Of a DNA stretch of 64,000 nt, positions 1-64,000 are shown one piece after another. A program made the translations under genes and the position numbers. The stretch is from Kitasatospora albolonga (GTDB taxonomy: Bacteria > Actinomycetota > Actinomycetes > Streptomycetales > Streptomycetaceae): assembly GCA_002082585.1 (NCBI GenBank), contig CP020563.1, positions 3,838,001 to 3,902,000 of the forward strand. The letters run 5' to 3'. The first letter of the stretch is position 1. Each line of letters opens with the position of its first letter. The notes under the pieces were generated by a model, which saw only the letters and a program-made list of their open reading frames with translations, was not told where the DNA came from and made no database searches.

Positions 1-1
1 G

Positions 2-100
2 GAGGGCCAGGTCGTCGGGCAGTTCCCGTCCTCGGGCACGGCGGTCTCCGAGCGCGGCGCCCACTTCGAGCTGAAGATCTCCACGGGGCGGGCTTCCTGA
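2..100 (+). CDS. C-terminal end of a PASTA-like protein (5' truncated)
   Basis: Open from the window edge to TGA at 98-100, 32 codons visible. The peptide has the spacing of the end of a PASTA repeat: VVGQFPSSGTAVSERG followed by an FELKISTG strand. PASTA repeats bind peptidoglycan or sit in extracellular tails of kinases and PBPs. The rest of the protein lies upstream of the window, so its identity cannot be fixed. The last ten codons are the first copy of a 30-bp tandem duplication running through the stop. Frame and family assignment are moderate-confidence inferences. Confidence 0.5.
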   Translation, partial: EGQVVGQFPSSGTAVSERGAHFELKISTGRAS

Positions 101-130
101 CTGAAGGTCTCGATGGGGCGGGCTTCCCGA
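71..130 (+). repeat. 30-bp tandem duplication across a stop codon
   Basis: Positions 71-100 and 101-130 are two copies of the same 30-bp unit, 26 of 30 bases identical, sharing GGGGCGGGCTTCC (85-97 and 115-127). The first copy ends in the stop TGA of the upstream gene; in the second copy the same codon is CGA, so the second copy is open and in frame with the first. Confidence 0.75.
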
Positions 131-294
131 CCCGACCGCCACGAGGCGATCCTTTCTGATCGTTACGGTCGTTACGGGACCGCCGATCACCGCTTGTTCG
201 CCGTTCCGGACCGCCCGGCGGCTCCGGATGTCCGGATTTCTCCTCCTCGCCCGTCCGGGATGCCGGATGGAGGAGCACATGTGACGCTGATCTC

Positions 295-1023
295 ATGGCT
301 CCAGGACTTCCGGCCGTGTGGTCGTCGAGGTGCGCGGTCTGTCTGCTGGTGGCGGTCGGCGCGGTGCTGGGGCCGTCGGGGCCGCTGAGCGGGACCGCGC
401 ACGGTTCGTCGGCGGTGGCCGACAGCCCGTCCGTCACCGCGGTGCCCCCCGGGGCGTCGAGCTCCGCCACCCCGCCGCCCCCCTCGGACGCGGCACCCCC
501 CGCCACGCCTTCCTCCTCTTCCTCCTCTTCCTCCTCGGCCGTTCCGTCCGACGCACCGCTGCCCCTGCCGTCCGGCGTCCTCGGCTCGACGGCCCTGGAG
601 CCCGGCGGCACCCCCTCCGACGTTCCGGAGTACGTGGACGGCGCACCGGCGCCCGAGGACTCGCCCTCCCCCACCCCGACCCATTCCGGTTCGGTCGAGG
701 TCTCGGGGTCCACCGCACCCCTGGCCGGGCGCGAGGCCGGGGCCGGGAAGGCACGCCCCGGGCGTTCGCTGCCCCCGCTGGAGCCCGCGCGGGCCGAGCC
801 GCCGGAACCGCCGGAACCGTCGGGCGAGCCGGAGGAAGTCGCCGTCGACCTGCCGGTTTCCGCCCCGCCGTCCGAGGCGTTCAGCGAGCCCGGAACCCCG
901 GCCGCACGCGCCATGGACGCGGCAGCCGTACGCCAGGTCCAGCAGGTCTCGCTGGGTGCGGGCATCGCCCTGGTGGGCATCGGCCTCAGCTTCCTCGCAC
1001 TCCGCTTGCGCCGCTCGGACTGA
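295..1023 (+). CDS. Secreted/membrane-anchored Ser/Pro/Ala-rich protein
   Basis: 242 aa. No catalytic domain recognised. N-terminal hydrophobic signal-like segment (about residues 11-30), then a long low-complexity region rich in Pro, Ser, Ala and Glu with an uninterrupted Ser tract near residues 73-81, then one C-terminal membrane segment (about 218-236) ending in the basic tail RLRRSD. This is the layout of an extracytoplasmic stalk held by a C-terminal anchor. No LPXTG or LAXTG sorting motif was seen. A GGAGG at 270-274 is about 20 nt before the ATG, somewhat far. It lies just ahead of the PadR gene with no obvious functional link. Confidence 0.65.
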   Translation: MAPGLPAVWSSRCAVCLLVAVGAVLGPSGPLSGTAHGSSAVADSPSVTAVPPGASSSATPPPPSDAAPPATPSSSSSSSSSAVPSDAPLPLPSGVLGSTALEPGGTPSDVPEYVDGAPAPEDSPSPTPTHSGSVEVSGSTAPLAGREAGAGKARPGRSLPPLEPARAEPPEPPEPSGEPEEVAVDLPVSAPPSEAFSEPGTPAARAMDAAAVRQVQQVSLGAGIALVGIGLSFLALRLRRSD

Positions 1024-1094
1024 GCGCTCCACCCGTCGCCCCGGAGGTTCCGCGCCCCGTCCCCGTACCGCCGCAGTGACTTGCCAGGACCAAC

Positions 1095-1118
1095 ATACTC
1101 GGTATACATACTCAGTAT
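1095..1118. promoter_or_regulatory. Tandem palindromes overlapping the padR start (probable PadR operator)
   Basis: Two 11-bp palindromes, ATACTCGGTAT (1095-1105) and ATACTCAGTAT (1108-1118), start 13 bp apart. The second runs into the ATG at 1117. PadR-family repressors bind ATAC/GTAT-type inverted repeats, usually at their own promoter, so autoregulation is likely. The absence of a ribosome-binding site before 1117 suggests a leaderless or near-leaderless transcript. Confidence 0.75.
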
Positions 1119-1740
1119 GTCGATTCGTCACGGGCTGCTGGCCCTCCTGGAGCGGGGCCCTCGGTACGGCTCTCAGCTCCGCACCGAGTTCGAGTCCCGC
1201 ACCGGCTCCACCTGGCCCCTGAACGTCGGCCAGGTCTATACGACGCTCAGCCGCCTGGAGCGCGACGGCATGGTCGTGCAGGAGGGGGCCGACGACGCCG
1301 GGCACGACCTCTACGCGATCACCGACGACGGCCGGGCCGAGCTGCAGAGCTGGTTCGGGACCCCCGTGGACCGCACCAGCCCGCCCCGCGACGAGCTGGC
1401 CATCAAGCTCGCCATGGCCGTGGGAGCCCCGGGGGTCGACATCCGCGAGGTCATCCAGTCCCAGCGCCACCACACCCTCAAGGCCATGCAGGACTACACC
1501 CGGCTCAAGGCCCAGGCCCTGACCGACGTCCCGGCCAACCGGGACGAGGTGGCCTGGCTCCTCGTGGTGGAGCAGCTGATCTTCCAGGCGGAAGCCGAGG
1601 CGCGCTGGCTCGACCACTGCGAAGCACGGCTCGTCCGCCTCGCCGAGGCCGCCGCCACCGAGCCCTCGTGCGACCCCGGCCCCGCGCCCACGCGCGGACC
1701 GGCCCGCTCCCTGACCGGGCGGACGAAGGCCAGGCGCTGA
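1117..1740 (+). CDS. PadR-family transcriptional regulator
   Basis: 207 aa. N-terminal winged helix beginning MSIRHGLLALLERGPRYGSQ, the classic PadR opening, with the wing around residues 45-75 (YTTLSRLERDGMV). A helical dimerisation domain follows at about 90-180 (Vir-C-like). The reading frame is open upstream to 1081, but the conserved domain starts at 1117 and the operator-like palindromes lie in the extra stretch, so ATG 1117 is preferred. It precedes an ABC ATPase/permease pair by about 120 bp. PadR-plus-ABC-exporter is a common induced-efflux arrangement, so control of the downstream transporter is the likely role (inference). Confidence 0.9.
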   Translation: MSIRHGLLALLERGPRYGSQLRTEFESRTGSTWPLNVGQVYTTLSRLERDGMVVQEGADDAGHDLYAITDDGRAELQSWFGTPVDRTSPPRDELAIKLAMAVGAPGVDIREVIQSQRHHTLKAMQDYTRLKAQALTDVPANRDEVAWLLVVEQLIFQAEAEARWLDHCEARLVRLAEAAATEPSCDPGPAPTRGPARSLTGRTKARR

Positions 1741-1864
1741 GCCGCGCCTTCCTCTCGTCCCGCTCCGCGGAACAACGGGGCCCGGGCCTTCCTGTCCTGT
1801 TCGCACTTCCCTGTCCTGTTCGCACTTCCTGATCAGCGCGTCTTCCTAGGGGGAACCACCCACC

Positions 1865-2725
1865 ATGTCCTCGCCCGTCACGACATCACCGCCACCGCCC
1901 TCCGGGACGCCCGTCGGCGCCCCCGTGCTCGAACTGCGGGCGCTGACCCGTACCCACGGCTCCGGCATCGCCGAGGTCCACGCGCTGCGCGGGATCAGCC
2001 TCGCCGTGTACCCGGGCGAGCTGGTCGCCGTCATGGGGCCCTCCGGCTCCGGCAAGTCCACCCTGCTGACCCTGGCCGGCGGGCTCGACACCGCCACCAG
2101 CGGCCAGGTGGTCATCGAGGGCCAGGACATCGCCTCCCTCGGCCGCAAGGGCATCGCCGCCCTGCGCCGCCGCAGCGTCGGGTACGTCTTCCAGGACTAC
2201 AACCTCATCCCCGCCCTGACCGCCGCCGAGAACATCGCGCTGCCCCGCGAACTCGACGGCGTCTCCGTGCGCAAGGCCCGCAAGGAGGCCCTCGCCGCGC
2301 TGGCCGAGCTGAAGCTGACCGAGATAGCCGACCGCTTCCCCGACGAGATGTCCGGCGGCCAGCAGCAGCGCGTCGCCATCGCCCGCGCGCTCGTCGGCGA
2401 CCGGCGCCTCGTGCTCGCCGACGAGCCGACCGGCGCCCTCGACTCCGAGACCGGCGAGACCGTCCTCGCCCTCCTGCGCACCCGCTGCGACCAGGGCGCG
2501 GCCGGGGTGATGGTGACCCATGAGCCCCGGTACGCGGCCTGGGCCGACCGGGTCGTCTTCCTCCGGGACGGCTCGATCGTCGACCAGACGGTGTCCACCG
2601 GGGCCGAATCGCTGCTCGCGGGCGTCAGCGAGGCCACCGGAACGAACGGAACCGGCGGGACCGGCGGGACCGGCGCAGCGAACGGGAACAGCGGGACCGC
2701 AGGAGCTTCCGAGGCCGCCCAGTGA
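1865..2725 (+). CDS. ABC transporter ATP-binding protein (LolD/MacB type)
   Basis: 286 aa. Nucleotide-binding subunit of a MacB/LolCDE-like exporter. Walker A GPSGSGKST at residues 58-66, Q-loop in VFQDYN, signature MSGGQQQR, Walker B LVLADEPTGALDSE and the switch His in VTHEP are all present. The C-terminal 35 residues are an unusual Thr/Asn/Gly-rich tail. AGGGGGAA (1848-1855) precedes the ATG. The stop overlaps the GTG of the permease gene (GTGA), so the two subunits are translationally coupled. Confidence 0.95.
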   Translation: MSSPVTTSPPPPSGTPVGAPVLELRALTRTHGSGIAEVHALRGISLAVYPGELVAVMGPSGSGKSTLLTLAGGLDTATSGQVVIEGQDIASLGRKGIAALRRRSVGYVFQDYNLIPALTAAENIALPRELDGVSVRKARKEALAALAELKLTEIADRFPDEMSGGQQQRVAIARALVGDRRLVLADEPTGALDSETGETVLALLRTRCDQGAAGVMVTHEPRYAAWADRVVFLRDGSIVDQTVSTGAESLLAGVSEATGTNGTGGTGGTGAANGNSGTAGASEAAQ

Positions 2726-5583
2726 GCCTCTTCTCCGGATGGCGTGCCGCCTTCCGCATAGCCAGGCGTGATGCCCTACGGGCCAAGGGCCGCAGCGCTC
2801 TGGTCGTCGCGATGATCGCCCTGCCGGTCCTCGGTGTGACCGCCGCCGACCTGACGTACCGCAGCGCCGTGCCCACCGTGGCGGAGGAGCTGACGGCGGA
2901 TCTGGGGGCGGCCGACGCCCGGTTCACCGATCAGGGGATGGGCCCGGTCCGGCTGGAGCAGATGCCCGACGGCATCCTGTGGGGGCTCCCCGAGGACGCC
3001 CCGGAGACGCTCCCCGAGGACGAACGGAAGTCCGTCGACGTACCGGCGACCTTCCCCAAGGGCTCGCGGTACCTCACCGAGCAGTCCGTGCCCGCGTCCG
3101 TGACGACCCGCCACGGCATCACCGACACGCGGATCACCGAGCTGGACATCGCGGACCCGCTGCTGCGCGGCCGGGTCGAACTGACCGACGGCGCCTACCC
3201 GAAGGCCAGGAACGAGATGGCGGCGACCCGGGCCTTCATCAAGGCGTCCGGGCTCTCCGTCGGCGACCGCGTCACCGTGCGCGGCCCCGGGCAGACCTAC
3301 ACCCTCACCGGTGCGGTGGAGCTCCCCGCCGAGCTGGCCGAGGAGTCCCTGTTCGCCCTCCCCGGCGCGGTCATCGCCCCGTGGCAGAGGGCCGCGGACA
3401 AGGACGAGGACAAGGAGATCCTGCCGCCCCAGACCCACGTGGTGGAGTGGCTGGTCCAGGGCCCGCCCGGGGCAGGTGTGAGCTGGCCGGACGTGCTCGC
3501 CGCCAATGAGAAGGGCGTGGTGGTACGGGCCCGTCAGGTCGTCCTGGACCCGCCGCCCGACTCCGAGGTCCCCATGGCCGCGACGATGTGGGGCGGGGAG
3601 AGCCGCAGCGCGGAACTGACCGCGGCGGCCGCCACCGTGGCGGCCATGGCCATGCTGGAGATCGTGCTGCTGGCCGGTCCGGCGTTCGCCGTGGGCGCCC
3701 GCCGCTCGCGCAGGCAGCTGGGCCTGGTCGGCTCCTGCGGCGGCACCCGCAGCCAGGTCCGGGCCGTGGTGCTCGCGGGCGGCGCGGTGCTCGGCGGGGT
3801 CGGTGCCGTCGTCGGCGTCGGCGCCGGATTCGCCCTCACCGCCCTGTTCCGCCCGATGATCGAGGACTTCGCAGGCAGCCGCTTCGGCGAACTGACCGTA
3901 CGGCCCTGGGAGATCCTCGGCATCGCCGTACTCGGCCTGGTCACCGGTGTCCTCGCCGCACTCGCCCCGGCGATCGTGGCGGGCCGTCAGTCCGTCCTCG
4001 AATCGCTCACCGGGCACCGCGGGGTCCGCCGCGGCTCCCGGGTGCTGCCGGTCGTCGGCTCCGTCGTGCTCGCGAGCGGCGTGGCCGTCGCGGTGTACGG
4101 GGGCGTCAGCGGCAACACGACGCTGGTCGCGGGCGGTTCCGTCCTCGCCGAACTGGGGCTCCTCTGCTGTATCCCGGTGATCGTCGGCTTCCTCGGGCGG
4201 CTCGGCCGCAGGCTGCCGCTGACGCCCCGGATCGCCCTGCGCGACGCGGCCCGCAACCGGGGCCGTACCGCCCCCGCCGTCGCCGCCGTCATGGCGGCCG
4301 TCGCGGGCAGCGTCGCCATCGCCACGTACACCAGCAGCAGCACCGCCGAGAAGGAGTACGACCACCAGCCCAACCTCACCGCGGGCACCGCCGCCCTGCT
4401 CACCGCCGACCCCGCCCAGAAGGCCGAACTGCCCCACGCGCGGACCGCCGTCGAGCAGAACCTCCCCGTCAGCGGGGCACCCGCGCGGCTCGGACGGGTC
4501 TGGGCAGGCAGCGACTGCTCCGTGTACTACGAGGAGGAGGACGGCTGCGGAAGCCTCGAACTCGTCAAACCCACCGGGAAGGCCCACTCCTGCCCCCTGA
4601 AGGGCAAGGGCGCCAAGGAACTCGCCCTGCGCATCTCGGCCGACGAGCACAAGCGGCTGATGAACTCGCCCGCCTGCATGGACGAGAACCACACCATGAT
4701 CTCCCTGGGCAGCGACAGCAACAAGATCGTCGTCGGGGACGCCGCCCTGCTCACCTCGTACGTGAAGCTCGACGACCCGGCGGCGGCGAAGGCCCTGGCG
4801 GCAGGGGTCCCGGTGCTGCTCAACCCGGCGTACGCGAAGGACGGCGAGGTCACCCTCAAGGCCGTCCACCGCTACAGCGAGCGCGACAAGAACCACGCCT
4901 CGCACCCCGGCACGGCACGCACCACCACGGAGCGGCTGAAGGTGTACGTGGCGCCGGACCGCTTCGCGGCCACCCCGAGCATCCGGATGATCATGCCGCA
5001 GCAGACGGCCGACCGGCTCGGCCTGCGCTCCGAGGAGCTCGGCAGCATCTACACGCTCACCCGTGAACCCACGGACGCCGAACAGCAGTCGGTCGACGCG
5101 GCGTTGGAGCAGGCCGGAAAGAACGCGTACGTGATGACCGCGAACTCCGCAGAGCGGAAGGACGACGAGGTGATCCTGCTGATCCTCGCCCTCTTCGCCG
5201 GGGTGGTGACCCTGGGCGCGGCGGCCATCACGACGGGCCTGTCCAAGGCCGACGCGGAGGCCGACCTCACCACGCTCAGCGCGGTGGGCGCGCCCCCGGG
5301 CGTACGGCGCTCGCTCTCCGGGTTCCAGTGCCTGGTCGTCGCGTTGACCGGGGTGCTGCTGGGGACGGCGGCGGGGCTCGTGCCCGCGATCGCCCTGCGG
5401 CTGACCGACCTGCGCGAGGCCCTCGCGGACATGCGGGTCGATCCGATGCAGTCGGCGTACACCCCGATCGTGATGCCGTGGGGGACCATCGCGCTGCTGG
5501 CCCTGGTCGTCCCGGTGCTGGCCGGACTGCTGGCCGCCGCCCTCACCAGCTCCCGGCTGAAGCTGGCCCGGCGGGCGGGGTAG
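2722..5583 (+). CDS. FtsX-like ABC transporter permease
   Basis: 953 aa integral membrane partner of the preceding ATPase. One N-terminal membrane segment (about residues 20-45) is followed by a large extracytoplasmic region, a first FtsX block of several membrane helices (about 300-430), another helix pair around 445-490, a second extracytoplasmic region with four Cys, and a final FtsX block (about 815-945). The duplicated FtsX-domain architecture is typical of actinobacterial antimicrobial-peptide or lipid exporters of this family. Substrate cannot be read from sequence. GTG start overlaps the upstream stop. Confidence 0.92.
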   Translation: MSLFSGWRAAFRIARRDALRAKGRSALVVAMIALPVLGVTAADLTYRSAVPTVAEELTADLGAADARFTDQGMGPVRLEQMPDGILWGLPEDAPETLPEDERKSVDVPATFPKGSRYLTEQSVPASVTTRHGITDTRITELDIADPLLRGRVELTDGAYPKARNEMAATRAFIKASGLSVGDRVTVRGPGQTYTLTGAVELPAELAEESLFALPGAVIAPWQRAADKDEDKEILPPQTHVVEWLVQGPPGAGVSWPDVLAANEKGVVVRARQVVLDPPPDSEVPMAATMWGGESRSAELTAAAATVAAMAMLEIVLLAGPAFAVGARRSRRQLGLVGSCGGTRSQVRAVVLAGGAVLGGVGAVVGVGAGFALTALFRPMIEDFAGSRFGELTVRPWEILGIAVLGLVTGVLAALAPAIVAGRQSVLESLTGHRGVRRGSRVLPVVGSVVLASGVAVAVYGGVSGNTTLVAGGSVLAELGLLCCIPVIVGFLGRLGRRLPLTPRIALRDAARNRGRTAPAVAAVMAAVAGSVAIATYTSSSTAEKEYDHQPNLTAGTAALLTADPAQKAELPHARTAVEQNLPVSGAPARLGRVWAGSDCSVYYEEEDGCGSLELVKPTGKAHSCPLKGKGAKELALRISADEHKRLMNSPACMDENHTMISLGSDSNKIVVGDAALLTSYVKLDDPAAAKALAAGVPVLLNPAYAKDGEVTLKAVHRYSERDKNHASHPGTARTTTERLKVYVAPDRFAATPSIRMIMPQQTADRLGLRSEELGSIYTLTREPTDAEQQSVDAALEQAGKNAYVMTANSAERKDDEVILLILALFAGVVTLGAAAITTGLSKADAEADLTTLSAVGAPPGVRRSLSGFQCLVVALTGVLLGTAAGLVPAIALRLTDLREALADMRVDPMQSAYTPIVMPWGTIALLALVVPVLAGLLAAALTSSRLKLARRAG

Positions 5584-5615
5584 CAACGGCGGGGTAGCGC
5601 GGCGGGCGGGGTAGC
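5574..5615 (+). repeat. Three direct copies of GGCGGGGTAGC at the permease stop
   Basis: GGCGGGGTAGC occurs at 5574-5584, 5588-5598 and 5605-5615. The TAG of the first copy is the permease stop codon; the others are out of frame. It looks like a local micro-duplication. Confidence 0.8.
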
Positions 5616-5644
5616 GCGCCTGTCCGGTGCGGCCAGGACACTCC

Positions 5645-5686
5645 GGTGCCCCCGGAAACGGTGGATCATCCGTTTCCGGGGGCACC
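5645..5686 (+). terminator. Stem-loop terminator after the ABC exporter
   Basis: Perfect 17-bp inverted repeat (5645-5661 and 5670-5686) with an 8-nt loop and no U-tract, as is usual for high-GC actinobacteria. It separates the permease from bpa. Confidence 0.85.
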
Positions 5687-5723
5687 AACGTGGTGTACGG
5701 CATGTGTGCGAGACAATGGCGGC

Positions 5724-6272
5724 ATGGAAATGCCGAGGAATGACCGGTCGCAGGAGCATCCGCAGGTCCTTGTCGTGGGCCAGGACGGAATGGCTGTCGG
5801 CGGCGGTGCCAGTGACGACGAGTCGCGCGAGGTCCCGGTGACGGAAATGGTCGAACAGCCCGCGAAAGTCATGCGCATCGGCAGCATGATCAAGCAGCTT
5901 CTGGAAGAGGTCAGGGCGGCTCCCCTCGACGAGGCGAGCCGGGTCCGGCTCAAGGAGATCCACGCCAGCTCCGTCAAGGAGCTGGAGGACGGCCTCGCAC
6001 CGGAGCTGGTGGAGGAGCTGGAGCGGCTCTCCCTGCCGTTCACGGACGACTCGGTGCCCTCCGAGGCCGAGCTCCGGATCGCGCAGGCCCAGCTGGTGGG
6101 CTGGCTGGAGGGCCTCTTCCACGGCATCCAGACCGCGCTGTTCGCCCAGCAGATGGCGGCCCGCGCCCAGTTGGAGCAGATGCGCCGTGCGCTGCCGCCC
6201 GGGATGGCCCACGAGGACGAGGAGGGCGGCGGGGACCCGCACGGCCCGATCCGCTCGGGCCCGTACCTGTAG
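5724..6272 (+). CDS. bpa: Bacterial proteasome activator Bpa (DUF2587)
   Basis: 182 aa. Bpa is the ATP-independent ring activator of the actinobacterial 20S proteasome, feeding unfolded proteins into it. The helical core (about residues 35-150) contains the family segments MIKQLLEEVRAAPLDE and GWLEGLFHGIQTALFAQQMA. The protein ends in GPYL, matching the C-terminal G-x-Y-L anchor (GQYL in mycobacteria) that docks into proteasome alpha-ring pockets. Start chosen at ATG 5724 because further upstream the frame lies inside the terminator stem; ATG 5730 is an alternative. Monocistronic between two strong hairpins. Confidence 0.92.
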   Translation: MEMPRNDRSQEHPQVLVVGQDGMAVGGGASDDESREVPVTEMVEQPAKVMRIGSMIKQLLEEVRAAPLDEASRVRLKEIHASSVKELEDGLAPELVEELERLSLPFTDDSVPSEAELRIAQAQLVGWLEGLFHGIQTALFAQQMAARAQLEQMRRALPPGMAHEDEEGGGDPHGPIRSGPYL

Positions 6273-6290
6273 TCCTGTCCGCAGCCGACC

Positions 6291-6335
6291 GGTGGGGCCC
6301 GGCACACACCGAGGCGGTGTGTGCCGGGCCCCACC
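6291..6335. terminator. Bidirectional terminator between bpa and the oxidoreductase
   Basis: Perfect 21-bp inverted repeat (6291-6311 and 6315-6335) with a 3-nt loop between two convergent genes, serving both strands. Confidence 0.9.
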
Positions 6336-6358
6336 GCGTTTCTGCGCGTCCGGTCCTG

Positions 6359-7345
6359 CTACGCCTCCGACGTGAGCAGCAGCACCTTGCCGATGTGGGC
6401 GCTGGACTCGAGCACCCGGTGCGCCTCGGCGGCGTCCCGCATCGGAACCGTACGGTCCACGACGGGCCGGACCACCCCGTCGGCGATCAGCGGCCACACG
6501 TGCTCGCGTACGGCGGCGACGATCGCGGCCTTCTCGCCGAGCGGGCGGCCCCGCAGGGAGGTCGCGGTGACGGCGGCCCGCTTGTTCAGCAGGGCGGCGA
6601 GGTTCAGCTCGCCCTTCACCCCGCCCTGGAGCCCGATGATCGCGAGACGCCCGTTGACGGCGAGCGCCTTCACGTTCCGCTCCAGATACTTGGCGCCGAC
6701 GATGTCCAGGATGACGTCCGCCCCGGCCCCGTCGGTCGCCTTCGCCAGCTCCTCGACGAAGTCCTGCTCGCGGTAGTCGATGAGGATGTCCGCGCCGAGC
6801 TCCGCGCACGCGGCGAGCTTCTGCGGGCTGCCCGCCGTGACGGCCACCCGGGCGCCGACCGCCTTCGCCAGCTGGATCGCCATGGTGCCGATCCCGCTGG
6901 AACCGCCGTGGACGAGCAGGGTCTCGCCGGGGCGGAGGTGGGCGATCATGAAGACGTTGGACCAGACGGTGGCGGCCACCTCGGGCAGCGCCGCCGCCGT
7001 CGCCAGATCCACACCGTCCGGTACGGGGAGGAGCTGGCCCACCGGTACGGCGACCTTCTCCGCGTACCCGCCGCCCGACAGCAGCGCGCACACCGCGTCG
7101 CCGACCGCCCAGCCGGTCACCCCCGGGCCGAGCGCCGCGATCCGGCCCGCGCACTCCAGACCGGGGTAGGGGGAGGCACCGGGCGGCGGGTTGTAGAAGC
7201 CCTGCCGCTGGAGCACATCGGCACGGTTGACGGCACCGGAGACGACCTCGACGAGCACCTCGCCCTCGCCGGGTACGGGATCGGGCACCTCGGCCCAGAC
7301 GAGCGCCTCGGGGCCACCGGGTTCGGGGATCGTGATCGCATACAT
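6359..7345 (-). CDS. NAD(P)H:quinone oxidoreductase, zinc-free MDR family
   Basis: 328 aa. Medium-chain dehydrogenase/reductase of the zeta-crystallin/QOR group, reducing quinones or enones with NADPH. N-terminal GroES-like domain opens MYAITIPEPGGPEAL and carries NRADVLQRQGFY; the Rossmann domain has the glycine motif in LVHGGSSGIGTMAIQLAKA (about residues 142-160). No structural-zinc Cys cluster is visible, consistent with the zinc-independent subgroup. Substrate is not predictable. Convergent with bpa and divergent from nothing: the K+ channel gene lies just upstream on the same strand, 48 bp away. Confidence 0.9.
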   Translation of the reverse strand: MYAITIPEPGGPEALVWAEVPDPVPGEGEVLVEVVSGAVNRADVLQRQGFYNPPPGASPYPGLECAGRIAALGPGVTGWAVGDAVCALLSGGGYAEKVAVPVGQLLPVPDGVDLATAAALPEVAATVWSNVFMIAHLRPGETLLVHGGSSGIGTMAIQLAKAVGARVAVTAGSPQKLAACAELGADILIDYREQDFVEELAKATDGAGADVILDIVGAKYLERNVKALAVNGRLAIIGLQGGVKGELNLAALLNKRAAVTATSLRGRPLGEKAAIVAAVREHVWPLIADGVVRPVVDRTVPMRDAAEAHRVLESSAHIGKVLLLTSEA

Positions 7346-7393
7346 GGCCGCGAGGCTACTCCCGCCGCCCCGGTCTGCGGTGCCACCCGCCGG

Positions 7394-8506
7394 TCAGGAG
7401 CGGTGCGGCGGCATCGGCAGGTGGGGCAGGGACGGGCCGGAGGGTCCGGACGGTCCCGAGGGGCCGGAGCCGGGCGGCGGGGTGGCGCGCACGATGGTGA
7501 TGACCCGGTCCGTCAGCTGCAACGGGCTGGCCGCCGGGTCGTCGTAACCGAGCAGCCGGTGCCCGCGCAGCACGCTGACGACCAGGTCCTCGGTCTCCCG
7601 GACGCTCTTGCCCACCTCGGCCTTTATCACCGGCCGTTCGACAAGGTCGAGGCCGCTGCCCTGCTGGATCAGGTCCTCCATCACCGTGCCCGCGCTCGGG
7701 CTGAGGACGGAGAGCCCGAGGAGCCGTCCGGCGGCGCTGGCGCTGGTGATCACCGCGTCGGCACCGGACTGGCGCAGCAGCGGCGCGTTCTCCTCCTCGC
7801 GGACCGCCGCCACGATCTTGGCCCCACGGTTCAGCTGACGCGCGGTCAGCGCCACAAGCACGGCGGTGTCGTCGCGCTGGGTGGCGATGATGATCTGACG
7901 CGCCTTCTGGAGCTCGGCCCGCAGGAGCACATCGCTGCGGGTGGCATCGCCGAGCACGCCGGTGAAGCCCTCGGCGTTGGCGGCCTCGATCACCTTGGAG
8001 GCCGGATCGACAATGACGATCTGCTCCTTCCGCAGGCCGGTGGCGCAGAGGGTCTGGATCGCCGAACGGCCCTTGGTCCCGAAGCCGACGACGACGGTGT
8101 GGTCACGCAAGTTGGATCTCCAACGCTTCAGCCGGAAGTCCTCGCGGGTCCGTTCCGTGAGGACTTCGAGAGTGGTCCCGACCAGGATGATCAGGAACAT
8201 CACGCGCAGCGGTGTCACGAGCACCACGTTGATCAGCCGGGCGCCGTCGCTGTACGGGGTGATGTCGCCGTACCCGGTGGTGGAGAGGGTGACCGTCGCG
8301 TAGTAGACCGCGTCCAGCAGATCGACCTCGCCGTCGGCGTTGTCGTTGTAGCCCGCGCGGTCGAGCCAGACGATCAGCACCGTCGTGGCCAGCACGAGCA
8401 GCGCCATCAGCAGCCGCTTGCCGACCTGCCGCGCGGGGCCGTCGACGACCCGCCGGGGAAGCATCACCCGGGTCGGTACGACATGTTCGTCGGCCCGCCT
8501 GGCCAT
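7394..8506 (-). CDS. Two-TM potassium channel with RCK (TrkA-N) domain
   Basis: 370 aa. Two membrane helices (about residues 30-48 and 93-113) flank a pore loop with the K+ selectivity filter TTGYGD at 76-81. A cytosolic RCK domain begins with the dinucleotide-binding motif VVVGFGTKG (about 136) and is followed by a TrkA-C-like region, as in MthK-type ligand-gated channels. The C-terminus has a GPSGPSGPSGPS repeat. ATG 8506 is preferred. The frame is open to 8569, but that stretch crosses the parS site and the end of moeA; a GTG at 8530 within parS is possible. Confidence 0.9.
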   Translation of the reverse strand: MARRADEHVVPTRVMLPRRVVDGPARQVGKRLLMALLVLATTVLIVWLDRAGYNDNADGEVDLLDAVYYATVTLSTTGYGDITPYSDGARLINVVLVTPLRVMFLIILVGTTLEVLTERTREDFRLKRWRSNLRDHTVVVGFGTKGRSAIQTLCATGLRKEQIVIVDPASKVIEAANAEGFTGVLGDATRSDVLLRAELQKARQIIIATQRDDTAVLVALTARQLNRGAKIVAAVREEENAPLLRQSGADAVITSASAAGRLLGLSVLSPSAGTVMEDLIQQGSGLDLVERPVIKAEVGKSVRETEDLVVSVLRGHRLLGYDDPAASPLQLTDRVITIVRATPPPGSGPSGPSGPSGPSLPHLPMPPHRS

Positions 8507-8523
8507 CGCGTCCTGGCCGGGAA

Positions 8524-8537
8524 GTTTCACGTGAAAC
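8524..8537. promoter_or_regulatory. parS site (ParB binding)
   Basis: Perfect 14-bp palindrome GTTTCACGTGAAAC, identical to the Streptomyces parS consensus. ParB nucleates here for origin-region segregation. The site sits at the junction of moeA and the channel gene and contains the moeA stop codon (8527-8529). Confidence 0.97.
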
Positions 8538-10386
8538 ACCCTTCCGTCCACGGCGCCGCCGGGGCCCATGGGAGATCGAGGATCTCCACCTCGGTGCCGG
8601 ACCGTACCCCGCCGGCCGGGACGACGGCCAGCCCGTCCGCCGCCGCGATCCCGCGCAGCATGGCGGGGCCGTTGTAGCGCAGGGGCGCCACATGGTCCCG
8701 GCCGCCCGCCCGGCCCGCGCGGTGGACCACGGGGACGAGGCGGGTGTCATGCGGATGTCCGGGCACATCGGCGTGGACGAGGGCCCGGTACGCGTCCTGG
8801 GCCGGACGGCCCGCGAGCCCCGCGAGAAGCGGTTCGGCGAGGGTCAGGAGCCCGGACACGGCCGCGAGCGGATTGCCGGGGAGGCCGACGATGTGCGGCC
8901 CCTCGGGGGAGAGGCGCGCCAGCAGCATGGGGTGGCCGGGGCGTACGGCGACGCCGTCCACCAGCAGTTCCGCGCCGAGGTCTGCCAGAACCGGGTGGAC
9001 ATGGTCGACCGGGCCGGACGCGGTGCCTCCGGTGGTGATGATCACATCGGCGTCGGAGGCGGTGAGGGCCTCGCGCAGGGCCCCGGCGTCGTCCCCGAGG
9101 CGGCGGGGGGCCGAGACCTCGGCGCCCAGGGCCCGCAGCCAGGGGCCGAGCATCGGGCCGAGGGCGTCGCGGATGAGGCCGTCGTGCGGGAGGCCCGAGG
9201 CGAGGAGTTCGTCACCGAGGACGAGGACGTCGACGCGGGGGCGGGGGACGGCGGGCAGGGCGTCGTACCCGGCCGCCGCCGCGAGCCCGAGCACCGCCGG
9301 AGTGACGACCGCTCCCGCCGGTACGAGGTGGTCGCCCGCGCGGCACTCCTGGCCCCGGGGCCGGATGTCCTGCCCGGTGACGACGGGGCGCCGGGCGGAG
9401 AGCAGCCCCCTGGCCGGGTCGACGCGGGCGTGTTCGCTGCGGACGACCGCCGTGGTGTCGGCGGGGGTACGGGCTCCGGTGGCGATGCGTACGGCGGTGC
9501 CGTCGGGGAGCGCGTCGGTGGCGGGCCCGTTCCCCGCGAGCAGCCCCGCGCCCTCGTCGAAGCTCCAGGGGCCGGGCCCGGCGACGGCCCAGCCGTCCAT
9601 GGCCGAGGTGTCGAAGGGCGGCAGATCGGTGAGCGCGCCCAGCGGCTCGGCGAGGACATGGCCCAGCGCGCGGTCGAGCGGCAGCCGGATCGCGGCCGTC
9701 GGCCCGCCCCGCCCGGCCCGCGCGGCAACGTCCCGCGCCCGGTCCCAGGGGAGGTCGTGCGCGGGGGACCTCGGGGCGGATGCGGGTGCGGGAGCGGGTT
9801 CGTGGGTGGGCGTGGAGCGGGGAGCGGCGGCCGGTGCGGGGCCGTCGGGTGCGGACTCGGTGTACGGGGAGGGGACCGCGTACGGGGACGGGCCCGGCTC
9901 GTCCGCCGCACCCGGGGCCCCGATGGGTGCCTGGCCGCGCGGCGCCCGGCCGTTCATCCGCTCGCCGGGGCGGCCGGGAGTGTGGCCGACGGCCCGGGTG
10001 CGGTCGTGTCCGGGGGCCTGGACGTGGTCATGTCCGGCGGGTCGGGTGCGGTCGTTTCCAGGGGCCCGGGTGCGGTCGTGTGCGGGGGCCTGGGTGCGGC
10101 TGCCCACCAGCGCCAGGGCCTGCTCGACGGCCAGCTCTTCGGCTTCGGCTTCGGCCGCCGCCGCACGCGCCGCAGCGCTGTCGGGGGCGGTGGTTCCGGC
10201 CGGCCCCGTCGGGCCGGTCCGGCCGGTCGCGCTGTTCCCACCGGGCACGCCGCCGCCGGACAGGTCGTCACCGAACAGGTCACCGTCGGACAGGTCGACG
10301 CCGGACGGATCGTCACCGCCGCCGAACACGTAGCTGCCGGAAAGCCCGTTCCCCGAGTCGCTGCCGGAAAGGCCGTCCCCGGTCAT
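8527..10386 (-). CDS. moeA: Molybdopterin molybdenumtransferase MoeA with long repetitive N-terminus
   Basis: 619 aa against about 400 for ordinary MoeA. MoeA inserts molybdate into adenylylated molybdopterin. The catalytic part starts near residue 215 (HDLPWDRARDVAARA) and contains DTSAMDGWA, the GxxI(R)PxGxE-type segment GQDIRPRGQECRAGD, TTGGTASGP and LPGNPLAAV. The first 200 residues are disordered: Gly/Ser/Asp repeats such as LSGSDSGNGLSG, then several copies of an HDRTRAPG-type unit, then Pro/Ala-rich linker. ATG 10386 overlaps the stop of the mobA-like gene (ATGA). The stop codon lies inside parS. Confidence 0.9.
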   Translation of the reverse strand: MTGDGLSGSDSGNGLSGSYVFGGGDDPSGVDLSDGDLFGDDLSGGGVPGGNSATGRTGPTGPAGTTAPDSAAARAAAAEAEAEELAVEQALALVGSRTQAPAHDRTRAPGNDRTRPAGHDHVQAPGHDRTRAVGHTPGRPGERMNGRAPRGQAPIGAPGAADEPGPSPYAVPSPYTESAPDGPAPAAAPRSTPTHEPAPAPASAPRSPAHDLPWDRARDVAARAGRGGPTAAIRLPLDRALGHVLAEPLGALTDLPPFDTSAMDGWAVAGPGPWSFDEGAGLLAGNGPATDALPDGTAVRIATGARTPADTTAVVRSEHARVDPARGLLSARRPVVTGQDIRPRGQECRAGDHLVPAGAVVTPAVLGLAAAAGYDALPAVPRPRVDVLVLGDELLASGLPHDGLIRDALGPMLGPWLRALGAEVSAPRRLGDDAGALREALTASDADVIITTGGTASGPVDHVHPVLADLGAELLVDGVAVRPGHPMLLARLSPEGPHIVGLPGNPLAAVSGLLTLAEPLLAGLAGRPAQDAYRALVHADVPGHPHDTRLVPVVHRAGRAGGRDHVAPLRYNGPAMLRGIAAADGLAVVPAGGVRSGTEVEILDLPWAPAAPWTEGCFT

Positions 10387-11282
10387 GGCGTCCCGGCCCC
10401 TTCGCCGCCCGGTTCCGCCCGGGGTCCCTTCTCCGCCGCCTCGGCCTCCCAGCGCAGGGCGAGCGCGGTGGCCTTGCGCGCGGCCTCGGCGACCGCCGCC
10501 GCGGCTTCCTCCGGCCCGGCACCGGCGCTCGCCCCGGCCGCCGCGTACCCGACCAGGAAGGTCGTGAGCGGGGCGGCGGGCCGGGCGACCCCGTGCGCGG
10601 CGTCGCGGGCGAGGTCGAGCAGGACATCGGTGTCGACGTCGAGTTCGATTCCCAGTTCGTTCTTGACCGAGGTGATCCATTCGTCCAGCACGGCCCCATG
10701 CTCCCTGATCCGGGCCCGGGCGGCGGCGATGTCCTCCCAAGTGTCGCAGTCGAACGCGGCGTGGGGCCCGGCGTCGACCCGGGCGAGATCCAGCTCCCCG
10801 GTCAGCAGCCGGAGCGGCAGCCCGGCGAGGGAGCCGTGCTCGGTGGCGAGCAGGGCCAGCTCGCGGCGGAGCGGCTCCGCGCGGTAGACGGCGACGAGCG
10901 GCTGGTCGCGGCCGTCGGGGTCGGTGCAGAGCGCGCCGTCCCGGCCGTCCTCATCTGCGGCGGCGAGGAGCGCGCCGACCGTGGCCGGGCCCAGGAACGG
11001 AAGGTCGGCGGAGAGGACGAGAACGCGCTCCGCCGCCGTCAGCCGCACCCCCGCTCCGAGGGCCGCCAACGGGCCGCCGCCCTCCGGTACTTCGCGCGTC
11101 CAGACGACCGGCCGGGAGGTGGGCCTGCGACCGCCCACCACGACGGTGGTGCCCGCGCCGGGGCAGGCCGCGAGGACCCGGTCGAGCAGCGTACGGCCGC
11201 CGACGCGCACGGCCGGCTTGTCGGCGCCGCCGAGCCGCTTGGCGGCTCCGCCGGCCAGAACGATCACGTCATGGGCGGTCAT
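10383..11282 (-). CDS. MobA-like nucleotidyltransferase fused to a DUF6457 domain
   Basis: 299 aa. Residues 1-195 are a MobA-type fold that attaches GMP to molybdopterin: nucleotide motif LAGGAAKRLGGADK at 9-22, GPLAALGAG and LSADLPFL. Residues 196-260 (LDEWITSVKNELGIELD onwards) match the small helical DUF6457 domain often found beside actinobacterial cofactor genes. The last 40 residues are Ala/Glu-rich. It is translationally coupled to moeA, which supports molybdenum cofactor maturation. CTP or other sugar-nucleotide transferase activity cannot be excluded by sequence alone. Confidence 0.85.
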   Translation of the reverse strand: MTAHDVIVLAGGAAKRLGGADKPAVRVGGRTLLDRVLAACPGAGTTVVVGGRRPTSRPVVWTREVPEGGGPLAALGAGVRLTAAERVLVLSADLPFLGPATVGALLAAADEDGRDGALCTDPDGRDQPLVAVYRAEPLRRELALLATEHGSLAGLPLRLLTGELDLARVDAGPHAAFDCDTWEDIAAARARIREHGAVLDEWITSVKNELGIELDVDTDVLLDLARDAAHGVARPAAPLTTFLVGYAAAGASAGAGPEEAAAAVAEAARKATALALRWEAEAAEKGPRAEPGGEGAGTP

Positions 11283-11296
11283 GCGTCGAGTATGGG

Positions 11297-11446
11297 CGGC
11301 GCCCCGGACCGACGCCCCCTCCGGGGTCGGCTCAAGAGGCTGGTCCGAAGGGGAGCGCCCGCTCCGGAGTGGGCCCGAGGGGCTGGTCCGGAGCGAGCGC
11401 CCCTCCGGATGGGCTCAAGGGCCGGGTCCGGATGGGAGCGTCCGCG
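11297..11446. repeat. Degenerate tandem repeat, about 40-bp unit
   Basis: The 228-bp gap between the mobA-like gene and the E2 gene holds three recognisable copies starting at 11329, 11372 and 11412, plus a weaker one at 11297. Each has the form GGCTCAAG-n-GCTGGTCCG-n-GAGCG-n-CTCCGGA. No coding role is seen. Confidence 0.6.
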
Positions 11447-11510
11447 CGGTGACGGGTCACCGGGCGGCGCGACGGCGGGCTCCCGGGTGAGCGGCGGGAG
11501 CCCGGGCCGC

Positions 11511-12983
11511 TTACAGGGTGCGCAGCAGCACCGCGGGCTGCTCGACGCAGTCGGCCACGTACCGGAGGAATCCCCCGGCCGTTCCGCCGTCGCACACCCG
11601 GTGGTCGAAGGTGAGCGAGAGCTGGACGACCTGACGTACGGCCAGCTCACCGTTGTGCACCCAGGGCTTGGGCATGATCCGGCCGACGCCGAGCATGGCC
11701 GCTTCGGGGTGGTTGATGATCGGCGTCGAGCCGTCGACCCCGAACACCCCGTAGTTGTTCAGCGTGAACGTGCCGCCGGTCAGCTGGGCCGGGCTGAGCT
11801 TCCCGGTCCGCGCCAGCTCGGTCAGCCGGGCGATCTCGGCCCCGATCGACTCGGCGTTGCGGGTGTGCGCGTCCCGGACGACCGGGACGACGAGGCCCCG
11901 CTCCGTCTGCGCCGCGAACCCGAGGTGCACGCCGGGCAGGCGCACGATCTCCCGCGCGGCCGTATCCACGGTGGAGTTGAGCTCCGGATACCGGGCCAGC
12001 GCCGCCGTGCAGATCCTCGCCAGCAGGGCCAGGACCGACACCTTGGGCCCGCCGGAGGGGCCCGAAGCGGCGTTCATCGCGGCCCTGGCGGCCATCAGCT
12101 CGGTGGCGTCCGCGTCGACCCAGCAGGTGGCGTCCGGGATCTCGGTCCGGCTGCGCGACAGCTTGTCGGCGACCGCCCCGCGCACCCCGCGCAACGGAAT
12201 CCGCTCGGCGTCCTGAGCCGCCGCGCCCGCCCGGACCGCCGTCGCCTCCGCCGCGACGGACGCGGCAGCCGTACGGGGCTCCGCCTCAACGGCCTCGCCC
12301 GCCCGCCGGATCGCGGAATCGACGTCGGAGCGCAGGATCAGCCCGTCGGGCCCGGACCCCGTCAGCCGCCGCAGATCGATCTCGTGCTGCCGGGCCAGTC
12401 GGCGTACGAGCGGGGAGATCACGGCCACGGGCCCCGGCCGGCCGTTCGCCTCACCGTTCACCTCACCGGCTGCTTCACCGGCCCCGACCGGCGCGGAACC
12501 GGACACGAAGACCGAGGCCGCGGCGGGCGCGGGGGCCTGGGCAGCCGCAGGAACGGCGGGTGCGGGAGCGGCGGTGGCACCGACCCGCTCGGGCCGGATG
12601 CGCCGACGCCGGGCGGCCGGCGCGCCGGTCCCGTACCCCACGAGCACGTTCCCGGAACCGGCGGAAGGCTCGTCCACGGCGGACGACGCCCCGTCCTCCC
12701 CGGAGGAGGCGGGAGAGGAAGAGGCAGGGGCCTCCGTCGCGCCCACCGCGACCGTCAGCAGCGGTGCCCCGACCGGGAGTTCCGTCCCCTCCTCGCCGAA
12801 GCGCGCGGTCACCACGCCCCCGTAGGGGCAGGGGACCTCCACCATCGCCTTGGCCGTCTCGACCTCCACGACGGGCTGGTCGATGGCGACGACATCGCCG
12901 ACCTCCACCAGCCAGCGCACGATCTCGGCCTCGGTCAGCCCCTCACCGAGGTCCGGCAGCTTGAATTCGAGCACCTGGGCCAT
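11511..12983 (-). CDS. bkdC: Branched-chain 2-oxoacid dehydrogenase E2 (dihydrolipoyl acyltransferase)
   Basis: 490 aa. E2 core of the complex that converts leucine-, valine- and isoleucine-derived 2-oxoacids to acyl-CoA, starters for branched fatty acids. Lipoyl domain at residues 1-75 with the lipoyl Lys in ETAKAM (K45); Ala/Pro-rich linker; peripheral subunit-binding domain (PLVRRLARQHEIDLRRLTGS); acyltransferase domain with the catalytic His in DHRVCDGG. ATG 12983 overlaps the E1beta stop. Last gene of a three-gene coupled operon. Confidence 0.93.
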   Translation of the reverse strand: MAQVLEFKLPDLGEGLTEAEIVRWLVEVGDVVAIDQPVVEVETAKAMVEVPCPYGGVVTARFGEEGTELPVGAPLLTVAVGATEAPASSSPASSGEDGASSAVDEPSAGSGNVLVGYGTGAPAARRRRIRPERVGATAAPAPAVPAAAQAPAPAAASVFVSGSAPVGAGEAAGEVNGEANGRPGPVAVISPLVRRLARQHEIDLRRLTGSGPDGLILRSDVDSAIRRAGEAVEAEPRTAAASVAAEATAVRAGAAAQDAERIPLRGVRGAVADKLSRSRTEIPDATCWVDADATELMAARAAMNAASGPSGGPKVSVLALLARICTAALARYPELNSTVDTAAREIVRLPGVHLGFAAQTERGLVVPVVRDAHTRNAESIGAEIARLTELARTGKLSPAQLTGGTFTLNNYGVFGVDGSTPIINHPEAAMLGVGRIMPKPWVHNGELAVRQVVQLSLTFDHRVCDGGTAGGFLRYVADCVEQPAVLLRTL

Positions 12984-14014
12984 CAGCTGTCCGCCTCCCA
13001 CTGCAACCGCGCCACCGCGTCGAGCACCCGGTCCACTCCCGGCAGATGGTGCCGCTCCAGCATGGGCGGCGGATACGGGATGTCGAAGCCCGCCACCCGC
13101 AGCACCGGGGCCTCCAGGTGGTGGAAGCACCGCTCGGTGATCCGGGCCGCGATCTCGCCGCCGGGGCCCCCGAAGCCGGGGGACTCGTGGACGACGACCG
13201 CGCGTCCGGTGCGCCGCACCGAGGCGGCCACCGTCTCGTCGTCGAACGGCACCAGCGAGCGCAGGTCCACGACCTCGAGGTCCCAGCCCTCCGCGACGGC
13301 CGCCTCGGCGGCCTCCATACAGACCGGCAGGGAGGGCCCGTACGTGATCAGCGTGGCGCTGCGCCCGGTGCGGCGGACCACGGCCCGGCCGATCGGCTCA
13401 ACCGCCGCCGGGGCCTCGGGGGACCAGTCGGCCTTGGACCAGTAGAGCCGCTTGGGCTCCAGGAAGACCACCGGGTCGTCCGAGGCGATGGAGGCCCGCA
13501 GCAGGCCGTACGCGTCGTCCACCGTGGCCGGGGTGACGACGTGCAGGCCCGGGGTGGCCATGTAGTACGCCTCGGAGGAGTCGCTGTGGTGCTCGACACC
13601 GCCGATCCCGCCGCCGTACGGAACGCGCACGGTGATGGGGAGCGGCATGGCTCCCCCGGTGCGGTTGCGCATCTTGGCGACATGGCTCATCAGCTGCTCG
13701 AACGCCGGGTAGGCGAACGCGTCGAACTGCATCTCCACCACGGGCCGCAGCCCGTACATCGCCATGCCGACCGCAGCCCCGAGGATGCCCGCCTCGGCCA
13801 GCGGGGTGTCGGTGCACCGGTCGTCACCGAACTCCTTGGCCAGCCCGTCGGTGATCCGGAAGACCCCGCCCAGGGTGCCGACGTCCTCGCCGAGCACATG
13901 CACGGTGGGGTCCTCGGCCATCGAGTCGCGCAGGGCGCGCCCGAGGGCCTGCGCCATGGTGGCCGGTTTCGCCTTCGCCGTACGGCTGCCGGCCTTCGTC
14001 GCCGCCGTGGTCAT
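12983..14014 (-). CDS. bkdB: Branched-chain 2-oxoacid dehydrogenase E1 beta subunit
   Basis: 343 aa. Beta subunit of the thiamine-diphosphate E1. Transketolase pyrimidine-binding domain in the N-terminal half (VHVLGEDVGTLGGVFRIT, DTPLAEAGILGAAVGMA, EMQFDAFAYPAFEQLMSHVA) and the transketolase C-terminal domain in the second half. E1beta supplies the glutamate that activates the cofactor. Both ends overlap neighbours by 2-4 nt (ATGA), so stoichiometric translation with E1alpha and E2 is expected. Confidence 0.94.
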   Translation of the reverse strand: MTTAATKAGSRTAKAKPATMAQALGRALRDSMAEDPTVHVLGEDVGTLGGVFRITDGLAKEFGDDRCTDTPLAEAGILGAAVGMAMYGLRPVVEMQFDAFAYPAFEQLMSHVAKMRNRTGGAMPLPITVRVPYGGGIGGVEHHSDSSEAYYMATPGLHVVTPATVDDAYGLLRASIASDDPVVFLEPKRLYWSKADWSPEAPAAVEPIGRAVVRRTGRSATLITYGPSLPVCMEAAEAAVAEGWDLEVVDLRSLVPFDDETVAASVRRTGRAVVVHESPGFGGPGGEIAARITERCFHHLEAPVLRVAGFDIPYPPPMLERHHLPGVDRVLDAVARLQWEADS

Positions 14015-15168
14015 CGGCCCGCCTCCGCGCTGTGCTCGTGGTCCTGCTCGGCGTCCAGCTCGGCACGCAGGGCGGCGGCCTGCTCACGGAGCTGGCTGGT
14101 CTGCTCCGCGTACACATGGGTGAAGAGGTCCATCGGGGTCAGCTCCGGATCGGCGTTCATCCGGTCGCGGAGGGCGGCGGCCATGCGCTCGGCGGCCTCC
14201 TTCGCCTGCTCGATGCCCTCGTCGTCGAGGAGCCCGCGCCCGGTCAGCTCGCGCTCCAGGAGCTGGACCGGGTCGTGCGCCCGCCAGGTCTCGACCTCGC
14301 TGTCGACCCGGTAGCGGGTGGCGTCGTCGGCGTTGGTGTGGGCGTCCATGCGGTAGGTGACGGCCTCGATCAGCGTCGGGCCCCCGCCGCGCCGGGCCCG
14401 GGCCACGGCCTCGCTCAGCACCTGGTGCACGGCGGCGGCGTCGTTGCCGTCGACCAGGCGGCCGGGCATCCCGTACCCCACGGCCTTGTGGGCGAGGGAG
14501 GGCGCGGCGGTCTGCTTGGCCAGCGGTACGGAGATGGCGAAGCCGTTGTTCTGGACGAGGAAGACCACGGGGGCCTTCCAGACGGCCGCGAAGTTCAGCG
14601 CCTCGTGGAAGTCGCCCTCACTGGTGCCGCCGTCGCCGACCATGGCGAGCGCCACCACGTCGTCGCCCTTGAGCCGGGCCGCGTGCGCCAGGCCCACCGC
14701 ATGCGGCAGCTGGGTGGCGAGCGGGGTGCAGAGCGGGGCGATGCGGTGCTCACGCGGGTCATAGCCGGTGTGCCGGTCGCCGCGCAGCAGGGTGAGCGCC
14801 TCGACCGGGTCGAGCCCGCGCGCCACGGCCGCCAGGGTGTCCCGGTAGCTGGGGAAGAGCCAGTCCCGCTCCTCCAGCACCAGCGCCGCGGCGATCTCGC
14901 ACGCCTCCTGCCCGGTGCTCGACGGGTAGACCGCCAGGCGGCCCTGCTTGGTCAGGGCCGTGGCCTGCGTGTTGTACCGGCGGCCGCGCACCAGCTCCGC
15001 GTGGAGCCGGAGCAGCAGCTCGGGGTCCATGTCGGCGACCGCGTCCGTACCGAGCACCCGGTAGGGCTCCGGGTCCGGGAGCAGCGGGGCGGGGTCGGTG
15101 ATCGGCTTCCAGGCCGGGGGCGGCGTGGGCCGGTAGGCGGCCGCGCCGGGCAGCTCTTGGACCGTCAT
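14011..15168 (-). CDS. bkdA: Branched-chain 2-oxoacid dehydrogenase E1 alpha subunit
   Basis: 385 aa. Thiamine-diphosphate subunit that decarboxylates the 2-oxoacid. The cofactor/Mg motif runs from GDGGTSEGDFHEALNF to VQNNGF. A phosphorylation-loop-like region YRMDAHTNADD follows, as in E1alpha families. ATG 15168 is chosen because GGAGGT lies 7-12 nt upstream and the conserved MTVQELPG opening begins there; the frame is open further upstream without homology. First gene of the bkd operon, divergent from an Lrp-type regulator. Confidence 0.94.
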   Translation of the reverse strand: MTVQELPGAAAYRPTPPPAWKPITDPAPLLPDPEPYRVLGTDAVADMDPELLLRLHAELVRGRRYNTQATALTKQGRLAVYPSSTGQEACEIAAALVLEERDWLFPSYRDTLAAVARGLDPVEALTLLRGDRHTGYDPREHRIAPLCTPLATQLPHAVGLAHAARLKGDDVVALAMVGDGGTSEGDFHEALNFAAVWKAPVVFLVQNNGFAISVPLAKQTAAPSLAHKAVGYGMPGRLVDGNDAAAVHQVLSEAVARARRGGGPTLIEAVTYRMDAHTNADDATRYRVDSEVETWRAHDPVQLLERELTGRGLLDDEGIEQAKEAAERMAAALRDRMNADPELTPMDLFTHVYAEQTSQLREQAAALRAELDAEQDHEHSAEAGR

Positions 15169-15290
15169 GGAAAGCACCTCCAGGCATCGGTGGAGATCGA
15201 GAGATCGAGGGTGTCGATATGGGTGGTGATGGCAAGAGATGTCGCGAGGGTGTCGCGGGGCGTGCGAGGCACCGGTGTGGTGTGCCTCAC

Positions 15291-15307
15291 CTACCGATTG
15301 TTCGGTC
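15291..15307. promoter_or_regulatory. Variant of the paa TetR operator in the bkd intergenic region
   Basis: ACCGATTGTTCGGT (15293-15306) differs at one base from the 14-bp core ACCGATCGTTCGGT found upstream of paaN, and 14 of 17 positions match the full site. It lies between bkdA and the Lrp-type gene, about 125 bp before the bkdA start. Confidence 0.55.
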
Positions 15308-15340
15308 GCGGGCGCAATTTGGCTACAGGCACCTTCAGCC

Positions 15341-15362
15341 TGTGGACAAACGGTTCTCCACA
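15341..15362. promoter_or_regulatory. DnaA box (TGTGGACAA) plus weaker TTCTCCACA
   Basis: TGTGGACAA at 15341-15349 is the reverse of TTGTCCACA, a preferred Streptomyces DnaA box. TTCTCCACA (15354-15362) faces it but deviates at the third base. Confidence 0.55.
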
Positions 15363-15407
15363 GCCTGGGATAGAGGCAGGTCGTCCACAACAGGGAGGCG
15401 CGGGCAG

Positions 15408-16010
15408 ATGGCAGCTGAACAAATGGCCGACCGGGGCGAGGCTCCCGGCCAGACCGCACCCCAGACCGCTCCCCAGGCCTCGCCCCCGGCACCGGCATCG
15501 CCGCCCGCGTCAGCGGGCCCGGAGTCCGCCGCGCTCCCGCCCGCGCGCCCCCTGGACTCCATCGACCGCGACATCCTGCGCATCCTCCAGACGGACGGCC
15601 GCGCCTCGATACGGTCGGTGGCCGAGCGGGTCCATGTCTCGCGCGCCAACGCGTACGCCCGGATCAACCGGCTCGTGGAGGACGGTGTGATCCGCGGCTT
15701 CGGCGCGCGGGTGGACCACGAGCGGGCCGGGCAGGGGGCGTCGGCGTACATCACGCTCAAGATCGTGCAGAACTCCTGGCGCACCGTGCGCGAGCAGCTC
15801 CAGGCGCTGCCCGGTGCCACGCACATCGCGCTGGTCAGCGGTGACTTCGACGTCCTGCTGCTGGTGCACACGCCGGACAACCGGGCGCTGCGCGAGCTGG
15901 TCCTCACCCGTATCCAGTCGATCCCCGAGGTGCTGTCGACGCGCACCCTGCTGGTGTTCGAGGAGACGGACCTCGGCCCCCGCCCGGACCGCCCGGCGGA
16001 GCTGGCCTGA
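15408..16010 (+). CDS. bkdR: Lrp/AsnC-family regulator (probable BkdR)
   Basis: 200 aa. An Ala/Pro-rich N-terminal tail of about 45 residues, then the AsnC-type helix-turn-helix (LDSIDRDILRILQTDGR to RLVEDGVIRGFG), then the RAM ligand-binding domain (AYITLKIVQ, LVSGDFDVLLLVHTPD). ATG 15408 has AGGGAGG at 15392-15398. Lrp-type proteins divergent from bkd operons activate them in response to branched-chain amino acids; that role is inferred from position. Confidence 0.88.
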   Translation: MAAEQMADRGEAPGQTAPQTAPQASPPAPASPPASAGPESAALPPARPLDSIDRDILRILQTDGRASIRSVAERVHVSRANAYARINRLVEDGVIRGFGARVDHERAGQGASAYITLKIVQNSWRTVREQLQALPGATHIALVSGDFDVLLLVHTPDNRALRELVLTRIQSIPEVLSTRTLLVFEETDLGPRPDRPAELA

Positions 16011-16039
16011 CCTGACCGGGGCGAACGGGACGGCGGGGC

Positions 16040-16639
16040 TCAGCGGCCCCCGGTCGCCCGCATCCCCTCGAAGGCGAGCTGGACGACCGTGTCGGCGAGC
16101 TGCTCCTCGCCCGGGAAGCCGCCCGGCTGCGGCCGGTACCACTCGACCAGCGAGTTCACCATGCCGAAGAGCAGCCGGGTGGCCAGGCGTATGTCCACAT
16201 CGGCCCGCAGGTCCCCGTCGGCGACCGCGGCCTTCAGCAGCTCCGACACCCGCTGGTCGAACTCGCGCCGCCGCTCCAGCGCCCATCGCTCGGTCTTCGT
16301 GTTGCCGCGTACGCGCAGCAGCAGCGTGACGTAGGGAACCTCCGCCATCAGCACCTCGACGGTCCGGCGCGTGACGTACTCGACCCGCTCGATCGCGCGC
16401 CCGCGCACCGCCCCCGGCTCGTCGAGGATCGCGAAGAGGCCGTCGAGCGCCCGGCTCACGGCCCGGCGCAGCAGCTCCTCCTTGCCCGCCACATGGTGGT
16501 AGATGGAGGACTTCGAGATGCCTGCCGCCCTGGAGAGATGCTCCATGGAGGTGCCGTCGTAGCCGCGCTCGTTGAAGACACGAACAGCGACGGTGAGCAG
16601 AGTCTCCGGGGTGTACGTGTCCCGCTTGGCCGTGGTCAT
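16040..16639 (-). CDS. paaR: TetR/AcrR-family repressor, probable PaaR
   Basis: 199 aa. N-terminal TetR helix-turn-helix (TLLTVAVRVFNERGYDGTSM to SKSSIYHHVAGKEEL), then an all-helical ligand domain. Divergent from paaN, with an inverted repeat between the genes that recurs exactly upstream of paaA. This makes it the best candidate for the phenylacetate pathway repressor, whose usual inducer is phenylacetyl-CoA (known for TetR PaaR proteins; inferred here). ATG 16639 is the first Met giving the conserved N-terminus. Confidence 0.85.
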   Translation of the reverse strand: MTTAKRDTYTPETLLTVAVRVFNERGYDGTSMEHLSRAAGISKSSIYHHVAGKEELLRRAVSRALDGLFAILDEPGAVRGRAIERVEYVTRRTVEVLMAEVPYVTLLLRVRGNTKTERWALERRREFDQRVSELLKAAVADGDLRADVDIRLATRLLFGMVNSLVEWYRPQPGGFPGEEQLADTVVQLAFEGMRATGGR

Positions 16640-16694
16640 GTCCGCGATCCTCCCCCATGAGGCACGGTCCCCGCACAGGCGGGGACCACCGAAG

Positions 16695-16703
16695 TTGTCC
16701 ACA
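16695..16703 (+). promoter_or_regulatory. DnaA box TTGTCCACA
   Basis: Exact match to the preferred Streptomyces DnaA box, in the paaR-paaN intergenic region about 23 bp from the TetR operator. Confidence 0.6.
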
Positions 16704-16725
16704 GGTTCCCCGGGGCCCCTTGTCC

Positions 16726-16742
16726 CGACCGATCGTTCGGTT
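16726..16742. promoter_or_regulatory. TetR operator upstream of paaN
   Basis: CGACCGATCGTTCGGTT, with ACCGA/TCGGT half-sites separated by 4 bp. Its reverse complement is identical over 17 bp to 21378-21394 upstream of paaA. It lies between divergent paaR and paaN, so it can serve both. Confidence 0.85.
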
Positions 16743-16795
16743 ACGCTGACTCCGTCCGTACGTCCCCGCCCGGCTCGATGAGGAGTTGGTCCGCC

Positions 16796-18496
16796 ATGGC
16801 CGCCGCGCTCACCCCCCAGCAGCTGTCCGAGACCCACCGGCCCACGCTCGACCAGGCCCTCGACGCGATCAGTACGCGCGCGTACTGGTCGCCGCACCCC
16901 GAGCACCCGAAGGCGTACGGCGAGGGCGGCGCCCCGGGCAGCCTGGGGGCGGCCGAGGGCAGGGCAGCGTTCGACGCGGTGCTGAACGCCCGGTTCGACC
17001 TGGACCAGCCGGGCACCGACGGCTGGACGGGCGGGGAGGTCTCGCCGTACGGGCCGGAGCTCGGCGTCGAGTATCCGCACGCCGACATCGACGTCCTGCT
17101 CCCGGCGATGCGGGCCGGTACGGGCGCCTGGCGGGCGGCGGGCCCCGAGACCCGGGCCCTGGTCTGTCTGGAGATCCTGTCGCGGATCAGCGCCCGCACC
17201 CACGAGCTGGCGCACGCCGTCATGCACACCAGCGGCCAAGCCTTCATGATGGCGTTCCAGGCGGGCGGCCCGCACGCGCAGGACCGTGGTCTGGAAGCCG
17301 TCGCGTACGCCTACCAGGAGCAGACCCGTACGCCGGGGACGGCCGACTGGTCCAAGCCGCAGGGCAAGCGCGATCCGCTGAAGCTGACCAAGTCGTTCAC
17401 CACGTCCGGGCGCGGGATCGCGCTGGTCATCGGCTGCAACACCTTCCCCACGTGGAACGGCTACCCGGGCCTGTTCGCCTCGCTCGCCACCGGCAACCCG
17501 GTGCTGGTGAAGCCGCACCCCAGGGCCGTGCTGCCGCTCGCGCTCACCGTGCGCATCGCCCGTGAGGTGCTCGCCGAGGCGGGCTTCGACCCCAACCTGG
17601 TCGCGCTCGCCGCCGAGCGGCCCGGCGAGGGCATCGCCAAGACCCTCGCGGTCCGCCCCGAGATCCGGATCATCGACTACACGGGCTCCACCGCCTTCGG
17701 CGACTGGCTGGAGGCCAACGCACGCCAGGCGCAGGTCTACACGGAGAAGGCCGGGGTCAACACAATCGTCGTCGACTCCACCGACGACTACCGGGGCATG
17801 CTCGCCAACGTGGCGTTCTCCCTCTCGCTCTACAGCGGCCAGATGTGCACCACCCCGCAGAACCTGCTGATCCCCCGGGACGGCATCACCACGGAGGACG
17901 GCGCCAAGTCGTACGACGAGGTGGTCACCGACATCGCGGCGGCCGTCACCGGCCTCCTCGGCGACGACGCCCGCGCGGCGGCCCTGCTCGGCGCCCTGGT
18001 CAACCCGGACGTCAGGGCCCGTGTCGAGGCGGCCGGTGAGCTGGGCGAGGTGGCCCTCCCCTCCCGTACGGTCGCCAACGCCGAGTTCCCCGACGCGGTC
18101 GTCCGTACGCCGGTCGTCGTCAAGCTCGACGGGACGAAGACCGACGAGGACGCGGCGTACCTCTCGGAGTGCTTCGGCCCGGTCTCCTTCGCCGTGGCGG
18201 TCGAGTCGACGGACGCGGCTCTGGAGCTGCTGCGCCGCACGATCCGCGAGAAGGGCGCGATGACGGTCGGCGCCTACACCACCTCCCCCGAGGTGGAGAG
18301 GGCGATCGAGGACGTCTGCCTGGATGAGTCGGCCCAGCTCTCGCTGAACCTGACCGGCGGGGTCTACGTCAACCAGACGGCCGCCTTCTCCGACTTCCAC
18401 GGCTCCGGCGGCAACCCGGCGGCCAACGCGGCCCTGTGCGACGCGGCCTTCGTCGCCAACCGCTTCCGGGTGGTGGAGGTGCGCCGCCAGGCGTAG
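16796..18496 (+). CDS. paaN: Phenylacetic acid degradation protein PaaN
   Basis: 566 aa aldehyde-dehydrogenase-fold protein of the actinobacterial PaaN type, acting after oxepin-CoA ring opening in phenylacetate breakdown. Visible are the cofactor region GIALVIGCNTFPTWNGYPG, the catalytic Cys in SGQMCTTPQN, VQTLK-like VKPHP and the E in EKAGVN. ATG 16796 has GAGGAG about 12 nt upstream; ATG 16778 is possible but overlaps that site. Controlled by the operator at 16726. Its stop abuts the stop of the convergent methyltransferase gene. Confidence 0.92.
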   Translation: MAAALTPQQLSETHRPTLDQALDAISTRAYWSPHPEHPKAYGEGGAPGSLGAAEGRAAFDAVLNARFDLDQPGTDGWTGGEVSPYGPELGVEYPHADIDVLLPAMRAGTGAWRAAGPETRALVCLEILSRISARTHELAHAVMHTSGQAFMMAFQAGGPHAQDRGLEAVAYAYQEQTRTPGTADWSKPQGKRDPLKLTKSFTTSGRGIALVIGCNTFPTWNGYPGLFASLATGNPVLVKPHPRAVLPLALTVRIAREVLAEAGFDPNLVALAAERPGEGIAKTLAVRPEIRIIDYTGSTAFGDWLEANARQAQVYTEKAGVNTIVVDSTDDYRGMLANVAFSLSLYSGQMCTTPQNLLIPRDGITTEDGAKSYDEVVTDIAAAVTGLLGDDARAAALLGALVNPDVRARVEAAGELGEVALPSRTVANAEFPDAVVRTPVVVKLDGTKTDEDAAYLSECFGPVSFAVAVESTDAALELLRRTIREKGAMTVGAYTTSPEVERAIEDVCLDESAQLSLNLTGGVYVNQTAAFSDFHGSGGNPAANAALCDAAFVANRFRVVEVRRQA

Positions 18497-19183
18497 CTAG
18501 TGGGCGTCCCGGGGGTCGGGGACATCGGCGTAGCGCTGCACCCACGCGTGCATCGCGATCGCCGCGGCGGCCCCCGCGTTGATGGACCGGGTCGAGCCGA
18601 ACTGGGCGATCGAGCACACCATCGAGGCATACTCGCGCGCCTCCTCGGTGAGGCCCGGCCCCTCCTGGCCGAACAGCAGCACACAGCGGCGCGGCAGCTC
18701 GGTCCGCTCCAGGGGTACGGCGCCGGGGAGGTTGTCGATCCCGATGATCGGCAGCCCCTCGGCCGCCGCCCAGGCGGTCAGGTCCGCCGTGTCGGGGTGG
18801 TGGCGCACATGCTGGTAGCGGTCGGTGACCATGGCGCCGCGCCGGTTCCAGCGCCGTCGGCCCACGATGTGGATCTCCTTCGCCAGGAAGGCGTTGGCGG
18901 TCCGCACGACCGAGCCGATGTTGAAGTCGTGGCCCCAGTTCTCCACGGCCACATGGAAGTCGTGCCGCCGCAGGTCGAGGTCGGCGACGATCGCCTCCCG
19001 CGTCCAGTAGCGGTAGGCGTCCCCGACGTTGCGCCGGTCGCCATGGGCCAGCAGCTCGGGGTCGTAGCGCTCGTCCTCGGGCCACGGCAGCGGGTGCGGC
19101 CCGACGCCGATCCCCTGGCCGTAGCCGTCGTCGTACTGGAGGGGCTCTGGGGTGCCGCCGGTGCTGCCGGTCTCGCTGCTCAC
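18497..19183 (-). CDS. TrmH/SpoU-family RNA 2'-O-methyltransferase
   Basis: 228 aa SPOUT enzyme. The three family motifs are present: NIGSVVRTANAF (motif 1), LLFGQEGPGLTEEA (motif 2) and STRSINAGAAAAIAMHAW (motif 3), forming the knot that binds S-adenosylmethionine. Target RNA, tRNA or rRNA, cannot be decided. GTG 19183 overlaps the stop of the upstream HTTM gene (GTGA). Confidence 0.9.
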   Translation of the reverse strand: MSSETGSTGGTPEPLQYDDGYGQGIGVGPHPLPWPEDERYDPELLAHGDRRNVGDAYRYWTREAIVADLDLRRHDFHVAVENWGHDFNIGSVVRTANAFLAKEIHIVGRRRWNRRGAMVTDRYQHVRHHPDTADLTAWAAAEGLPIIGIDNLPGAVPLERTELPRRCVLLFGQEGPGLTEEAREYASMVCSIAQFGSTRSINAGAAAAIAMHAWVQRYADVPDPRDAH

Positions 19184-20484
19184 CCGACGAGCGTATGGCC
19201 CCCGCCACCGCCGTGCGGCGGGGCCTCCCCCGTACCGCCGCGTCCCTCCGGCACCGGGCGCGCGGTGGGCACCTCCGGCGGGCCGCCGCCCCCGGTGGGG
19301 CGCCACCGCCGCGGCAGCCGCCCCAGCAGCCGCTGCCGACCCAGCGCGGCCCGGCCGCCCAGCCAGACCAGGAAGGCCGTCGGCAGGAACACCGCGTCCG
19401 CCGCGATCATCGCCATCGAGAAGAACGGCAGCCCGAGCAGCAGGGCGATCCCGGCGTGCTCACCGATCATGATGACCAGCAGGACGTTCTTGATCCGCCG
19501 GTTGAACAGGGTGAACGGGAACGCGACCTGGACGATGACGGTCGCGTACGTCAGCACCATCACCATCAGCCCGCTGGAGGCGAGCACGTCCGACAGGGCG
19601 GGCCACGGGGTGAAGTAGTCGAGCTTGAGCGGGTAGTAGAGCGCGGTGCCGTCCTGCCAGCGCGAGCCCTGGATCTTGTACCAGCCGGCGGTCGCGTAGA
19701 TCAGGCAGACCTCGACCATGATCACGACGAGCGTGGCGTTGTGCAGGAGGTTGGCCAGCACATCGAGCAGGGCGCGCGGCTGCCCGTACGGCGCGTGGCG
19801 GTTCACGGCCCACCAGGCGGCGGCGGAGAGCCAGAGCAGCCAGAGCAGCACCGGGAGCCACCAGGTCCCGCCGAGGCCGTCCATCAGGGTGGCCCCCAGC
19901 AGGACCGGGCCGAGGACAGCCCAGAGCACCGGGCCCGCGATGTCCCGCCGGGGCGGCAGGCCGAGCGCGCCGCGCTCCGCGTCCCGGGCCGCGCGCCGGG
20001 CGTCCAGCGACCAGACCTGGGCGCAGCGCGTCAGCACGAGGTAGATCGCCATCAGGTGGATGACGTTGTCGCCGCCGTCGCCCATGAAGACGCTGCGGTT
20101 CTGTACGGAGAGCACGCCGACCATGAAGAGGACCGACATGGTCCGGGTGCGCCACCCCAGGAGCAGGGCGGCGGCGGAGAGCAGGGTGAGCGCGTACACC
20201 GTCTCGAACCAGAGCGCGCTGTCCGACCAGAGGAGCACGGAGAACGCGTCGTTGCCCGCCGTGAGCTGCCGGGCCAGGTCCCAGTGCCACGGGCTGTCGG
20301 GGCCGTACAGCTCATGGCGGTGCGGCAGCTCGCGCAGCAGGAAGAAGAGGTAGGTGGCGGAGAAGCCGATCCGGATGACGGCGCTCTGGTACGGGCCGAG
20401 GGCGGACGCGGTGATGCGCTGGAGGCCGCGGGCCAGGGCCGTCCCGGCGTCGGCGATCCGGTCGGGGCGCGGGGCGGCGGTCAC
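19180..20484 (-). CDS. HTTM-domain membrane protein
   Basis: 434 aa, many membrane helices. The HTTM domain is related to the membrane part of vitamin-K-dependent gamma-carboxylase; its role in bacteria is unknown. Recognisable features are YQSAVIRIGFSATYLFFLLREL near the N-terminus, an extracytoplasmic YGPDSPWHWD segment, GDGGDNVIHLMAIYLVLTRCAQVWSLDAR and a YKIQGSRWQDGTALYYPL segment. ATG 20484 overlaps the stop of the DUF5819 gene. The two are a recurrent actinobacterial pair, suggesting a shared membrane complex (inference). Confidence 0.87.
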   Translation of the reverse strand: MTAAPRPDRIADAGTALARGLQRITASALGPYQSAVIRIGFSATYLFFLLRELPHRHELYGPDSPWHWDLARQLTAGNDAFSVLLWSDSALWFETVYALTLLSAAALLLGWRTRTMSVLFMVGVLSVQNRSVFMGDGGDNVIHLMAIYLVLTRCAQVWSLDARRAARDAERGALGLPPRRDIAGPVLWAVLGPVLLGATLMDGLGGTWWLPVLLWLLWLSAAAWWAVNRHAPYGQPRALLDVLANLLHNATLVVIMVEVCLIYATAGWYKIQGSRWQDGTALYYPLKLDYFTPWPALSDVLASSGLMVMVLTYATVIVQVAFPFTLFNRRIKNVLLVIMIGEHAGIALLLGLPFFSMAMIAADAVFLPTAFLVWLGGRAALGRQRLLGRLPRRWRPTGGGGPPEVPTARPVPEGRGGTGEAPPHGGGGGHTLVG

Positions 20485-21293
20485 TGGGTCCCCTCCTCGC
20501 CGCGCGCCGTGTCACGCGGGGCGGGCAGATCGTCGGGGGTCACGTCCCACCAGGGGAGTACCCGGTAGTCGGTCCGGGGCTTGGCCTTCTCGGTGGACCA
20601 CGAGGGCGGGGGGATGAGGCTGGTGGCCGACCTCATCTGGATGCGCTCGACCGTGCCGCCGAGGTCGCGCTCGCTCAGCCGGAGCATCGCGATGCGCCGG
20701 ACGTAGCGTTCGGAGAGGTCGCCGCGCAGGCCGTTGGGGCGGTTGTCGCTGTCGTGCGAGTTCACGTAGAAGTCCCAGCCCCGGCGGAGCTCGTTCTGGT
20801 TCACATGGCTGGGCAGGAGGCTGCCGCGTATCGCGTCGCCGTCCTGGCGGGAGAGGCTCATCCAGCCGGTGGTGCGGCGCCCGTCGGGCCCGGCCACCTC
20901 GGCACGGACATGGACGGCGATGTTCTGCTGGAGCGGGTTGGGGGCGAAGAGCTTCCAGTTCTGCTCGAACTCCGGGTAGATCCAGTCGTCGACCGTCTTG
21001 CCGTGCTGCTTGGTCAGCGTGTTGGAGGGGGCCACGTGCAGGAAGACCATCGCCACCTGCGCGCAGGCCAGCAGCCCGATGAGGGAGAGGGCGAGGGCGG
21101 CGACGACCTGGTAGCCGAACGAGAGCCCGGCTATGCCCGGACCGGCGGGGCGCCCGCTGCCGGGGAGGGGCCCGCCGCCGGGGAGTACGTCGCCGGGGTG
21201 CCCGGCTCCCGGGGCCCTGCCGGTGTCCGTGCCGCCGGAATGCCCGGTGCCGGAAGCCCCGCCGGCCAAGCTCCCGTCGTGGTCCGAATCCAT
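20481..21293 (-). CDS. DUF5819 membrane-anchored protein
   Basis: 270 aa. A Gly/Ser-rich cytosolic N-terminus of about 50 residues, one membrane helix (VVAALALSLIGLLACAQVAMVFL), and an extracytoplasmic domain with the family hallmark WKLFAPNPLQQNIAVHVRAE and RGWDFYVNSH. Function unknown. ATG 21293 has a GGGGCGGG just upstream; GTG 21320 is an in-frame alternative. First gene of a coupled DUF5819-HTTM-TrmH operon, divergent from paaA. Confidence 0.83.
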   Translation of the reverse strand: MDSDHDGSLAGGASGTGHSGGTDTGRAPGAGHPGDVLPGGGPLPGSGRPAGPGIAGLSFGYQVVAALALSLIGLLACAQVAMVFLHVAPSNTLTKQHGKTVDDWIYPEFEQNWKLFAPNPLQQNIAVHVRAEVAGPDGRRTTGWMSLSRQDGDAIRGSLLPSHVNQNELRRGWDFYVNSHDSDNRPNGLRGDLSERYVRRIAMLRLSERDLGGTVERIQMRSATSLIPPPSWSTEKAKPRTDYRVLPWWDVTPDDLPAPRDTARGEEGTQ

Positions 21294-21324
21294 CCCGCCC
21301 CGTTCACCGTCGAGCACCACTCAG

Positions 21325-21342
21325 TTATCCACAGGGTTGACA
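21325..21342. promoter_or_regulatory. DnaA box TTATCCACA and adjoining TTGACA
   Basis: TTATCCACA (21325-21333) is a perfect DnaA box. Four bases on, TTGACA (21337-21342) is a consensus -35 hexamer pointing to paaA; the best -10 at the right distance, GACCAT (21361-21366), is weak. Confidence 0.55.
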
Positions 21343-21377
21343 CCCTACGGGCCGTCGACCGACCATTGAAGTCAGTG

Positions 21378-21394
21378 AACCGAACGATCGGTCG
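21378..21394. promoter_or_regulatory. TetR operator upstream of paaA
   Basis: AACCGAACGATCGGTCG, the exact reverse complement of 16726-16742. It lies 15 bp before the paaA start, downstream of the candidate -35, where a bound repressor would block the promoter or early elongation. Confidence 0.88.
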
Positions 21395-21408
21395 GTAGGG
21401 AGCCCGGG

Positions 21409-22497
21409 ATGGCGGCAGTGACTGCGGAGCAGAAGACGCAGAGCACCTCAGGCACGGCGAAGGGGACGGGAACGGCGGCGGGCGCGGCCGCGGACCCGGC
21501 GGACGCGGCACGCCTCGCCGCCTTCGACGCGGCCGTGGCGGCCGACGACCGCATCGAGCCGCGCGACTGGATGCCCGAGGCGTATCGGGCCACGCTGGTC
21601 CGCCAGATGGCCCAGCACGCCCACTCGGAAATCATCGGCATGCAGCCCGAGGCCAACTGGATCACCCGCGCGCCCTCGCTGCGCCGCAAGGCGATCCTGA
21701 TGGCCAAGGTGCAGGACGAGGCCGGACACGGTCTGTATCTGTACAGCGCGGCCGAGACGCTCGGCACCAGCCGCGAGGAGCTGCTCGACAAGCTCCACGC
21801 CGGCCGCCAGCGCTATTCGTCGATCTTCAACTACCCCACCCTGACCTGGGCCGACGTCGGCGCGATCGGCTGGCTGGTGGACGGCGCGGCGATCACCAAC
21901 CAGGTGCCGCTCTGCCGCTGCTCCTACGGCCCCTACGCCCGTGCGATGGTCCGTATCTGCAAGGAGGAGTCCTTCCACCAGCGCCAGGGGTACGAGCTGC
22001 TGCTCGCCCTGAGCCGGGGCACCGAGGCCCAGCACGCGATGGCCCAGGACGCGGTGGACCGCTGGTGGTGGCCGTCGCTGATGATGTTCGGCCCGCCCGA
22101 CGACGCGTCGTCGCACTCCGAGCAGTCGATGGCCTGGAAGATCAAGCGGCACTCCAACGACGAGCTGCGGCAGCGCTTCGTGGACATCTGCGTGCCCCAG
22201 GCCGAGGCACTGGGCCTCACCCTGCCGGACCCCGACATCCGGTGGAACGAGGAGCGCGGACAGCACGACTTCGGCGCGATCGACTGGACGGAGTTCCAGC
22301 AGGTCCTCAAGGGCAACGGCCCGTGCAACGAGCAGCGGATCACGCAGCGGCGCAGGGCCCACGAAGAAGGCGCCTGGGTCCGGGACGCGGCCGCCGCGTA
22401 CGCCGCCAAGCACACCGCCCCGTCCGCCCGGCAAACACCGGGCGCACCTCAGGCACCGCAGGCACCGCAGGCACCGCAGATGGAGGAGACGGTATGA
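21409..22497 (+). CDS. paaA: 1,2-phenylacetyl-CoA epoxidase, catalytic subunit PaaA
   Basis: 362 aa. Ferritin-like di-iron subunit of the PaaABCE multicomponent oxygenase that epoxidises the ring of phenylacetyl-CoA. Di-iron ligands lie in the helices around [33 protein letters not shown] and [13 protein letters not shown]. Family core starts near residue 35; the first 30 residues are Thr/Ala-rich and the C-terminus ends in an APQAPQAPQ repeat. AGGGAG precedes the ATG. Head of a five-gene operon with overlapping junctions. Confidence 0.96.
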
Positions 22498-22784
22498 CCA
22501 GCTCGACCGACTGGCCGCTGTGGGAGGTGTTCGTGCGCTCGCGGCGCGGGCTGTCCCACACCCACGCGGGCAGCCTCCACGCCCCCGACGCCGAGATGGC
22601 CCTGCGCAACGCGCGCGACCTCTACACCCGCCGCTCGGAGGGCGTCTCGATCTGGGTGGTGCCCTCCACCGAGATCACCGCCTCCTCCCCCGACGAGAAG
22701 GACTCGTTCTTCGAGCCGGCCGCGGACAAGCCCTACCGCCACCCGACCTTCTACGAGATCCCGGACGGGGTGAAGCACCTGTGA
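22494..22784 (+). CDS. paaB: 1,2-phenylacetyl-CoA epoxidase subunit PaaB
   Basis: 96 aa, normal length. Small structural subunit that stabilises the PaaA/PaaC hetero-oligomer. Family markers are [36 protein letters not shown] and a VVPS strand. ATG overlaps the paaA stop (ATGA) and its TGA overlaps the paaC GTG. Confidence 0.95.
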
Positions 22785-23494
22785 GCGCCGCACTCGCCCT
22801 CGGCGACGACGCGCTGGTGCTCTCGCACCGGCTGGGGGAGTGGGCGGGCCACGCCCCCGTCCTGGAGGAGGAGGTGGCGCTCGCCAACATCGCCCTGGAC
22901 CTGCTGGGCCAGGCGCGGGTGCTGCTCTCGCTCGTCGGTGACGAGGACGAGCTGGCCTACCTCCGCGAGGAGCGGGCCTTCCGCAACCTCCAGCTGGTCG
23001 AGCAGCCCAACGGGGACTTCGCCCACACCATCGCCCGCCAGCTCTACTTCTCCGTCCACCAGCACCTGCTGTACGAGCGGCTGGCGGCCGGGGGCGGCGA
23101 GTTCGCGGACCTGGCGGCGAAGGCCGTGAAGGAGGTCGCCTACCACCGGGACCACGCCGAGCAGTGGGTTCTGCGGCTCGGCGACGGCACCGCCGAGAGC
23201 CATGAGCGGATGCAGGCGGGGCTGGAGGCGCTCTGGCGCTTCACCGGCGAGATGTTCCAGCCGGTCGAAGGGCTGGACGCCGGGTCCGGTGTCGACTGGG
23301 AGGAGCTGGGGGCCGCCTGGCTCTCCGCCGTCACCGCCACCGTGGAGCGGGCCACGCTGACGCTCCCCACCGGCCCCCGCACCGGGGCCTGGGCGGCGGG
23401 CGCGGGCAGGCAGGGGCTGCACACCGAGCCGTTCGGGCGGATGCTCGCCGAGATGCAGCATCTGCACCGGAGCCACCCGGGGGCGTCATGGTGA
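22781..23494 (+). CDS. paaC: 1,2-phenylacetyl-CoA epoxidase subunit PaaC
   Basis: 237 aa. Ferritin-like but non-catalytic partner of PaaA. Recognisable segments: LGDDALVLSHRLGEWAGHAP, NIALDLLGQARVLL, VEQPNGDFAHTIARQ and VAYHRDHAEQWVLRLGDGT. GTG start within GTGA; the 3' end overlaps paaD by 7 nt (start 23488). Confidence 0.95.
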   Translation: MSAALALGDDALVLSHRLGEWAGHAPVLEEEVALANIALDLLGQARVLLSLVGDEDELAYLREERAFRNLQLVEQPNGDFAHTIARQLYFSVHQHLLYERLAAGGGEFADLAAKAVKEVAYHRDHAEQWVLRLGDGTAESHERMQAGLEALWRFTGEMFQPVEGLDAGSGVDWEELGAAWLSAVTATVERATLTLPTGPRTGAWAAGAGRQGLHTEPFGRMLAEMQHLHRSHPGASW

Positions 23495-23985
23495 CCGACA
23501 CCCCGCTGGAGGCGGAGCTGCGCACCCTCGCCGGGTCCGTCCCGGACCCCGAGCTCCCGGTGCTGACCCTGGCCGAGCTGGGCGTGCTGCGGGGCGTGGA
23601 CGTGGAGGGCCCGGGCCGGGTGACGGTCCGGCTCACCCCGACGTACACCGGCTGCCCGGCGATCGAGGCCATGTCCGCCGACATCGAGCGCGTGCTCCAC
23701 GAGAACGGGGTGCCCGAGGTCTCCGTGGTCACGGTGCTCGCACCGGCCTGGTCGACCGACGACATCAGCGCGGAGGGACGCCGGAAGCTGGCCGAGTTCG
23801 GCATAGCGCCCCCGCGCGCCCACAGCGCCGACGGCGGCCCCGTGCCGCTGACGCTCTCGGTGCGCTGCCCGCACTGCGGCTCCACGGAGACGGAGCTGCT
23901 CAGCCGGTTCTCCTCCACGGCGTGCAAGGCCCTGCGCCGCTGCGTCGCCTGCCGCGAACCGTTCGACCACTTCAAGGAGTTGTAG
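23488..23985 (+). CDS. paaD: PaaD, iron-sulfur maturation factor for the Paa oxygenase
   Basis: 165 aa. N-terminal MIP18/DUF59 domain (VPDPELPVLTLAELGVLRGV, TPTYTGCPAIEAM) and a C-terminal zinc-ribbon-like segment with two CxxC pairs (CPHC and CVAC), the PaaD/PaaJ layout. It is thought to help assemble the Fe-S cluster of PaaE. ATG 23488 followed by GTG 23491; either could initiate. Directly followed by paaE. Confidence 0.93.
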   Translation: MVTDTPLEAELRTLAGSVPDPELPVLTLAELGVLRGVDVEGPGRVTVRLTPTYTGCPAIEAMSADIERVLHENGVPEVSVVTVLAPAWSTDDISAEGRRKLAEFGIAPPRAHSADGGPVPLTLSVRCPHCGSTETELLSRFSSTACKALRRCVACREPFDHFKEL

Positions 23986-25044
23986 ATGTTCCATCCGCTC
24001 CGGGTCAGCGCGATCGAACGGATCACGGACGACGCGGTGGCCGTCACCTTCGCCGTGCCCGCCGAACTGCGCGAGACCTTCCGCCACAAGCCGGGCCAGC
24101 ATCTGAACGTGCGCTTCACCGTGGACGGCAAGGAGATCCGCCGTTCGTACTCGATCTGCGCACCGGCCACCGAGCAGCCCGCCGAGCCGGTGGTGCGGGT
24201 CGGCATCCGGGGGGTGGAGGGCGGGGCGTTCTCCACCTACGCCCTGAAGGAGCTGGCCGTCGGGGACCGGGTGGAGGCCATGCCTCCGATGGGCCGCTTC
24301 GTGCTGGAGCCGCGTCCGGGGCTGTTCGCGGCGGTGGTCGGCGGCAGCGGGATCACGCCCGTGCTGTCGATGGCGGCCACGCTCCTGGCGCGGGAGGAGA
24401 AGGCGCGGTTCTGCCTGATCCGCAGCGACCGCACGGCGGCCTCCACGATGTTCCTGGACGAGGTGGCCGACCTCAAGGACCGCCATCCGGACCGCTTCCA
24501 GCTGATCACCGCGCTCTCCCGGGAGGAGCAGTCGGCCGGGCTCCCCTCCGGCCGCCTGGACACCGAGCGGCTCACCGCCCTGCTGCCGGCGGTGCTTCCG
24601 GTGGCGGAGGTGGACGGCTGGTTCCTGTGCGGGCCGCTCGGTCTCGTACGGGGCACGGAGAAGGCCCTGCGCACGCTCGGCGTCGACCGGTCCCGGGTCC
24701 ACCAGGAGATCTTCCACGTCGACGACGGCCCGTCCGACGTCACGGTGGTCAAGGTCGCCGCGCCCTCCGACGCCACGCTGACGGCCACCCTGCACGGCCG
24801 CTCGGGCAGCTGGCCCGTGAAGGACGCGGAATCGCTGCTGGAGACGGTGCTGCGGAGCCGCTCGGACGCCCCGTACGCCTGCAAGGGCGGGGTGTGCGGG
24901 ACCTGCCGGGCATTCCTCGTCTCGGGAGAGGTCCGGATGGAGCGGAACTTCGCGCTGGAGCCGGAGGAGACGGACGCCGGTTTCGTGCTGGCCTGCCAGG
25001 CACATCCGCTCACCCCGGAGGTGGAGCTGGACTTCGACCGCTGA
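23986..25044 (+). CDS. paaE: PaaE, ferredoxin-NADP reductase subunit of phenylacetyl-CoA epoxidase
   Basis: 352 aa. Passes electrons from NADPH to the di-iron centre. FAD-binding barrel with RRSYSIC (about residue 48), NADP domain with VVGGSGITPVLSMA, and a C-terminal plant-type [2Fe-2S] domain with the ligand set C-x4-C-x2-C (CKGGVCGTC) plus a distal Cys in LACQ. ATG follows the paaD TAG without a gap. Confidence 0.95.
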   Translation: MFHPLRVSAIERITDDAVAVTFAVPAELRETFRHKPGQHLNVRFTVDGKEIRRSYSICAPATEQPAEPVVRVGIRGVEGGAFSTYALKELAVGDRVEAMPPMGRFVLEPRPGLFAAVVGGSGITPVLSMAATLLAREEKARFCLIRSDRTAASTMFLDEVADLKDRHPDRFQLITALSREEQSAGLPSGRLDTERLTALLPAVLPVAEVDGWFLCGPLGLVRGTEKALRTLGVDRSRVHQEIFHVDDGPSDVTVVKVAAPSDATLTATLHGRSGSWPVKDAESLLETVLRSRSDAPYACKGGVCGTCRAFLVSGEVRMERNFALEPEETDAGFVLACQAHPLTPEVELDFDR

Positions 25045-25070
25045 CGCGGTTCCCGCCTCTTCCCTTCTCC

Positions 25071-25084
25071 TGGAACCTGTTCTA
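25071..25084. promoter_or_regulatory. KstR-type motif upstream of the acyl-CoA dehydrogenase
   Basis: TGGAACCTGTTCTA fits the published KstR consensus TnnAACnnGTTnnA at every fixed position. KstR is the TetR repressor of sterol catabolism in actinobacteria. The site lies 64 bp before the start of the next gene. Confidence 0.65.
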
Positions 25085-25147
25085 CCTTGACGGCCCGTCA
25101 GGGGCGGGGCAGGACAGGTTTCGGGGCGCCAACGGGAGGCCGGGACA

Positions 25148-26350
25148 GTGGACTTCACCTTCACCGAGGAACAGCGGGCAGCCGTGGAGGCGGCCCGGGC
25201 CGTCTTCTCCGGCACCGCGCCCGACGGTGTGCCCAGCCCCGCCCTGACCCCGGGGGCCGTGGCCGAGGACATCGACCGGAGGCTCTGGGGCGAGCTGGCC
25301 GCCTCGGACCTGCTCGGCCTCACGCTCTCCGAGGAGTACGGGGGCGCGGGACTCGACCCGGTCGCGCTCTGCCTGGTCCTGCGCGAGTCGGCCAAGGTCC
25401 TGGCCAGGGTCCCGCTGCTGGAGAGCTGCGCGGTCGCGATGGCGGTCGAGCGGTACGGGGAGAGCGGCCTCGCGGCGGAGCTGCTGCCCCGGGCCGCCAG
25501 GGGCGAGCTGGTCCTGACCGCCGGGGCCAACGGGCGCACCGGCCACGATCCGGCCGAACTCGCCGTCACCGTACGGCCGGAGGGGGAGGGTGACGGACCC
25601 GCCGCACGGCCGGGGAAAGAGACGGACAGCCCCGGCGACAGCCCCGCCGCGCCTTCGGGCTGGGTGCTCGACGGTGTGCAGTCCGCCGTGCCCTGGGCCC
25701 AGGCGGCCGATCTGATCGCCGTGCCCGCCCGTACCGGTGACGGCCGGTCCGTCCTGGCCCTCGTGGACCGCACCCGCGAGGGCGTCACCCTCGCCGACCA
25801 GGTCTCCACCAGCGGCGAACGCCTGGCGGAGGTCCGGCTCGACGCCGTACGCATCGACGCCCGCGAGCTGATCGACGCGGCCGGGGCCTGGGAGTGGCTG
25901 CGGTCCCTGCTCACCACGGGGACCTGCGCGCTGGCCCTCGGCGTGGGTGAGCGGGTGCTCGCGATGACCGCCGAATACACCGGAAAGCGCGAGCAGTTCG
26001 GGTTCCCCGTCGCCACGTTCCAGGCAGTGGCGGTGCAGGCGGCCGACCGGTACATCGACCTGCGGGCGATGGAGGTGACGCTCTGGCAGGCCGCCTGGCG
26101 GATCTCCAGCGGCGCGGACGGCCCGCTGCCCCCGGCGGGCGATATCGCCGTGGCAAAGATCTGGGCCTCCGAGGGGGTCCGCCGCATCGTGCAGACCGCC
26201 CAGCACCTGCACGGCGGCTTCGGCGCGGACACCGACTACCCGCTGCACCGCTTCCACGCCTGGGCGAAGCAGATCGAACTCTCCCTGGGCCCGGCGGCGG
26301 CCCATGAGGAGGCGCTGGGCGACCTGCTGGCCGCCCACCCGCTGTCCTGA
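25148..26350 (+). CDS. Acyl-CoA dehydrogenase (FadE-like)
   Basis: 400 aa. FAD-dependent flavoprotein oxidising acyl-CoA to enoyl-CoA. N-terminal helical domain (MDFTFTEEQRAAVEAARAVF), middle beta domain containing an Ala/Pro insertion (about residues 140-175), and C-terminal helical domain with REQFGFPVATFQAVA and HLHGGFGADTDYPLHRF. The catalytic Glu of canonical short-chain enzymes is not obvious, a trait of sterol-type FadE partners that work as heteromers. GTG 25148 with GGGAGG upstream. The KstR-like site suggests steroid rather than phenylacetate metabolism (inference). Confidence 0.88.
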   Translation: MDFTFTEEQRAAVEAARAVFSGTAPDGVPSPALTPGAVAEDIDRRLWGELAASDLLGLTLSEEYGGAGLDPVALCLVLRESAKVLARVPLLESCAVAMAVERYGESGLAAELLPRAARGELVLTAGANGRTGHDPAELAVTVRPEGEGDGPAARPGKETDSPGDSPAAPSGWVLDGVQSAVPWAQAADLIAVPARTGDGRSVLALVDRTREGVTLADQVSTSGERLAEVRLDAVRIDARELIDAAGAWEWLRSLLTTGTCALALGVGERVLAMTAEYTGKREQFGFPVATFQAVAVQAADRYIDLRAMEVTLWQAAWRISSGADGPLPPAGDIAVAKIWASEGVRRIVQTAQHLHGGFGADTDYPLHRFHAWAKQIELSLGPAAAHEEALGDLLAAHPLS

Positions 26351-26378
26351 CGCCCCCGAAGACCGGGGCCGACGTCAG
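26347..26378. terminator. Probable bidirectional terminator
   Basis: CTGACG (26347-26352) pairs with CGTCAG (26373-26378), with an inner C-run/G-run stem (26353-26357 with 26365-26368). It overlaps the stops of two convergent genes. Confidence 0.5.
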
Positions 26379-26719
26379 AGGACGAAGGCCGAGGCCCCGT
26401 TGTCCGTGACCATCGGGCGCCCGGCACCGTCCCAGGCGAGCATGCCGCCGTCGATGTTCACGGCGTCGATCCCCTGCTGCACCAGGTACTGCGTGACCTG
26501 GGCGGACCGGCCGCCGACCCGGCACATCACATGGACGCGACGGCCGTCCTCGGCGGCCTCGGTCAGCTCACCGAACCGGGCCACGAAGTCGCTCATCGGA
26601 ATGTGCAGCGCGCCCTCGACATGACCGGCCGCCCACTCGTCGTTCTCGCGCACGTCCAGGACGAAGCCGTCCGACGGCACCTCCGCGACGTCCACCGAGG
26701 GCAGCGGGGCGAAATTCAT
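26375..26719 (-). CDS. Rhodanese-like sulfurtransferase
   Basis: 114 aa single-domain rhodanese of GlpE/PspE size. Catalytic Cys in the active-site loop CRVGGRS; also the CH2-type segment VLDVRENDEWAAGHVEGALHIP and the C-terminal GMLAWDGAG. Transfers sulfane sulfur to thiol acceptors. ATG 26719; upstream lies the J-domain gene on the same strand. Confidence 0.92.
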   Translation of the reverse strand: MNFAPLPSVDVAEVPSDGFVLDVRENDEWAAGHVEGALHIPMSDFVARFGELTEAAEDGRRVHVMCRVGGRSAQVTQYLVQQGIDAVNIDGGMLAWDGAGRPMVTDNGASAFVL

Positions 26720-26765
26720 GGGTCATGCCTTCTCTCGTACGTACGCGGCCACGTCACCGGGAACG

Positions 26766-27677
26766 CTACTGCACCAGCTCCGCGAGCTCGGCCTCCCGCC
26801 GGGACACCTCGCCCAGCAGCTGGTCCCCGATGTCCTCCAGGAGCTGGTCCGGGTCGTCCGGAGCCATCCGGAGCATCGAGCCGATCGCGCTGTCCTCCAG
26901 CTCCTTGGCGAGCACCGTGAGCAGCTCCTTGCGCCTGCTGAGCCACTCCAGACGGGCGTAGAGCTCCTCGCTCTCGCTCAGCGCGGCCCGCTGCTGGACC
27001 GGGCCCGCCGCCCACTCCGCCGCCAGCTCCTTGAGCAGCTCGACATCACCGCGTCCGTAGGCGCCGTTCACCCGGGTGATGAACTCGTCCCGGCGCTCCC
27101 GCTCCGGCTCGTCCTGGGCCAGGTCCGGGTGGGCCTTGCGGGCCAGCTCTCGGTAGAGCTTGCGGGCCTCCTCGCTGGGCCTGACCCGCTTCGGCGGGCG
27201 CACCGGCTGCTCGGTGAGCATGGCGGACGCCTCGGGGGAGAGCCCGTCGGAGTCCATCCAGTCGTGGAAGAGCTCGTCGACGCCGGGCATCGGCATGACG
27301 ATGTCCCGCGCCTCCTTGGCCTTGCGCACGTCCTCGGGGTCACCGGTCCTGGCGGCCCGCGCCTCGGCGATCTGCGCGTCCAGCTCGTCGAGGCGCGCGT
27401 ACATCGGGCCGAGCTTCTGGTGGTGCAGCCGGGAGAAGTTCTCGACCTCCACCCGGAAGGTCTCCACCGCGATCTCGAACTCGATCAGCGCCTGCTCGGC
27501 CACCTGCACGGCCCTGGCCAGCCGCGCCTCGGGGCGCTGCGGGGCGTCCTGCGGGTCACCGGCTTGCCCTGTCTCCCCGGCCGGGGCGTCCTGTGCCGGT
27601 GGCACGGCGTCCTGCTGCTCGGCGGGCCGGTCGTCATCGTTCCGGGTGGGAGGCACCCCGGCGGCTTCGTGGGTCAC
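26766..27677 (-). CDS. J-domain-like protein
   Basis: 303 aa. An acidic Pro/Gln-rich N-terminus, a coiled-coil-prone stretch (about residues 55-115), then a segment with the J-domain signature LYRELARKAHPDL (HPD near residue 185) and a following helix (RDEFITRVNGAYGRGD). The HPD tripeptide stimulates DnaK ATPase. The C-terminal 90 residues form another helical region with heptad-like spacing. The J domain is central rather than N-terminal, so this is a class III-like co-chaperone. GTG start 27677. Confidence 0.72.
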   Translation of the reverse strand: MTHEAAGVPPTRNDDDRPAEQQDAVPPAQDAPAGETGQAGDPQDAPQRPEARLARAVQVAEQALIEFEIAVETFRVEVENFSRLHHQKLGPMYARLDELDAQIAEARAARTGDPEDVRKAKEARDIVMPMPGVDELFHDWMDSDGLSPEASAMLTEQPVRPPKRVRPSEEARKLYRELARKAHPDLAQDEPERERRDEFITRVNGAYGRGDVELLKELAAEWAAGPVQQRAALSESEELYARLEWLSRRKELLTVLAKELEDSAIGSMLRMAPDDPDQLLEDIGDQLLGEVSRREAELAELVQ

Positions 27678-27860
27678 CCGTCCAGCGTATGGCCACGACC
27701 GCCCGCCCCGTACCGCACGGCCCCCGGCCCCGGAGGAGCGGCTGCCTGCCCCGGACCCGGCCCGGAGGAAGCAGCCCCGGCCCGGGCCCGGCGGAGGCCA
27801 TCGCCCGCCCCGGGCCGGGCAGAGACGGACGACCGGGCCCGCGCCCCCTCGTGTGCCGCG

Positions 27861-29411
27861 CTATATACCGCGCTCCGCCGCCACCCGCCCCGCCTTGATC
27901 GCCCGCTCCAGCTCCGCGTGGTCGGCCTCCGTACGGTCGGCGTAGGCCACCGCGAAGTCGGCCACCGCCGCGTCGAGCTCGTCGTTCTTGCCGCAGTAGC
28001 CCGCGAGCAGGCGGGGGTCCGCGCTGTGGGAGTGCGCGCGGGCCAGCAGGGCGCCGGTCATCCGGCCGTAGTCGTCGACCTGTTCGACGGTGAGCGCGGC
28101 GGGGTCCACGCTGCCCTTGCGGTTCCGGAACTGGCGTACCTGGTACGGCCTGCCGTCCACGTCCGTCCAGCCGAGCAGGATGTCGCTGACCACCTGCATC
28201 CGCTTCTGCCCGAGCACCACCCGGCGCCCCTCGTGGCCCGCCGGAGGCGCGTCGAAGCCGACGGCCGGCAAATGGGGCGCCAGCGCCGACGGCCGCGCCT
28301 CCTTCACCTGGAGGACCAGCGGCTCCCCTCGGTGGTCGAGCAGCAGCACCACGTACGACCGGGTCCCGACGCTGCCGGTGCCGACCACCCGGAACGCCAC
28401 GTCGTGGATCGCGTACCGGGCCAGCAGCGGCAGCCGGTCCTCGGCGACCGTCGCGAGATAGCCGCCGAGCCCGGCCGCCACCGCGGCGGCCTCCGCGTCC
28501 GGCACCCGGCGCAGCACGGGCAGGGCGTCGACGAAGCGCCGGCCGCCGTCCGGGCAGTCCTCCGTGGACCGGGCGGCGAACCGGGCGCTGGTGTTCCTGC
28601 GGGCCTTCTCCGAGACCTTCTCCAGGGTGCCGACCAGATCGCGCGCGTCCGTGTGCGAGACGAGCTCCTCGTCCGCGATGGCGTTCCAGGCGTCGAGCGC
28701 GGGCAGCCGCGCCAGCAGCCGCATCGTGCGCCGGTAGGCGCCGACGGTGTCGAAGGCGGCCTTGCGGCAGGTGTCCTCGTCGGCCCCGGCGACCCGGCCC
28801 GCCAGCACGAGCGAGGTGGCGAGCCGCTTGAGGTCCCACTCCCAGGGGCCGAAGACGGTCTCGTCGAAGTCGTTGAGGTCGATGACCAGGTTGCCCCGGG
28901 CATCGCCGTAGAGCCCGAAGTTGGCCGCGTGGGCGTCACCGCAGAGCTGCGCGCCCACCCCGGTGACCGGGGTGCCCGTCAGGTCGTGGGCCATCAGCCC
29001 GGCCGAGCCGCGCAGGAAGGCGAAGGGCGACGCGGCCATCCGCCCCACCCGGATCGGAGCCAGGCCCGGCACCCGGCCCCGGTTGGACTCCTCGACGGAC
29101 CGCACCGCGTCCGGGCGGCCCGGCGGCAGGACCAGCGAACCGTGCGAGGAGCGCGGCACCCGGTCGCGCAGCGCCTTGCCCGCCGTCCTCGGTGACCCGG
29201 CCCCGCCGCGCCGGGCGAACCCGGGGACGACCGGGATACGGGCGTCCGCCTCCGCGCCCCGCTGCCCCGGCGCCCCGGCGGAGCCCGTACTCCCGGCAAC
29301 GACCCCGTCCATACCCGCGCCCCCGCCCCCGGCGCCTTCGACACCCGTACGGCCGTCGGAGCCCGTACCCGTACGGCCCTCGATGCTCGTGCTGCCCTCG
29401 ATGACGCCCAT
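27861..29411 (-). CDS. DUF2252 family protein
   Basis: 516 aa. Family of unknown function with distant resemblance to kinase-like/phosphotransferase folds. Hallmarks: MAASPFAFLRGSAGLMAHDL, GDAHAANFGLYGDARGNLVIDLNDFDE (kinase-like HxDxxxxN and DxxD pattern) and VVGTGSVGTRSYVVLL. The first 60 residues are Gly/Ser/Thr-rich. Start chosen at ATG 29411, with GGGAGGG upstream; GTG 29429 would absorb that site. Confidence 0.85.
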   Translation of the reverse strand: MGVIEGSTSIEGRTGTGSDGRTGVEGAGGGGAGMDGVVAGSTGSAGAPGQRGAEADARIPVVPGFARRGGAGSPRTAGKALRDRVPRSSHGSLVLPPGRPDAVRSVEESNRGRVPGLAPIRVGRMAASPFAFLRGSAGLMAHDLTGTPVTGVGAQLCGDAHAANFGLYGDARGNLVIDLNDFDETVFGPWEWDLKRLATSLVLAGRVAGADEDTCRKAAFDTVGAYRRTMRLLARLPALDAWNAIADEELVSHTDARDLVGTLEKVSEKARRNTSARFAARSTEDCPDGGRRFVDALPVLRRVPDAEAAAVAAGLGGYLATVAEDRLPLLARYAIHDVAFRVVGTGSVGTRSYVVLLLDHRGEPLVLQVKEARPSALAPHLPAVGFDAPPAGHEGRRVVLGQKRMQVVSDILLGWTDVDGRPYQVRQFRNRKGSVDPAALTVEQVDDYGRMTGALLARAHSHSADPRLLAGYCGKNDELDAAVADFAVAYADRTEADHAELERAIKAGRVAAERGI

Positions 29412-29534
29412 GGAGCGTCCCTCCCCCACCTTCGTCAGCTCTCCGGCCGAAGCGGTCGTCCGCCCCGGTCAGCGGTGCTGTCTGCCTGCAACCGAGCACG
29501 ACCGTACCGCCGTTCGCCCGCCGCCGTCCGCCCC

Positions 29535-29543
29535 TGTGGACAA
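29535..29543 (-). promoter_or_regulatory. DnaA box TGTGGACAA
   Basis: Reverse complement of TTGTCCACA, the preferred Streptomyces DnaA box, upstream of the DUF2252 gene. Confidence 0.55.
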
Positions 29544-29758
29544 CTCCGGAGCAGCACCCGGCAACCGTCGGCGGCGCCCGGCAGCCGGTGCCGCGTGAGC
29601 TTCGAGTTTGTCCAGAATTACTTGGAGAACCTGCTCACGAGCATGTTCTCCACCGAAGTGGCCTTCACTTTCCGGAACTGGCAGCGCGGACAAACGCAGA
29701 ACAGGGCCACGGAGCTCCATCGAGCTCCACAGCCCTGCCACGTCATCTTCAACCGGAC

Positions 29759-29772
29759 GTTTCACGTGAAAC
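29759..29772. promoter_or_regulatory. parS site (ParB binding)
   Basis: Perfect GTTTCACGTGAAAC, same as 8524-8537, in intergenic DNA 21.2 kb away from the first site. Confidence 0.97.
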
Positions 29773-29787
29773 GAAGCCCCGCGAACG

Positions 29788-29801
29788 AAACCACGTGAAA
29801 C
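29788..29801. promoter_or_regulatory. Degenerate parS-like half site
   Basis: AAACCACGTGAAAC keeps the CACGTGAAAC half of parS but loses the left arm (10 of 14 bases). It starts 29 bp after the start of the perfect site. Confidence 0.5.
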
Positions 29802-29817
29802 GGAACACAGCCTCCGC

Positions 29818-30666
29818 TCAGAACCGCCCGCCGGCCCCGGCCGCCGTCCCGAACCCGGCCGCCGCACCCGCCCCGGCCCCGGCAGGTTCGTCGGCGCCCT
29901 CGCCGTCGGGCCGTCCCCGCGTACTGCGACCGGCTCCGCCGCCGCGCGGGCCGCTCCCCCCGTTCCGTGGTCCGGCCGCCGATCCACGAGCCGCCTCCGC
30001 CGCCGCGGCGATCTCCCTGGCCTCGCGCTCCGCCTGTTCGGCCTTCTCCCGCGCCTGGGCCGCGAGGTCCACCCGGCCCTCCGGTTTGATGTGGGCGATG
30101 ACCCCGGGGTGGGCGATCGACGGAAGGATGTGGCGCCACATCTCGGCCACCTGCTCCCTCAGGTCGGCCCGCCCGGTGTCGGCCTCGGATATCAGCTGGA
30201 TACCGGTGAACGAAGCAACGATGATCTTGGCGGACACCATCGGATCGACATGGGGCAGCACCTCGCCGCGCTCCTTGCCCAGCTCCAGCATCCCGGCCGT
30301 GGCGTCGATCCAGTCGCCCCACGGGTGCGGCCCTCCCAGGAAGACGCCTTCGATGGAGAGGCGGGTCCCGGCGCGTGCCATCGCGTTGTGGCGCAGGGCG
30401 AAGGCGAACTGCTGGCCGCCGTCGACCAGGGACTGGAGAGGCGACCCCTCCTGCTCGAACTCGACCGTGGACGTCTGCTCGTCCATGATCGCCTGGGCGA
30501 TGGCCTCCTTGGACGCGAAGTGGAAGTACAGCGCCCCCTTGGTCACCTTGGCGCGGCGGAGAATCTCCGAGATGGCGGCACGCTCGTAGCCGTAGTCGTC
30601 GAAGACACTCGCCGCGGCATCCACGATCGACCGCCACGTCTGCACCGCGCGAGCCTGCTTCGCCAT
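29818..30666 (-). CDS. TetR-family regulator resembling gamma-butyrolactone receptors
   Basis: 282 aa. The N-terminus MAKQARAVQTWRSIVDAAAS and the helix-turn-helix EILRRAKVTKGALYFHFASK are strongly reminiscent of the ArpA/ScbR/CprB receptor family of Streptomyces. The ligand domain (about 60-200) is of the right length. Beyond residue 205 there is a charged helix (AREKAEQAEREAREIAAAAE) and then a 60-residue Gly/Ala/Arg-rich disordered tail that ordinary receptors of about 215 aa lack. A near-palindromic site lies upstream at 30762-30774. Whether it binds a butyrolactone or is a pseudo-receptor cannot be read. Confidence 0.82.
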   Translation of the reverse strand: MAKQARAVQTWRSIVDAAASVFDDYGYERAAISEILRRAKVTKGALYFHFASKEAIAQAIMDEQTSTVEFEQEGSPLQSLVDGGQQFAFALRHNAMARAGTRLSIEGVFLGGPHPWGDWIDATAGMLELGKERGEVLPHVDPMVSAKIIVASFTGIQLISEADTGRADLREQVAEMWRHILPSIAHPGVIAHIKPEGRVDLAAQAREKAEQAEREAREIAAAAEAARGSAAGPRNGGSGPRGGGAGRSTRGRPDGEGADEPAGAGAGAAAGFGTAAGAGGRF

Positions 30667-30761
30667 TTCCTGCCTCCGGGACGTTCTGTGCGCTCAGCCC
30701 TTCACTGCCGAGCAGCCGTCGATCCAGCATCTGCGGTCAGCGTATGCATGTACGCCGTCCC

Positions 30762-30774
30762 ACCGACCATCGGT
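30762..30774. promoter_or_regulatory. Inverted repeat upstream of the TetR gene (probable operator)
   Basis: ACCGACCATCGGT: 5-bp arms ACCGA/TCGGT with 3-bp spacer, about 96 bp before the TetR start. The GCGTA/TACGC pair at 30740-30755 is a second imperfect palindrome. Confidence 0.5.
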
Positions 30775-30780
30775 CTGTCC

Positions 30781-30817
30781 GGAAAACGCTCCGGCAACCG
30801 CCCCCGGAGCGTTTTCC
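30781..30817. terminator. Stem-loop with 14-bp perfect arms
   Basis: GGAAAACGCTCCGG (30781-30794) pairs with 30804-30817, 9-nt loop. Could terminate transcription coming leftward from the tRNA, or act in the TetR leader. Confidence 0.6.
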
Positions 30818-30899
30818 ACCACCCGCCCCGGCCCGCGCCGGGCCACTCCGTCCGCGCTGCCTGTTTACCCCGCGCGCCCTCCGGCAACACGAGGGCGAT

Positions 30900-31007
30900 C
30901 ACCGAACGGAACAGGACGGAACGAGACAGAACAAGAACAAGAGGAAGCGCGACGGAACGACGAACGAGACGAACGGACCGGGACGGGCGAACGGACCCGG
31001 ACGGACG
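30900..31007 (+). repeat. T-free, purine-rich low-complexity stretch
   Basis: 108 consecutive bases without a T on the plus strand, built from irregular GGAAC/GAACGA/CGGAC units. It lies between the TetR gene and tRNA-Leu. The 30667-31119 interval has no supported gene. Confidence 0.75.
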
Positions 31008-31119
31008 TGCGGCCCAGGCCGGTCGAACGGACCGGGACAGGCCAGCGGGCCAGCAGGCCAGGACAGAAGACGGCAGAACCGATGCCGACCGCCCGGGAAA
31101 TCAGGCGCAACAACGAAGA

Positions 31120-31151
31120 ACCCCCGCTCCGGATCTCTCCGAAGCGGGGGT
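31120..31151 (-). terminator. Terminator of tRNA-Leu
   Basis: 14-nt arms (31120-31133 and 31138-31151) with one mismatch, loop of 4 nt, 42 bp beyond the tRNA 3' end on the minus strand. Confidence 0.8.
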
Positions 31152-31192
31152 CCTGTCGAACCAACCCGACAGTCACGATCAACTGTCCGTTG

Positions 31193-31275
31193 TGCGCGAG
31201 GGGGGATTTGAACCCCCACGTCCCTAAGGACACTGGCACCTGAAGCCAGCGCGTCTGCCGTTCCGCCACTCGCGC
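31193..31275 (-). tRNA. tRNA-Leu (anticodon CAG)
   Basis: 83 nt without encoded CCA. Acceptor stem GCGCGAG pairs with CTCGCGC plus discriminator A; anticodon loop TTCAGGT reads CAG with stem CTGGC/GCCAG; long variable arm as in class II tRNAs; T loop TTCAAAT. All features fit a leucine tRNA. Confidence 0.97.
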
Positions 31276-31590
31276 AAGAGTGGTGTTTTCAGACTCTCTC
31301 ACCGTGTGGTGCGAGCGCCTGGCGACATCCGGAAGATTAGCACGCTGGACAGGGTGGATTCACATCCGTTGTTTTGCCGGACCCTGGAGGGGAAACGGGA
31401 ACGCGGAGCCGTCGCCCCCACTCCTTCAGAGAGCACCGCGGGTGCGGGACACTGTGAGGAGGCCACCTCTACGATCCGTGTGAGAGGTGACACTCATCCA
31501 CAGGCCAGAGAAGGGGAACCAGCCGATTTCCCGACGCGTGGATACGATCAGTAAGCAGTACAGGGACGATGACACCGGAGGAGGTGCCCC
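31276..31590. other. Intergenic region upstream of fhaA and tRNA-Leu
   Basis: 315 bp between the two divergent transcription units. No gene supported. TACGAT (31543-31548) is a possible -10 for fhaA without a clear -35; GGAGGAGG at 31576-31583 is the fhaA ribosome-binding site. Confidence 0.5.
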
Positions 31591-32442
31591 ATGGGGGTCA
31601 TGAAGCGTTTCGAGCAGCGCCTCGAAGGGCTGGTCAACGGCACCTTCGCCAAGGTCTTCAAGTCCGAGGTGCAGCCGGTCGAGATCGCGGGCGCCCTCCA
31701 GCGGGAGTGCGACAACAACGCGACGATCTGGAACCGCGAGCGGACCGTCGTCCCCAACGACTTCATCGTCGAGCTCAGCACCCCCGACTACGAGCGCCTC
31801 AGCCCGTACTCCGGCCAGCTGGGCGACGAGCTGTCCGGCCTGGTGCGCGACTACGCCAAGCAGCAGCGCTACACCTTCATGGGGCCGATCAAGGTCCACC
31901 TGGAGAAGGCCGACGACCTCGACACCGGTCTCTACCGGGTGCGCAGCCGCACCCTGGCGTCGAGTTCGTCACAGCCGGACCAGCCGGGGCAGCCCGGCCA
32001 GCCCCCGCGGCCGGCCCCCGGGCGCACCGCGGCCCCGGGCGGCTACGGCTACCCCCCGGCCGCCGCTCCGCCGATGCCCTCGGCCCCGCCGCCCGGCGGC
32101 AGGCCCGGCCCCACGAGCGACCGGCGTCCGCCCGCCGGGCCCGGCGCCCTGCCGGACGCCCAGGTGCGGCGCTGGATCGAGATCAACGGCACCCGCCATC
32201 AGATTTCCCGCCCGACGTTGGTGATGGGACGATCCACCGACGCCGACGTGCGGATCGACGACCCCGGCGTATCGCGCCGGCACTGTGAGATCCGGACCGG
32301 AACGCCCTCGACGATCCAGGATCTCGGGTCCACCAACGGCATCGTGGTGGACGGGCAGCACACCACCCGCGCTACGCTCCGCGACGGCTCGCGGATCGTC
32401 GTGGGCAGCACCACCATCGTTTACCGGCAAGCCGAAGGGTGA
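31591..32442 (+). CDS. fhaA: FhaA, DUF3662 plus FHA domain protein
   Basis: 283 aa. The N-terminal DUF3662 domain (residues 1-115, GVMKRFEQRLEGLVNGTFAK) is followed by a Pro/Gly/Gln-rich linker and a C-terminal forkhead-associated domain (about 190-280) with the phosphothreonine-binding set GRS, SRRH and GSTNG. FhaA docks phosphorylated partners of the PknB pathway at growth and division sites. GGAGGAGG gives an optimal ATG 31591. First gene of the fhaA-fhaB-PP2C-rodA-pbpA-pknB series. Confidence 0.95.
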   Translation: MGVMKRFEQRLEGLVNGTFAKVFKSEVQPVEIAGALQRECDNNATIWNRERTVVPNDFIVELSTPDYERLSPYSGQLGDELSGLVRDYAKQQRYTFMGPIKVHLEKADDLDTGLYRVRSRTLASSSSQPDQPGQPGQPPRPAPGRTAAPGGYGYPPAAAPPMPSAPPPGGRPGPTSDRRPPAGPGALPDAQVRRWIEINGTRHQISRPTLVMGRSTDADVRIDDPGVSRRHCEIRTGTPSTIQDLGSTNGIVVDGQHTTRATLRDGSRIVVGSTTIVYRQAEG

Positions 32443-32452
32443 AGCGGGGGCA

Positions 32453-32968
32453 ATGTCAGAGCTGACCCTGACGGTCATGCGGCTGGGTTTCCTGGCCGTT
32501 CTGTGGCTGTTCGTCATCGTGGCCGTCCAGGTCATCCGCAGCGACCTGTTCGGAACGCGCGTCACACAGCGCGGCTCACGCCGCACTGCCGCCGACGCGC
32601 GCCCGCAGCAGGGCCGCCAACAACAAGCGGCGCCGCCCCAGCAGCGCCAGCAGCCCGGGCGCCAGCGCCGCGGGGCACCCACGAAGCTGGTCGTGTCCGA
32701 AGGCACCCTCACGGGCACGACGGTCGCGCTCCAGGGCCAGACGATCACCCTGGGCCGGGCCCACGATTCGACGATCGTGCTGGACGACGACTACGCGTCC
32801 AGCAGGCATGCCAGGATCTACCCGGACCGGGACGGACAGTGGATCGTCGAGGATCTCGGCTCCACCAACGGCACCTATCTGGAACGGACCCGGCTCACCA
32901 CCCCGACGCCCGTTCCGCTGGGCGCGCCGATCCGTATCGGCAAGACCGTCATCGAGCTGCGGAAGTAG
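32453..32968 (+). CDS. fhaB: FhaB/FipA, membrane-anchored FHA domain protein
   Basis: 171 aa. One N-terminal membrane helix (about residues 7-27), Gln/Arg-rich linker, and an FHA domain (about 82-171) with LGRAHDSTIVLDDDYASSRHARI and DLGSTNGTYL. ATG 32453 is 10 bp after the fhaA stop. It reads PknB-type phosphorylation at the membrane. Confidence 0.94.
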   Translation: MSELTLTVMRLGFLAVLWLFVIVAVQVIRSDLFGTRVTQRGSRRTAADARPQQGRQQQAAPPQQRQQPGRQRRGAPTKLVVSEGTLTGTTVALQGQTITLGRAHDSTIVLDDDYASSRHARIYPDRDGQWIVEDLGSTNGTYLERTRLTTPTPVPLGAPIRIGKTVIELRK

Positions 32969-33103
32969 TACGACAATGAGCGAGCGGAGCGAGCGAGCCG
33001 CGGCGGCCCGGACGACGGACGCTGCCCGGTTCCCGACCGGAGGGTGGGCAGTGTGGCTCGGGACAGGCTGTACCCCGACGGGGCGTCGAGCGGGCAGGTG
33101 CGC

Positions 33104-34609
33104 ATGAGTCTGTCCCTGCGCTTCGCCGCCGGATCGCACAAGGGCATGATCCGGGAGGGGAACGAGGACTCCGGCTACGCCGGTCCGCGTCTCCTCGCCA
33201 TCGCCGACGGCATGGGCGGCCAGGCGGCCGGTGAGGTCGCCAGCTCCGAGGTGATCTCCACGCTCGTCCAGCTCGACGACGACGTGCCCGGCTCGGACAT
33301 CCTCACCTCGCTCGGTACGGCGGTGCAGCGGGCCAACGACCAGCTGCGCGTCATGGTCGAGGAGGACCCCCAGCTGGAGGGCATGGGCACCACGCTCACC
33401 GCCCTGCTCTGGACCGGCCGCAGGCTCGGCCTGGTGCACGTCGGCGACTCCCGCGCGTACCTGCTGCGCGACGGCGTCCTGACCCAGATCACCCAGGACC
33501 ACACCTGGGTGCAGCGCCTGGTCGACGAGGGCCGCATCACCGAGGAAGAGGCCACCACCCACCCGCAGCGCTCCCTGCTGATGCGGGCGCTGGGCAGCGG
33601 CGACCATGTCGAGCCGGACCTCTCCATCCGCGAGGTCCGCGCCGGCGACCGCTATCTGATCTGCTCCGACGGCCTCTCCGGCGTGGTCTCGCACCAGACG
33701 ATGGAAGAGACCCTGGCCAGCTACCAGGGCCCGCAGGAGACCATCCAGGAGCTGATCCAGCTCGCCCTGCGCGGCGGCGGCCCCGACAACATCACCTGCA
33801 TCGTGGCCGACGTCCTGGACGTCGACAACAACGACACCCTGGCCGGACGGCTCAGCGACACCCCGGTCGTCGTCGGCGCGGTCGCGGAGAACCAGGCGGC
33901 CCAGCCCGCCGACGGCGGGGCCATGCAGACCCCCGCCGGACGCGCGGCCGGTCTCGGCCGCCCCGTCCCGCCCCCCTCCGGCGGCTTCGGCCCGCCCGGC
34001 AGCGGCGACACCGGTTACGGCTCCATGCCGGAGGACCCGTACGACTCCTACACCGACGACGAGCTCGCGAGGCCGCGCGGCGGCCGCAGATGGCTCAAGC
34101 GCTCCGTCTTCATCGTGCTGGCGCTGGCCGTGATCGGCGGCGGCCTCTACGGCGGCTACCGCTGGACGCAGACCCAGTTCTACGTCGGCGCGCAGAACGA
34201 GAACGTGGCGCTGTTCCGCGGCATCAGCCAGGACCTCGCCTGGATCTCCCTCTCGAAGGTCGAGAAGGACCACCCCGAGATCGAGCTCAAGTACCTGCCG
34301 CCCTACCAGCGCAAGCAGGTCGAGGCGACGATCGCCGAGGGCAACATCACCGACGCCCGCAAGAAGGTCGACGAGCTCGCCGCCCAGGCGTCGGCCTGCA
34401 AGAAGGACGCGCAGCGCCGCGCGGCCGAGGCCGAGACCAGGGCCCGTACGGGCGAGGGCGAGGCCGGCGGCACCGCCGGGGCCCCCGTCACCAGGACTTC
34501 CGCCACGTCCTCCACCGCGGGGACCAAGCCGACCAACGCGACTCCCACTCCCGGCCCCAGCCTCTCGGAGGAAGAGAAGAAGCTGGTCCCGCAGTGCGGT
34601 AAGCAGTAA
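33104..34609 (+). CDS. pstP: PP2C-type Ser/Thr phosphatase PstP with membrane anchor
   Basis: 501 aa. Reverses PknB-type phosphorylation. PP2C domain at 1-240: metal ligands in REGNEDS, AIADGMGGQAAGE, GDSRAYLLR, SDGLSG and GPDNITCIV. A Pro/Gly-rich juxtamembrane stretch, one membrane helix (RWLKRSVFIVLALAVIGGGLYGG, about 325-345) and an extracytoplasmic helical tail follow. Start: conserved MSLSLRFAAGSHKGM begins at 33104; GTG 33053 is in frame with a better GGAGGG and may be the real start, adding 17 residues. Confidence 0.93.
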   Translation: MSLSLRFAAGSHKGMIREGNEDSGYAGPRLLAIADGMGGQAAGEVASSEVISTLVQLDDDVPGSDILTSLGTAVQRANDQLRVMVEEDPQLEGMGTTLTALLWTGRRLGLVHVGDSRAYLLRDGVLTQITQDHTWVQRLVDEGRITEEEATTHPQRSLLMRALGSGDHVEPDLSIREVRAGDRYLICSDGLSGVVSHQTMEETLASYQGPQETIQELIQLALRGGGPDNITCIVADVLDVDNNDTLAGRLSDTPVVVGAVAENQAAQPADGGAMQTPAGRAAGLGRPVPPPSGGFGPPGSGDTGYGSMPEDPYDSYTDDELARPRGGRRWLKRSVFIVLALAVIGGGLYGGYRWTQTQFYVGAQNENVALFRGISQDLAWISLSKVEKDHPEIELKYLPPYQRKQVEATIAEGNITDARKKVDELAAQASACKKDAQRRAAEAETRARTGEGEAGGTAGAPVTRTSATSSTAGTKPTNATPTPGPSLSEEEKKLVPQCGKQ

Positions 34610-34632
34610 AGCCGTAGGGGGCCTTCAGCACC

Positions 34633-36033
34633 ATGAGCGTTGTCACCAACACGACCACCATCGGCGCGATCGACGCACCGAGCCGCCGCAACACCGAGCT
34701 GGCACTGATCGTCTTCGCCGTCGCCATCTCGGTGTTCGCCTACGCCAACGTGGGCCTCGCCCTCAACGGCGAGCTGCCCTCCGGCATGCTCGGTTACGGA
34801 GCGGGGCTCGCCCTGCTCGGCGGCGTCGCCCACCTCGTGGTGCGCAGGTTCGCCAAGTACGCCGACCCGCTGCTGCTGCCGCTGGCCACCCTGCTCAACG
34901 GCCTGGGCCTGGCCCTCATCTGGCGCCTCGACCAGTCCGAACGGCTTGCCCGGCTGCCCAGCTTCGCCCCCGCCGCCTCCAAGCAGCTGGTCTTCTCGGC
35001 ACTGGGTGTCGCGCTCTTCATCGGGGTGCTGATCCTGCTCAAGGACCACCGCATCCTCCAGCGCTACACCTACATCTCCATGGTGGTGGCGCTGATCCTG
35101 CTGATCCTGCCGATGTTCTTCCCGCCCCAGTTCGGCGCGCGGATCTGGATCACCATCCCGGGTCTCGGCTCCCTCCAGCCCGGCGAGTTCGCGAAGATCA
35201 TCATCGCGGTCTTCTTCTCCGGCTATCTGATGGTGAAGCGCGACGCCCTGGCCCTCGCCAGCCGCCGCTTCATGGGCATGTACCTGCCCCGCGGCCGGGA
35301 CCTCGGACCGATCCTCGCCATCTGGGCGATGTCGATCCTGATCCTCGTCTTCGAGACCGACCTCGGCACCTCGCTCCTCTTCTTCGGCATGTTCGTCGTC
35401 ATGCTCTACGTGGCCACCGAACGCACCAGCTGGATCGTCTTCGGCCTGGCCATGTCGGCGGCCGGTGCCGTCGGGGTGGCGTCCTTCGAGCCGCACGTGC
35501 AGGACCGTGTCACCGCCTGGCTCGACCCCTTCGCCGGCTGGGGCACCCATGAGGCCAGTGAGCAGATGGCCCAGGTGCTGATGTCCTTCGGCTCCGGCGG
35601 CACGCTGGGCACCGGGCTCGGCCAGGGCCACTCCGACCTCATCCTCTTCGCCGCCAACACCGACTTCATCCTCGCCACCGTCGGCGAGGAGCTCGGCCTG
35701 GCCGGGGTGATGGCCTTCCTCCTGCTGTACGGGCTGATCGTCGAGCGCGGTGTGCGCACCGCGCTGGCCGCCCGCGACCCGTTCGGCAAGCTGCTGGCCA
35801 TCGGCCTCTCCGGCGCCTTCGCCATCCAGGTCTTCGTCGTCGCCGGCGGGGTCATGGGCCTCATCCCGCTCACCGGTATGACGATGCCGTTCCTCGCGGC
35901 CGGTGGTTCGTCCGTGATCGCCAACTGGGCGCTGATCGGCATCCTGATCCGGATCAGCGACACCGCCCGCCGCCCCGCCCCGGCGCCCGCGCCCTCGACC
36001 GACGCCGAGATGACGCAGGTGGTCCGTCCGTGA
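34633..36033 (+). CDS. rodA: FtsW/RodA/SpoVE-family SEDS glycosyltransferase
   Basis: 466 aa, about ten membrane helices. SEDS peptidoglycan polymerase. Hallmarks: PGLGSLQPGEFAKI, ETDLGTSLLFFGMFVVMLYVATER, GFGSGGTLGTGLGQGHSDLI-like loop and the terminal TGMTMPFLAAGGSSVIANW. ATG 34633 with GGGGG upstream; the 3' end overlaps the pbpA GTG, so the polymerase and its transpeptidase are coupled, as is typical of SEDS-bPBP pairs. Confidence 0.95.
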   Translation: MSVVTNTTTIGAIDAPSRRNTELALIVFAVAISVFAYANVGLALNGELPSGMLGYGAGLALLGGVAHLVVRRFAKYADPLLLPLATLLNGLGLALIWRLDQSERLARLPSFAPAASKQLVFSALGVALFIGVLILLKDHRILQRYTYISMVVALILLILPMFFPPQFGARIWITIPGLGSLQPGEFAKIIIAVFFSGYLMVKRDALALASRRFMGMYLPRGRDLGPILAIWAMSILILVFETDLGTSLLFFGMFVVMLYVATERTSWIVFGLAMSAAGAVGVASFEPHVQDRVTAWLDPFAGWGTHEASEQMAQVLMSFGSGGTLGTGLGQGHSDLILFAANTDFILATVGEELGLAGVMAFLLLYGLIVERGVRTALAARDPFGKLLAIGLSGAFAIQVFVVAGGVMGLIPLTGMTMPFLAAGGSSVIANWALIGILIRISDTARRPAPAPAPSTDAEMTQVVRP

Positions 36034-37487
36034 ACAAGCCCCTGCGCCGCGTCGCGATCTTCTGCGGCATCCTCATGCTCTCCCTGCTCCTGCGGGACAA
36101 CTGGATTCAGTACGCCCGCGCCGACGAGCTCACCAACCGCTCCGAGAACCGCCGCATCCGCATCGAGCGGTACGCCCACGAGCGCGGCAACATCATCGTG
36201 GACGGCAAGGCCGTCACCGGGTCCGTCGAGACCAACGGCAGCGACTTCCGGTACAAGCGGGTCTGGAAGGACGGCCCCCTCTGGGCCCCCGTGACCGGCT
36301 ACTCCTCGCAGGCGTTCGACTCCTCGCAGCTGGAGAACATCGAGGACGGCATCCTCACCGGCAACGACGACCAGCTCTTCTTCAACCGCACCCTGTCGAT
36401 GTTCACCGGGCAGAAGAAGCAGGGCGGCAACATCGTCACCACGCTCAACGGTGCCGCGCAGAAGGCCGCGTTCAAGGGGCTCGGGCAGAAGAAGGGCGCC
36501 GTCGTCGCCCTCGACCCGCAGACCGGCGCGATCCTGGCGCTGGCGAGCACCCCCTCGTACGACCCCTCGGTGTTCGCGGGCAACTCCACCAAGGACTCCG
36601 AGGCCCGGCAGAAGCTGCTGGACGACAAGGACAAGCCGATGCTCAACCGGGCATTGCGCGAGACCTACCCGCCCGGCTCCACCTTCAAGGTCGTCACCGC
36701 GGCCGCCGCCCTGGAGAACGGGCTCTACGACGACATCGACGCCAAGACGGAGTCGCCGCTGCCCTGGACGCTGCCGCAGACCAAGGTGGCGCTCCAGAAC
36801 CAGGGCAACCTGCCCTGCGAGGACGCCTCGCTGCGCGAAGCCCTGCGCGTCTCGTGCAACACGGTCTTCGGCAAGGTGAGCGACGACCTCGGCAACAAGA
36901 AGATGATCGAGCAGACGGACAAGTTCGGCTTCAACAAGGAAGTCTTCACCCCCGTCCGCGCCGACGCGAGCATCTACCCCGAGGACAACCGCCCGCAGAA
37001 CGCGATGGCCGGTATCGGCCAGGCGTCGAACCGAACCACTCCGCTCCAGATGGCCATGGTGACCGCCGCCATCGCCAATGACGGCAAGCTGATGAAGCCG
37101 TACATGGTCGCCAAGCGCCAGACGCCCGACCTGGACGACGTCTACACCCACCAGCCCGAGGAGCTCGGCCGGTCCCTCTCCGGGGAGAACGCCCAGAAGC
37201 TCCAGCAGATGATGGAGACCGTCGTCAACGACGGCACGGGAACCAGGGCCCAGCTCCCCGGCGTCACAGTGGGCGGCAAGACCGGTACCGCCCAGCACGG
37301 CCTGAACAACAGCGAGAAGCCCTACGCCTGGTTCATCTCGTACGCGAAGACCGACAACGGCTCCCCGGTCGCCGTCGCCGTCGTGGTCGAGGACGGCAAC
37401 GCCAACCGGGGCGACATCTCCGGTGGCGGTCTGGCCGCCCCGATCGCGCGCGACGTGATGAAGGCGGTCATCGACAGCAAGCAGTGA
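36030..37487 (+). CDS. pbpA: Class B penicillin-binding protein PbpA
   Basis: 485 aa transpeptidase. Short cytosolic start, one membrane helix (about 8-25), dimerisation domain, then the transpeptidase with SxxK (STFK), SxN (SCN) and KTGT (GGKTGTAQHG). GTG 36030 within GTGA at the rodA stop. Partner of the preceding SEDS protein. Confidence 0.95.
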   Translation: MNKPLRRVAIFCGILMLSLLLRDNWIQYARADELTNRSENRRIRIERYAHERGNIIVDGKAVTGSVETNGSDFRYKRVWKDGPLWAPVTGYSSQAFDSSQLENIEDGILTGNDDQLFFNRTLSMFTGQKKQGGNIVTTLNGAAQKAAFKGLGQKKGAVVALDPQTGAILALASTPSYDPSVFAGNSTKDSEARQKLLDDKDKPMLNRALRETYPPGSTFKVVTAAAALENGLYDDIDAKTESPLPWTLPQTKVALQNQGNLPCEDASLREALRVSCNTVFGKVSDDLGNKKMIEQTDKFGFNKEVFTPVRADASIYPEDNRPQNAMAGIGQASNRTTPLQMAMVTAAIANDGKLMKPYMVAKRQTPDLDDVYTHQPEELGRSLSGENAQKLQQMMETVVNDGTGTRAQLPGVTVGGKTGTAQHGLNNSEKPYAWFISYAKTDNGSPVAVAVVVEDGNANRGDISGGGLAAPIARDVMKAVIDSKQ

Positions 37488-37658
37488 GACCCGTCACGGC
37501 CGCCGCCCGTTCATCCCGGTCATCGGTACCGGTCGGATATCGGCTGACGGGTGCGGGCTGATCACGAACCGCGTGCCCGGTAGCGTATGCGCGAACAGCG
37601 CACCGCCGGACCACACACACGGGTGCGGTCAGGACTGACGGAGAGGGCTGGAACAGTG

Positions 37659-39665
<2,007 letters not shown>

Positions 39666-39684
39666 TACCCGCGTCCGGCACTAC

Positions 39685-39730
39685 GGCGAAGGGCCCCGGT
39701 CACCGTGGAGGGTGACCGGGGCCCTTCGCC
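39685..39730. terminator. Bidirectional terminator after pknB
   Basis: Perfect 20-bp arms (39685-39704 and 39711-39730), 6-nt loop, between convergent pknB and the first sortase gene. Confidence 0.92.
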
Positions 39731-39753
39731 GTGAGCGGGAGGCGGAGCCAGGA

Positions 39754-40488
39754 CTAGAGCAGCTCCACCGGCTTCGTACGGTCCTTGTCGACCTTCTCCG
39801 TACGCTCCAGCTCGCCCCAGACGATGTACCGGTACTTCGACGTGTAGACCGGGGTGCAGGTCGTCAGCGTGATGTACCGGCCGGGCTCCTTCACGCCCGA
39901 CTCCTCCGGGACCGGCTGGATGACGTCCACGTTGAACTTCGAGGTCTCCGGGAGCGTCTTGTAGACCTTGTAGACGTACCAGGTGTCCTTGGTCTCGAAG
40001 ACGACCGCGTCACCGTTCTTCAGCTTGTGGATGTTGTGGAACTTGGCGCCGTGCCCGTCCCGGTGGGCGGCCAGCGTGAAGTTGCCCTCGTCGTCCCAGG
40101 GGAGGGCGGAGGGGACCGGGTCCGTGTAGTAGCCCGCGATGCCGTTGTTGAGGGTCTTGGGGTCGGTGCCCTTCTTGACCAGCACCTCGCCGTTCTCCAT
40201 GGCGGGGACGTGCAGGAAGCCGATGCCGTCCTTGGTGTCCAGCGCACCGGGCCCGGCGTCCGCCCAGTTCTCGCGTACGGTGTCACCCTGCCGTCCGGCC
40301 TCGCGGTCGGCGAGCACGTTGGTCCACCACAGGGAGTACGCGACGAAGAGCGCGAGCACCAGGCCCGCCGTGATCAGCAGCTCCCCGAAGACGCTGACGG
40401 CCGTGGCGACGGGGTGCCTGCCCGGCCGCCGGGGCGCGGGGGGTGCGGACGCGCCGGTCCGCCCGTCGTGCTCGGTCCTCGCTGCCAC
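39754..40488 (-). CDS. srtE: Class E sortase (first of three)
   Basis: 244 aa. Type II membrane protein: cytosolic Arg/Pro-rich start, membrane helix (about 28-50), then the sortase barrel with catalytic His in LAAHRDGHG, Cys in TLTTCTP and Arg in YRYIVWG. Class E sortases of high-GC actinobacteria cleave LAXTG-type signals, anchoring aerial-growth proteins such as chaplins. Last gene of a leftward sortase-pabA-sortase series. Confidence 0.93.
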   Translation of the reverse strand: MAARTEHDGRTGASAPPAPRRPGRHPVATAVSVFGELLITAGLVLALFVAYSLWWTNVLADREAGRQGDTVRENWADAGPGALDTKDGIGFLHVPAMENGEVLVKKGTDPKTLNNGIAGYYTDPVPSALPWDDEGNFTLAAHRDGHGAKFHNIHKLKNGDAVVFETKDTWYVYKVYKTLPETSKFNVDVIQPVPEESGVKEPGRYITLTTCTPVYTSKYRYIVWGELERTEKVDKDRTKPVELL

Positions 40489-40513
40489 CGCACCGCCCCT
40501 GTCGTGATGATGT

Positions 40514-41890
40514 TCAGCCCACGAGCGTCTTGGGCTTTCCCTCGCTGCGCGGCCGTTCGTCGACCATCTTGCCCCAGACGATCAGGCGGTAGGTACTCGT
40601 GAACTCCGGTGTGCAGGTCGTCAGCGTGATGTACCGGCCGGGCTTCGTGAACCCGGAACCGACCGGGATCGGCTCGATCACCGAGATGTTGGAGGGGGAG
40701 GTCTGCGGCAGGATGGCGGTCATCTCGTAGGTGTAGTACGCCTCCCGCGTCTCGACCACGATCGGGTCGCCGGGGCTGAGCTTGTTGATGTAGCGGAACG
40801 GCTCCCCGTGGGTGTTCCGGTGGCCGGCCACCGCGAAGTTGCCCTGCTTGTCCTCGGGCATCGCCGTCTTCAGCTTGCCCTCGCCGTAGTGGCCGAGCAG
40901 ACCCCGGTCGAGGACCTTCTCCTTGTTGATGCCCTCGGCGATCGGGACGACGACGTCCAGCTTGGGGATGTGCATGATCGCGAAGCCCTGGCCGGGCGCG
41001 AAGACCCCGGGTTTGCCCGCCCCCTTGGCCCATTCCTCCTGGATCTTGTTCGTCTCCTTGCCCGCGATCTGCTCGGCCCGGACGTTGGTCCACCAGAGCT
41101 GGTAGGTGACGAACAGCAGCATCAGGACGCCCAGCGAGATGAAGATCTCGCCGACGGCCCGGCTGGCGACGACGGCCGGACTGTCCTTGGCCGCCTTCGC
41201 CGCGCGCCGCGCCTCCACCCGGGAGAGCGGGGCGGCGGGTGTGCCGGGGGCCGGTCCGGTCGTCCCGGTGGGCGGGCCGGGACGGCGGCCACGCCCCTTG
41301 GCCGCCCTGCGCCGCTCGGCCCGGCCCCCGGTGACCGGATCGGTCACCGCGGACGTCCCGGAAGGCCCGGACGGCCCGGCGGATACGGACGAGGCGAAGG
41401 GTGGGGCCGGGTGGTCGGCCACTATTCGCCGGGTGTCCGCGGTCCGCAGCCCCAGGGTCTCGTCGGGGACGGGGGCTGCCGCCGTTACGGGCGCCACGGG
41501 AGTCACCGGAGCTGCGGGAGTCTCAGGAGTTACGGAGGCGGCGCCGGGAACAGGCGCGGGCGCGGGCGCGGGCCCAGGGGGCTGCTGGGGGCCGTACCAG
41601 TCCCGTTGGTACCCCTCGGGGTCGTACCACTCGCCGGGGGCCTCCTGAGGCCGCTCAGAAGCCGGGGACCGCCCGGCCCCGCCCGCCGGAGCCGCGCCCC
41701 GCGGCGCCCCTGCGTCCCCCTGGGGGCCCTCACTCCGGAACCACGGTGAAGCGTGCTCCCCCGGCAGCGGGTCGTTGAGCGGGTCCGCGAGGCTCTCGAC
41801 CGCCGCCGCGAACGCCCCGTCGGCCCCGTACGCTCCCTGCGCGTACGGGCCCTGAAGTCCGGGGTCGTCCTCGGGGCGGGGTGCGCTCAC
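40514..41890 (-). CDS. srtE: Class E sortase with a long disordered N-terminus
   Basis: 458 aa. The C-terminal 230 residues are a class E sortase with the same catalytic set (AVAGHRNTHG, TLTTCTPEFT, YRLIVWG) and a membrane helix at about 243-262. The first 230 residues are cytosolic, rich in Pro, Gly and Ala, with PAPAPVPGA and PVTPVAPVTAA runs and a terminal basic stretch (AERRRAAKGRGRRPG). GTG 41890 overlaps the pabA stop (GTGA). The extension is roughly a doubling over the neighbours. Confidence 0.9.
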   Translation of the reverse strand: MSAPRPEDDPGLQGPYAQGAYGADGAFAAAVESLADPLNDPLPGEHASPWFRSEGPQGDAGAPRGAAPAGGAGRSPASERPQEAPGEWYDPEGYQRDWYGPQQPPGPAPAPAPVPGAASVTPETPAAPVTPVAPVTAAAPVPDETLGLRTADTRRIVADHPAPPFASSVSAGPSGPSGTSAVTDPVTGGRAERRRAAKGRGRRPGPPTGTTGPAPGTPAAPLSRVEARRAAKAAKDSPAVVASRAVGEIFISLGVLMLLFVTYQLWWTNVRAEQIAGKETNKIQEEWAKGAGKPGVFAPGQGFAIMHIPKLDVVVPIAEGINKEKVLDRGLLGHYGEGKLKTAMPEDKQGNFAVAGHRNTHGEPFRYINKLSPGDPIVVETREAYYTYEMTAILPQTSPSNISVIEPIPVGSGFTKPGRYITLTTCTPEFTSTYRLIVWGKMVDERPRSEGKPKTLVG

Positions 41891-42525
41891 GCCGCGGCCT
41901 TGCCCACCACCGGCGCGAGACCCGCCGACCGCGCCACGGCCCCCCGGTCGCCGCACTGCTCCAGCCAGTTGGCGAGCATCAGGTGACCGTGCTCGGTGAG
42001 CACCGACTCGGGGTGGAACTGCACGCCCTCCACCGCCCGGTCGCGGTGGCGCAGCCCCATGATGATGCCGTCCGCCGTGCGGGCCGTGACCTCCAGCTCC
42101 GGCGGCAGCGCGGCCGGTTCGGCGGCGAGCGAGTGGTAGCGGGTGGCGGTGAAGGGGGAGGGCAGCCCGGCGAAGACGCCCTTGCCCTCGTGGTCCACGG
42201 GGGAGGTCTTGCCGTGCAGCAGCTCGGGGGCCCGGTCGACAACACCGCCGTACGCGACGGCCATGGACTGCATCCCCAGGCAGACGCCGAAGACCGGGAC
42301 GCCGGTGTCCGCGCAGTGGCGCACCATCTCGACGCAGACCCCGGCCTGCTCGGGGGTGCCGGGGCCGGGCGAGAGCAGGACGCCGTCGAAGCCGTCCTGG
42401 GCGTGGGCCGTGGTGACCTCGTCGTTGCGCAGCACCTCGCACTCGGCGCCGAGCTGGTAGAGGTACTGGACGAGGTTGAAGACGAAGCTGTCGTAGTTGT
42501 CCACGACGAGGATGCGTGCGCTCAC
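41887..42525 (-). CDS. pabA: Aminodeoxychorismate/anthranilate synthase component II (glutamine amidotransferase)
   Basis: 212 aa. Class I amidotransferase releasing ammonia for p-aminobenzoate or anthranilate synthesis. ILVVDNYDSFVFNLVQYL, the oxyanion PGPGTP, the catalytic Cys in GVCLGMQ and the His-Glu pair (GVQFHPESVLTEHG). Such genes sit in this sortase/kinase neighbourhood in many Streptomyces. Whether it serves folate or tryptophan cannot be told without the partner. GTG 42525 overlaps the preceding small-protein stop. Confidence 0.93.
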   Translation of the reverse strand: MSARILVVDNYDSFVFNLVQYLYQLGAECEVLRNDEVTTAHAQDGFDGVLLSPGPGTPEQAGVCVEMVRHCADTGVPVFGVCLGMQSMAVAYGGVVDRAPELLHGKTSPVDHEGKGVFAGLPSPFTATRYHSLAAEPAALPPELEVTARTADGIIMGLRHRDRAVEGVQFHPESVLTEHGHLMLANWLEQCGDRGAVARSAGLAPVVGKAAA

Positions 42526-42710
42526 TGCCCGGCTCCTGCTCCACCGGCGCTGTCGCCGTCGACGGTCACGTCACCGAACGGGAGCAGCGGCTCCGCCCAG
42601 GGGAAGACGTACTGGAACAGCGCGTAGACGACCGCGAGAACCAGCACGAGCGCGATGATGCTCCGCACCCATGCGTTGCCCGGCAGATGCCGCCAGATCC
42701 AGCCGTACAT
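42522..42710 (-). CDS. Small single-pass membrane protein
   Basis: 62 aa: a short start MYGWIWRHLPGN, a membrane helix (about 15-35), then an acidic/Gly-rich tail. No family recognised. ATG 42710 has AGGGGAC just upstream; the stop overlaps the pabA GTG, so it is coupled to pabA and the sortase gene. Likely conserved in this cluster. Confidence 0.75.
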   Translation of the reverse strand: MYGWIWRHLPGNAWVRSIIALVLVLAVVYALFQYVFPWAEPLLPFGDVTVDGDSAGGAGAGQ

Positions 42711-42799
42711 GCTGTCCCCTCCGTTCGGTACTCGCACCAGATTAGAGGGCCGGGGCCGGAGAGTGGGTCAGCCTGTGGAAAACCCCGGCCGGACCCGGG

Positions 42800-43498
42800 T
42801 CAGCCGGGCAGCTCCGGCGGCTTCCCCTCGCTCACCGGCCGGGTCGCGTCCAGGTGCGCCCAGGCGATCAGCCGGTGGCTGCTGCCCCACTCGGGCTCGC
42901 AGGTGGTGAGCGTCAGATAGCGGCCGGGCCCCTCGAAGCCGGAGCGGCGGGGGACGGGGTCGACGACGCCCGTGTCGGTGGGCACGGTCCGGTAGGGCTC
43001 CCGCGCGACGCGGTACGTGAACCAGGTCGTCCCGTCGTTGACGATCACCGCGTCCCCGGGGCGCAGCCGGGGGAAGTCCTTGAAGGGGTCTCCGTACGTC
43101 CGGCGGTGCCCGGCGACCGCGAAGTTCCCGCTCTCCCCCGGGCGGGCGGTGCCGCTGTAGTGCCCGAGGCCCTTCTGCAGGGTCCGGGGCTCGGTGTTCT
43201 CCAGGACGGGCCACTTCCAGCCGCTGCCGAAGCGGGGGACGTACATCGTCGCGAACGGCTTTCCGTCCTCGTACGGGGGCGGGGAGGCGGCGGCGGAGGC
43301 TGATGGGGCCGCGGGCTGCCGGGCCCAGCGGCTGTGGAGCGTCGCGATCTCGGCGTCGGCCGCTTCGGTGGCCTTGACGCCCGTCCAGAACAGGACGTAG
43401 GCCACGAACAGGACGATCAGGGTGCCCACGGTGATGCAGAGTTCGCTGAAGGTCCTGACGACGAGGCGTACCGATCGCACCGACGGTCGTGACGACAC
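42800..43498 (-). CDS. srtE: Class E sortase (third of three)
   Basis: 232 aa. Membrane helix (about 14-38), short linker, sortase domain with AVAGHRRTYGDPF (His), TLTTCEPEW (Cys) and SHRLIAW (Arg). The residue after Cys is Glu, not Thr-Pro as in the other two, so substrate preference may differ. GTG start 43498. Downstream of the DUF881 gene on the same strand. Confidence 0.9.
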   Translation of the reverse strand: MSSRPSVRSVRLVVRTFSELCITVGTLIVLFVAYVLFWTGVKATEAADAEIATLHSRWARQPAAPSASAAASPPPYEDGKPFATMYVPRFGSGWKWPVLENTEPRTLQKGLGHYSGTARPGESGNFAVAGHRRTYGDPFKDFPRLRPGDAVIVNDGTTWFTYRVAREPYRTVPTDTGVVDPVPRRSGFEGPGRYLTLTTCEPEWGSSHRLIAWAHLDATRPVSEGKPPELPG

Positions 43499-43529
43499 CG
43501 GACGGCCTCCCCGGGGGGTCAGCCCGGGC

Positions 43530-44297
43530 TCACTCCACGGGCTTCGCGTGGTGGAGGTCCACTGTGCCCGAGTAGCCGGGAAGAGTCACCGCGTCGTCCT
43601 GCTCGACTTTCCAGCCCAGCCCGTACGCCTTCACGTACAGCTGGTAGTTCTGGATCGCCGTGGAGTCGTTGAGCGCCCGCTTGAGCCTGCCGGGGTCACC
43701 CACGGCGGTGACCTTGTACGGCGGGGAGTAGACCCGGCCCTGGAGGATCAGGGTGTTGCCGACGCAGCGGACCGCGCTGGTGGAGATGAGCCGCTGGTCC
43801 ATCACCTGGATTCCGCGCGCCCCGCCCTGCCACAGGGCGTTCACCACGGCCTGGAGGTCCTGCTGGTGGATGACCAGGTCGTTGGGCTGGGGGTCGGGGT
43901 AGCCGGGGTTGGCGGTGGCGTCGGGGGGCGCGTCGTTGAGGGTGACGCTGACGGCGTCGCCGGTGATCTTCGTGGTGCCGGCCGCCTTCTCCAGGGCCTT
44001 GAGCTTGGCGTCCTCCGCCTTGGTGGAGCCGTCGTCGCGCTGGGCGAGCGCGTCGATGTCCGCGCGGGCGGCGGCGACCGACTCCGTCAGCCCGGCGTTG
44101 TTCTCGCTGCGCTCCCGGATCAGGTCGGAGAGCTTGAGCAGGGAGGAGTCGCTGCGCAGATTGGTGCCCTTGGCCGTGTTGGCGCTGGTGACGAAGATGA
44201 GTCCGGCCAGGGCGAAAACGGCAGCGGTGAGCACCCGGGCCGCCCACGCGGAGGTGTGCCGGGCCGGGCCTTCGGGGGAGTCGGCAGAATTGCTCAA
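43530..44297 (-). CDS. DUF881 family protein
   Basis: 255 aa. N-terminal membrane helix (about 19-40), a coiled-coil region (about 50-110), and the DUF881 core ending [39 protein letters not shown] and [14 protein letters not shown]. Widespread at divisome loci of Gram-positive bacteria, role unknown. TTG start 44297 with AAGGGT upstream; divergent from crgA. Confidence 0.9.
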
Positions 44298-44439
44298 CGT
44301 ACCCTTATCTCATCGGGCGCCATGGAAGCACTACGCTAACGGACGCCCGGGGGCGGCAGCATTCCCCCTGGCACCCCCGCCCCGGCGCCCGCCACAGATC
44401 CCTGCGCGGTCACGCAGCGCATCGACAGGAGAGTCCCTC

Positions 44440-44694
44440 GTGCCGAAGTCACGTATCCGCAAGAAGGCCGACTTCACGCCCCCCTCGGCGAAGCAGGCAA
44501 CGTCCATCAAGCTGACCAACCGCAGTTGGGTGGCGCCGGTGATGCTGGCCCTGTTCCTCCTGGGGCTGGCCTGGATCGTGGTGTTCTACGTGACCGACGG
44601 CTCCCTGCCGATCGACGCCCTGGGCAACTGGAACATCGTCGTGGGCTTCGGCTTCATCGCCGGTGGCTTCGCCGTGTCCACGCAGTGGAAGTAG
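44440..44694 (+). CDS. crgA: Cell division inhibitor/coordinator CrgA
   Basis: 84 aa, same length as known Streptomyces CrgA. Basic start [15 protein letters not shown], then two membrane helices (about 32-53 and 64-80) and the ending STQWK. CrgA delays FtsZ ring formation until sporulation septation and interacts with FtsI-type proteins. GTG start 44440, with AGGAGAG just upstream. Monocistronic, divergent from the DUF881 gene. Confidence 0.95.
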
Positions 44695-44772
44695 CCCGGA
44701 AGCAGCTCCGGCCCGGCCCGGAGACCGTTCCGCCCTGCTCGGAGCGGTTCTCGGCGCAAGCCTTGCCCTGAG

Positions 44773-44975
44773 TTACCCACAGAGTTATCCACAGGCAGGG
44801 GAAAAGGTCAGACGATCTGTGGATAACCTCCACTCCCGTTGACGCCGGTGTGACTGCAGCCTCCCTCTTCGAGGGGGGCTGCACCCCTTGTACCACCAGG
44901 AAAAACCCGGATCGGCGACAAGGGGCACACTCGTTCCCCTTGCCATGCACAAGATCCTGGGTCCACTGTGGACAA
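44773..44975. promoter_or_regulatory. Cluster of four DnaA boxes
   Basis: TTACCCACA (44773-44781), TTATCCACA (44785-44793), TGTGGATAA (44818-44826) and TGTGGACAA (44967-44975) in the 341-bp gap after crgA. The second and third are perfect and inverted. Too few to be oriC; may titrate DnaA or regulate crgA or the rhomboid gene. No gene was found in 44695-45035. Confidence 0.7.
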
Positions 44976-45035
44976 CTGTGCTCTGCCCTGGGGAGGACAG
45001 CGGCCGGACCCTGTACCGGGCCGGGCGGACAGGGC

Positions 45036-45941
45036 TCAGGTCAGGGACATCGTGCGGGCGATGATGATCACGACGGAGACCAGCAGCACCAGCGCACAGG
45101 TCCCGGCCTGCACCGCCGTACGCCGCTCGCGCGGGGCGTGCACCATGCCGACCGCGATCAGGGCGCCCGCGACGAGACCACCGACGTGCGCCTCCCAGGC
45201 GATACCGCCCATGGTGAAGGTGAAGACCAAGTTCAGCGCCAGCAGGATCAGCACCGGGCGCATGTCGTAGTTCATCCGGCGCATCAGCACGGCGGTGGCG
45301 CCCAGCAGCCCGAAGATCGCGCCGGAGGCACCGAGCGACGGCTGGTTCGGAGCGGCGATGAGGTAGGTCAGGGCGCTGCCCGCGAGGCCGGAGAGCAGAT
45401 AGAGCGCGAGATAGCGGATGCGGCCGAGCGCGGCCTCCAGCGGTCCGCCGAGCCACCACAGACCCAGCATGTTGAACCCGATGTGCCACACCTCCTGGTG
45501 CAGGAACATCGAGGTCACCAGGCGATACCACTGGCCCTCGGCGACGCCCTCGATCGAGCCGGGCGGCGGGGTCGGGTCCCAGGCCCGGCCGAGCAGCATC
45601 AGATCGTCGAGCAGCGATTCGGGGGCCGCCGCGACCACGACGAAGACCACGAGGTTGATCCCGAGCAGGATCTTGGTGATCAGCCGGGGATCGGCGGCCA
45701 CGGTGCCGCCCGCCAGGGTGCGGGGCGTGCTCGCGGCCGGGTGGTGGCCGGTGCCGGAGCCCGTACGCACACAGTCCGGGCACTGGAAGCCGACGGAGGC
45801 GCTGACCATGCACTCGGGGCAGATCGGCCGCTCGCAGCGCGTGCAGCTGATCCCGGTCTCCCGGTCGGGGTGCCGGTAGCAGGCCGGGACGGCCTCCCCG
45901 CTCACCGGTCCGCCCCGGCCCGCCGGCGGCTGCTGGTCCAT
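45036..45941 (-). CDS. Rhomboid-family intramembrane serine protease
   Basis: 301 aa. N-terminal zinc-ribbon-like segment with three CxxC pairs (CTRC, CPEC, CPDC), then seven membrane helices carrying the dyad: Ser in GASGAIFG and His in WEAHVGG; HIGFNMLGLWWLG also fits. Cleaves membrane substrates. ATG 45941. Placement between crgA and the cyclophilin is typical of Streptomyces. Confidence 0.92.
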   Translation of the reverse strand: MDQQPPAGRGGPVSGEAVPACYRHPDRETGISCTRCERPICPECMVSASVGFQCPDCVRTGSGTGHHPAASTPRTLAGGTVAADPRLITKILLGINLVVFVVVAAAPESLLDDLMLLGRAWDPTPPPGSIEGVAEGQWYRLVTSMFLHQEVWHIGFNMLGLWWLGGPLEAALGRIRYLALYLLSGLAGSALTYLIAAPNQPSLGASGAIFGLLGATAVLMRRMNYDMRPVLILLALNLVFTFTMGGIAWEAHVGGLVAGALIAVGMVHAPRERRTAVQAGTCALVLLVSVVIIIARTMSLT

Positions 45942-46082
45942 CGGTCCTGGCCTGCCTCTCGCTCTCGCCCCGGGGCGCCGCACACACGGCCGCCCCGCTG
46001 GTCCGCTATGTAACAGTACGGACGGGCGGGGCGGTTGGTTCCCGGCAGGGTGCCGGGGCGGCCGGTCGCCGGGGCAGCGGGG

Positions 46083-46610
46083 TCAGCGGGTCTCGACGAC
46101 GACCGACTCGATGACCACGTCCTGGACGGGGCGGTCGGTGCGCGGGTTGGTCTCGGTGGCGGCGATGGCGTCGACGACCTTGCGGCTCGCGTCGTCGGCG
46201 ACCTCTCCGAAGATGGTGTGCTTGCCCGTCAGCCAGGAGGTGGGCGACACCGTCAGGAAGAACTGCGAACCATTGGTCCCCGGGCCCGCGTTGGCCATGG
46301 CCAGCAGATAGGGCTGGGTGAAAGCCAGATCCGGGTGGAACTCGTCGGCGAACTTGTAGCCCGGGCCGCCCGTGCCGTTGCCCAGCGGGTCGCCGCCCTG
46401 GATCATGAACCCGCTGATGACCCGGTGGAAGACGGTGCCGTCGTACAGCCGGTCCGTGGACTTCTGGCCGGTCTGCGGGTTGGTCCACTCGCGCTGTCCG
46501 GTGGCGAGTTCGACGAAGTTCTTCACCGTCTTGGGGGCGTGGTTCGGCAGGAGCCGGATCACGATGTCGCCCTGGTTGGTCTTCAAGGTGGCGTAAAGCT
46601 GCTCGGCCAC
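46083..46610 (-). CDS. ppiA: Peptidyl-prolyl cis-trans isomerase, cyclophilin type
   Basis: 175 aa single-domain cytosolic cyclophilin without signal peptide. Catalytic/ligand residues lie in FHRVISGFMIQGGDP and MANAGPGTNGSQFFLT, plus HTIFGEV. GTG 46610 is chosen because GGAAGG lies 6 nt upstream and the conserved start AEQLYATLKTNQGDI follows. Confidence 0.94.
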   Translation of the reverse strand: MAEQLYATLKTNQGDIVIRLLPNHAPKTVKNFVELATGQREWTNPQTGQKSTDRLYDGTVFHRVISGFMIQGGDPLGNGTGGPGYKFADEFHPDLAFTQPYLLAMANAGPGTNGSQFFLTVSPTSWLTGKHTIFGEVADDASRKVVDAIAATETNPRTDRPVQDVVIESVVVETR

Positions 46611-46889
46611 GATCTGCCTTCCGTAAGCCTTCACTGACGTCCGCCGATCCTCCCACGTACCGGGAAATGTACGGCCGGATGCCTGGTGGAACGGCGCGTT
46701 CGGCACCGAACCATGGCATTGTCGTCGGCAGACTTCACTTGCACCGTTTTACCGACGTGAACCGTTTTGACGGAAATAGCGATCATGACCCGGATGCCCG
46801 TCCCGAGTGCCGGTCATGGCCGTGACAGGCATGATTTCGAATTGGGCGGAAAGGCGGAGTACCTACCCGCCACCAAGGAGGAGGATCAC

Positions 46890-47609
46890 GTGACCCGCAT
46901 CGACAGCGTGCGCGCCGCAACCGACTCGGCCAGGGACAGCGCGCAGCACGCCGCGGAAGTGGTGGCGCCGTACGCCGACACGGCCAGGAAGCAGGCCGCG
47001 CACTACGCGCACGAGGCCCGTGTCCAGCTCGCGCCCAAGGTGACGAAGGCCGCCAAGCAGGCCCGCGTCCAGTACGAGTCCCATCTCGCGCCCCGTCTCG
47101 AACAGGCCCTGACCCATGTGCCGCCGAAGGTCGACGAGGCCGCGCAGCGTGCGGCGCACTCGACGCGGAAGGCCGCCCGGACCGCCGCCGACTACACCGC
47201 GCCGCGCGTGGAGCAGGCCAAGGCGGTGGCCGTGCCGGTCGCCGAGCAGGCGACCGCCCGCAGCGCCGCCGCCCTGGCCGCGCTCCGGAGCAACGTCACG
47301 GCCAAGGAGATCCAGAAGCTGGCCCGTAAGCACGAGCGGCGGGCCAGGGCGGGCCGCGCGACCAAGGGGCTCCTGGTGCTGGGTGTCCTCGCGGGCGGCG
47401 CCTACGCCGCCTGGCGCTGGTGGGACAAGCAGGCCAACCCGGACTGGCTGGTCGAGCCGCCCGTCGCCACCGAGGTGGGCGACGAGCGTTCGCCGCTGAG
47501 CTCGGTCGACGGCAGCGGCCAGGCCCTGCTCGACCCGGAGGTCAAGGCCAAGCAGGCCGAGGCCGAGGCGGGCGACGAGGAGACCCCGGGCCTGGACGAC
47601 CGCCCCTGA
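46890..47609 (+). CDS. DUF5324 family membrane protein
   Basis: 239 aa. An Ala/Lys-rich amphipathic helical region of about 150 residues with heptad-like AAxxAxxxA spacing (ATDSARDSAQHAAEVV), then one membrane helix (GLLVLGVLAGGAYAAWRWW, about 172-190) and an acidic tail. Function unknown. GTG 46890 follows AAGGAGGAGG (46875-46884); ATG 46767 is much less likely. Confidence 0.86.
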   Translation: MTRIDSVRAATDSARDSAQHAAEVVAPYADTARKQAAHYAHEARVQLAPKVTKAAKQARVQYESHLAPRLEQALTHVPPKVDEAAQRAAHSTRKAARTAADYTAPRVEQAKAVAVPVAEQATARSAAALAALRSNVTAKEIQKLARKHERRARAGRATKGLLVLGVLAGGAYAAWRWWDKQANPDWLVEPPVATEVGDERSPLSSVDGSGQALLDPEVKAKQAEAEAGDEETPGLDDRP

Positions 47610-47615
47610 CCTCAG

Positions 47616-47674
47616 CGGAAGAAGCCGGTCCGCCGCAGCCCCTTCACCGGGCTGCGGCGGACCGGCTTCTTCCG
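47616..47674 (+). terminator. Strong terminator after the DUF5324 gene
   Basis: Perfect 26-bp arms (47616-47641 and 47649-47674), 7-nt loop, followed by TTTT. Confidence 0.95.
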
Positions 47675-47709
47675 TTTTCCCCCGGCGGTTACGGGGGCCG
47701 CGGTTCGCT

Positions 47710-47761
47710 CCGGCCGTGACGGCGGCTGCCGTCCCTTGCCCGCTGCCGCCGTCACGGCCGG
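47710..47761. repeat. 17-bp inverted repeat with 18-nt loop
   Basis: 47710-47726 pairs with 47745-47761. Purpose unclear; the 47675-48002 gap has no other feature except the start signals of the next gene. Confidence 0.6.
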
Positions 47762-48002
47762 TCCGGCAGCGGCGGCCCGGCCCGCGCGCCAGACGTGTCA
47801 GCCCCAGACGCCGGAGATGTGCCCGTCCCCGGCCTCGGGGCCCCCGCACCTCGGCGGGACGGACGCGGGTGTTAGCTTCCGAACAGTCCCTGCGTCCCCG
47901 TGTCCCCGGCCGCGGCCGGGGCCGTACCGGCACCGAGCAGCGCGGTGGCCGATGCGGCCGGGGCGGACGGACGAGCCGCCTCCTTCGTGAAAGGTCCTTT
48001 CT

Positions 48003-48521
48003 GTGGTGCGAGTCTCCCGGGCACGGACGGCCGTCGTCGTGGTGGCCGCTGCCCTGACCGCCGGTCTCCTGGTGTCGTGCGGCGCGGACTCCCCGGGGGA
48101 GGGCGTCACATCCGCACCGCACGCGAAGGACGCGGCCTGCGAGCGGATGGCCGACCGCTATCCGGACCGCCTCGGCGGCCAGGAGCTGACGTTCACCGAC
48201 CGTCCCGGGGTCGCGGTCTGGGGCGACAACGCGATCGTGCTGCGCTGCGGGGTCGAGCTGCCCGTACCGACCATCGACCCCTGCGCGACCGTGGAGGGCG
48301 TGGACTGGGTCTTCCGCGAGGACCGCTCGAAGGACGGCGGGAAGGTGGTCGTCACCTACGGCCGCGACCCGGCCGTGGAGGCCGTGGTCTCCGACGGGGT
48401 CGCCGCCGTCGACGACGTACTGGTCGATCTGTCGGCACTGGTCGAGCCCGTGAAGACGTACACGAAGTGCGTCAACGACGAGGACGTGCCGCCCCCGCCG
48501 TCCCCGTCGCCTTCCGAGTGA
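48003..48521 (+). CDS. DUF3515 lipoprotein
   Basis: 172 aa. Signal peptide with lipobox LLVSC (Cys about residue 26), then a domain with several Cys (CERMADRYPD, LRCGVELP, IDPCATVEGVDW, YTKCVND) and a Pro/Ser-rich C-terminus. Actinobacteria-specific family of unknown role. GTG 48003 or GTG 48006. Confidence 0.88.
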   Translation: MVRVSRARTAVVVVAAALTAGLLVSCGADSPGEGVTSAPHAKDAACERMADRYPDRLGGQELTFTDRPGVAVWGDNAIVLRCGVELPVPTIDPCATVEGVDWVFREDRSKDGGKVVVTYGRDPAVEAVVSDGVAAVDDVLVDLSALVEPVKTYTKCVNDEDVPPPPSPSPSE

Positions 48522-48619
48522 CCTCCGCGTCCCGCTGACCGGCCGCCACCGCCCGGGACAGCCGGACGTCCCCGGCCGGGACAACCGCGCACCCCCGCGC
48601 CGTGACCGCGCAGGACGGC

Positions 48620-50032
48620 TCAGGCGCCCCCCACGTCCCGGAGCGCGGCCCCCAGCCGACGGACGCCCTCGTCCAGTTCGGCGAGGTCGGCGGTGGCGGC
48701 GAAGCCGAGGCGGAGGTGGGCCTCCGTCGGCGGCTCCGTGGCGAAGTAGCGGCTGCCCGCGCTGACCGCCACGCCCCGCCGCCGGGCGGCGGCGGTGAGC
48801 TCCGTGTCGTCCACGCCGGGCGGCAGCCGGAGCCACAGGTGCAGCCCTCCGGCGGGAACGTTCCGGACGGCCGCCGTGGGCAGCCCGGCCGTGAGCGCGG
48901 CGGCCAGCCGTGCGCACCGCTCCCGCAGCCGGTCCCCGAGCGCCCGGACGTGCCGGTCCCAGGCCGGGGAGCTGAGCAGCTCCAGCGCCGCTTCCTGGAG
49001 CGGGCGGGTCACGAAGAAGTCGTCGACCAGCCGGACCGCCCGCATCCGCTCCATCACCGGGCCGCGGGCGACCAGCGCCCCGATCCGCATGCTCGGCGCC
49101 ACAGGCTTGGTCAGGGACGTCACATGGACGACCGTGCCGTCGCCGTCGTCCACCGACAGCGGCCGGGGGACCGGGCCGCCGTGCCCCAGATGCCGGGCGA
49201 AGTCGTCCTCGACCACGAAGGCGCCACTGGCCCGTGCCACGTCCAGGACCTGCCGTCGCCGCTCGGGGGCCAGGACCGCGCCGGTCGGGTTGTGGAACGT
49301 CGGCTGGCAGTAGAACAGCCGCGCCCCGGTCATCGCAAAGGCGTCGGCCAGCAGATCGGGCCGTACGCCGTCGGCGTCGACCGGCACGGGCACCAGGCGC
49401 AGCCCGGCGGCGCGGGCCGCGGCCAGGGCGCCCGGATAGCCGGGCGACTCCACCAGGACCGGGCTGCCGGGCCCGGCGATCGCCCGGAAGGCGATCGACA
49501 GGGCGCTCTGCCCGCCCGCGGTGACCAGCACGTCCTCGGGGGTCACCCCGCCCCCGGCGATCCGGGCGAAGACCGCGCGCAGTTCGGGGAGTCCGCTCGC
49601 CGTGGCCCGGTCCCAGGCGTCCGGCCGCCGCGCCGCCCGCGCCAGCGCGGCGCTCAGGGCCCGGGTGGGCTGGAGGGACCGGTGGATGTAACCGCCGCCC
49701 ATCGTGATCGTGCCGGCCGGTTCCGGTCCCGGCGGTTCGGCGATCAGACGGGTGTCGACGGCGCGGTCGGTGAGCGCGACCGTCTGCCACGCCGTGTCGA
49801 CGGCCCCCTTCTCCTGACGGGCGCGCGTCGCCACGTACGTACCGCTGCCCGGCCGGGTCACCACGGTGCCCTCCGCCGCCAGCAGGGCGATGGCCCGCGC
49901 GACGGTCGCCGGTCCGACCCGGTACTGCTGGATCAGCTCCCGGCTGCTCGGCAACCGGTCCCCCGGCGCGAGCCGGTCCGCCAGCGCGCGGAGTCTGGTG
50001 GCCAGTTCATCAGAAGTGCTACCGTCGGACAT
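48620..50032 (-). CDS. MocR-type GntR/aminotransferase regulator
   Basis: 470 aa. N-terminal GntR winged helix (residues 1-70, LPSSRELIQQYRVGPATVARAI) joined to an aminotransferase class I fold (about 95-465). The PLP Lys is in VTSLTKPVAPSMRIG (about 308); HNPTGAV and FVVEDDFARH are typical. MocR proteins sense PLP or amino acids; targets are often divergent. Its ATG (50030-50032 complement) overlaps the ATG of the divergent class V gene by two bases, with a direct repeat over both. Confidence 0.92.
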   Translation of the reverse strand: MSDGSTSDELATRLRALADRLAPGDRLPSSRELIQQYRVGPATVARAIALLAAEGTVVTRPGSGTYVATRARQEKGAVDTAWQTVALTDRAVDTRLIAEPPGPEPAGTITMGGGYIHRSLQPTRALSAALARAARRPDAWDRATASGLPELRAVFARIAGGGVTPEDVLVTAGGQSALSIAFRAIAGPGSPVLVESPGYPGALAAARAAGLRLVPVPVDADGVRPDLLADAFAMTGARLFYCQPTFHNPTGAVLAPERRRQVLDVARASGAFVVEDDFARHLGHGGPVPRPLSVDDGDGTVVHVTSLTKPVAPSMRIGALVARGPVMERMRAVRLVDDFFVTRPLQEAALELLSSPAWDRHVRALGDRLRERCARLAAALTAGLPTAAVRNVPAGGLHLWLRLPPGVDDTELTAAARRRGVAVSAGSRYFATEPPTEAHLRLGFAATADLAELDEGVRRLGAALRDVGGA

Positions 50033-50057
50033 GAGAGATCACAATAGCGCTACCATC
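50015..50057. promoter_or_regulatory. 31-bp-spaced direct repeat at the MocR/aminotransferase boundary
   Basis: AGTGCTACCGTC (50015-50026) and AGCGCTACCATC (50046-50057), 10 of 12 identical, 31 bp start to start (about three helical turns). Direct repeats with this kind of spacing are known targets of MocR/PdxR regulators. Confidence 0.65.
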
Positions 50058-51272
50058 CTAAATCCGGAAGCACTTCAGCTGGACATCGCCGCCCTGCGGG
50101 CCGAGACCCCCGGGTGCCGCCAGGTCGTCCACTTCAACAACGCGGGGTGCGGGCTGCTCGCCACCCCCGTACTGACCGCGATGGTCGGCCACCTCAACCT
50201 GGAGGCGCGGATCGGGGGTTACGAGGCATCGGCCGCGCGGGCCGACGGGGTCCGCGGGTTCTACACGGAGCTCGCCGCCCTGATCAACACGGCTCCCGAG
50301 AACATCGCCTTCGCCGGGAGCGCCACCCACGCGTACGCCAACGCCCTGTCCTCGATCCCCTTCGAGCCCGGCGACACGATCCTCACCACCCGCGACGACT
50401 TCGTCTCCAACCAGATCGCCTTCCTGTCCCTGCGCAAGCGGTTCGGCGTGCAGATCGTGCACGCGCCCAACACCCCGGAGGGCGGGGTGGACGTGGAGGC
50501 GATGGCGCGTCTGATGCGGGCCCACCGCCCCCGCCTGGTCTCCGTCACCCACATCCCCACCAACTCCGGCCTGGTCTCCCCGATCGCCGAGATCGGCCGG
50601 CACTGCCGCGAACTGGACCTGCTCTACCTGGTCGACGCCTGCCAGTCCGTGGGCCAGTACCCGCTGGACGTCGAGGAGATCGGCTGCGACCTGCTCACCG
50701 CCACCTGCCGCAAGTTCCTGCGCGGCCCGCGCGGCAGCGGATTCCTGTACGTCTCCGACCGCGTCCTGCGCATCGGGTACGAGCCCCTGTTCATCGACAT
50801 GCACGGCGCCCGCTGGACCGCCCCCGGCGAGTACCGCCCCGTCGGCACGGCGGCCCGGTTCGAGGAGTGGGAGTTCCCGTACGCCACCGTCCTCGGCAGC
50901 GCCGCCGCGACCCGCTACGCCCGCGAGGTCGGCCTCGAAGCCATCGCCCACCGCACCCCGGCCCTGGCGGCGCGGCTGCGCGACCGGCTGGAGACCGTCC
51001 CCGGAGTGCGCCTCCTCGACCGCGGCCCGCAGCTGGCCGCCCTCGTCACCTTCGCCGTCGACGGCGCCTGGCAGCCGCAGCCGTTCAAGGAGGCCCTGGA
51101 CGCCCGGAAGATCAACTCGGCGCTCAGCTTCCGCGAGTTCGCCCAGTTCGACTTCGGGGACAAGGACGTCGACTGGTGCCTGCGCCTGTCGCCGCACTAC
51201 TACAACACCGAGGAGGAGGTGGCGCACGTGGCCGACGCGGTGGCGGAGATCGTCGGCGGGGGAGGCCGCTGA
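50031..51272 (+). CDS. Aminotransferase class V-fold PLP protein
   Basis: 413 aa. Cysteine-desulfurase/kynureninase-like fold: HFNNAGCGLLATPVL, THIPTNSGLVSP, DACQSVGQYPLDV and the PLP Lys in LTATCRKFLRGPRGSGFLYV. Substrate unknown. ATG 50031 (MRDHNSATIL) overlaps the divergent MocR ATG; a later non-ATG start cannot be excluded. Partner of MocR by position, so the pair may regulate an amino-acid or cofactor route. Confidence 0.88.
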   Translation: MRDHNSATILNPEALQLDIAALRAETPGCRQVVHFNNAGCGLLATPVLTAMVGHLNLEARIGGYEASAARADGVRGFYTELAALINTAPENIAFAGSATHAYANALSSIPFEPGDTILTTRDDFVSNQIAFLSLRKRFGVQIVHAPNTPEGGVDVEAMARLMRAHRPRLVSVTHIPTNSGLVSPIAEIGRHCRELDLLYLVDACQSVGQYPLDVEEIGCDLLTATCRKFLRGPRGSGFLYVSDRVLRIGYEPLFIDMHGARWTAPGEYRPVGTAARFEEWEFPYATVLGSAAATRYAREVGLEAIAHRTPALAARLRDRLETVPGVRLLDRGPQLAALVTFAVDGAWQPQPFKEALDARKINSALSFREFAQFDFGDKDVDWCLRLSPHYYNTEEEVAHVADAVAEIVGGGGR

Positions 51273-51321
51273 TCCGGAGCGGGCACGGGAAACCGCACAC
51301 CACCCTGCGTACCGGCACGAA

Positions 51322-51366
51322 AAAACACCCCTCTGATCCTGTTCACACAGGTCAGAGGGGTGTTTT
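51322..51366. terminator. Terminator between the aminotransferase and the tRNA remnant
   Basis: 15-bp perfect arms (51322-51336 and 51352-51366) with an A-run on one side and a T-run on the other, thus effective both ways. Likely the original terminator of the tRNA gene interrupted by the mobile element. Confidence 0.92.
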
Positions 51367-51372
51367 GTGCTG

Positions 51373-51393
51373 TGGAGCCTAGGAGATTCGAAC
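51373..51393 (-). other. attL core: 3' end of tRNA-Ala
   Basis: The complement reads from the T loop TTCGAATC through the T-stem CTCCT and acceptor AGGCTCC to the discriminator A. U at position 70 is the partner expected for the alanine-specific G3:U70 pair, which points to tRNA-Ala. Upstream of the T loop the sequence (AATTTCGG side) no longer forms a T-stem, so the homology ends at about 51393. The intact tRNA should be restored at the other end of the element. Confidence 0.8.
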
Positions 51394-51494
51394 CCGAAAT
51401 TGTTACCTTCCTGACCTGCGGAAACGCCTGAGAATCGGACATTAGACCCTCTTTCCATCCCTCTGCGTCCTGCTCCATCCCCCTTGATCAGGCT

Positions 51495-51522
51495 CCCGTG
51501 CTGACGTGTCAGCACGGGCCCG
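51495..51522. repeat. Palindrome and 15-bp repeat near the left end
   Basis: CCCGTGCTGAC (51495-51505) and its complement (51508-51518) form a 24-bp palindrome. GTCAGCACGGGCCCG at 51508-51522 occurs again at 51657-51671, the second copy running into the palindrome GCACGGGCCCGTGC (51661-51674). Possible recombinase arm sites or a transfer locus. The 51394-51657 gap holds no supported gene. Confidence 0.6.
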
Positions 51523-51657
51523 GCACACGTTGCTGAAGGGAATATTCGGCCCCGATCAAGCTTCTCCTTACCTTGTCAGATAGGCGATGTGGGCTCTACA
51601 CCTCTCCCCTTGCGCCAGCAAAGAGCCGACGATGGCTCGCAGGCGGCCCAGTTGCCG

Positions 51658-52188
51658 TCAGCACGGGCCCGTGCCCACCCCGCAGTCCATCGGCACCTGT
51701 TCCCTCGCCGGACTCGGGACACCGAGATTCATCAGAGCCTGCGTGTTGGTTACCGCGTCAACGCGATGCGATCTCGTGTACGCGGCCAAGGCCAGGGAGG
51801 TCTTCCGCTTGACGGAGATGAGGACGACTACCCGCCCGGGGTCCGGGGCCAGCGTGCGCCCGTACCGCTCTCCGTATCGGGCAACGGCATCCTGCACGGT
51901 CGCCTCGTCGGTGCACACCTCCGCCACGCTTTCGAGCGTGACCCAGCAGCCACCGTCAACCTGGCACACGGCCACGCGAGCTTCCCCGCCCCGCGCAAGA
52001 ACGTTGGCCACTTTGCGGCTGCATTTGCGGGTAATAACCCTGGCCACGCCAGCGGGAGCGTCTACGGTCACGCCGACGGGCACGACATGGGGCCGACCGT
52101 CCGGGCGCACCGTAGCGAGGGCGCACAGGTGGTACTCGTTCTGGAACTCCAGGTAGTCGTCCGGCTGGACGGATATTGCGTTCGGCAT
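51658..52188 (-). CDS. PPOX/F420-type flavin-fold protein
   Basis: 176 aa. N-terminal split-barrel domain: ISVQPDDYLEFQNEYHLCALATVRPDGRPHVVPVGVTVD, ITRKCSRKVANV and VTLESVAEV, as in actinobacterial PPOX-class F420-dependent oxidoreductases. The last 45 residues after VVVLISVKRK do not resemble the family's end. ATG 52188 is the best start; the ribosome-binding site is weak and ATG 52200 is possible. Stop lies inside the terminal repeat at 51657. Confidence 0.7.
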   Translation of the reverse strand: MPNAISVQPDDYLEFQNEYHLCALATVRPDGRPHVVPVGVTVDAPAGVARVITRKCSRKVANVLARGGEARVAVCQVDGGCWVTLESVAEVCTDEATVQDAVARYGERYGRTLAPDPGRVVVLISVKRKTSLALAAYTRSHRVDAVTNTQALMNLGVPSPAREQVPMDCGVGTGPC

Positions 52189-52760
52189 GACTGAAAGCAT
52201 CAACGCACCACTTGCCCGAACTGCCCCGAAGTGACCGGCACCACAGCACGCCCGAGCTGCCCTTTTGCGCAATTCGCGCCTTTTTGCAGGCGAGATCCCT
52301 CCCGCAATAATCACGGATTTATAACGGAGTCACCGTTCGTCTGACGACGGTTGATCCGTTCACGTCAGAAAGTAAACAAGCAGGTCAGCGAGTCGCACAA
52401 CGTTGAGCATGGTCGCTTTCGGCGCGTTTCTACCCTGGCGATTACCTGCGGTCTACACGAATCGATCATGATTTTTAGGCCATGTCTTGTCGGAAGCCTC
52501 ACGTACTGTCCGAAGAGGTTCCCGGAGCTTCACGGGGCGGCCTCACTCGGAGGCTCGGCGTGCATTTGCGTAAGCGATATCCGAGCAGGTAAGTAGCCCT
52601 TGGATGCCACCGGCGTCCCATCCCTCCACGAGGTGGTGGGCGAGGGGCGCAGGCTCATCCGGCTGTGGTCGTCCAGCGCCGGGGGTCGGACGTCATCGAC
52701 TTGGGCGCGGTGTCGCCCGGCTCGGGGGAGCCATCACCTGCCGGTTGGAGGGATTACTTA
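52189..52760. other. Noncoding stretch with lower GC
   Basis: About 570 bp without a supported gene between divergent cargo genes. The first half is AT-rich for this genome (AATAATCACGGATTTATAAC around 52302). Short frames here have no recognisable features. Promoters for both flanking genes are expected. Confidence 0.5.
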
Positions 52761-53444
52761 ATGTGGTCGGATAAAAGTGGTCGAGACGCGGCGGAGTCCG
52801 AGATACCCGCTCAGGGTGGAGGCAGTCGCCGACGCCTCGGGCGCTGGCGCTCAGCCGCGACCCGCACGGTGGAGAAGGACCTGCATCGCCTGATTCGCCG
52901 CGAGCTGCAAGACCTCGGGGTCACTCCCCCGCTCAACGTTCACGATCTTTGCGAGAGGCTGAGCCGACGGCGCGGGCGCCCGCTGTTCCTCCGTGCAGCT
53001 CCGCTGCCCAAGCCCGGCCCCTCGGGCATGTGGGCGGAGTACGACACCTACGACGTGATCCTGTATCAGCAGGAGACGACCGAGCTGCACCAGGATGGGA
53101 TCATCCTGCACGAAGTCGGTCACATCCTCGTGGCGGAGAAAGAGAGGGCGGCTGAGGACTCCGCCCGTGAGGCGGAGACGCCGGACAGCACCCCCGATGG
53201 GGACGCAGGGTCCGTCGACGTCGAGGGGTGGGCCGCTCTGATGCCGGTCTTCGGCACCGAGGCGGTCAAGCGCATCGCTCAGCGCTGCTCGTACGACGAC
53301 GGCGGCGAGGAGTGCGCCGTCGAACTCGTGGCCACCATCATCCTGGAGTGGTCGGCCCTGCTCGCGTCCTCCACTCCTCCGGCCGATGATCCCGCTCTGC
53401 GACGGGTCGAGGCAGCTCTCGGCGACCGGCGAGGATGGCTGTAG
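52761..53444 (+). CDS. ImmA/IrrE-like zinc metallopeptidase
   Basis: 227 aa. The metallopeptidase helix IILHEVGHILV carries HExxH; the preceding segment WAEYDTYDVILYQQETTE is typical of the family, which cleaves or regulates HTH repressors. A cytosolic basic N-terminus of about 40 residues precedes it. ATG 52761 has GGAGGG at 52746-52751. Followed after 3 bp by the MAB_1171c-like gene, a pairing seen repeatedly in Streptomyces. The opposing XRE protein 2.4 kb away is the natural candidate substrate (inference). Confidence 0.85.
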   Translation: MWSDKSGRDAAESEIPAQGGGSRRRLGRWRSAATRTVEKDLHRLIRRELQDLGVTPPLNVHDLCERLSRRRGRPLFLRAAPLPKPGPSGMWAEYDTYDVILYQQETTELHQDGIILHEVGHILVAEKERAAEDSAREAETPDSTPDGDAGSVDVEGWAALMPVFGTEAVKRIAQRCSYDDGGEECAVELVATIILEWSALLASSTPPADDPALRRVEAALGDRRGWL

Positions 53445-53447
53445 CTC

Positions 53448-54563
53448 GTGGAACTCCTGCTCCTGGGGCTCTTGGCCGCGCTGGTCTGGAAGCTCTACCA
53501 GTGGAAGCGAAGCCCGCATGACGCACCTCTTCGCTCCGTCACCCTGTGCCTGCTCTGCGCTGCGCTCTCGTACCCCGTAGCGATGCCCGGGGGCGCGTCG
53601 GGCGTTGACACCGTCGCCGGTCACGGGACGGCGAAGCTGATCCAGAACGTGCTGCTGCTGCTCGCGGTGTACTTCCTGATGTGCTTCTACCTCTTCTCCG
53701 CCGCGGACGAGGAAGCCGGTCGGCGCAGGGCTCGCAAGGAGGGCGTCCTTGTCGCGGTCGTCGCGGTGGCAATCACCGTGGCGGCCGAATCGGTGCCTCA
53801 CGAGACGGTCGCCGGCTCCTTCAGCACGGCCGACATGACCACGCCGCAGATCGCGTTCTTCTACGGTGGCGCGGGCCTCTACCTCATGTACGCGCTCGGC
53901 ATGGCGTGCCGGTGGACTCGCCGCTATGCGCGCATGTCCCGGCGTCCGCACTCCACCGGGCTCTGGATGGCCGCCGTGGGTCTGGGGGTGATGGCGGTGG
54001 CGTGCGCGATCCGTGCTGTGATCGTCGCCCTTCGCGCGGCCGACGTGGAGGTGTCCGAGCCGCTGATGGCCGCCGTCGCCTTCCTCCTGGTGGCGTCCAT
54101 CCTGCTCTTCGCTGCGGGCATCACGTACTCCGGAGCCCGAGCCCGTATCTCCTCCCTTCGCCTCTGGCTCCAGCACCGGCGTGATCACCGTCGCCTCGCG
54201 CCGTTGTGGGAGCTGCTGGCGGAGACCTACCCGGACAACGTGCTGCGGCCGGCGTCTGCGGCAGCCCTGGACCGATGGCGGGCCCGTGGCGTGCACCGGC
54301 GCTACCACCGTCGCATTGTGGAATGCCGCGACGGCTTGGTGGACATCAGCCCGCACCTGCTGGATGAGGGCGACGACGGCACGGTCCTCAACATCGACTC
54401 CGCTGAGCTTGCCGCTCGGCTCCGCCGGGCCTCCGCCCGGATCGAGAAGGGCGTCCCCGCGCCCCGCCGTGCGGTTCCACTCGCGATGGCGCTGGGCAGC
54501 GACCGCGAGTCCGACGTGAAACAACTGATTGCGGTATCCGACGAACTACGCGCAGCCGCATGA
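53448..54563 (+). CDS. MAB_1171c-like multi-pass membrane protein
   Basis: 371 aa. Seven or so membrane helices in the first 230 residues (start MELLLLGLLAALVWKLYQW; GLWMAAVGLGVMAVACAI; MAAVAFLLVASILLFAAGI), then a 140-residue cytosolic part with PLWELLAETYPDNVL and RRYHRRIVECRDGL, the conserved end of this family. Annotated elsewhere as a putative transporter without experimental proof. GTG 53448 directly after the ImmA stop. Confidence 0.82.
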   Translation: MELLLLGLLAALVWKLYQWKRSPHDAPLRSVTLCLLCAALSYPVAMPGGASGVDTVAGHGTAKLIQNVLLLLAVYFLMCFYLFSAADEEAGRRRARKEGVLVAVVAVAITVAAESVPHETVAGSFSTADMTTPQIAFFYGGAGLYLMYALGMACRWTRRYARMSRRPHSTGLWMAAVGLGVMAVACAIRAVIVALRAADVEVSEPLMAAVAFLLVASILLFAAGITYSGARARISSLRLWLQHRRDHRRLAPLWELLAETYPDNVLRPASAAALDRWRARGVHRRYHRRIVECRDGLVDISPHLLDEGDDGTVLNIDSAELAARLRRASARIEKGVPAPRRAVPLAMALGSDRESDVKQLIAVSDELRAAA

Positions 54564-54586
54564 CCTCGCACGATCAAGGAGTCACG

Positions 54587-55774
54587 ATGCTAATTACCGG
54601 TGGACGAGTGCTCGTCGACTCGGGGACCTACCTGGAAGACGGCGCCATCCTCATCGAGGGCGAGTCGATCGCCGCCGTCGGGCCGCGCAAGGAGGTCGAG
54701 GAACGGGCCGGAGCCGACGTGCCCCGCTACGAGTTCGGCGGAACCGTTCTGCCCGGCCTCATCGACGCCCACGTGCATTTGGCCTTCGACGGCGGGGCCG
54801 ACCCCGTCGCGACCCTCCAGGGCTCCACGGACGACGTCCTGTTCGAGGACATGCGTCGCCGCGCCGAACAGCTTCTTCGCAGCGGCGTCACCACGGCCCG
54901 AGACCTCGGGGACCGGGGCGGACTCGCCCTTCGTCTGGCGGCCGAGATCAACGACCGCCGGACGGCCGGACCGCGGATCGTGTCCGCGGGCACCCCGGCC
55001 ACCACCCTCGGCGGCCACTGCCACTTCCTGGGCGGCGAAGTCTCCGGGGAAGCCGAGATCCGCGACCTCGTCCGGCGCAACCTCGCGGCCGGAGCCGGGG
55101 TCATCAAGGCGATGGTCACCGGCGGGGGCCTGACGAAGGACGGCCCCAAGAGCCACCAGAGCCAGTTCTCGGCCGAGGAACTTGCCGCCCTGGTGGAGGA
55201 GGCTCACGCCGCAGGCGTACCCGTCGCGGCCCATGCACACGGCGCCGACGGCATCGCCGCCGCCGTTGAAGCGGGCGTCGACACCATCGAGCACTGCACC
55301 TGGATGTCGAGCGATGGCCTCGACTTCCGGCCCGACGTGGTCCAGCAGATCATCGCGAAGAACATCACCGTGTGCCCGGCCGTGAGCCCGCACTGGCAGA
55401 TGCTCCCGCGCTTCTTCGGTGAGGAGCGCGCCGCCGCCACGTTCGATCTGGTGCGGCAGATGGCCGACTCCGGTGTCCGCCTGATCGTCGGAACCGACGC
55501 TGGTGTTCAGCGGGCCGACTTCGGCGGGTTGGTTCCGGCGCTCGGGTTCTACTCGCACCTGGGCCTGCCGAACGCCTCGATCATCGACATGGCGACGTCA
55601 CAGGCGGCCGAGGCCCTGGGCCTGGGGGGCGTGACCGGCAAGGTCGCTCCCGGCTTCCGCGCGGATCTCCTCCTGGTCGACGGTGACCCGCTCGCGGATC
55701 TCTCTGCGCTGAGCAGGGTGCGGGCCGTGTTCGCTTCGGGCCTGCGCTACGAGCCGACAGGCGCGGACCAGTAG
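54587..55774 (+). CDS. Metal-dependent amidohydrolase
   Basis: 395 aa. Amidohydrolase superfamily TIM barrel. Metal ligands: HVH in LIDAHVHLAF, carboxylated-Lys position in GVIKAMVTGG, His in AHAHG and IEHCTW, Asp in VGTDAG. Resembles Xaa-Pro/imidazolonepropionase-like dipeptidases. Start ATG 54587 with AAGGAG at 54576-54581; ATG 54560 is in frame and overlaps the upstream stop. In the operon with ImmA and the membrane protein it could process a small peptide or acyl-amide (inference). Confidence 0.88.
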   Translation: MLITGGRVLVDSGTYLEDGAILIEGESIAAVGPRKEVEERAGADVPRYEFGGTVLPGLIDAHVHLAFDGGADPVATLQGSTDDVLFEDMRRRAEQLLRSGVTTARDLGDRGGLALRLAAEINDRRTAGPRIVSAGTPATTLGGHCHFLGGEVSGEAEIRDLVRRNLAAGAGVIKAMVTGGGLTKDGPKSHQSQFSAEELAALVEEAHAAGVPVAAHAHGADGIAAAVEAGVDTIEHCTWMSSDGLDFRPDVVQQIIAKNITVCPAVSPHWQMLPRFFGEERAAATFDLVRQMADSGVRLIVGTDAGVQRADFGGLVPALGFYSHLGLPNASIIDMATSQAAEALGLGGVTGKVAPGFRADLLLVDGDPLADLSALSRVRAVFASGLRYEPTGADQ

Positions 55775-55786
55775 GCGATGAACCTG

Positions 55787-55829
55787 GTGCCCTGCTTCCC
55801 GACCCCTCTGGGCACGGGAAGCAGGGCAC
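55787..55829. terminator. Terminator between amidohydrolase and XRE genes
   Basis: 14-bp perfect arms (55787-55800 and 55816-55829), 15-nt loop, between convergent stops. Confidence 0.88.
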
Positions 55830-56680
55830 TAGCCTTTGCTGCCTGGATCGGTCCGTTCAACGACTTCACCAGCAATGTCGTTCAGGATCGACAGAACATC
55901 GGCCGGCAACCCCTCGCTGCCCATCCCGCGAGCCCGTACCCGGCCCACCTTCCCCTGCTTGGCCGCGTACATGAAGCGCAGGGCCTCATAAGCCTGCGCC
56001 GCGACGGCATCGTTCTCCTCGAAGTACAGCTTTGAGACGTCGAAGAACTTGGCCAGACCTTCGAGGACCACGGGCAGCGGGTCGGCCTTCGCTCCCGTTC
56101 GCAGACCCTCGATGTCCGCCGCCGAGACGACCGCGGCGCCCGCGTACGCATTGACCGCGTCCGCGATCTCCTGGTCCTCCGGTGACGGGCGGCCGGGGTA
56201 GGAGTGCTCCAGGAGCATGGTGATCTTCTCGGCCAGCGTCTCAGGGGCCTTCTCGGGCTGGGCCTCTCCGAAGGATCGCGCCTGCGCGCGCTTCAGCTCG
56301 TCCTCCGTCACGCCGTACGCCACCGCCAGGGCAGGGATGTACTTGTCCTTCAGAGGGCGGACGCCCTGCTCAGCACCCGCCAAGGGGCCGTCGCTCTTCG
56401 TCCCGATGATCGCCCGGGTCTCGTACCGGTAGAGGCCGGCGTCGCATCGCAGGTCCATCAGATCGGGCAAGCCGTCGCGCGGGAACAGATCGTCCAGGTC
56501 CCGGTTCAGCGCCCTCGCGAGAGCAGGCAACTTCTCCTGGTCGGGCGTCGTCGCCCCCGACTCCCACCCCGCCACGGTCGAGTCCGCCGCACCGATGGCA
56601 GACGCCACATCGGCCTGCGGTACGTCGGCGGCTCGACGTACCGCGCGCACACGTTCTCTGTCGAAACGGCGAGCTGGCAT
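55829..56680 (-). CDS. Multi-HTH XRE regulator with EspR-like C-terminal domain
   Basis: 283 aa. Residues 1-67 are a classic XRE HTH (VPQADVASAIGAADSTVAGWESGATTP). Residues 75-135 look like a second HTH with truncated helices. Residues 148-245 resemble the EspR/ImmA-partner HTH (LRTGAKADPLPVVLEGLAKFFDVSKLYF). Three HTH-like units in one chain are unusual. Divergent from the replication operon and convergent with the amidohydrolase operon; direct repeats GTGAACCGAG in its upstream DNA are likely operators. Best guess: element repressor inactivated by the ImmA peptidase. Confidence 0.8.
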   Translation of the reverse strand: MPARRFDRERVRAVRRAADVPQADVASAIGAADSTVAGWESGATTPDQEKLPALARALNRDLDDLFPRDGLPDLMDLRCDAGLYRYETRAIIGTKSDGPLAGAEQGVRPLKDKYIPALAVAYGVTEDELKRAQARSFGEAQPEKAPETLAEKITMLLEHSYPGRPSPEDQEIADAVNAYAGAAVVSAADIEGLRTGAKADPLPVVLEGLAKFFDVSKLYFEENDAVAAQAYEALRFMYAAKQGKVGRVRARGMGSEGLPADVLSILNDIAGEVVERTDPGSKG

Positions 56681-56697
56681 CGGACCTCGTTTTTGGG

Positions 56698-56750
56698 GTG
56701 AACCGAGGAAACCTCGGGCTGTTGACTTTTGATGTGAACCGAGATAGCTT
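56698..56750. promoter_or_regulatory. XRE operator repeats and rightward promoter
   Basis: GTGAACCGAG at 56698-56707 and 56734-56743, 36 bp apart. CCGAGG/CCTCGG inverted repeat (56703-56717). TTGACT (56722-56727), 17 bp, TAGCTT (56745-56750) fit a sigma-70-like promoter reading right; the second repeat lies in its spacer. Confidence 0.65.
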
Positions 56751-56766
56751 CATCTTAGCGAAAAAG

Positions 56767-56915
56767 GAGGGGGTTCGCACCCCTCTCAGCTTTCGCCCAC
56801 CTGCGGTTCCCATCGTGGACCGGTCCGGTGGAGAGGGGTTGCCGCGCATCACTCGGGCGCGGCCCTTCCCCTCAAAACGCCATCGGCGTCCGAGAGTTCG
56901 CACCTCTCGGACGCC
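56767..56915 (+). promoter_or_regulatory. Two leader hairpins with a shared TTCGCA loop
   Basis: GAGGGG (56767-56772) with CCCCTC (56780-56785), loop GTTCGCA; and a 12-bp stem 56885-56896 with 56904-56915, loop TTCGCAC. Both lie in the 5' leader between the predicted promoter and the gene at 57025. The 56681-57024 region contains no gene. Confidence 0.6.
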
Positions 56916-57024
56916 AGACAGCTCGTGATCCGCGGCCCCGACAAGGGCGCTGGTCACTCGCACGGCCGCTCCGTGTCCTTTCGCACGGCACGACGGAGCG
57001 GCGTACCACATAGAGGAGTGTCGC

Positions 57025-57336
57025 ATGTCCCCTACAACGGGCTGCAACCCGAAGGTGGAGATCCCTTCGGGCCGGGCTGAACGGCTGGCTGCGCAACTGG
57101 CGTCCATGCTGCCTGAGGCCGCCGTCGTGCAGGTGCGCCTTCAGGGGCCCCGGACCCTGTGGCCCCACCTTGGCCTGACGGCCCTGACCGACCGAGGTCG
57201 TCACCTTCGCGTCCCTCGGGCGAAGGCGCTCACCATCGCCCGGTGGATCATCCGCTCGTTCCCCCACGCGGGATGGGCGGCCTCTGGCCACGCCTTCGAC
57301 CTGCGGACGGCTGAGCTGCGCGGGCTGGAAGCGTGA
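57025..57336 (+). CDS. Hypothetical protein, start of element operon
   Basis: 103 aa, no family recognised. Mixed alpha/beta composition (LQGPRTLWPHLGLTALTDRG, ALTIARWIIRSFP). GAGGAG at 57014-57019 precedes ATG 57025. Stop overlaps the next gene's GTG. Confidence 0.7.
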   Translation: MSPTTGCNPKVEIPSGRAERLAAQLASMLPEAAVVQVRLQGPRTLWPHLGLTALTDRGRHLRVPRAKALTIARWIIRSFPHAGWAASGHAFDLRTAELRGLEA

Positions 57337-57710
57337 TGGCGGCCGTGGCACCGGCGAATACCGGACCGGCCCTGGACGTGCAGGGACTCGTGGCCGTGGT
57401 CGACCTCTTGGCTCAGACCGGCGGCCTGGATGCCCTGCTGGGTAATCGGGCGACGGATTCCCGCGACAAGCGTCTGCACATCGGATACAGCGAAGCTGCC
57501 GAACGGCTGAACATTCCGGAGAAGTGGCTGCGTGAGCGCATATCGACGCTCCCGCACCGGAAGTTCGGGAAGTTCGTTCAGTTCACGGAGGATGACCTCC
57601 ACGCGATTTCCGATATGCACTTCGTCAGCCCCGGCGCAAGGTCCCAAAGGGACGATGAGTCGGCGCTGCTGGCACTTCAGCCATCAAAGCGCTCTCGTAA
57701 GCGTTCCTGA
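57333..57710 (+). CDS. Small HTH protein (MerR/excisionase-like)
   Basis: 125 aa. Residues 50-85 (GYSEAAERLNIPEKWLRERISTLPHRKFGKFVQFTEDDL) match the helix-turn-helix plus wing of excisionase/DNA-binding domain (HTH_17) proteins. Basic C-terminus KRSRKRS. GTG 57333 or ATG 57336. Possible recombination directionality factor or regulator; no integrase is adjacent in the window. Confidence 0.72.
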   Translation: MMAAVAPANTGPALDVQGLVAVVDLLAQTGGLDALLGNRATDSRDKRLHIGYSEAAERLNIPEKWLRERISTLPHRKFGKFVQFTEDDLHAISDMHFVSPGARSQRDDESALLALQPSKRSRKRS

Positions 57711-57767
57711 TCTCCTCTCGCGCCCGACTGTCAACATTCGCGGCGCTGCGAACATCGCGAGATACCA

Positions 57768-58349
57768 ATGAGCACTGACATATCCAGCCTCATCGAGGCT
57801 GCGCACCAGGGAAATTGGCTGCCCCTCATAGAGGAGTCAAAGAAGGCTCCGGGAAAGCACTGGGCCGAATCCGCTCGATGTATGAACCAGGACATCAACA
57901 TGTTCGTGCCTCTCGTAGACGGACCACGAGAAGACCCCGATTTGGTGAAAACCAAATTGGGAATATCCCTCAACCGTCCTCGTAATCTCTGCGGGTCATG
58001 CCCGGTGGCCGTCGCCGCCCGATGCCTGGTGGAATCCCTCAAGGACGATGACGAGTACGGAATCCGGGGCGGGCTTTTGGCCTCGGAGCGGTCAGAATTG
58101 CGGCGCGCATGGCAGGACCGGGACACCGAGCAAGCCGTAGAAAGCGCGCTCCGAGGATGCACTGCACCCTTGACCAAGCCCGCTAGGGACGCCGTGATCG
58201 CCCGCTTCGCCACCGATCCCTCTTTGGACGCCGCCGCCGTCGCCCGCGGGCTCGGAGTGACGCACCAGTACCTGCTGAAGCTCGCACGTCGCTACCGAAA
58301 GTCGCAGGCCGGACAGGGTGCTCCCTCGCTCCGGGTCGTAGCCGCCTGA
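57768..58349 (+). CDS. WhiB-like protein with C-terminal HTH
   Basis: 193 aa. Four Cys in WhiB order: C38, C75, C78, C86. The C75-x2-C78 pair is normal but C78-x7-C86 is longer than the usual x5. GIRGG near residue 98 replaces the GVWGG turn. The C-terminal 70 residues (AVIARFATDPSLDAAAVARGLGVTHQYLLKLARRY) look like an added HTH. WhiB proteins bind a 4Fe-4S cluster and sigma factor. Weak ribosome-binding site before ATG 57768. Confidence 0.75.
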   Translation: MSTDISSLIEAAHQGNWLPLIEESKKAPGKHWAESARCMNQDINMFVPLVDGPREDPDLVKTKLGISLNRPRNLCGSCPVAVAARCLVESLKDDDEYGIRGGLLASERSELRRAWQDRDTEQAVESALRGCTAPLTKPARDAVIARFATDPSLDAAAVARGLGVTHQYLLKLARRYRKSQAGQGAPSLRVVAA

Positions 58350-58411
58350 GTCCGCCCCCGAAGAAACGATCCTTCCGCACGGCGGACCCTGCGTCCACGG
58401 GAGTTCTCCCC

Positions 58412-58771
58412 ATGCCTCAGAACAACCCCTCCGGACTTCGGCCCACAAATATGTGTGCCGCGATCCGCGAGATTGCACCTACGGCCGCACTCGTGCGGGT
58501 TTACCCCCAGCGTCGGTCTGTTACCCACCTCTTCGAATCGGACTTCTACCGCATGCTCATCGACCGCAGGACCGAGGAAGAAGTGGCCCGCGTGATCCGA
58601 CGCGGATTCGGAAAGATGGCAGACTGGCGCCTTGCCCACGATTTCTACCTCCCGACGGCAACGCTGTACCTCACTCCGGAACCGCACCAGAATGGCTACA
58701 TCCCGGAGGACGACAATTCCTTCGGCCTTGCCCTCCACCGTCGAATAGCGATAGCTGGCGGTGAGCGCTGA
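58412..58771 (+). CDS. Hypothetical protein
   Basis: 119 aa, no family recognised. Contains RLAHDFYLPTATLYLTPEPH. GGGAG at 58400s precedes the ATG; TGA overlaps the ATG of the next gene by one base. Probably co-translated with the replication gene. Confidence 0.6.
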   Translation: MPQNNPSGLRPTNMCAAIREIAPTAALVRVYPQRRSVTHLFESDFYRMLIDRRTEEEVARVIRRGFGKMADWRLAHDFYLPTATLYLTPEPHQNGYIPEDDNSFGLALHRRIAIAGGER

Positions 58772-59628
58772 TGAGCGACGTAGTCACCGAACTGATCTGG
58801 TCGCAATCAAAGTCGCGTAGGGGCTCACGCCTCGTCATGCTGGCACTGGCCCGTGAGGCGGACGACAACGGCAAAGCCACGCTGACCCTGGACGACATAG
58901 CCGGAATCACTCGCCTGACGCCTCGTTCAATAACGAAGTGCCTGGGGGAGCTGGCGACGCTCGGGGAACTCAGCCACGAACGAGGAGGCGGAGCCTCCAA
59001 CCCCAACACCTACTCGATACTGCTGTGCCAGGCGAGCGACCGTACCGGTTCAGAGAAGGAACTTCCCACTCTCCACCCTAAAGACCCGGAAGAGGGTACT
59101 AAGTTCCAGGAAGTTACCTCCCAGAACTCAGCTCCAGAGGCCGGAAGTGGGAAGTTTCAGCGCACAGATTCGGAAGTTTCTTCCTCGCGCACACGTGGTG
59201 GTAATACTCCCGTAGGGAGTATTACCACCACCAAAGAGCAAGCTAGCTTGCTGGGACCGCGTCGAGAGAACTCAACCAGCAAGCAGGACTCGGTGAAGGT
59301 TCCCGACGGAGCGAAGGACCTGGTAACAGCCATAACCGGAGCTGGAATGCTCGTCGGCTGGCGGCTGACCGAATCCGAATGGGATCGGGTAACAGCTCTC
59401 GCAGCGCGCTGGGGGAATGACCGTCTGGTCGAGATGGTGGCGCGCCGGTGGAACGCCGACCGGCCGCCACAGTCCGCCCGCTATCTGCTGCGCATCTGGG
59501 CGGATCTCCCGTCGCACGCTTCCGCAGCAGCCTCCCAAGGAAATGTCGTGCCGCTGCGCCGACAGTCCCCAGGCTGGATTCCCTTTCAGAACACCGCCGC
59601 CCCCAGCGCCTACCAGAACGGATTTTGA
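58771..59628 (+). CDS. Winged-helix replication initiator-like protein
   Basis: 285 aa. N-terminal winged helix (residues 5-80: SRLVMLALAREADDNGKATLTLDDIAGI, TPRSITKCLGELATLGEL), a low-complexity linker (about 85-180), and a C-terminal alpha domain (about 190-265: LTESEWDRVTALAARWGNDRLVEMVARRW) like DnaD/replisome organiser proteins. Followed immediately by a DnaC-like ATPase gene. The coding sequence of the linker contains repeats and a long palindrome (see 59060-59231). Confidence 0.75.
   Translation: MSDVVTELIWSQSKSRRGSRLVMLALAREADDNGKATLTLDDIAGITRLTPRSITKCLGELATLGELSHERGGGASNPNTYSILLCQASDRTGSEKELPTLHPKDPEEGTKFQEVTSQNSAPEAGSGKFQRTDSEVSSSRTRGGNTPVGSITTTKEQASLLGPRRENSTSKQDSVKVPDGAKDLVTAITGAGMLVGWRLTESEWDRVTALAARWGNDRLVEMVARRWNADRPPQSARYLLRIWADLPSHASAAASQGNVVPLRRQSPGWIPFQNTAAPSAYQNGF
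59060..59231. other. Candidate origin inside the initiator gene
   Basis: GGAAGTT at 59109-59115, 59150-59156 and 59172-59178 and its complement at 59060-59066, then a palindrome with perfect 17-bp arms (59195-59211 and 59215-59231), 3-nt loop, AT-richer than the gene. All fall within the codons for the disordered linker (residues about 97-154), where selection on protein sequence is weak. Confidence 0.6.
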
Positions 59629-59630
59629 TC

Positions 59631-60359
59631 ATGGCTGAGCCGGAACGCGCGGGCAGCGCCAGGTCAATGCGCGCCATTGAACGAATACTCGCCGCGAAGG
59701 GACTTCAGGTCGTGCCGGACTCCGACCCCGCCGACGAGGTACTGGAAGAAAGCCCCGGAGACCTCGAATGGCACAGTCGGGCTCGGGCCGACTACGCCCT
59801 GACCCGCTGGCGGCGCGCGACCCCTCCCCGGTTCCGTGACGCGGAGGCCACGCTGCCGGAGGTCGTCCAGTGGGCCGACCGCGCCCTTGCGGACAACGCC
59901 GCCGCTGGTGCTCTGCTCCTCACCGGCCTCACGGGGACGGGCAAGACGCACCAGGCATACGGGGCCTTGAAAAGGGTCGCGGCCGGCGCACCGGACCGCT
60001 TCGAGCTGATCGCCGTGAACTCGGCGGACATGTACGGCAACCTGCGGCCTTCACAGGTCATGGGCGCTTCGGAACACGAGCTGCAACGGCTCAGCCGTGT
60101 CCAGTACCTGTTCCTCGATGACCTCGGTACGGCGAAAACGTCGGAATGGACCGAAGAGGTCACGTACCGGCTGATCAACTTCAGGTACAACCACTGCCTG
60201 CCGACGATCATCACGTCCAACCTTCCGGCCCGCGACGAGAACGGGCCGGACCTGAGCGACTTCGTCGGGGCGCGCGTGGCGAGCCGCCTGGCAGAGATGG
60301 TCACGACCCTCGTGCCGATGATCGGCGCCGACCGGCGTCGTGGCGGGAGGGCGGCCTGA
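59631..60359 (+). CDS. DnaC/IstB-like AAA+ ATPase (helicase loader)
   Basis: 242 aa. Walker A GLTGTGKT at residues 99-106, Walker B in YLFLDDLGT, sensor in IITSNLP, and an arginine-containing VGARVASRLAEM end. Fits helicase loaders acting with an initiator to place DnaB. ATG 59631 is 2 bp after the preceding stop. Strict pairing with the initiator resembles phage O/P or DnaD-DnaI pairs. Confidence 0.88.
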   Translation: MAEPERAGSARSMRAIERILAAKGLQVVPDSDPADEVLEESPGDLEWHSRARADYALTRWRRATPPRFRDAEATLPEVVQWADRALADNAAAGALLLTGLTGTGKTHQAYGALKRVAAGAPDRFELIAVNSADMYGNLRPSQVMGASEHELQRLSRVQYLFLDDLGTAKTSEWTEEVTYRLINFRYNHCLPTIITSNLPARDENGPDLSDFVGARVASRLAEMVTTLVPMIGADRRRGGRAA

Positions 60360-60709
60360 TGCCCGTCCGCCTTCGCGGAGCCTCCCGCGATGCCGCCGCA
60401 CTGTCCACAGCCTGTGCATACGTCGGCCCGCTCAGCCGGTACGCGACCCCCTTCACGGCCGGGATGCGCTCCCCGCTCGGTCCTCCGATGGACCGTGCGG
60501 AAGCAGTAGATCTCTTCGCCGCCACGCTCCGGGGCCCTGTTGGCCGCCACTACGCCGCTCGATTCGCCCGAGCGCTGCACGGGCTCGACCTGATGTGCAC
60601 ATGCCCCCTTGATGCTCCGTGCCACGCGGACGTCCTTCTCCGTCTCGCCAACGAGTCCGGCGAAGGAACCGCACTCCGCACCACCCGATCTTCTGGAAGG
60701 CCCCGATGA
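60359..60709 (+). CDS. DUF4326 protein
   Basis: 116 aa. Typical DUF4326 C-terminal signature CTCPLDAPCHADVLL. Common in phage and mobile-element operons, function unknown. ATG 60359 overlaps the TGA of the ATPase gene. Confidence 0.82.
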   Translation: MPVRLRGASRDAAALSTACAYVGPLSRYATPFTAGMRSPLGPPMDRAEAVDLFAATLRGPVGRHYAARFARALHGLDLMCTCPLDAPCHADVLLRLANESGEGTALRTTRSSGRPR

Positions 60710-61125
60710 GTCACCCGATCATGTTCGCTGCGGCCAAGCACCTCACCACCGCAGAGGAACAGCGCAGGACCGCTCGGGAGACGGCTTTCCGCACCTGGGG
60801 TCCACGGTCGATCACGGCGGCGTCGTCGTACGCCCGCACCCTCCTGGGGGACGCCGCAGTCACGCTCGAATGGGAGGTGCTGGGCCTGCTGAGCTTTGAA
60901 GAGCACCTGCAAGCCGTCGCCTCGCTCGACACGGCGGGCGGCCAGCACCTGGAGCTCTACTACACCGACCAAGGCGGCACGGAACGGATCTCGCTGCGGG
61001 TCTCGTGCGTGAGCTGCCCGAGTCAGCACGTGCACCAGGTGACGTCTCTGGAGCAGTTCGGACAGCTCCTCTCGCAGACCCCGGCCTGGTCGGATATCGC
61101 GCCCCGCGAAGGGGGCAACCTCTGA
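60706..61125 (+). CDS. Hypothetical protein
   Basis: 139 aa. No family recognised with certainty. Contains a CVSCPSQHVHQV segment, possibly metal binding. ATGA overlap with the DUF4326 gene; TGATG at the next gene. Confidence 0.65.
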   Translation: MSHPIMFAAAKHLTTAEEQRRTARETAFRTWGPRSITAASSYARTLLGDAAVTLEWEVLGLLSFEEHLQAVASLDTAGGQHLELYYTDQGGTERISLRVSCVSCPSQHVHQVTSLEQFGQLLSQTPAWSDIAPREGGNL

Positions 61126-62240
61126 TGTCGCACACGCGCATAGACACGGCGGCGGGAACCGAACCGCGGGGCTACAACCTGCGCGGCATGACGGCCTGGG
61201 ACCGCAGCGCGATCATCCTGCTCGGCGCGGCCGGCTTCGCGTTCTCGTACGACGCGCTGCGTCAGATCGCCCTCGCGATCCACGCCAGGGAGGCGCTGAG
61301 CTACCTCTTCCCCGTCTTCGTCGATGGGTTCATTGCGTACGGCGTGCGGGCGATCGTTGTCCTGCGTCACGAGCGGTTCGCCGCGCGGTTCTACGCGTGG
61401 GTCCTGTTCCTCTCGGCGACCGGGGCGAGCCTCGGCGCAAACGCTCTGCACGCGATCACGCTGAACGATTCTCCGGAGGCCGGACGGTCCGCGCTGCATC
61501 TGGCGGACAGCGTCGTGGGGGTACTTTCGATGCTCGCGCCGCTCGCGCTGGCGGGGTCGGTCCACCTCTACATCCTGATGGCGCGGACGGCTGAGCGGGC
61601 GGTCCCGGACGGGACGGGGACCGGTCCTGGACCGGTCCGGGAGGAGACTCCGACGCTCGAACGCTTCGCGGTCGAGCCGGGTCCTCGTCCGCTGGAGTCA
61701 CCCGTACAGACGGCCCCTCGACCGTTGCCGGGCGGTCCGTCCGCACCAGTGCAGTCCACCGCAGCCGCCGTTGACCTGCGCAAAGTCACAGCTCAGCCCG
61801 AGGACCATGCGCACGCCGCCGGTACGGCGGTCTCCCCGTCCGCGGATGTGGACGGGGAGGAGACGGACGGCGGGACTGCGGACGGACCGGTTCCTGGCTC
61901 GCCGGGCCACGGGCCGACCACCGCGCCTTCGTCGGCAGCCGATCCGTCCGCTCCGGCGGCGGTCCGCGACGCTGCGGACGGGGGAAAGCCGTCCGTCCCG
62001 GACGGCCCGGAGGGCTCGCAGGACCGGGAGGCGGACAACGAGTGGCTGACGGAGCTGCTGCCGATCGCACGGGCCGCTACCGAGCAGGCCGGACGGATCA
62101 GCCGTGAGGTTGTCGGTGACGCCGTCCGCAAGCGACAGGCGATCAGCAACGACCGCCTTGGTGTGCTGCTGGCCCGGCTGAAGGAAGAGGACGACCAGGT
62201 GGCCAAGACGCCCGCCGCTGCCTCCAGCGCCCTCTGGTGA
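61125..62240 (+). CDS. DUF2637 membrane protein (SpdB-like)
   Basis: 371 aa. Four membrane helices in residues 20-155 (IILLGAAGFAFSYDALRQIA, LSYLFPVFVDGFIAYGVRAI, FYAWVLFLSATGASLGANAL, VVGVLSMLAPLALAGSVHLY), then a disordered acidic/Pro region and a C-terminal helix bundle (EWLTELLPIARAATEQAGRISREVV). DUF2637 proteins occur in Streptomyces plasmids and integrative elements as candidate spread proteins. ATG 61125. Confidence 0.83.
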   Translation: MSHTRIDTAAGTEPRGYNLRGMTAWDRSAIILLGAAGFAFSYDALRQIALAIHAREALSYLFPVFVDGFIAYGVRAIVVLRHERFAARFYAWVLFLSATGASLGANALHAITLNDSPEAGRSALHLADSVVGVLSMLAPLALAGSVHLYILMARTAERAVPDGTGTGPGPVREETPTLERFAVEPGPRPLESPVQTAPRPLPGGPSAPVQSTAAAVDLRKVTAQPEDHAHAAGTAVSPSADVDGEETDGGTADGPVPGSPGHGPTTAPSSAADPSAPAAVRDAADGGKPSVPDGPEGSQDREADNEWLTELLPIARAATEQAGRISREVVGDAVRKRQAISNDRLGVLLARLKEEDDQVAKTPAAASSALW

Positions 62241-62322
62241 TTGCATCTCATGACGGGCCGGGGCCTGTGCGGCTCGCGCCGTGCAGGCCCCGGCCGGCCC
62301 GCTTGATCAGGAAGGAACGACG

Positions 62323-62871
62323 ATGTGGTCTCGCCGACGCGACCGGGCGGAGGACGCCGTCCGCACCGATGCCGCACAGGCAGCGTCCGCGCTCACGCTG
62401 CACCTCCAGGACGGAGGCGGTCTTGTGCCATTCCAGGTGAAGGGCCTCGCCCTTGCGGCCGGTGAAGTCGCCCTCGCGGACGTGTCGTGTTCCGCCGCCC
62501 GCTTCTATGGGACGGATGTCGACTATCCGACCTCAACCGGGTACTTCGAGCACCACCCGACCTTCGGCCGGCGGTGGGTGACCAACCGGCGCCTCGACGC
62601 CCGTCGGCGGCAGGAAGCGGAGGACGCCGCCCTTCCCCAGTGGCGCGATCACACCGCAGCCCGAGTGGTGCTCACCTCGGCCGGGGTGCGGCTCCTGCCG
62701 CGAGGCGCCCGTGAGTGGATGCCGTTCGACCACGCCCTCCTGACCGACGTCACCGCTGAACTGCCCGCCGTCGTGCTCTCCTACAGCACATGCGCGCCCC
62801 TGCTCCTGTCCGGCCCCGCCGCGCCGTGGCTCGGCGTAGCGATCGAGCACCTTCGCCACGGGTCCGCATAG
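62323..62871 (+). CDS. Hypothetical protein of the element operon
   Basis: 182 aa. No family recognised. Starts MWSRRRDRAEDAV, has YPTSTGYFEHHPTFGRRWV and a hydrophobic C-terminal part. AGGAAGGA before the ATG 62323. Followed by a terminator, so the end of the operon. Confidence 0.65.
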   Translation: MWSRRRDRAEDAVRTDAAQAASALTLHLQDGGGLVPFQVKGLALAAGEVALADVSCSAARFYGTDVDYPTSTGYFEHHPTFGRRWVTNRRLDARRRQEAEDAALPQWRDHTAARVVLTSAGVRLLPRGAREWMPFDHALLTDVTAELPAVVLSYSTCAPLLLSGPAAPWLGVAIEHLRHGSA

Positions 62872-62896
62872 GGCCGAAACCCCCCTCCGAATGAAA

Positions 62897-62929
62897 GCCG
62901 GAACTTAATTCCTGGAATTAAGTTCCGGC
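62897..62929 (+). terminator. Factor-independent terminator
   Basis: 16-bp perfect arms (62897-62912 and 62914-62929), AT-rich, followed by TTTTT (62930s). Strongest classical terminator in the window. Confidence 0.95.
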
Positions 62930-63225
62930 CTTTTTATGTGATTCGAGTTGTCCGCGAACCCCTGCAAGGATTCAGGCACGGCCAACGCCACAAGGCACTT
63001 CCGGCCGTAGAGATCACTCGCGATCTTGCCTGAATCGCGGAAGGGGCTGATGGCCTTGATATGAGTAACGCGCCCGACAGCTCAACCGTCTCGCAGATGC
63101 GAAACACGATCGAACCCTTCCGCAGATGAGACAGGCAGATAGAGCTACACGCTCCGGCCTGCTCTGCGATTTCCCCGGCATTCGCCAGTAAAGCCCGCAG
63201 GAGAATCCCCCTTCTTCCTGCGAAG

Positions 63226-63264
63226 GAGCGGTGTGGCCCTCCGCCCCGCAGGGCCACACCGCTC
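63226..63264. terminator. Stem-loop before the lipoprotein gene
   Basis: 15-bp arms (63226-63240 and 63250-63264), 9-nt loop. Could stop transcription from either side or shape the leader of the lipoprotein gene. The remaining 62934-63225 stretch has no credible gene. Confidence 0.6.
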
Positions 63265-63304
63265 GCTCTTCCGAAATCCCATGCACCAAGGTTGTGGTCC
63301 CCGC

Positions 63305-63922
63305 ATGCCTCGATACACCCGTTTCATACCTATATCAGCCGCAATAGGAGTGGCTGGTTCTCTGGCCCTCCTGTCGACCGGCTGCTCCAGCTCGGCCAAC
63401 GACACCTCCGCAGCCCCGACCGCGTCGGCACAGCCACACTCCGTCTCGGCGGGCATCCCCGACACGGCGACGCCGCACAGCGGCGCTACCGCATTCGCCT
63501 CAACTATCCGACTCCCGAACGGCGTTGCGCGGACCGCGCGGGCCTTCACTGTGGCCTACGCCGAACACGACGCACGCGACGGAGCCGACAGCTCGTACGC
63601 GGACGCCGGCGCCCGTGCGGCCCGGCTCGCGTCGGGAGAACTCGCGGGCGTGCTGGCACAGAAGCGTCCGAGCCAGGACACCGCATGGGCTGCCCTGCGA
63701 GCCGACAAGGCACACCAGACGGTCAAGATCACGTCAGTCGTCGTACCCGATGGTGCACCGGCGGCGACCGCCTCCTCCGCTCTCGTCCGCGTGAGCTACG
63801 TGCTGACGACCACGCCGAAGGCCGGGCACTCAAGCAGCAGCAGTGAACAGCTCGCGCTCCGCCTGGAGCACACCTCCGAAAGCTCCCAGGGCTGGCGCGT
63901 CACCGCCTTGCCCTGGGCGTGA
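63305..63922 (+). CDS. Lipoprotein, conjugation-associated (TcpC-like) candidate
   Basis: 205 aa. Signal peptide with lipobox LLSTGC (Cys about residue 27), Ser/Thr/Ala-rich linker, then a domain starting TARAFTVAYAEHDARDGADS and ending WRVTALPWA, a pattern seen in small extracytoplasmic conjugation proteins. Identity is tentative. ATG 63305. Confidence 0.65.
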   Translation: MPRYTRFIPISAAIGVAGSLALLSTGCSSSANDTSAAPTASAQPHSVSAGIPDTATPHSGATAFASTIRLPNGVARTARAFTVAYAEHDARDGADSSYADAGARAARLASGELAGVLAQKRPSQDTAWAALRADKAHQTVKITSVVVPDGAPAATASSALVRVSYVLTTTPKAGHSSSSSEQLALRLEHTSESSQGWRVTALPWA

Positions 63923-63932
63923 TGGGGCCGCG

Positions 63933-64000
63933 ATGAACAACAGCACGAAACTTGGGCTGGGCCTCGTCACGGCCGGGCTCGTCTCTGGCGTCGCTCTCCT
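63933..64000 (+). CDS. Start of a membrane/secreted protein (3' truncated)
   Basis: Only 22 codons visible: MNNSTKLGLGLVTAGLVSGVAL, a signal-anchor. The downstream part lies outside the window. In similar elements this position is often a cell-wall peptidase, but nothing here shows that. Confidence 0.55.
   Translation, partial: MNNSTKLGLGLVTAGLVSGVAL

Follow-up and report, generated by a model that had tools for sequence, protein, structure and literature searches.

The closest described counterpart of the locus analyzed here is the replication region of phage lambda, in which the initiator gene O holds the origin in its middle and the loader gene follows. In the lambda sequence, the annotated iterons of gene O (39034-39118) are followed by what looks like an inverted repeat, at 39162-39189, whose 12-bp arms contain one mismatch and enclose a loop of 4; a 28-bp palindrome of lambda has been described in this place. 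The layout of this origin, with its dyad-symmetric iterons, is treated in the relevant passages of PMC3985674, PMC7466680, and PMC5043065, of which PMC7466680 identifies the largest hairpins of gene O as pairs of iterons; these passages do not mention the repeat after the iterons.

The element studied here shares an integrase, a VirB4-like ATPase, a coupling protein, and a MOBF relaxase with the T4SS-type ICEs of Actinobacteria. According to Ghinet et al. (2011; PMC3218068), the general assumption is that such ICEs, a few known cases apart, do not replicate autonomously; Phage_rep_O was among the profiles searched in that survey. An excerpt of PMC9513070 describes ICE transfer with rolling-circle replication. 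The AICEs (pSAM2 type) integrate site specifically and replicate after excision (PMC3218068, in part) and differ in their FtsK/SpoIIIE-type transfer and their RepSA, RepAM, or Prim-Pol replication. A palindrome within a gene of a Streptomyces element is known from plasmid pIJ101, whose sps site in spdA2 is bound by that gene's own product, SpdA2, and affects plasmid stability, SpdA2 being reported as not essential for replication (PMC4170104). Among the open-licence papers listed by our searches, we found none on an in-gene origin in T4SS/MOBF-type ICEs.

The locus lies in a 64-kb window of Kitasatospora albolonga (the whole stretch of DNA analyzed, 64,000 nucleotides) and belongs to an element inserted in tRNA-Ala(TGC). 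The 23-bp attL recurs at genome position 3953462-3953484, the right end of the element, outside the window, where it again equals the 3' end of tRNA-Ala(TGC); because these repeats mark both ends, the element is 64,114 bp long. A tyrosine integrase gene adjoins the tRNA gene, and the element carries genes for a VirB4-like ATPase, a TraG-type coupling protein, a transglycosylase/NlpC protein, a ParB_N protein, and a MOBF relaxase. Prim-Pol matches occur at 5 places in the genome, none of them inside the element; a RepSA search was empty, with the controls of that search silent too, and no FtsK/SpoIIIE-type TraB was matched among the ORFs scanned with Pfam, which are a part of all ORFs. We classify the element, inserted in tRNA-Ala(TGC), as a T4SS/MOBF ICE rather than an AICE, and the comparison with RepSA- and Prim-Pol-type elements drawn in a preliminary description of this DNA was therefore made with the wrong class. 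In contrast to the general assumption about such ICEs cited above from PMC3218068, it carries initiator and loader genes together with a candidate origin. The features concerned are as follows (window coordinates).

51371-51393, no strand: attL (left attachment repeat), a 23-bp exact match to the tRNA-Ala(TGC) 3' end
55829-56680, minus strand: HTH (phage-repressor-like) regulator of the element
57333-57710, plus strand: excisionase-like protein (phrog_1840, E 8.9e-11)
57768-58349, plus strand: WhiB-like regulator (homologue in 25/25 loci)
58771-59628, plus strand: O-like replication initiator gene (PHROG matches, AlphaFold)
59060-59066, minus strand: GGAAGTT site 1 (reads AACTTCC on the forward strand)
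59080-59253, plus strand: candidate origin block, codons 104-161 of the initiator gene
59109-59115, plus strand: GGAAGTT site 2
59150-59156, plus strand: GGAAGTT site 3
59172-59184, plus strand: iteron-like GGAAG-TTT-CTTCC dyad, containing GGAAGTT site 4 (59172)
59195-59231, no strand: perfect, covarying hairpin/palindrome, 17-bp arms and 3-nt loop
59237-59252, no strand: AGCAAGCTAGCTTGCT palindrome
59631-60359, plus strand: DnaC-like helicase loader (AAA+) gene, next after the initiator (phrog_50; DnaC structures 3ecc/3ec2)
60359-60709, plus strand: DUF4326 protein of the operon (homologue in 22/25 loci)
60706-61125, plus strand: DUF6195 protein of the operon (homologue in 24/25 loci)
61125-62240, plus strand: DUF2637 protein of the operon (homologue in 25/25 loci)
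62897-62929, plus strand: terminator-like inverted repeat 3' of the operon, 16-bp arms, T-rich tail

We confirm that the gene at 58771-59628 encodes a winged-helix, O-like initiator, as the preliminary description had it, the fold being the predicted part of this assignment. Its PHROG matches are to a family of replication initiation proteins, phrog_6643 (E 9.6e-15), and to phrog_391, labeled "replication initiation O-like" (E 5.7e-10). In its AlphaFold model (62 sequences; mean pLDDT 69.3, pTM 0.34), residues 1-90 are confidently predicted and fit a winged helix, the linker at residues 90-173 is predicted to be disordered (pLDDT under 50), and residues about 178-248 are helical; the origin block encodes a stretch of this predicted disordered linker. 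Foldseek against viral models gave 101 matches at an E value of ≤0.001, many named as HTH or replication proteins, and a match to a phage replication protein O (E 4.9e-6), all with low TM-scores; against the PDB it returned winged helices, none at an E value of 0.001 or better, and the sequence matched solved structures at E 0.28 or weaker. Pfam Phage_rep_O (PF04492) is absent among the initiator's Pfam matches up to E 0.1.

The next gene encodes the expected DnaC-like loader (phrog_50, E 1.2e-30; DnaC structure 3ecc, E 4.2e-11), and homologues of the two genes adjoin in 25/25 loci examined, in support of the O/P-like pairing proposed earlier. Homologues of the excisionase and of a 119-amino-acid ORF are each present in 23/25 loci.

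As in lambda, the initiator gene carries an origin (here a candidate) in its middle, with a loader gene next to it, and iterons with dyad symmetry (here iteron-like sites) precede an inverted repeat (that of lambda lying at 39162-39189). Unlike lambda, the system is borne by a conjugative ICE, its loader is DnaC/IstB-like, its hairpin is longer and perfect, its iterons are weak, it has no tract that is as A+T rich, and its initiator has no Phage_rep_O match.

Within the initiator gene, the palindrome noticed in the preliminary description is perfect. Only 3 perfect inverted repeats in the window have arms of 16 bp or more and loops of up to 5 nt; the palindrome is one of them and the terminator-like repeat at 62897-62929 another, and a longer one (22-bp arms, 3-nt loop) lies outside the element at 6290-6336. 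GGAAGTT or its complement occurs seven times in the window, with four of the occurrences in the initiator gene, a number reached by 0/2000 synonymous shuffles of that gene (mean 0.30), so that the repeats reported earlier are indeed present. Two more copies, 9 bp apart, lie at 57559-57574, within the excisionase-like gene. The G+C content is 52.7% in the block, 54.6% in the linker, and 66.9% in the part of the element inside the window; near the iterons we saw no strong A+T-rich unwinding tract, the block being only relatively low in G+C.

For comparison, 38 coding sequences of initiator homologues were reduced to 29 distinct ones (that of the window and 28 homologues, 48 to 92% identical). 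Protein similarity, blind to the palindrome, retrieved 27 of the 28, and one (L046) came only through the palindrome pattern. At the genus level, protein matches were obtained in 39/392 genomes and were close in 9, including the genome studied here, and a scan of a genome collection gave 22 named loci, 21 in Streptomyces and 1 in Streptacidiphilus. The palindrome pattern matched 9 of 297 family-level genomes, again including our own, and a reversed control pattern matched 2/297; outside our genome, 7/9 pattern sites fall in initiator homologues, and those in genomes G013 and G177 (2 mismatches each) do not. A protein search (7,994 candidates scored) yielded 125 relatives, 120 of which were listed; the named ones among these, from Streptomyces, Kitasatospora, and Streptacidiphilus, are annotated as hypothetical, uncharacterized, HTH, or DNA-binding proteins.

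A perfect hairpin with arms of 12 to 17 bp and a 3-nt loop is kept in 29/29 distinct genes, the window's included, so that a search for homologues without the palindrome, which the preliminary description had named as refuting, found none (28/28 retain it); in L072, both arms are 3 bp shorter. In each of the 16 genes tested (of the 29), 0/200 synonymous shuffles reach the observed arm length. Across the 29-row alignment, 9/17 hairpin pairs are invariant, 7 have changed on both sides, 1 departs by unpaired cells alone, and 0/17 vary on one side only; 97.9% of the cells are paired, the unpaired ones being confined to the five outermost pairs. G-U cells are missing from the 14 innermost pairs and number two each in two outer pairs. 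Without L072, 6 pairs retain double changes. These changes come from 7 of the 28 homologue rows (L006, L009, L010, L033, L047, L071, and L073) and may not all be independent. The three-helix structure as a whole pairs at 93.9%, versus at most 67.1% for slid versions, and 0/500 shuffles match it on any measure. The AGCAAGCTAGCTTGCT palindrome has a conserved left half, a decaying right half, and zero double changes. Covariation of the left dyad was set aside, since its three double changes all come from L033, which does not have that dyad; because of this, and because the third helix has no double changes, covariation supports the hairpin only.

Synonymous codon identity reaches 0.852 in codons 104-161, versus 0.545 in the rest of the gene, with the best 20-codon value (0.942) at codon 141 (0/2000 permutations) and values up to 0.96 at the palindrome, against mostly 0.4 to 0.6 in the folded domains. 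Other raised windows are the last codons of the gene (0.85) and one near codon 200 (0.78). The loader gene, serving as a control with 20 sequences (that of the window and those of 19 of the 22 named loci), has no comparable window (236/2000 permutations). Amino acid identity is 0.69 to 0.81 over the palindrome and drops to about 0.3 in some parts of the block. From the shuffles, the hairpin pairing, and the synonymous peak in a predicted disordered linker, it follows that the DNA sequence inside the initiator gene is itself under selection, and the palindrome is conserved at the nucleotide level beyond what the peptide requires, the point that the preliminary description had proposed to check. 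The exact GGAAGTT repeats did not hold up as a conserved feature, with 0 to 4 copies per gene in the 9 genes counted; the parts that persist are one GGAAG-N3-CTTCC dyad (in most homologues), the hairpin, and the AGCAAGCTAGC motif.

With the anatomy, the conservation of DNA beyond the peptide, the paired changes in the hairpin, the constant gene pair, and the ICE context established, we read these sequences, as best we can, as a candidate theta origin that lies within a gene and is used by an O/P-like pair of initiator and loader. The stretch is probably the vegetative replication origin of a Streptomyces T4SS/MOBF ICE, placed inside the disordered-linker codons of its own initiator gene. After excision, the winged helix of the initiator would bind the GGAAG-type sites and open the origin; the strand with the hairpin would then fold or be recognized, and the hairpin and AGCAAGCTAGC motif would mark the place at which host DnaB helicase is put onto the DNA by the DnaC-like loader, with theta replication of the excised circle following. 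The role of the hairpin is the least certain step of this scheme. The host presumably relies on DciA for helicase loading, and this would account for the presence of a loader gene on the element. The earlier proposal of replication by an O/P-type primosome stands as regards the initiator-loader pair and the conservation at the DNA level and fails in its AICE comparison; replication itself is what we infer.

Streptomyces prophages and viral contigs have O-like initiators with a related arrangement, and the two of these that were scanned likewise match phrog_6643. In nine such loci, iterons are followed by an ACTCC..GGAGT hairpin and then by AGCAAGC. They differ in having clear iteron arrays and a short hairpin of 6 to 8 bp, and the viral contigs differ also in the gene after the initiator, which is phrog_8924 (3/4) or has no PHROG match (1/4); a DnaC-like gene in that position is absent in the 4 viral contigs tested. 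A phage-form pattern derived from three loci matched 4/384 genomes, namely, those three and our own genome, through its second initiator, with zero sites outside O-like genes. It also matched 5 viral contigs, in ORFs related to the initiator, where variable iteron arrays are followed on the 3' side by a nearly constant hairpin block. Loci chosen by pattern carry it by construction and were left out of the frequency counts. Protein searches found no close homologue of the initiator in viral contigs, and the strict ICE-type hairpin-motif pattern was not found there either. The second, phage-type O-like initiator of the same genome, at 6348148-6348981 (minus strand), has repeats and a short hairpin with AGCAAGC; some 6 kb from it there is a match to a tyrosine recombinase.

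Among more distant relatives, we compared 24 initiators, of which 21 were fetched from 41 distant places found by protein match and three are phage or phage-like relatives. Repeated dyads were seen by eye in many of them. Within this set, chosen by protein similarity, a hairpin closely followed by an AGCNAGC-type motif is present in 7/24 and missing in 17/24, by a criterion fixed after the sequences had been seen; L092, from a class-level search, was added after its hairpin was seen, giving 8/25. Shuffles over all genes tested contained the pair in 23/2950 cases. Inspection by eye of seven further class-level loci (L090, L091, and L093 to L097, the ORF of L091 being off-frame) revealed no such pair. 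Five of the eight initiators with the pair (L025, L028, L029, L030, and L092) align with that of the window only from residue 91 or later. Tentatively, and with the odds against it, the hairpin with AGCAAGC(T/A)AGC could be a movable loading signal common to Streptomyces phage- and ICE-type initiators whose N-terminal DNA-binding parts are dissimilar, read not by the winged helix but by the C-terminal domain that they share, by the loader, or by a host factor; it would then define a distinct in-gene origin class for theta replication of T4SS ICEs.

Among the alternatives to an origin, the one that survives best, although we consider it unlikely, is a regulatory or stability site, i.e., an operator or a partition/incompatibility palindrome in the gene that is bound by the initiator or by another protein of the element. 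SpdA2 of pIJ101 is a precedent, a dimer site would give paired changes too, and the ParB_N protein of the element could be cited in its favor. The half-site, however, has no second copy in the part of the element inside the window, and a search of the whole 8.03-Mb genome with the 27-nt core, tolerating 3 mismatches, gave this place alone. The site also accompanies the initiator-loader pair in 25/25 loci, and in the five viral contigs (found by pattern) a similar hairpin lies 3' of the iteron arrays.

Less likely still is a conjugation signal, the hairpin belonging to oriT or acting as a single-strand initiation site of the transferred strand. MOBF relaxases recognize hairpins, and in 13/13 genomes with a close homologue the contig that bears it also has a MOBF relaxase match. 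Its distance from the hairpin nonetheless measures 27 to 59 kb in 14/14 loci of these 13 genomes (32 kb in our own), and a similar hairpin with motif occurs in the O-like genes of the 5 viral contigs, where 0/5 records, which may be fragments, have a TrwC match.

It is highly improbable that the hairpin acts in the mRNA to tune expression of the initiator and loader. As RNA it would fold at -29.9 kcal/mol, and the paired changes would suit such an element, but the scarcity of G-U cells, absent from the innermost pairs, argues otherwise, and an RNA hairpin leaves the dyads and the AGCAAGCTAGC motif unexplained. Terminator and RNA-family readings were set aside, as the hairpin is not listed as terminator-like, unlike the repeat at 62897-62929, and has zero Rfam family matches. 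Peptide constraint or chance has a negligible probability: T146, P147, G149, and S150, which the palindrome encodes, do not vary among 16 proteins, but the linker that holds them is predicted to be disordered, and the shuffles, the changes in hairpin pairs, and the permutations of synonymous identity contradict this explanation.

The preferred reading, an in-gene replication origin, bears on the boundary between ICEs and plasmids. If a conserved in-gene origin and its own loader do serve these elements, excised T4SS ICEs would be plasmid-like, and the loader would be brought into hosts that are not known to have DnaC; the candidate origin block is also a short, testable cis-sequence. The module is present on a circular plasmid as well, the 88.7-kb pMDJK44.2 of S. 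alboflavus (L033), which has a 49% identical initiator homologue in the same gene order, without the GGAAG-N3-CTTCC left dyad. Its feature table, which is incomplete, lists no other Rep gene. The cumulative GC skew of the plasmid has its minimum near 53.6 kb and its maximum near 84.9 kb, with no turn at the initiator (20.5 to 21.3 kb), and is uninformative. The same plasmid bears type I-E CRISPR-Cas genes, from cas3 to cas2, and a site-specific integrase gene.

Some further observations concern the element and its relatives. Inverted repeats resembling that at 62897-62929 occur in 6/13 related loci scanned (L053, L054, L056, L058, L068, and L042). Between the repressor and excisionase genes of the ICE, window position 56881-57009 (minus strand) matches the Streptomyces small RNA Scr6925 (Rfam RF02826) at 55.5 bits, against a gathering threshold of 50, and is possibly an element-borne regulatory RNA. 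The ICE also carries lantibiotic-type biosynthesis genes (for a LanB-like dehydratase and a LanC-like cyclase; genome positions 3920393-3925661) and an APH-family phosphotransferase gene (L032:12317-13204, minus strand).
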